Positions 1 through 6,044 of a stretch of DNA of 6,044 nt are shown in pieces. Positions within the stretch are counted from its first letter, which is position 1. Every line of letters starts with the position of its first letter. Source of the stretch: Bacteroidales bacterium. GTDB taxonomy: Bacteria > Bacteroidota > Bacteroidia > Bacteroidales > UBA7960. The notes below the pieces were generated by a model. That model did no database searches, was not told the origin of the DNA, and was given only the letters and a program-made list of their open reading frames with translations. The position numbers and the translations under genes are program-made. Where the stretch lies: the NCBI GenBank assembly GCA_007132865.1, contig SLNU01000364.1, positions 1 through 6,044 on the forward strand. The letters run 5' to 3'.

Positions 1-647
1 AGATGGACGAAACACTGGATTTCAAAGTGATCGAGTTCAATAAGGAAAGCAAGAAGATCGTGGTTTCCCATACCAAGGTGTACCAGGAACCCAGGACTTC
101 TGATCGTTCCGGAGAATCCGGGGAAAGAAAATCCCGGGAGAAAACCTCCAACAAGGTGGTCAAGAAAATGAAAGACAACCTGGAGGTTACCACCCTGGGT
201 GACATCGACGTGTTGGCCAACCTTAAGTCAGAGATCGAGAAGACTGAAAAGACGGAACGTACCGCCAAGCTCGAGAAACTGGAAAAGGAGCATGCCAAAA
301 AGCAGGCCGCTGAAAAAGAAGACAAGCAGCCCGCTGAAAAGGCCGGGAAAAAGGCCGATGAATCTACCGATAAACCTGCCGGCGAATCCAAGGATGAAAC
401 CGCTGCTCAAACCGAGGGTGAAACCACCGATGAGGCCCCTGTAAGCAAGGAAGAAAAGGCTGAAGAGCCCAAGGCCGAGAAAAAAGAACCCAAGGAAAAG
501 GCTGCACCTGCAAAAAAACCCAAAACCGCCGCCGCAAAAAAGGCGGATAAGAAAGAGGAAAAAGAGGAAAAAGAGGAAGAAGGGAAAGAGGAAGAGGGAA
601 AAGCCGGTGAGGATACAGGGGAAGAACCTGCAGCAGACAAAGAGTAA
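1..647 (+). CDS. rpsA: 30S ribosomal protein S1, C-terminal part (partial at 5' end)
   Basis: This is the 3' end of the gene for ribosomal protein S1, which binds mRNA on the 30S subunit during initiation. The reading frame is open from the window edge; the ATG at 3 is probably internal. Residues 1-28 (counted from that ATG) read as the end of the last S1 RNA-binding repeat (LDFKVIEFNKESKKIVVSHT). Residues 63-80 (TLGDIDVLANLKSEIEK) match a segment I recognise from the tail of Bacteroidota S1 proteins. From about residue 80 to the TAA at 645-647 the protein is low-complexity, dominated by Lys, Glu and Ala, with short KEEKEEE-like iterations at about 184-200, and is probably disordered. A long charged tail is familiar in this phylum, but this one is extensive (about 180 residues after the last S1 repeat). 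A hairpin terminator follows 25 bp downstream. The identification is firm; the function of the tail is unknown. Confidence 0.9.
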   Translation, partial: MDETLDFKVIEFNKESKKIVVSHTKVYQEPRTSDRSGESGERKSREKTSNKVVKKMKDNLEVTTLGDIDVLANLKSEIEKTEKTERTAKLEKLEKEHAKKQAAEKEDKQPAEKAGKKADESTDKPAGESKDETAAQTEGETTDEAPVSKEEKAEEPKAEKKEPKEKAAPAKKPKTAAAKKADKKEEKEEKEEEGKEEEGKAGEDTGEEPAADKE

Positions 648-672
648 GGCTTGCCCTTGCCATTCAATAAAG

Positions 673-705
673 AACCGCTTCTCAATACAGAGGGGCGGTT
701 TTTTT
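673..705. terminator. Rho-independent terminator, probably bidirectional, between convergent genes
   Basis: The arm AACCGCTTCTC (673-683) pairs with GAGGGGCGGTT (690-700): 11 pairs, two of them G-T wobbles, closing a six-base AATACA loop. On the plus strand it is followed directly by T701-T705, a classic intrinsic terminator for rpsA. Read from the minus strand, the hairpin is followed by CTTTATTG, a weaker interrupted T run, so it may also end the convergent dehydrogenase transcript. The TAA stop of the minus-strand gene (704-706) lies in the T tract, so the two genes share this site. Confidence 0.88.
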
Positions 706-3658
706 ATTCCCCGCCGGGGTCTTTTAACAACATGTACAGGATTTCTGCAGGGTGACTGGCCTTCCTGCCTGTCCCGTCCATGATCTGCTGGCGGCAGCTT
801 GTACCCGGCGCCGCAATCAGGGTGTTGGTACCGGCCCGGCGGATGGCGGGAAACAGTTGCAGTTCCCCAATCTCCATGCTGATGGCGTAATGCTCTTTTT
901 CAAAGCCGAAGGAACCGGCCATCCCACAGCAGCCGCATTCGATCGCTTTCACAGTTGCGTTCGGGGGTATGGACAAGGCCCTGATGGAGAAGTCTACCGA
1001 TGACAGCGCCTTTTGATGGCAATGGCCATGCACCAGGATTTCCACTTGCTTTTCAGAGAACACGCCGGAATCGATGTGTCCCCTGTCAAATTCCCGGCAA
1101 AGGAATTCCTCCAGTGTTAGACAATGCCGGGCCAGCTCAAAGGCAGCCTCCCGCCATTGGGGGGATACCAGCGCAGGGTACTCATCCCTGAAGCCCAGGA
1201 TGGCCGATGGTTCTATCCCGATTATCGAACTGTCTTCCCCTGCCAGGGGTGCAAAACATGCCACATTCTTGTCCGCCACCTTCCTGGCTTGCTCCAGCAA
1301 GCCTTTGGAAATCAGGGCCCTTCCACTTTGCGGATGTCTGGCCAGGCGCACATGGTAACCCAGGCGGTTCAGAAGTAAGATGGTGCGTATTCCGACAAGG
1401 CTCTCATTGTAATTGGTAAACTCATCGCAAAATAACCAAGCAGGTCGCATGGTCTCCTTGCCACCATTGAGAATGCCTGGCTGCCTTTTTGCCCATTTCC
1501 TCAGGCTGGTCCGGGACAGGGCAGGCAGGCTGCGCTGCGGTGCAAAACCTGCGATTTTCCTGATCAGCGGGGCTGTCAGCCATCCCCTGGCCACCAGGTT
1601 GAACAACGGAGGGAAAAAGCTTCCCAAGCGGTTCATCGTGGTGTACAGTCCGATTACCTGCGTGCGAAACGAGGTCCCTTTGAGTTGATGGTGCTGGTAA
1701 AGGTATTCTGCCTTGTATTTGGCCATATCCACATTCGAAGGGCATTCTGACCGGCATCCTTTGCAGGAGAGGCAGAGTTCGAGCACCTCGAGGACCTCCC
1801 GGTGGTCGAACGGACTGAGCCGGGGGGAGTGGGTCAGGTATTCCCGCAGGATATTGGCCCGTCCCCTGGTGGTGGCATCCTCGTTCAGGCTGACATGATA
1901 GGATGGGCACATGACCCCTCCGGCCGTGTGCGGCTTGCGGCAGTCCCCTGAGCCATTGCATTTCTCCACCGCGCGCAAAAAACCACCGGCTTCAGAATAA
2001 TCGAAAAACGGCTTTATCTTCTTCTCTGCAAGTCCGGCCACATACCTCAATCCGCTTTTCATGGAAGGGGTGTCGGTGATCTTTCCCGGATTGAAGAGTT
2101 TCCCCGGATCCCAGGCGGCTTTCACTTCTTTCAGCAATGCTGCGTTTCGGGCTCCCAGCACGAGGGGAATAAACTCCCCGCGGAGCCGGCCATCCCCATG
2201 CTCCCCACTCAGTGAACCCCGGTATCGCTTTACCAGCATGGCGGTTTCCCTCGCAATCTGGTAGAATCGCTCCACATCGGCGGGGTTTTTCAGGTTCAGT
2301 ATGGGGCGCAGGTGAATCTCCCCGGTTCCGATATGGGCATAATACACACAGCTCAGATTCAGCTTGTCAAGAATCTGCTGCAGTGCATCCATAAATCCGG
2401 GAAGGTCGGCCGGCAACACCGCCATATCCTCAATTACGGCGACTGGCTTGGCGTCTCCCGGCACATTCGACAGCAATCCGAGTCCCGCTTTCCTCAGGGC
2501 CCAGACCTTGCCGGTATCCGGACCCGATAGGACCGGAAAGTGGTAGCCAAGGCTGCTTTCACGCATGCTTTTTTCCATTGCCAGGGCCTTTTGAAGGATA
2601 TCCTCCTGGCTATGACCCGCAAATTCTACCACCAGTATCGCCCCGGGATCGCCCTGCAGGAAGAAGCGGTTCTTTTTGTGGGACAAATTGGTTTTGGTGC
2701 AGTCGAGTATGACCCGGTCGATCAGCTCCACTGCGACGGGTTCATGCTCCAGGGCCTTCAGGTTGGCTTCAAATGCTTCCTTAACCGTGTGCAAGTGTAC
2801 GCACACAAGGGCCGATTTAGGGGGAGGGAGGGGTACCAGATTCAGTTTGATCTCCAGAAACAGACCGAGGGTTCCTTCCGAGCCCGCCAGCAGCCGGCAA
2901 AAATTGAAAGGTTCATCCGACTCCGTAAACACGCTGCTATTCATCAGCAGATCCAGCGCATACCCGGTATTGCGCCGCCTGATCCGTGGATCCGGGTATT
3001 CGTTCAGGATTTCCTGCCGGTTTTTTTCGTCGGATAGGCTGGTATAAGTTTGACGGTACAACTGGTTCTCCAGCCGGCTCCCGATGCACTTTCTGCGGAA
3101 GGCGTCGTTGTCAAGCGGACCGAAAAGGGCTTCTGAACCATCCGACAACAAAGCATGGATTTCCAGGGTATGGTCGCGGGTGCTGCCGTAGACCAGTGAG
3201 TGGGCCCCGCAGGCATTGTTGGCCACCATTCCCCCGATCATGCATCGGTTGGAGGTGGAGGTCTCGGGACCAAAAAACAGGCCATGGGGCTTCAGGAAGT
3301 TGTTCAGATCATCAAGGATCACCCCCGGCTCTACCCTGACCCATTTTTCCTCCGTGTTTAGTTCCAGGATGCGGTTCATGTGGCGCGAAAAGTCAAGCAC
3401 CATCCCGCCCCCAACCACCTGACCAGCCAGGGAGGTGCCGGCCGTTCGCGGAACGATGGGCAGCCGGTGTTCACGGCAGAAAGCCAGAACCTTCCGGAGA
3501 TCCTGCCTGGATTTTGGCCTGCACACAGCCTCGGGCACTTCCCTGTACACAGAGGCATCCGTGGCATAGAGCAGCCGCCACTTCATGTCATGGAACAACT
3601 CCCCGTCCAGCTCCCGGGCTAGCAGGTCAAATGGGAATACGGCAGGAGACTTCGGCAT
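704..3658 (-). CDS. YdiJ-type FAD-binding and Fe-S dehydrogenase, probable D-2-hydroxyglutarate dehydrogenase
   Basis: The 984-aa product fuses a GlcD-like flavoprotein to a GlpC/LutA-like iron-sulfur module; E. coli YdiJ has this architecture and similar length. Residues 43-280 form the PCMH-type FAD domain (PRTAGTSLAGQ at 70-80; GGMVANNACG at 142-151). Residues 280-528 are the FAD-oxidase C-terminal domain: HIGTGEIH supplies H442 and H449 and SGEHGDGRLR supplies E486 and H487, matching the metal-site pattern of D-2-hydroxyglutarate dehydrogenases, and FNPGKI closes the domain. Fe-S ligands are C567, C573, C584 and a CxxCxxCxxxCP motif at 629-640. A CCG-type domain follows (HGHCHQK at 877-883, CGCCG at 908-912, TSC at 953-955). 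No membrane helix is evident. Expected reaction: oxidation of a D-2-hydroxy acid, with electrons passed through Fe-S clusters to an unknown acceptor. The adjacent DUF1338 gene favours D-2-hydroxyglutarate over D-lactate or glycolate. The ATG start places the N-terminus as usual for the family; no Shine-Dalgarno sequence is visible. Confidence 0.85.
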   Translation of the reverse strand: MPKSPAVFPFDLLARELDGELFHDMKWRLLYATDASVYREVPEAVCRPKSRQDLRKVLAFCREHRLPIVPRTAGTSLAGQVVGGGMVLDFSRHMNRILELNTEEKWVRVEPGVILDDLNNFLKPHGLFFGPETSTSNRCMIGGMVANNACGAHSLVYGSTRDHTLEIHALLSDGSEALFGPLDNDAFRRKCIGSRLENQLYRQTYTSLSDEKNRQEILNEYPDPRIRRRNTGYALDLLMNSSVFTESDEPFNFCRLLAGSEGTLGLFLEIKLNLVPLPPPKSALVCVHLHTVKEAFEANLKALEHEPVAVELIDRVILDCTKTNLSHKKNRFFLQGDPGAILVVEFAGHSQEDILQKALAMEKSMRESSLGYHFPVLSGPDTGKVWALRKAGLGLLSNVPGDAKPVAVIEDMAVLPADLPGFMDALQQILDKLNLSCVYYAHIGTGEIHLRPILNLKNPADVERFYQIARETAMLVKRYRGSLSGEHGDGRLRGEFIPLVLGARNAALLKEVKAAWDPGKLFNPGKITDTPSMKSGLRYVAGLAEKKIKPFFDYSEAGGFLRAVEKCNGSGDCRKPHTAGGVMCPSYHVSLNEDATTRGRANILREYLTHSPRLSPFDHREVLEVLELCLSCKGCRSECPSNVDMAKYKAEYLYQHHQLKGTSFRTQVIGLYTTMNRLGSFFPPLFNLVARGWLTAPLIRKIAGFAPQRSLPALSRTSLRKWAKRQPGILNGGKETMRPAWLFCDEFTNYNESLVGIRTILLLNRLGYHVRLARHPQSGRALISKGLLEQARKVADKNVACFAPLAGEDSSIIGIEPSAILGFRDEYPALVSPQWREAAFELARHCLTLEEFLCREFDRGHIDSGVFSEKQVEILVHGHCHQKALSSVDFSIRALSIPPNATVKAIECGCCGMAGSFGFEKEHYAISMEIGELQLFPAIRRAGTNTLIAAPGTSCRQQIMDGTGRKASHPAEILYMLLKDPGGE

Positions 3659-3718
3659 TTGCAGCGCAGGTATTACATTTAAAGACTTAGCCGGGTGGAC
3701 GGCAGGAGGGGCCGGGAG

Positions 3719-3818
3719 ACTACTTGTCCCCGTCCGGGAAACTTACTTGTCCCCGTCCGGGCAACTACTTGTCATCGTCCGGGCAACTACTTGTCCCCGT
3801 CCGGGGAACTACATGCCC
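3719..3818. repeat. 22-bp tandem direct repeat array, four units plus a decayed fifth
   Basis: Four head-to-tail copies of ACTACTTGTCCCCGTCCGGG plus two variable bases occupy 3719-3740, 3741-3763, 3764-3785 and 3786-3807. Unit 2 carries one inserted T (ACTTACTT), unit 3 has TCATCG for TCCCCG, and the last two bases vary (AA, CA, CA, GA). A fifth copy decays after ACTACATGCCC (3808-3818). There are no unique spacers. Each core can fold as a short hairpin (CCC-GGAC-GGG on the minus strand); the best is TCCCC-GTCC-GGGGA at 3794-3807. The array fills much of the gap between the DUF1338 and YdiJ-type genes and would lie in their transcript if they are co-transcribed. It resembles small palindrome-containing REP-like repeats, but no transposase is in the window, so the class is an inference. 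Confidence 0.9.
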
Positions 3819-4639
3819 GGCCCGTCTTCGTCCTTTTGATAAAAATTGGTGCTTTCAAAGATCTTGTCGGCATTGGCGGCAATGAACCCGCTGTAAAGCT
3901 TCCCGCTCTTGTCGGGATAGCGCCTGGTAAACTCATAGAAACAGGCCGGGATTTCATGGATGCCGTCTGAAAACTCAAACGGCATGATCTCCGCCTTGGT
4001 GGCCGATTGCTCCAACAGCTCTTCGGCCGAGCCGTATATCTCACTGCCTGAAGCCGTATTCATCAGGTAGCCATGCTTTTTCACAAAATCGTTCACCTGC
4101 GTAAGGTCCTGAAAGCCCTTCAACCCATTCACCTTGATCGCAAAATGATTTGCCCGGAAACCATAGGTGAGGGTCCATGCTGCATATTCGCTTTCTTTCC
4201 GCAGTTCCTCATATACGTCATAAGGCAGCTTTCCCCACAGGCTTCCCCTGAATACCAGGTCCGGGTCCATGTAAGCTTCGCCGGGAAGGCTGTCCAGCCT
4301 TTCCTTTATCGTGCGCTTCAGGGACTCACTGAATCCCTCCATTAGCAGCTGGCTGATGAACACCTTTGGCGCATCCGGATCGCTGCGGTGTTCATAATGC
4401 CTGCCTAGTAGTTGCTTGGCCTTGAAGTCATAGGTTCCCCTGGCCTCATAACCATTGTCGGTGAAGATCCTGGCCACCACATCAATGTCCACACGCGGGT
4501 CGTTAAAGGTGCGCAGCGCGATGTGGTCATGGACAACCTGCTCCCCCTCCCGGGTGAACAAGTCGTGTATCCTTTTTGCAGAAGGATTCTGGGTGCTGTA
4601 GGCCTCCCAGAAACGGTCAAATATTGAATGGATTTTCAT
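3809..4639 (-). CDS. DUF1338 / HglS-family 2-oxoadipate dioxygenase/decarboxylase (putative)
   Basis: The 276-aa product belongs to the DUF1338 family, Fe(II) enzymes of the VOC fold. The characterised member, Pseudomonas putida HglS, converts 2-oxoadipate plus O2 to D-2-hydroxyglutarate and CO2 in lysine catabolism. Numbering from the ATG at 4639, H39 and R43 (DHIALRTF) have the His-x3-Arg spacing of the first iron ligand and substrate arginine of HglS; H165 (RANHFAIKV) and E236 (CFYEFTRRY) fit the other two ligands. The protein is much shorter than the approximately 460-aa HglS and lacks its extra C-terminal part. An upstream TTG (4672) would add 11 residues, but it overlaps a likely -7 box, and MKIHSIFDRFW is a natural start. 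The leader is A-rich with no Shine-Dalgarno sequence. The TAG stop (3809-3811) lies in the decayed last copy of the 22-bp repeat. The YdiJ-type gene follows 150 bp downstream. Family assignment is strong; substrate is inferred. Confidence 0.83.
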   Translation of the reverse strand: MKIHSIFDRFWEAYSTQNPSAKRIHDLFTREGEQVVHDHIALRTFNDPRVDIDVVARIFTDNGYEARGTYDFKAKQLLGRHYEHRSDPDAPKVFISQLLMEGFSESLKRTIKERLDSLPGEAYMDPDLVFRGSLWGKLPYDVYEELRKESEYAAWTLTYGFRANHFAIKVNGLKGFQDLTQVNDFVKKHGYLMNTASGSEIYGSAEELLEQSATKAEIMPFEFSDGIHEIPACFYEFTRRYPDKSGKLYSGFIAANADKIFESTNFYQKDEDGPGM

Positions 4640-4660
4640 ATCAGCTTTTTTTATGTTTAC

Positions 4661-4689
4661 CAAATATCGCAATTTTTCCTGCCCTTTAA
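4661..4689 (-). promoter_or_regulatory. Possible Bacteroidota-type promoter for the DUF1338 gene
   Basis: On the minus strand GATATTTG (4668-4661) matches the TAnnTTTG -7 consensus at every fixed position except the first. A TTA (4689-4687) lies 18 bases upstream of it, roughly where the -33 TTG is expected. Transcription would begin near 4655, giving a leader of about 15 A-rich bases before the ATG at 4639. This supports the ATG over the upstream TTG. The -33 match is weak, and the gene could also be read from the upstream membrane-protein gene 77 bp away. Confidence 0.4.
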
Positions 4690-4716
4690 CCGCTTGGTGC
4701 TGAAGCCCGGCTGATC

Positions 4717-5172
4717 TTAGTTTTCGTTGCGGGGCTCCTCAGGCGAATAATTATTCAGGCTTCTCAGCATGGCCAGGGTCAACAAGGGGAAAACCAATGT
4801 GAACACCACTTTGATCCAGGTGGCCGTATAAAGCCCTGATAGGATAAAAAACCAGATCAGCGAAAGAAAAACAATGTCCAGTGTGATTACCAGGCTATTG
4901 CCCGGCTCCTTCTTCATCCAGCGGGGATAGGGCAGCGCTTCGTATTTCAGGGCTTTGGCCTTCAGCAGGCGGTAGGTGATGACCACCCAGGTCACTGGCA
5001 TGACAAAGCCGATGACAAAGCCCGCCAGTCTGAGGTCAAAATACCCAAAGGAATACAGAAACCCAATGATTGTTTGCCCGAAGAAGGCCACCCTGAAATT
5101 GGCCGGATTGCCTACGGAGGCATGGACCAGGGAGGACAGCACAGGGTGGATGGAAATTTTGTTTTCTGACAT
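4717..5172 (-). CDS. Small four-helix integral membrane protein, unknown function
   Basis: I do not recognise the family of this 151-aa protein. Hydrophobic stretches at about residues 28-46, 48-69, 94-117 and 119-137 suggest two helical hairpins in the inner membrane. They are separated by a positively charged loop at about 70-92 (RLLKAKALKYEALPYPRWMKK) that should face the cytoplasm. The N-terminal 27 residues are polar with no signal peptide, and the C-terminus is acidic (SPEEPRNEN). No catalytic or metal-binding pattern is visible. The ATG at 5172 is preceded by an AT-rich leader without a Shine-Dalgarno sequence. The gene lies 77 bp upstream of the DUF1338 gene in the same direction, so read-through is possible, but a promoter-like sequence in the gap argues for separate expression. 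It is divergent from the outer-membrane protein gene, 52 bp away. It is probably a real gene given its length, hydrophobic pattern and fit between neighbours. Confidence 0.75.
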   Translation of the reverse strand: MSENKISIHPVLSSLVHASVGNPANFRVAFFGQTIIGFLYSFGYFDLRLAGFVIGFVMPVTWVVITYRLLKAKALKYEALPYPRWMKKEPGNSLVITLDIVFLSLIWFFILSGLYTATWIKVVFTLVFPLLTLAMLRSLNNYSPEEPRNEN

Positions 5173-5224
5173 ACACGTTTAACAAAATGCTATATTTACA
5201 AGCGAAATTACAAAAACGAAACCA
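5173..5224. promoter_or_regulatory. Divergent intergenic promoter region
   Basis: This 52-bp AT-rich gap separates two genes that start on opposite strands, so promoters for both must lie in or beside it. On the plus strand TATATTTA (5191-5198) matches the TAnnTTTG -7 consensus at all but the last base. It sits 26 bp before the ATG at 5225 and leaves a short A-rich leader (GAAATTACAAAAACGAAACC). I see no TTG at the expected -33 position. On the minus strand TAGCATTTTG (5192-5183) and TAATTTCG (5210-5203) are only loose matches. No Shine-Dalgarno sequence precedes either start. Confidence 0.45.
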
Positions 5225-6044
5225 ATGAACCATTGTATCCGGTTGTCTAAATACCACCTGGTCGTGCTGACCGCTCTTTTCTTGATCGCAAAGGCAGCTT
5301 ATTCCGAAAATCCGCCTGCCGGGCTTCCTGCACCGGAAGGGGACGAGGCCGTGAAAACCGGCTGGACCTTTGGGGCCTTGCCTGCCTTGTCCTATAATTC
5401 AGACCTGGGATTCCAATACGGTGCGCTTATCAACCTGTTCTATTTCGGGGACGGCACCACCTACCCCAAGTACATGCATTCCCTCTATGCAGAGGTGAGT
5501 CGCTATACCAAGGGAAGCGGCATCAACCGATTGTTTTATGATTCGGAATACCTGATCCCCAACATTCGGATTACCTCAGATCTGAGCTTTCTTACCGAGA
5601 AAGCCCTCGACTTCTACGGGTTCAATGGCTACGACGCACCCTATAATTCTGCCTATGAAGACGAGAGCGATCCGTTGTACATCTCCAGGATGTTTTACCG
5701 GCACGAGCGTGAAATGTTCCGTTTTACGACGGATTTCCAGGGGGCCATCACCGGACGGGAATTCCGGTGGATCGCAGGATTCGGTGTTCTTCACAACCGG
5801 GTGGGATCGGTCGATATCGATGCACTGAACAAGGGAAAGGATCCGGAGGATATGTTGCCTGATGAGCCGGGCCTGTATGACAAATACGTCGAATGGGGCT
5901 TTATCGGGGAAAATGAGCGGGATGGGGGCTGGAACAACCACCTGAAACTTGGGCTGGTTTATGACACAAGGGATTTTGAACCCCACCCGATGAAAGGGGT
6001 GTGGACCGAGCTGGTGCTGTTTGCCGCTCCCAAATTTCTGGGCA
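5225..6044 (+). CDS. Omp85/BamA-TamA-type surface-antigen outer-membrane protein (partial at 3' end)
   Basis: The frame runs from the ATG at 5225 to the window edge without a stop (273 codons), so the 3' end is missing. Residues 1-27 form a signal peptide: Arg and Lys near the start, a hydrophobic core LVVLTALFLIA, and likely cleavage after AKA or AAYS. The mature part goes almost directly into beta-barrel-like sequence (GWTFGALPALSYNSDLGFQYGA, residues 46-67), with alternating aromatic strands and acidic loops. VYDTRDFEPHPMKG (245-258) is the DTRD...P-x-x-G signature seen in Omp85/bacterial surface antigen barrels. No POTRA domains precede the barrel, as in the shorter barrel-only relatives common in Bacteroidota. 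It should be an outer-membrane protein exported by Sec; a transport or assembly role cannot be read from the sequence. Start choice rests on the signal peptide and the -7-like box upstream. Confidence 0.8.
   Translation, partial: MNHCIRLSKYHLVVLTALFLIAKAAYSENPPAGLPAPEGDEAVKTGWTFGALPALSYNSDLGFQYGALINLFYFGDGTTYPKYMHSLYAEVSRYTKGSGINRLFYDSEYLIPNIRITSDLSFLTEKALDFYGFNGYDAPYNSAYEDESDPLYISRMFYRHEREMFRFTTDFQGAITGREFRWIAGFGVLHNRVGSVDIDALNKGKDPEDMLPDEPGLYDKYVEWGFIGENERDGGWNNHLKLGLVYDTRDFEPHPMKGVWTELVLFAAPKFLG

What the first reader, a model, noticed from the sequence alone, without database searches (positions are those of the whole stretch)
704..4639. Adjacent HglS-type and YdiJ-type genes: a likely two-step 2-oxoadipate to 2-oxoglutarate module
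Sequence: a DUF1338 protein with H39/R43/H165/E236 and a FAD/Fe-S dehydrogenase with H442/H449/E486 are neighbours on the same strand. Known: in Pseudomonas putida a DUF1338 enzyme (HglS) makes D-2-hydroxyglutarate from 2-oxoadipate, and a YdiJ-family dehydrogenase oxidises D-2-hydroxyglutarate to 2-oxoglutarate in lysine catabolism. Inference: this bacterium carries the two steps as a compact unit, in which the first enzyme's product is the second's substrate. This would suggest a lysine/2-aminoadipate route in Bacteroidota and gives a specific substrate to a dehydrogenase usually annotated only as an FAD-linked oxidase. Because the first step needs O2, it also hints at at least microaerobic growth.
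Basis: partly seen in the sequence, partly recalled or inferred. Interest (0 to 1): 0.72.

Follow-up and report, generated by a model that had tools for sequence, protein, structure and literature searches.

The report
Paired lysine-breakdown enzymes in Bacteroidales
Two neighbouring bacterial genes probably encode the last two steps of lysine breakdown (2-oxoadipate to D-2-hydroxyglutarate to 2-oxoglutarate), and related bacteria carry most of the earlier steps, which points to the oxygen-requiring route known from plants.

Summary
The first resembles rice FLO7 (solved with 2-oxoadipate; TM 0.85) more than P. putida HglS. The pairing recurs: 23 of 39 fetched DUF1338 loci have the YdiJ-like gene immediately downstream. 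In 392 sampled Bacteroidota genomes 27 have DUF1338; 4 have YdiJ within 1 kb (0.012 expected), 3 of 26 without the sample's own centre, which was chosen from linked genomes. The linkage changes at least 3 times on the YdiJ tree and involves three DUF1338 size classes. Some clusters hold piperideine-6-carboxylate (P6C) dehydrogenase, a class-III aminotransferase or a SerB-SerA fusion between the pair. Of 31 related genomes 29 have saccharopine dehydrogenase (lysine-ketoglutarate reductase beside it in 7 of 7 loci examined), 12 P6C dehydrogenase, 30 a terminal oxidase family. This supports a plant-like, O2-dependent lysine route ending in this pair. Unproven: activities, the aminotransferase, the window's own genome. 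Against: 8 of 31 lack both linkage and P6C dehydrogenase; 11 of 23 linked genomes lack full P6C dehydrogenase; the YdiJ-like protein scores below the NCBIfam YdiJ cut-off.

The parts
3809..4639 (-). Short (FLO7/3lho-class) DUF1338 protein, 276 aa; predicted 2-oxoadipate dioxygenase/decarboxylase (D-2-hydroxyglutarate synthase); H39, H165, E236 metal ligands, R43 distal-carboxylate arginine
   Evidence: PF07063 3.1e-25; phmmer 3lho 4e-72, FLO7 6w1k 8e-31; AlphaFold model pLDDT 87.6, Foldseek TMq 0.85 to 6w1k; residues conserved in at least 61 of 62
704..3658 (-). YdiJ-like FAD + 4Fe-4S dehydrogenase, 984 aa; predicted D-2-hydroxyglutarate dehydrogenase (R389, K404, Y440, H442, H449, R451, E486, H487)
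   Evidence: PF01565, PF02913, Fer4; NF049975 587.8 bits, below its cut-off 1350; 29.5% identity to E. coli YdiJ; active-site comparison
3659..3808 (-). 150-bp gap between the two genes, mostly a 22-bp tandem repeat; no minus-strand terminator-like site found, so co-transcription is possible
   Evidence: gap in 23 relatives 18-232 bp, median 45
4717..5172 (-). Small hydrophobic protein, 151 aa, upstream on the same strand; conserved upstream of DUF1338 in relatives; role unknown, membership of the unit uncertain
   Evidence: no Pfam or NCBIfam match; homologue upstream of DUF1338 on the same strand in 15 of 39 loci

Best explanation
The two genes form the terminal module of an L-lysine catabolic route. 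The DUF1338 enzyme (Fe(II), O2) decarboxylates and hydroxylates 2-oxoadipate to D-2-hydroxyglutarate. The YdiJ-like flavo-iron-sulfur dehydrogenase oxidises that to 2-oxoglutarate, passing electrons through its GlpC-like Fe-S half, probably to quinone. Upstream, relatives carry lysine-ketoglutarate reductase and saccharopine dehydrogenase and, in part of them, piperideine-6-carboxylate (aminoadipate semialdehyde) dehydrogenase; an aminotransferase would give 2-oxoadipate. Shown: genes, residues, fold match, recurrent linkage on separate branches, genome content of relatives. Inferred: activities, substrate of the dehydrogenase, electron acceptor, the aminotransferase, co-transcription.
For: YdiJ-like gene directly downstream in 23 of 39 fetched loci, gap 18-232 bp. 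In a sample of 392 Bacteroidota, 4 of 27 DUF1338 genomes have YdiJ within 1 kb against 0.012 expected, and 9 of 27 within 15 kb (8 on the same strand) against 0.18; without the centre genome G014, 3 and 8 of 26. On a tree of 82 Bacteroidota YdiJ-like proteins plus E. coli YdiJ the linked label needs 4 changes, 3 forced by starred branches, with short, medium and long DUF1338 classes. L076, L078, L079: DUF1338 - P6C dehydrogenase (825-827 bits, cut-off 730) - other genes - class-III aminotransferase - YdiJ. L077: DUF1338 - SerB-SerA fusion - YdiJ. L087: short DUF1338 with LKR, SDH and an SNF-type symporter within 10 kb, same strand. Genome content: SDH-type protein of about 450 aa (E below 1e-70) in 29 of 31; LKR beside it in 7 of 7 loci examined, matching human AASS domains; P6C dehydrogenase over the cut-off in 12 of 31. 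FLO7 (about 15% identical to HglS) and E. coli YdcJ make 2-hydroxyglutarate from 2-oxoadipate (PMC7286885). E. coli and P. ananatis YdiJ are strict D-2-hydroxyglutarate dehydrogenases (PMC9504171), and window K404 and R451 are shared with E. coli YdiJ but not GlcD.
Against: 8 of 31 related Bacteroidota loci with a 62-66%-identical DUF1338 have no YdiJ in the flank held, and none of those 8 genomes has P6C dehydrogenase over the cut-off. P6C dehydrogenase is also below the cut-off in 11 of the 23 linked genomes (3 of these, G008, G012 and G018, show fragments). G402 (L087), whose DUF1338 lies near LKR and SDH, and 5 others of the 27 DUF1338 genomes lack it too. Only 1 of 13 medium-class DUF1338 genes directly adjoins YdiJ. 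No lysine 6-aminotransferase over the cut-off in any of 31 genomes. The YdiJ-like protein is far below the NF049975 cut-off. K404 and R451 are common in unlinked YdiJ-like proteins too, so they do not single out the linked ones. The linked loci are kin of one another, and label changes on a tree cannot tell gains from losses. Cytochrome bd and PF16653 also ring in the control Bacteroides ihuae, so neither is diagnostic alone.
Confidence: 0.76

Rival explanations
1. The YdiJ-like enzyme is a general D-2-hydroxyglutarate scavenger, mainly for D-2-hydroxyglutarate made by SerA in serine synthesis; DUF1338 is a minor second source and lysine catabolism is not the main role.
For: SerA makes D-2-hydroxyglutarate and YdiJ recycles it in E. 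coli and P. ananatis (PMC9504171). In L077 a SerB-SerA fusion lies between DUF1338 and YdiJ. Matches to the YdiJ-like protein at E <= 1e-30 (partial and more distant ones included) occur in 234 of 392 Bacteroidota but DUF1338 in 27.
Against: In 21 of 23 linked relatives the only YdiJ-like match at E <= 1e-100 is the one beside DUF1338 (G002 shows none because its copy is cut, G018 shows one on another contig), and P6C dehydrogenase, LKR or SDH lie in other DUF1338 clusters, which a serine-only role does not explain.
Confidence: 0.12
2. The neighbourhood is inherited gene order without functional meaning.
For: In many of the linked loci the genes further upstream (DNA ligase, ABC ATPase, universal stress protein, Omp85, small membrane protein) are also kept in order. 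The label changes on the YdiJ tree could in part be losses.
Against: Downstream flanks vary while the pair persists at 54-95% YdiJ identity; the linkage needs at least 3 changes on the YdiJ tree and involves different DUF1338 classes, which one inherited pair does not explain without replacement.
Confidence: 0.06
3. The DUF1338 enzyme acts on another 2-oxo acid and the dehydrogenase on another D-2-hydroxy acid, so the pair shortens a different keto acid by one carbon in the same way.
For: I found no reported assay of a DUF1338 of this short bacterial class (search listings; one search listed 40 of 49 papers); the YdiJ-like protein is only 29.5% identical to E. coli YdiJ.
Against: The arginine that binds the distal carboxylate is kept, HglS was active on 2-oxoadipate alone of seven 2-oxo acids tested (PMC7286885), and aminoadipate-pathway genes cluster with DUF1338.
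Confidence: 0.06

Closest known systems
FLO7 / AT1G07040 (plant DUF1338 hydroxyglutarate synthase)
   Same: Short DUF1338 protein, same HHE triad and arginine, fold TMq 0.85 to FLO7; acts after 2-oxoadipate in plant lysine catabolism (PMC7286885)
   Different: 30-31% identity to FLO7; bacterial, gene next to a YdiJ-like dehydrogenase; FLO7 is targeted to the amyloplast
HglS of Pseudomonas putida
   Same: PF07063, same predicted reaction and metal site
   Different: HglS is a longer form, 14-15% identity by Foldseek; part of a D-lysine route (PMC7286885); gene neighbourhood in P. putida not examined here
YdiJ (D2HGDH) of E. coli and Pantoea ananatis
   Same: GlcD-like FAD half plus GlpC-like Fe-S half; R389, K404, H442, H449, R451, E486, H487 shared with E. 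coli YdiJ
   Different: 29.5% identity to E. coli YdiJ; below the NF049975 cut-off; in E. coli ydiJ lies beside menI and ydiK and the DUF1338 gene ydcJ elsewhere
3LHO, Shewanella frigidimarina DUF1338 protein
   Same: Closest solved structure, 43% identity, TM 0.85/0.92
   Different: Deposited as a putative hydrolase; PMC7286885 (2020) says none of the earlier DUF1338 structures had been characterised biochemically
Human AASS / LKR-SDH saccharopine pathway
   Same: Relatives encode LKR and SDH proteins matching the two AASS domains at 1e-77 and 4e-85 (for G014)
   Different: Two adjacent genes instead of one bifunctional protein

Membership tests
Hydroxyglutarate synthase (PF07063, 2-oxoadipate dioxygenase/decarboxylase) | Pfam PF07063 match over the curated cut-off | tested here: met
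   89.7 bits against 25
Hydroxyglutarate synthase (PF07063, 2-oxoadipate dioxygenase/decarboxylase) | His-His-Glu metal triad and substrate arginine | tested here: met
   H39, R43, H165, E236 align with FLO7 and 3lho, conserved in at least 61 of 62 rows
Hydroxyglutarate synthase (PF07063, 2-oxoadipate dioxygenase/decarboxylase) | Vicinal-oxygen-chelate fold matching 2-oxoadipate-bound structures | tested here: met
   Model pLDDT 87.6; 6w1k TMq 0.85, 6w1h TMq 0.57
Hydroxyglutarate synthase (PF07063, 2-oxoadipate dioxygenase/decarboxylase) | Fe(II)- and O2-dependent conversion of 2-oxoadipate to D-2-hydroxyglutarate | not testable with these tools
   needs purified protein
YdiJ D-2-hydroxyglutarate dehydrogenase (NF049975 equivalog) | Score over the equivalog cut-off | tested here: not met
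   587.8 bits against 1350
YdiJ D-2-hydroxyglutarate dehydrogenase (NF049975 equivalog) | GlcD-type FAD half fused to GlpC-type Fe-S half | tested here: met
   PF01565, PF02913, Fer4; a GlpC profile matches 613-979
YdiJ D-2-hydroxyglutarate dehydrogenase (NF049975 equivalog) | Active-site residues of E. coli YdiJ | tested here: met
   R389, K404, H442, H449, R451, E486, H487 identical; 393 and 440 differ (L/V, Y/F)
YdiJ D-2-hydroxyglutarate dehydrogenase (NF049975 equivalog) | Strict activity on D-2-hydroxyglutarate | not testable with these tools
   needs purified protein
Glycolate oxidase GlcD | Score over TIGR00387 cut-off | tested here: not met
   210.5 bits against 567.9
Saccharopine-type L-lysine catabolism (genome level) | LKR and SDH genes in the genome | tested here: inconclusive
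   SDH-type in 29 of 31 related genomes, LKR adjacent in 7 of 7 loci examined; no genome held for the window
Saccharopine-type L-lysine catabolism (genome level) | Aminoadipate-semialdehyde / P6C dehydrogenase | tested here: inconclusive
   over the cut-off in 12 of 31, fragments in 3 more; not in G001, the closest MAG
Saccharopine-type L-lysine catabolism (genome level) | 2-aminoadipate aminotransferase | not tested
   too generic a family; a class-III aminotransferase recurs near DUF1338 in 5 loci

The most novel reading that the evidence does not exclude
Some Bacteroidales and other Bacteroidota run the whole plant-type L-lysine route (saccharopine, aminoadipate, 2-oxoadipate, D-2-hydroxyglutarate, 2-oxoglutarate), with its oxygen-dependent last part encoded by a gene pair assembled several times independently from different DUF1338 classes; this would define a distant YdiJ-like subfamily as respiratory D-2-hydroxyglutarate dehydrogenases in Bacteroidota and mark lysine use as an oxygen-dependent trait in these lineages.
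Probability: 0.5. Interest if true: 0.6.

Novelty: new variant of a known kind. Interest (0 to 1): 0.52.

Why it matters
It gives a testable substrate to a dehydrogenase usually annotated only as an FAD-linked oxidase and common in Bacteroidota (matches at E <= 1e-30, partial and distant ones included, in 234 of 392 genomes). It also gives a physiological partner to the short bacterial DUF1338 proteins, whose closest solved structure is still called a putative hydrolase. It extends the saccharopine-to-hydroxyglutarate lysine route, worked out in plants and partly in P. putida, to Bacteroidota, and predicts that these bacteria need oxygen to finish lysine breakdown. The pairing of different DUF1338 classes with YdiJ-like genes on separate branches is comparative evidence for the reaction sequence.

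Tried and rejected
No genome is held for the window, so pathway content was read from relatives. A viral-contig scan found no relative. Lysine 6-aminotransferase TIGR03251 was tested as the entry enzyme: 0 of 31 genomes over the cut-off. PF16653 alone was not taken as proof of saccharopine dehydrogenase, because it also rings in Bacteroides ihuae and one of the other copies (in G014) is carboxynorspermidine synthase-like, though below that model's cut-off; only the copy of about 450 aa was counted. NF050084 matches below the cut-off were not counted as P6C dehydrogenase. Of the 23 PF00115 genomes, G025 has only a match of about 760 aa and 196 bits, which may be a nitric oxide reductase (recalled); 22 have matches over 430 bits.

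Reading the linkage as one inherited synteny block was rejected on the tree and the DUF1338 classes. On that tree E. coli YdiJ is a very long branch (8.45), the search was 'quick', the YdiJ of L080 (9 kb from DUF1338, other strand) was labelled unlinked, and changes may be gains or losses. The Fisher test of DUF1338 against P6C dehydrogenase (21 of 27 against 188 of 365, p = 0.009) ignores kinship and counts one genome whose match is below the cut-off. Genome sizes and copy numbers for the chance estimate were entered by hand; one search did not list all its matches, so copy numbers may be low. The phylum sample includes its centre G014, taken from the linked set. A completeness of 90 was asked for, but the answers give no completeness values. 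For the tree I fetched 53 YdiJ stretches not beside DUF1338 out of those listed, chosen by hand over a range of scores. Of the clusters of neighbouring genes only chosen representatives were scanned for families.

Searches for print on DUF1338 in Bacteroidota or its pairing with YdiJ (one search listed 12 of 29 papers, 40 of 49) showed none in the open-licence library held; the mBio 2019 paper on P. putida lysine metabolism (recalled) is not held, so I cannot say whether it shows such neighbourhoods. Papers seen: PMC7286885, first three of seven parts; PMC9504171, first of six parts and passages; PMC7801405, passages. The rest were search listings with starts of abstracts.

Full report
What is in the window. 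The window is most likely a metagenome contig: no genome is held for it, and a 99%-identical DUF1338 protein in the protein database comes from a contig of 6046 bases. Its closest genome relative is a Bacteroidales MAG contig (L001, isolate CSSed165cm_597; DUF1338 93%, YdiJ-like 95%, same gene order). On the minus strand lie, in order of reading, a 151-aa membrane-type protein (4717-5172), the DUF1338 protein (3809-4639) and the YdiJ-like dehydrogenase (704-3658). The gap of 150 bp between the last two holds a 22-bp tandem repeat (3712-3812, 4.5 copies) and no minus-strand terminator-like site.

The DUF1338 protein. It matches PF07063. The nearest solved structures by sequence are 3lho (4e-72) and rice FLO7 6w1k (8e-31). 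A model (pLDDT 87.6) matches 3lho with TM 0.85/0.92 and FLO7, which was crystallised with 2-oxoadipate, with TMq 0.85; P. putida HglS is further away (TMq 0.55-0.57, 14-15% identity). According to PMC7286885, FLO7 and HglS make the same product despite about 15% identity, HglS was active only on 2-oxoadipate among seven 2-oxo acids, and the arginine binds the distal carboxylate. The prediction for the window protein follows from that; it is not an assay.

The dehydrogenase. It has the GlcD-like FAD half and a GlpC-like Fe-S half, the architecture of YdiJ, which in E. coli and P. ananatis is a strict D-2-hydroxyglutarate dehydrogenase (PMC9504171). It is only 29.5% identical to E. coli YdiJ and below the NCBIfam cut-off (587.8 against 1350), so I call it YdiJ-like. 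Human D2HGDH binds the C5 carboxylate with Lys401 and, among others, Asn443 (PMC7801405 passages). By spacing, window K404 and R451 take these places; E. coli YdiJ has K and R there too, while E. coli GlcD has a gap and L. The same letters occur in most unlinked Bacteroidota relatives (over all 82 rows, linked ones included: K in 71, R in 68), so they support D-2-hydroxyglutarate for the subfamily as a whole, not for the linked ones in particular. The mapping from the human enzyme rests on spacing, not on a structural alignment.

Is the pairing more than chance? A scan with an alignment of close relatives gave 39 loci. In 23 of 39 the YdiJ-like gene follows on the same strand, 18 to 232 bp after the stop. 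It was not found in the flank held for 8 further Bacteroidota, 3 Nannocystis and 4 Nitrospirales loci; one more locus (L039) is a fragment at a contig end. This set is biased towards kin. In a draw of 392 Bacteroidota genomes 27 have DUF1338: 3 long, 13 medium and 11 short proteins by size. Matches to the YdiJ-like protein at E <= 1e-30, partial and distant ones included, occur in 234 of 392. Of the 27, 4 have YdiJ within 1 kb (expected 0.012) and 9 within 15 kb (expected 0.18; one of the 9, G424, is on the opposite strand). One of the 4, G014, is the centre of the sample and had been taken from the linked set; without it the counts are 3 and 8 of 26. G121 and G344 are near copies, so the events are fewer still. 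On a tree of 82 Bacteroidota YdiJ-like proteins (28 linked, 54 not) plus E. coli YdiJ the linked label needs 4 changes, 3 of them forced by starred branches: the window clade with short DUF1338, the L076-L079 clade, L081 with a medium DUF1338 (gap 4 bp) and L082/L083 with a long one and an AsnC/Lrp regulator between. Changes on a tree may be gains or losses; that the DUF1338 partners are of different classes speaks for separate pairings.

What else sits with it. In L076, L078 and L079 a divergent AsnC/Lrp gene is followed by DUF1338, P6C dehydrogenase (825-827 bits against 730), other genes including glycosidases, a class-III aminotransferase and YdiJ. In L077 a HAD-PGDH (SerB-SerA) fusion stands between DUF1338 and YdiJ; SerA is another known source of D-2-hydroxyglutarate (PMC9504171). 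In L073 and L075 a medium DUF1338 adjoins P6C dehydrogenase. In L087 a short DUF1338 lies within 10 kb of LKR and SDH genes and an SNF-type symporter, all on one strand, though that genome (G402) has no P6C dehydrogenase match.

Genome content of relatives. The 31 genomes G001-G031 are those of L001-L030 and L034, by title mostly Bacteroidales, a few only Bacteroidetes, Bacteroidia or Sphingobacteriia. The SDH-type protein of about 450 aa is in 29 of 31. In the 7 loci looked at, all from linked genomes, LKR is adjacent; for G014 the two proteins match the two halves of human AASS. P6C dehydrogenase is over the cut-off in 12 of 31, all among the 23 YdiJ-linked genomes and none of the 8 unlinked; 3 more linked ones have fragments. 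In four loci it sits beside genes clustering with aconitase, citrate synthase and NADP isocitrate dehydrogenase (named from L099). Lysine 6-aminotransferase is over the cut-off in 0 of 31. PF00115 (heme-copper oxidase family) is in 23 of 31, 22 of them with over 430 bits, and cytochrome bd in 23 of 31; 30 of 31 have one or the other, G001 being the exception. Cytochrome bd also rings in the control Bacteroides ihuae, so the heme-copper enzyme (19 of the 23 linked genomes) is the better sign of oxygen use. In 21 of 23 linked genomes the only YdiJ-like match at E <= 1e-100 is the one beside DUF1338; G002 shows none (its copy is cut by a contig end) and G018 one on another contig. The 8 unlinked genomes have two or three matches elsewhere.

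Wider correlation. P6C dehydrogenase is in 208 of 392 Bacteroidota over the cut-off, so most genomes that have it lack DUF1338; among DUF1338 genomes 21 of 27 have it against 188 of 365 of the others (p = 0.009, kinship ignored). What the others do with 2-oxoadipate was not examined.

Reading. Weak points are the absence of P6C dehydrogenase from many relatives including the closest MAG (MAGs are incomplete, but G014 and G021 have contigs over 100 kb), the unidentified aminotransferase, and the lack of any assay. The serine-linked role of YdiJ is a compatible second function.

Novelty. Each enzyme class and each reaction is known. The compact pair in Bacteroidota and its link with LKR-SDH and P6C dehydrogenase did not appear in the papers searched (listings only). 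I rate it a new variant of a known kind.

Noticed in passing
window 3712-3812: A 22-bp tandem repeat (4.5 copies) fills much of the gap between the two genes and reaches the last codons of DUF1338; the unit holds CCCCGTCCGGG, which could pair with itself. The 93%-identical relative L001 has a shorter gap of 83 bp.
   Followed up: partly
window 4717-5172 (-): A 151-aa hydrophobic protein without Pfam or NCBIfam match is kept upstream of DUF1338 on the same strand in 15 of 39 loci; possible third member of the unit.
   Followed up: no
L077 8934-10847: A HAD-phosphatase fused to phosphoglycerate dehydrogenase (SerB-SerA fusion) sits between DUF1338 and YdiJ, joining two sources of D-2-hydroxyglutarate with its dehydrogenase in one cluster.
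   Followed up: partly
L076 13557-15854, L078 14000-16297, L079; L071 and L094: A large protein with a phosphotransferase (PF01636) domain and a class-III aminotransferase domain lies near DUF1338 of two size classes; candidate for the missing aminotransferase.
   Followed up: no
L097, L098, L099, L103: P6C dehydrogenase has genes of the aconitase A, citrate synthase and NADP isocitrate dehydrogenase clusters next to it on the same strand (families named from L099), which may couple lysine breakdown to the oxidative arm of the TCA cycle.
   Followed up: partly
L022-L028, L034: A Bacteroidota group has a 62-66% identical DUF1338 without YdiJ nearby and without P6C dehydrogenase over the cut-off, but with two or three unlinked YdiJ-like matches per genome; in three of the eight loci an aldo/keto reductase lies upstream. 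Its role may differ.
   Followed up: no
window 3-647 (+): The end of a lysine/glutamate-rich protein whose first residues look to me like the C-terminal end of ribosomal protein S1 (recalled; no family match).
   Followed up: no
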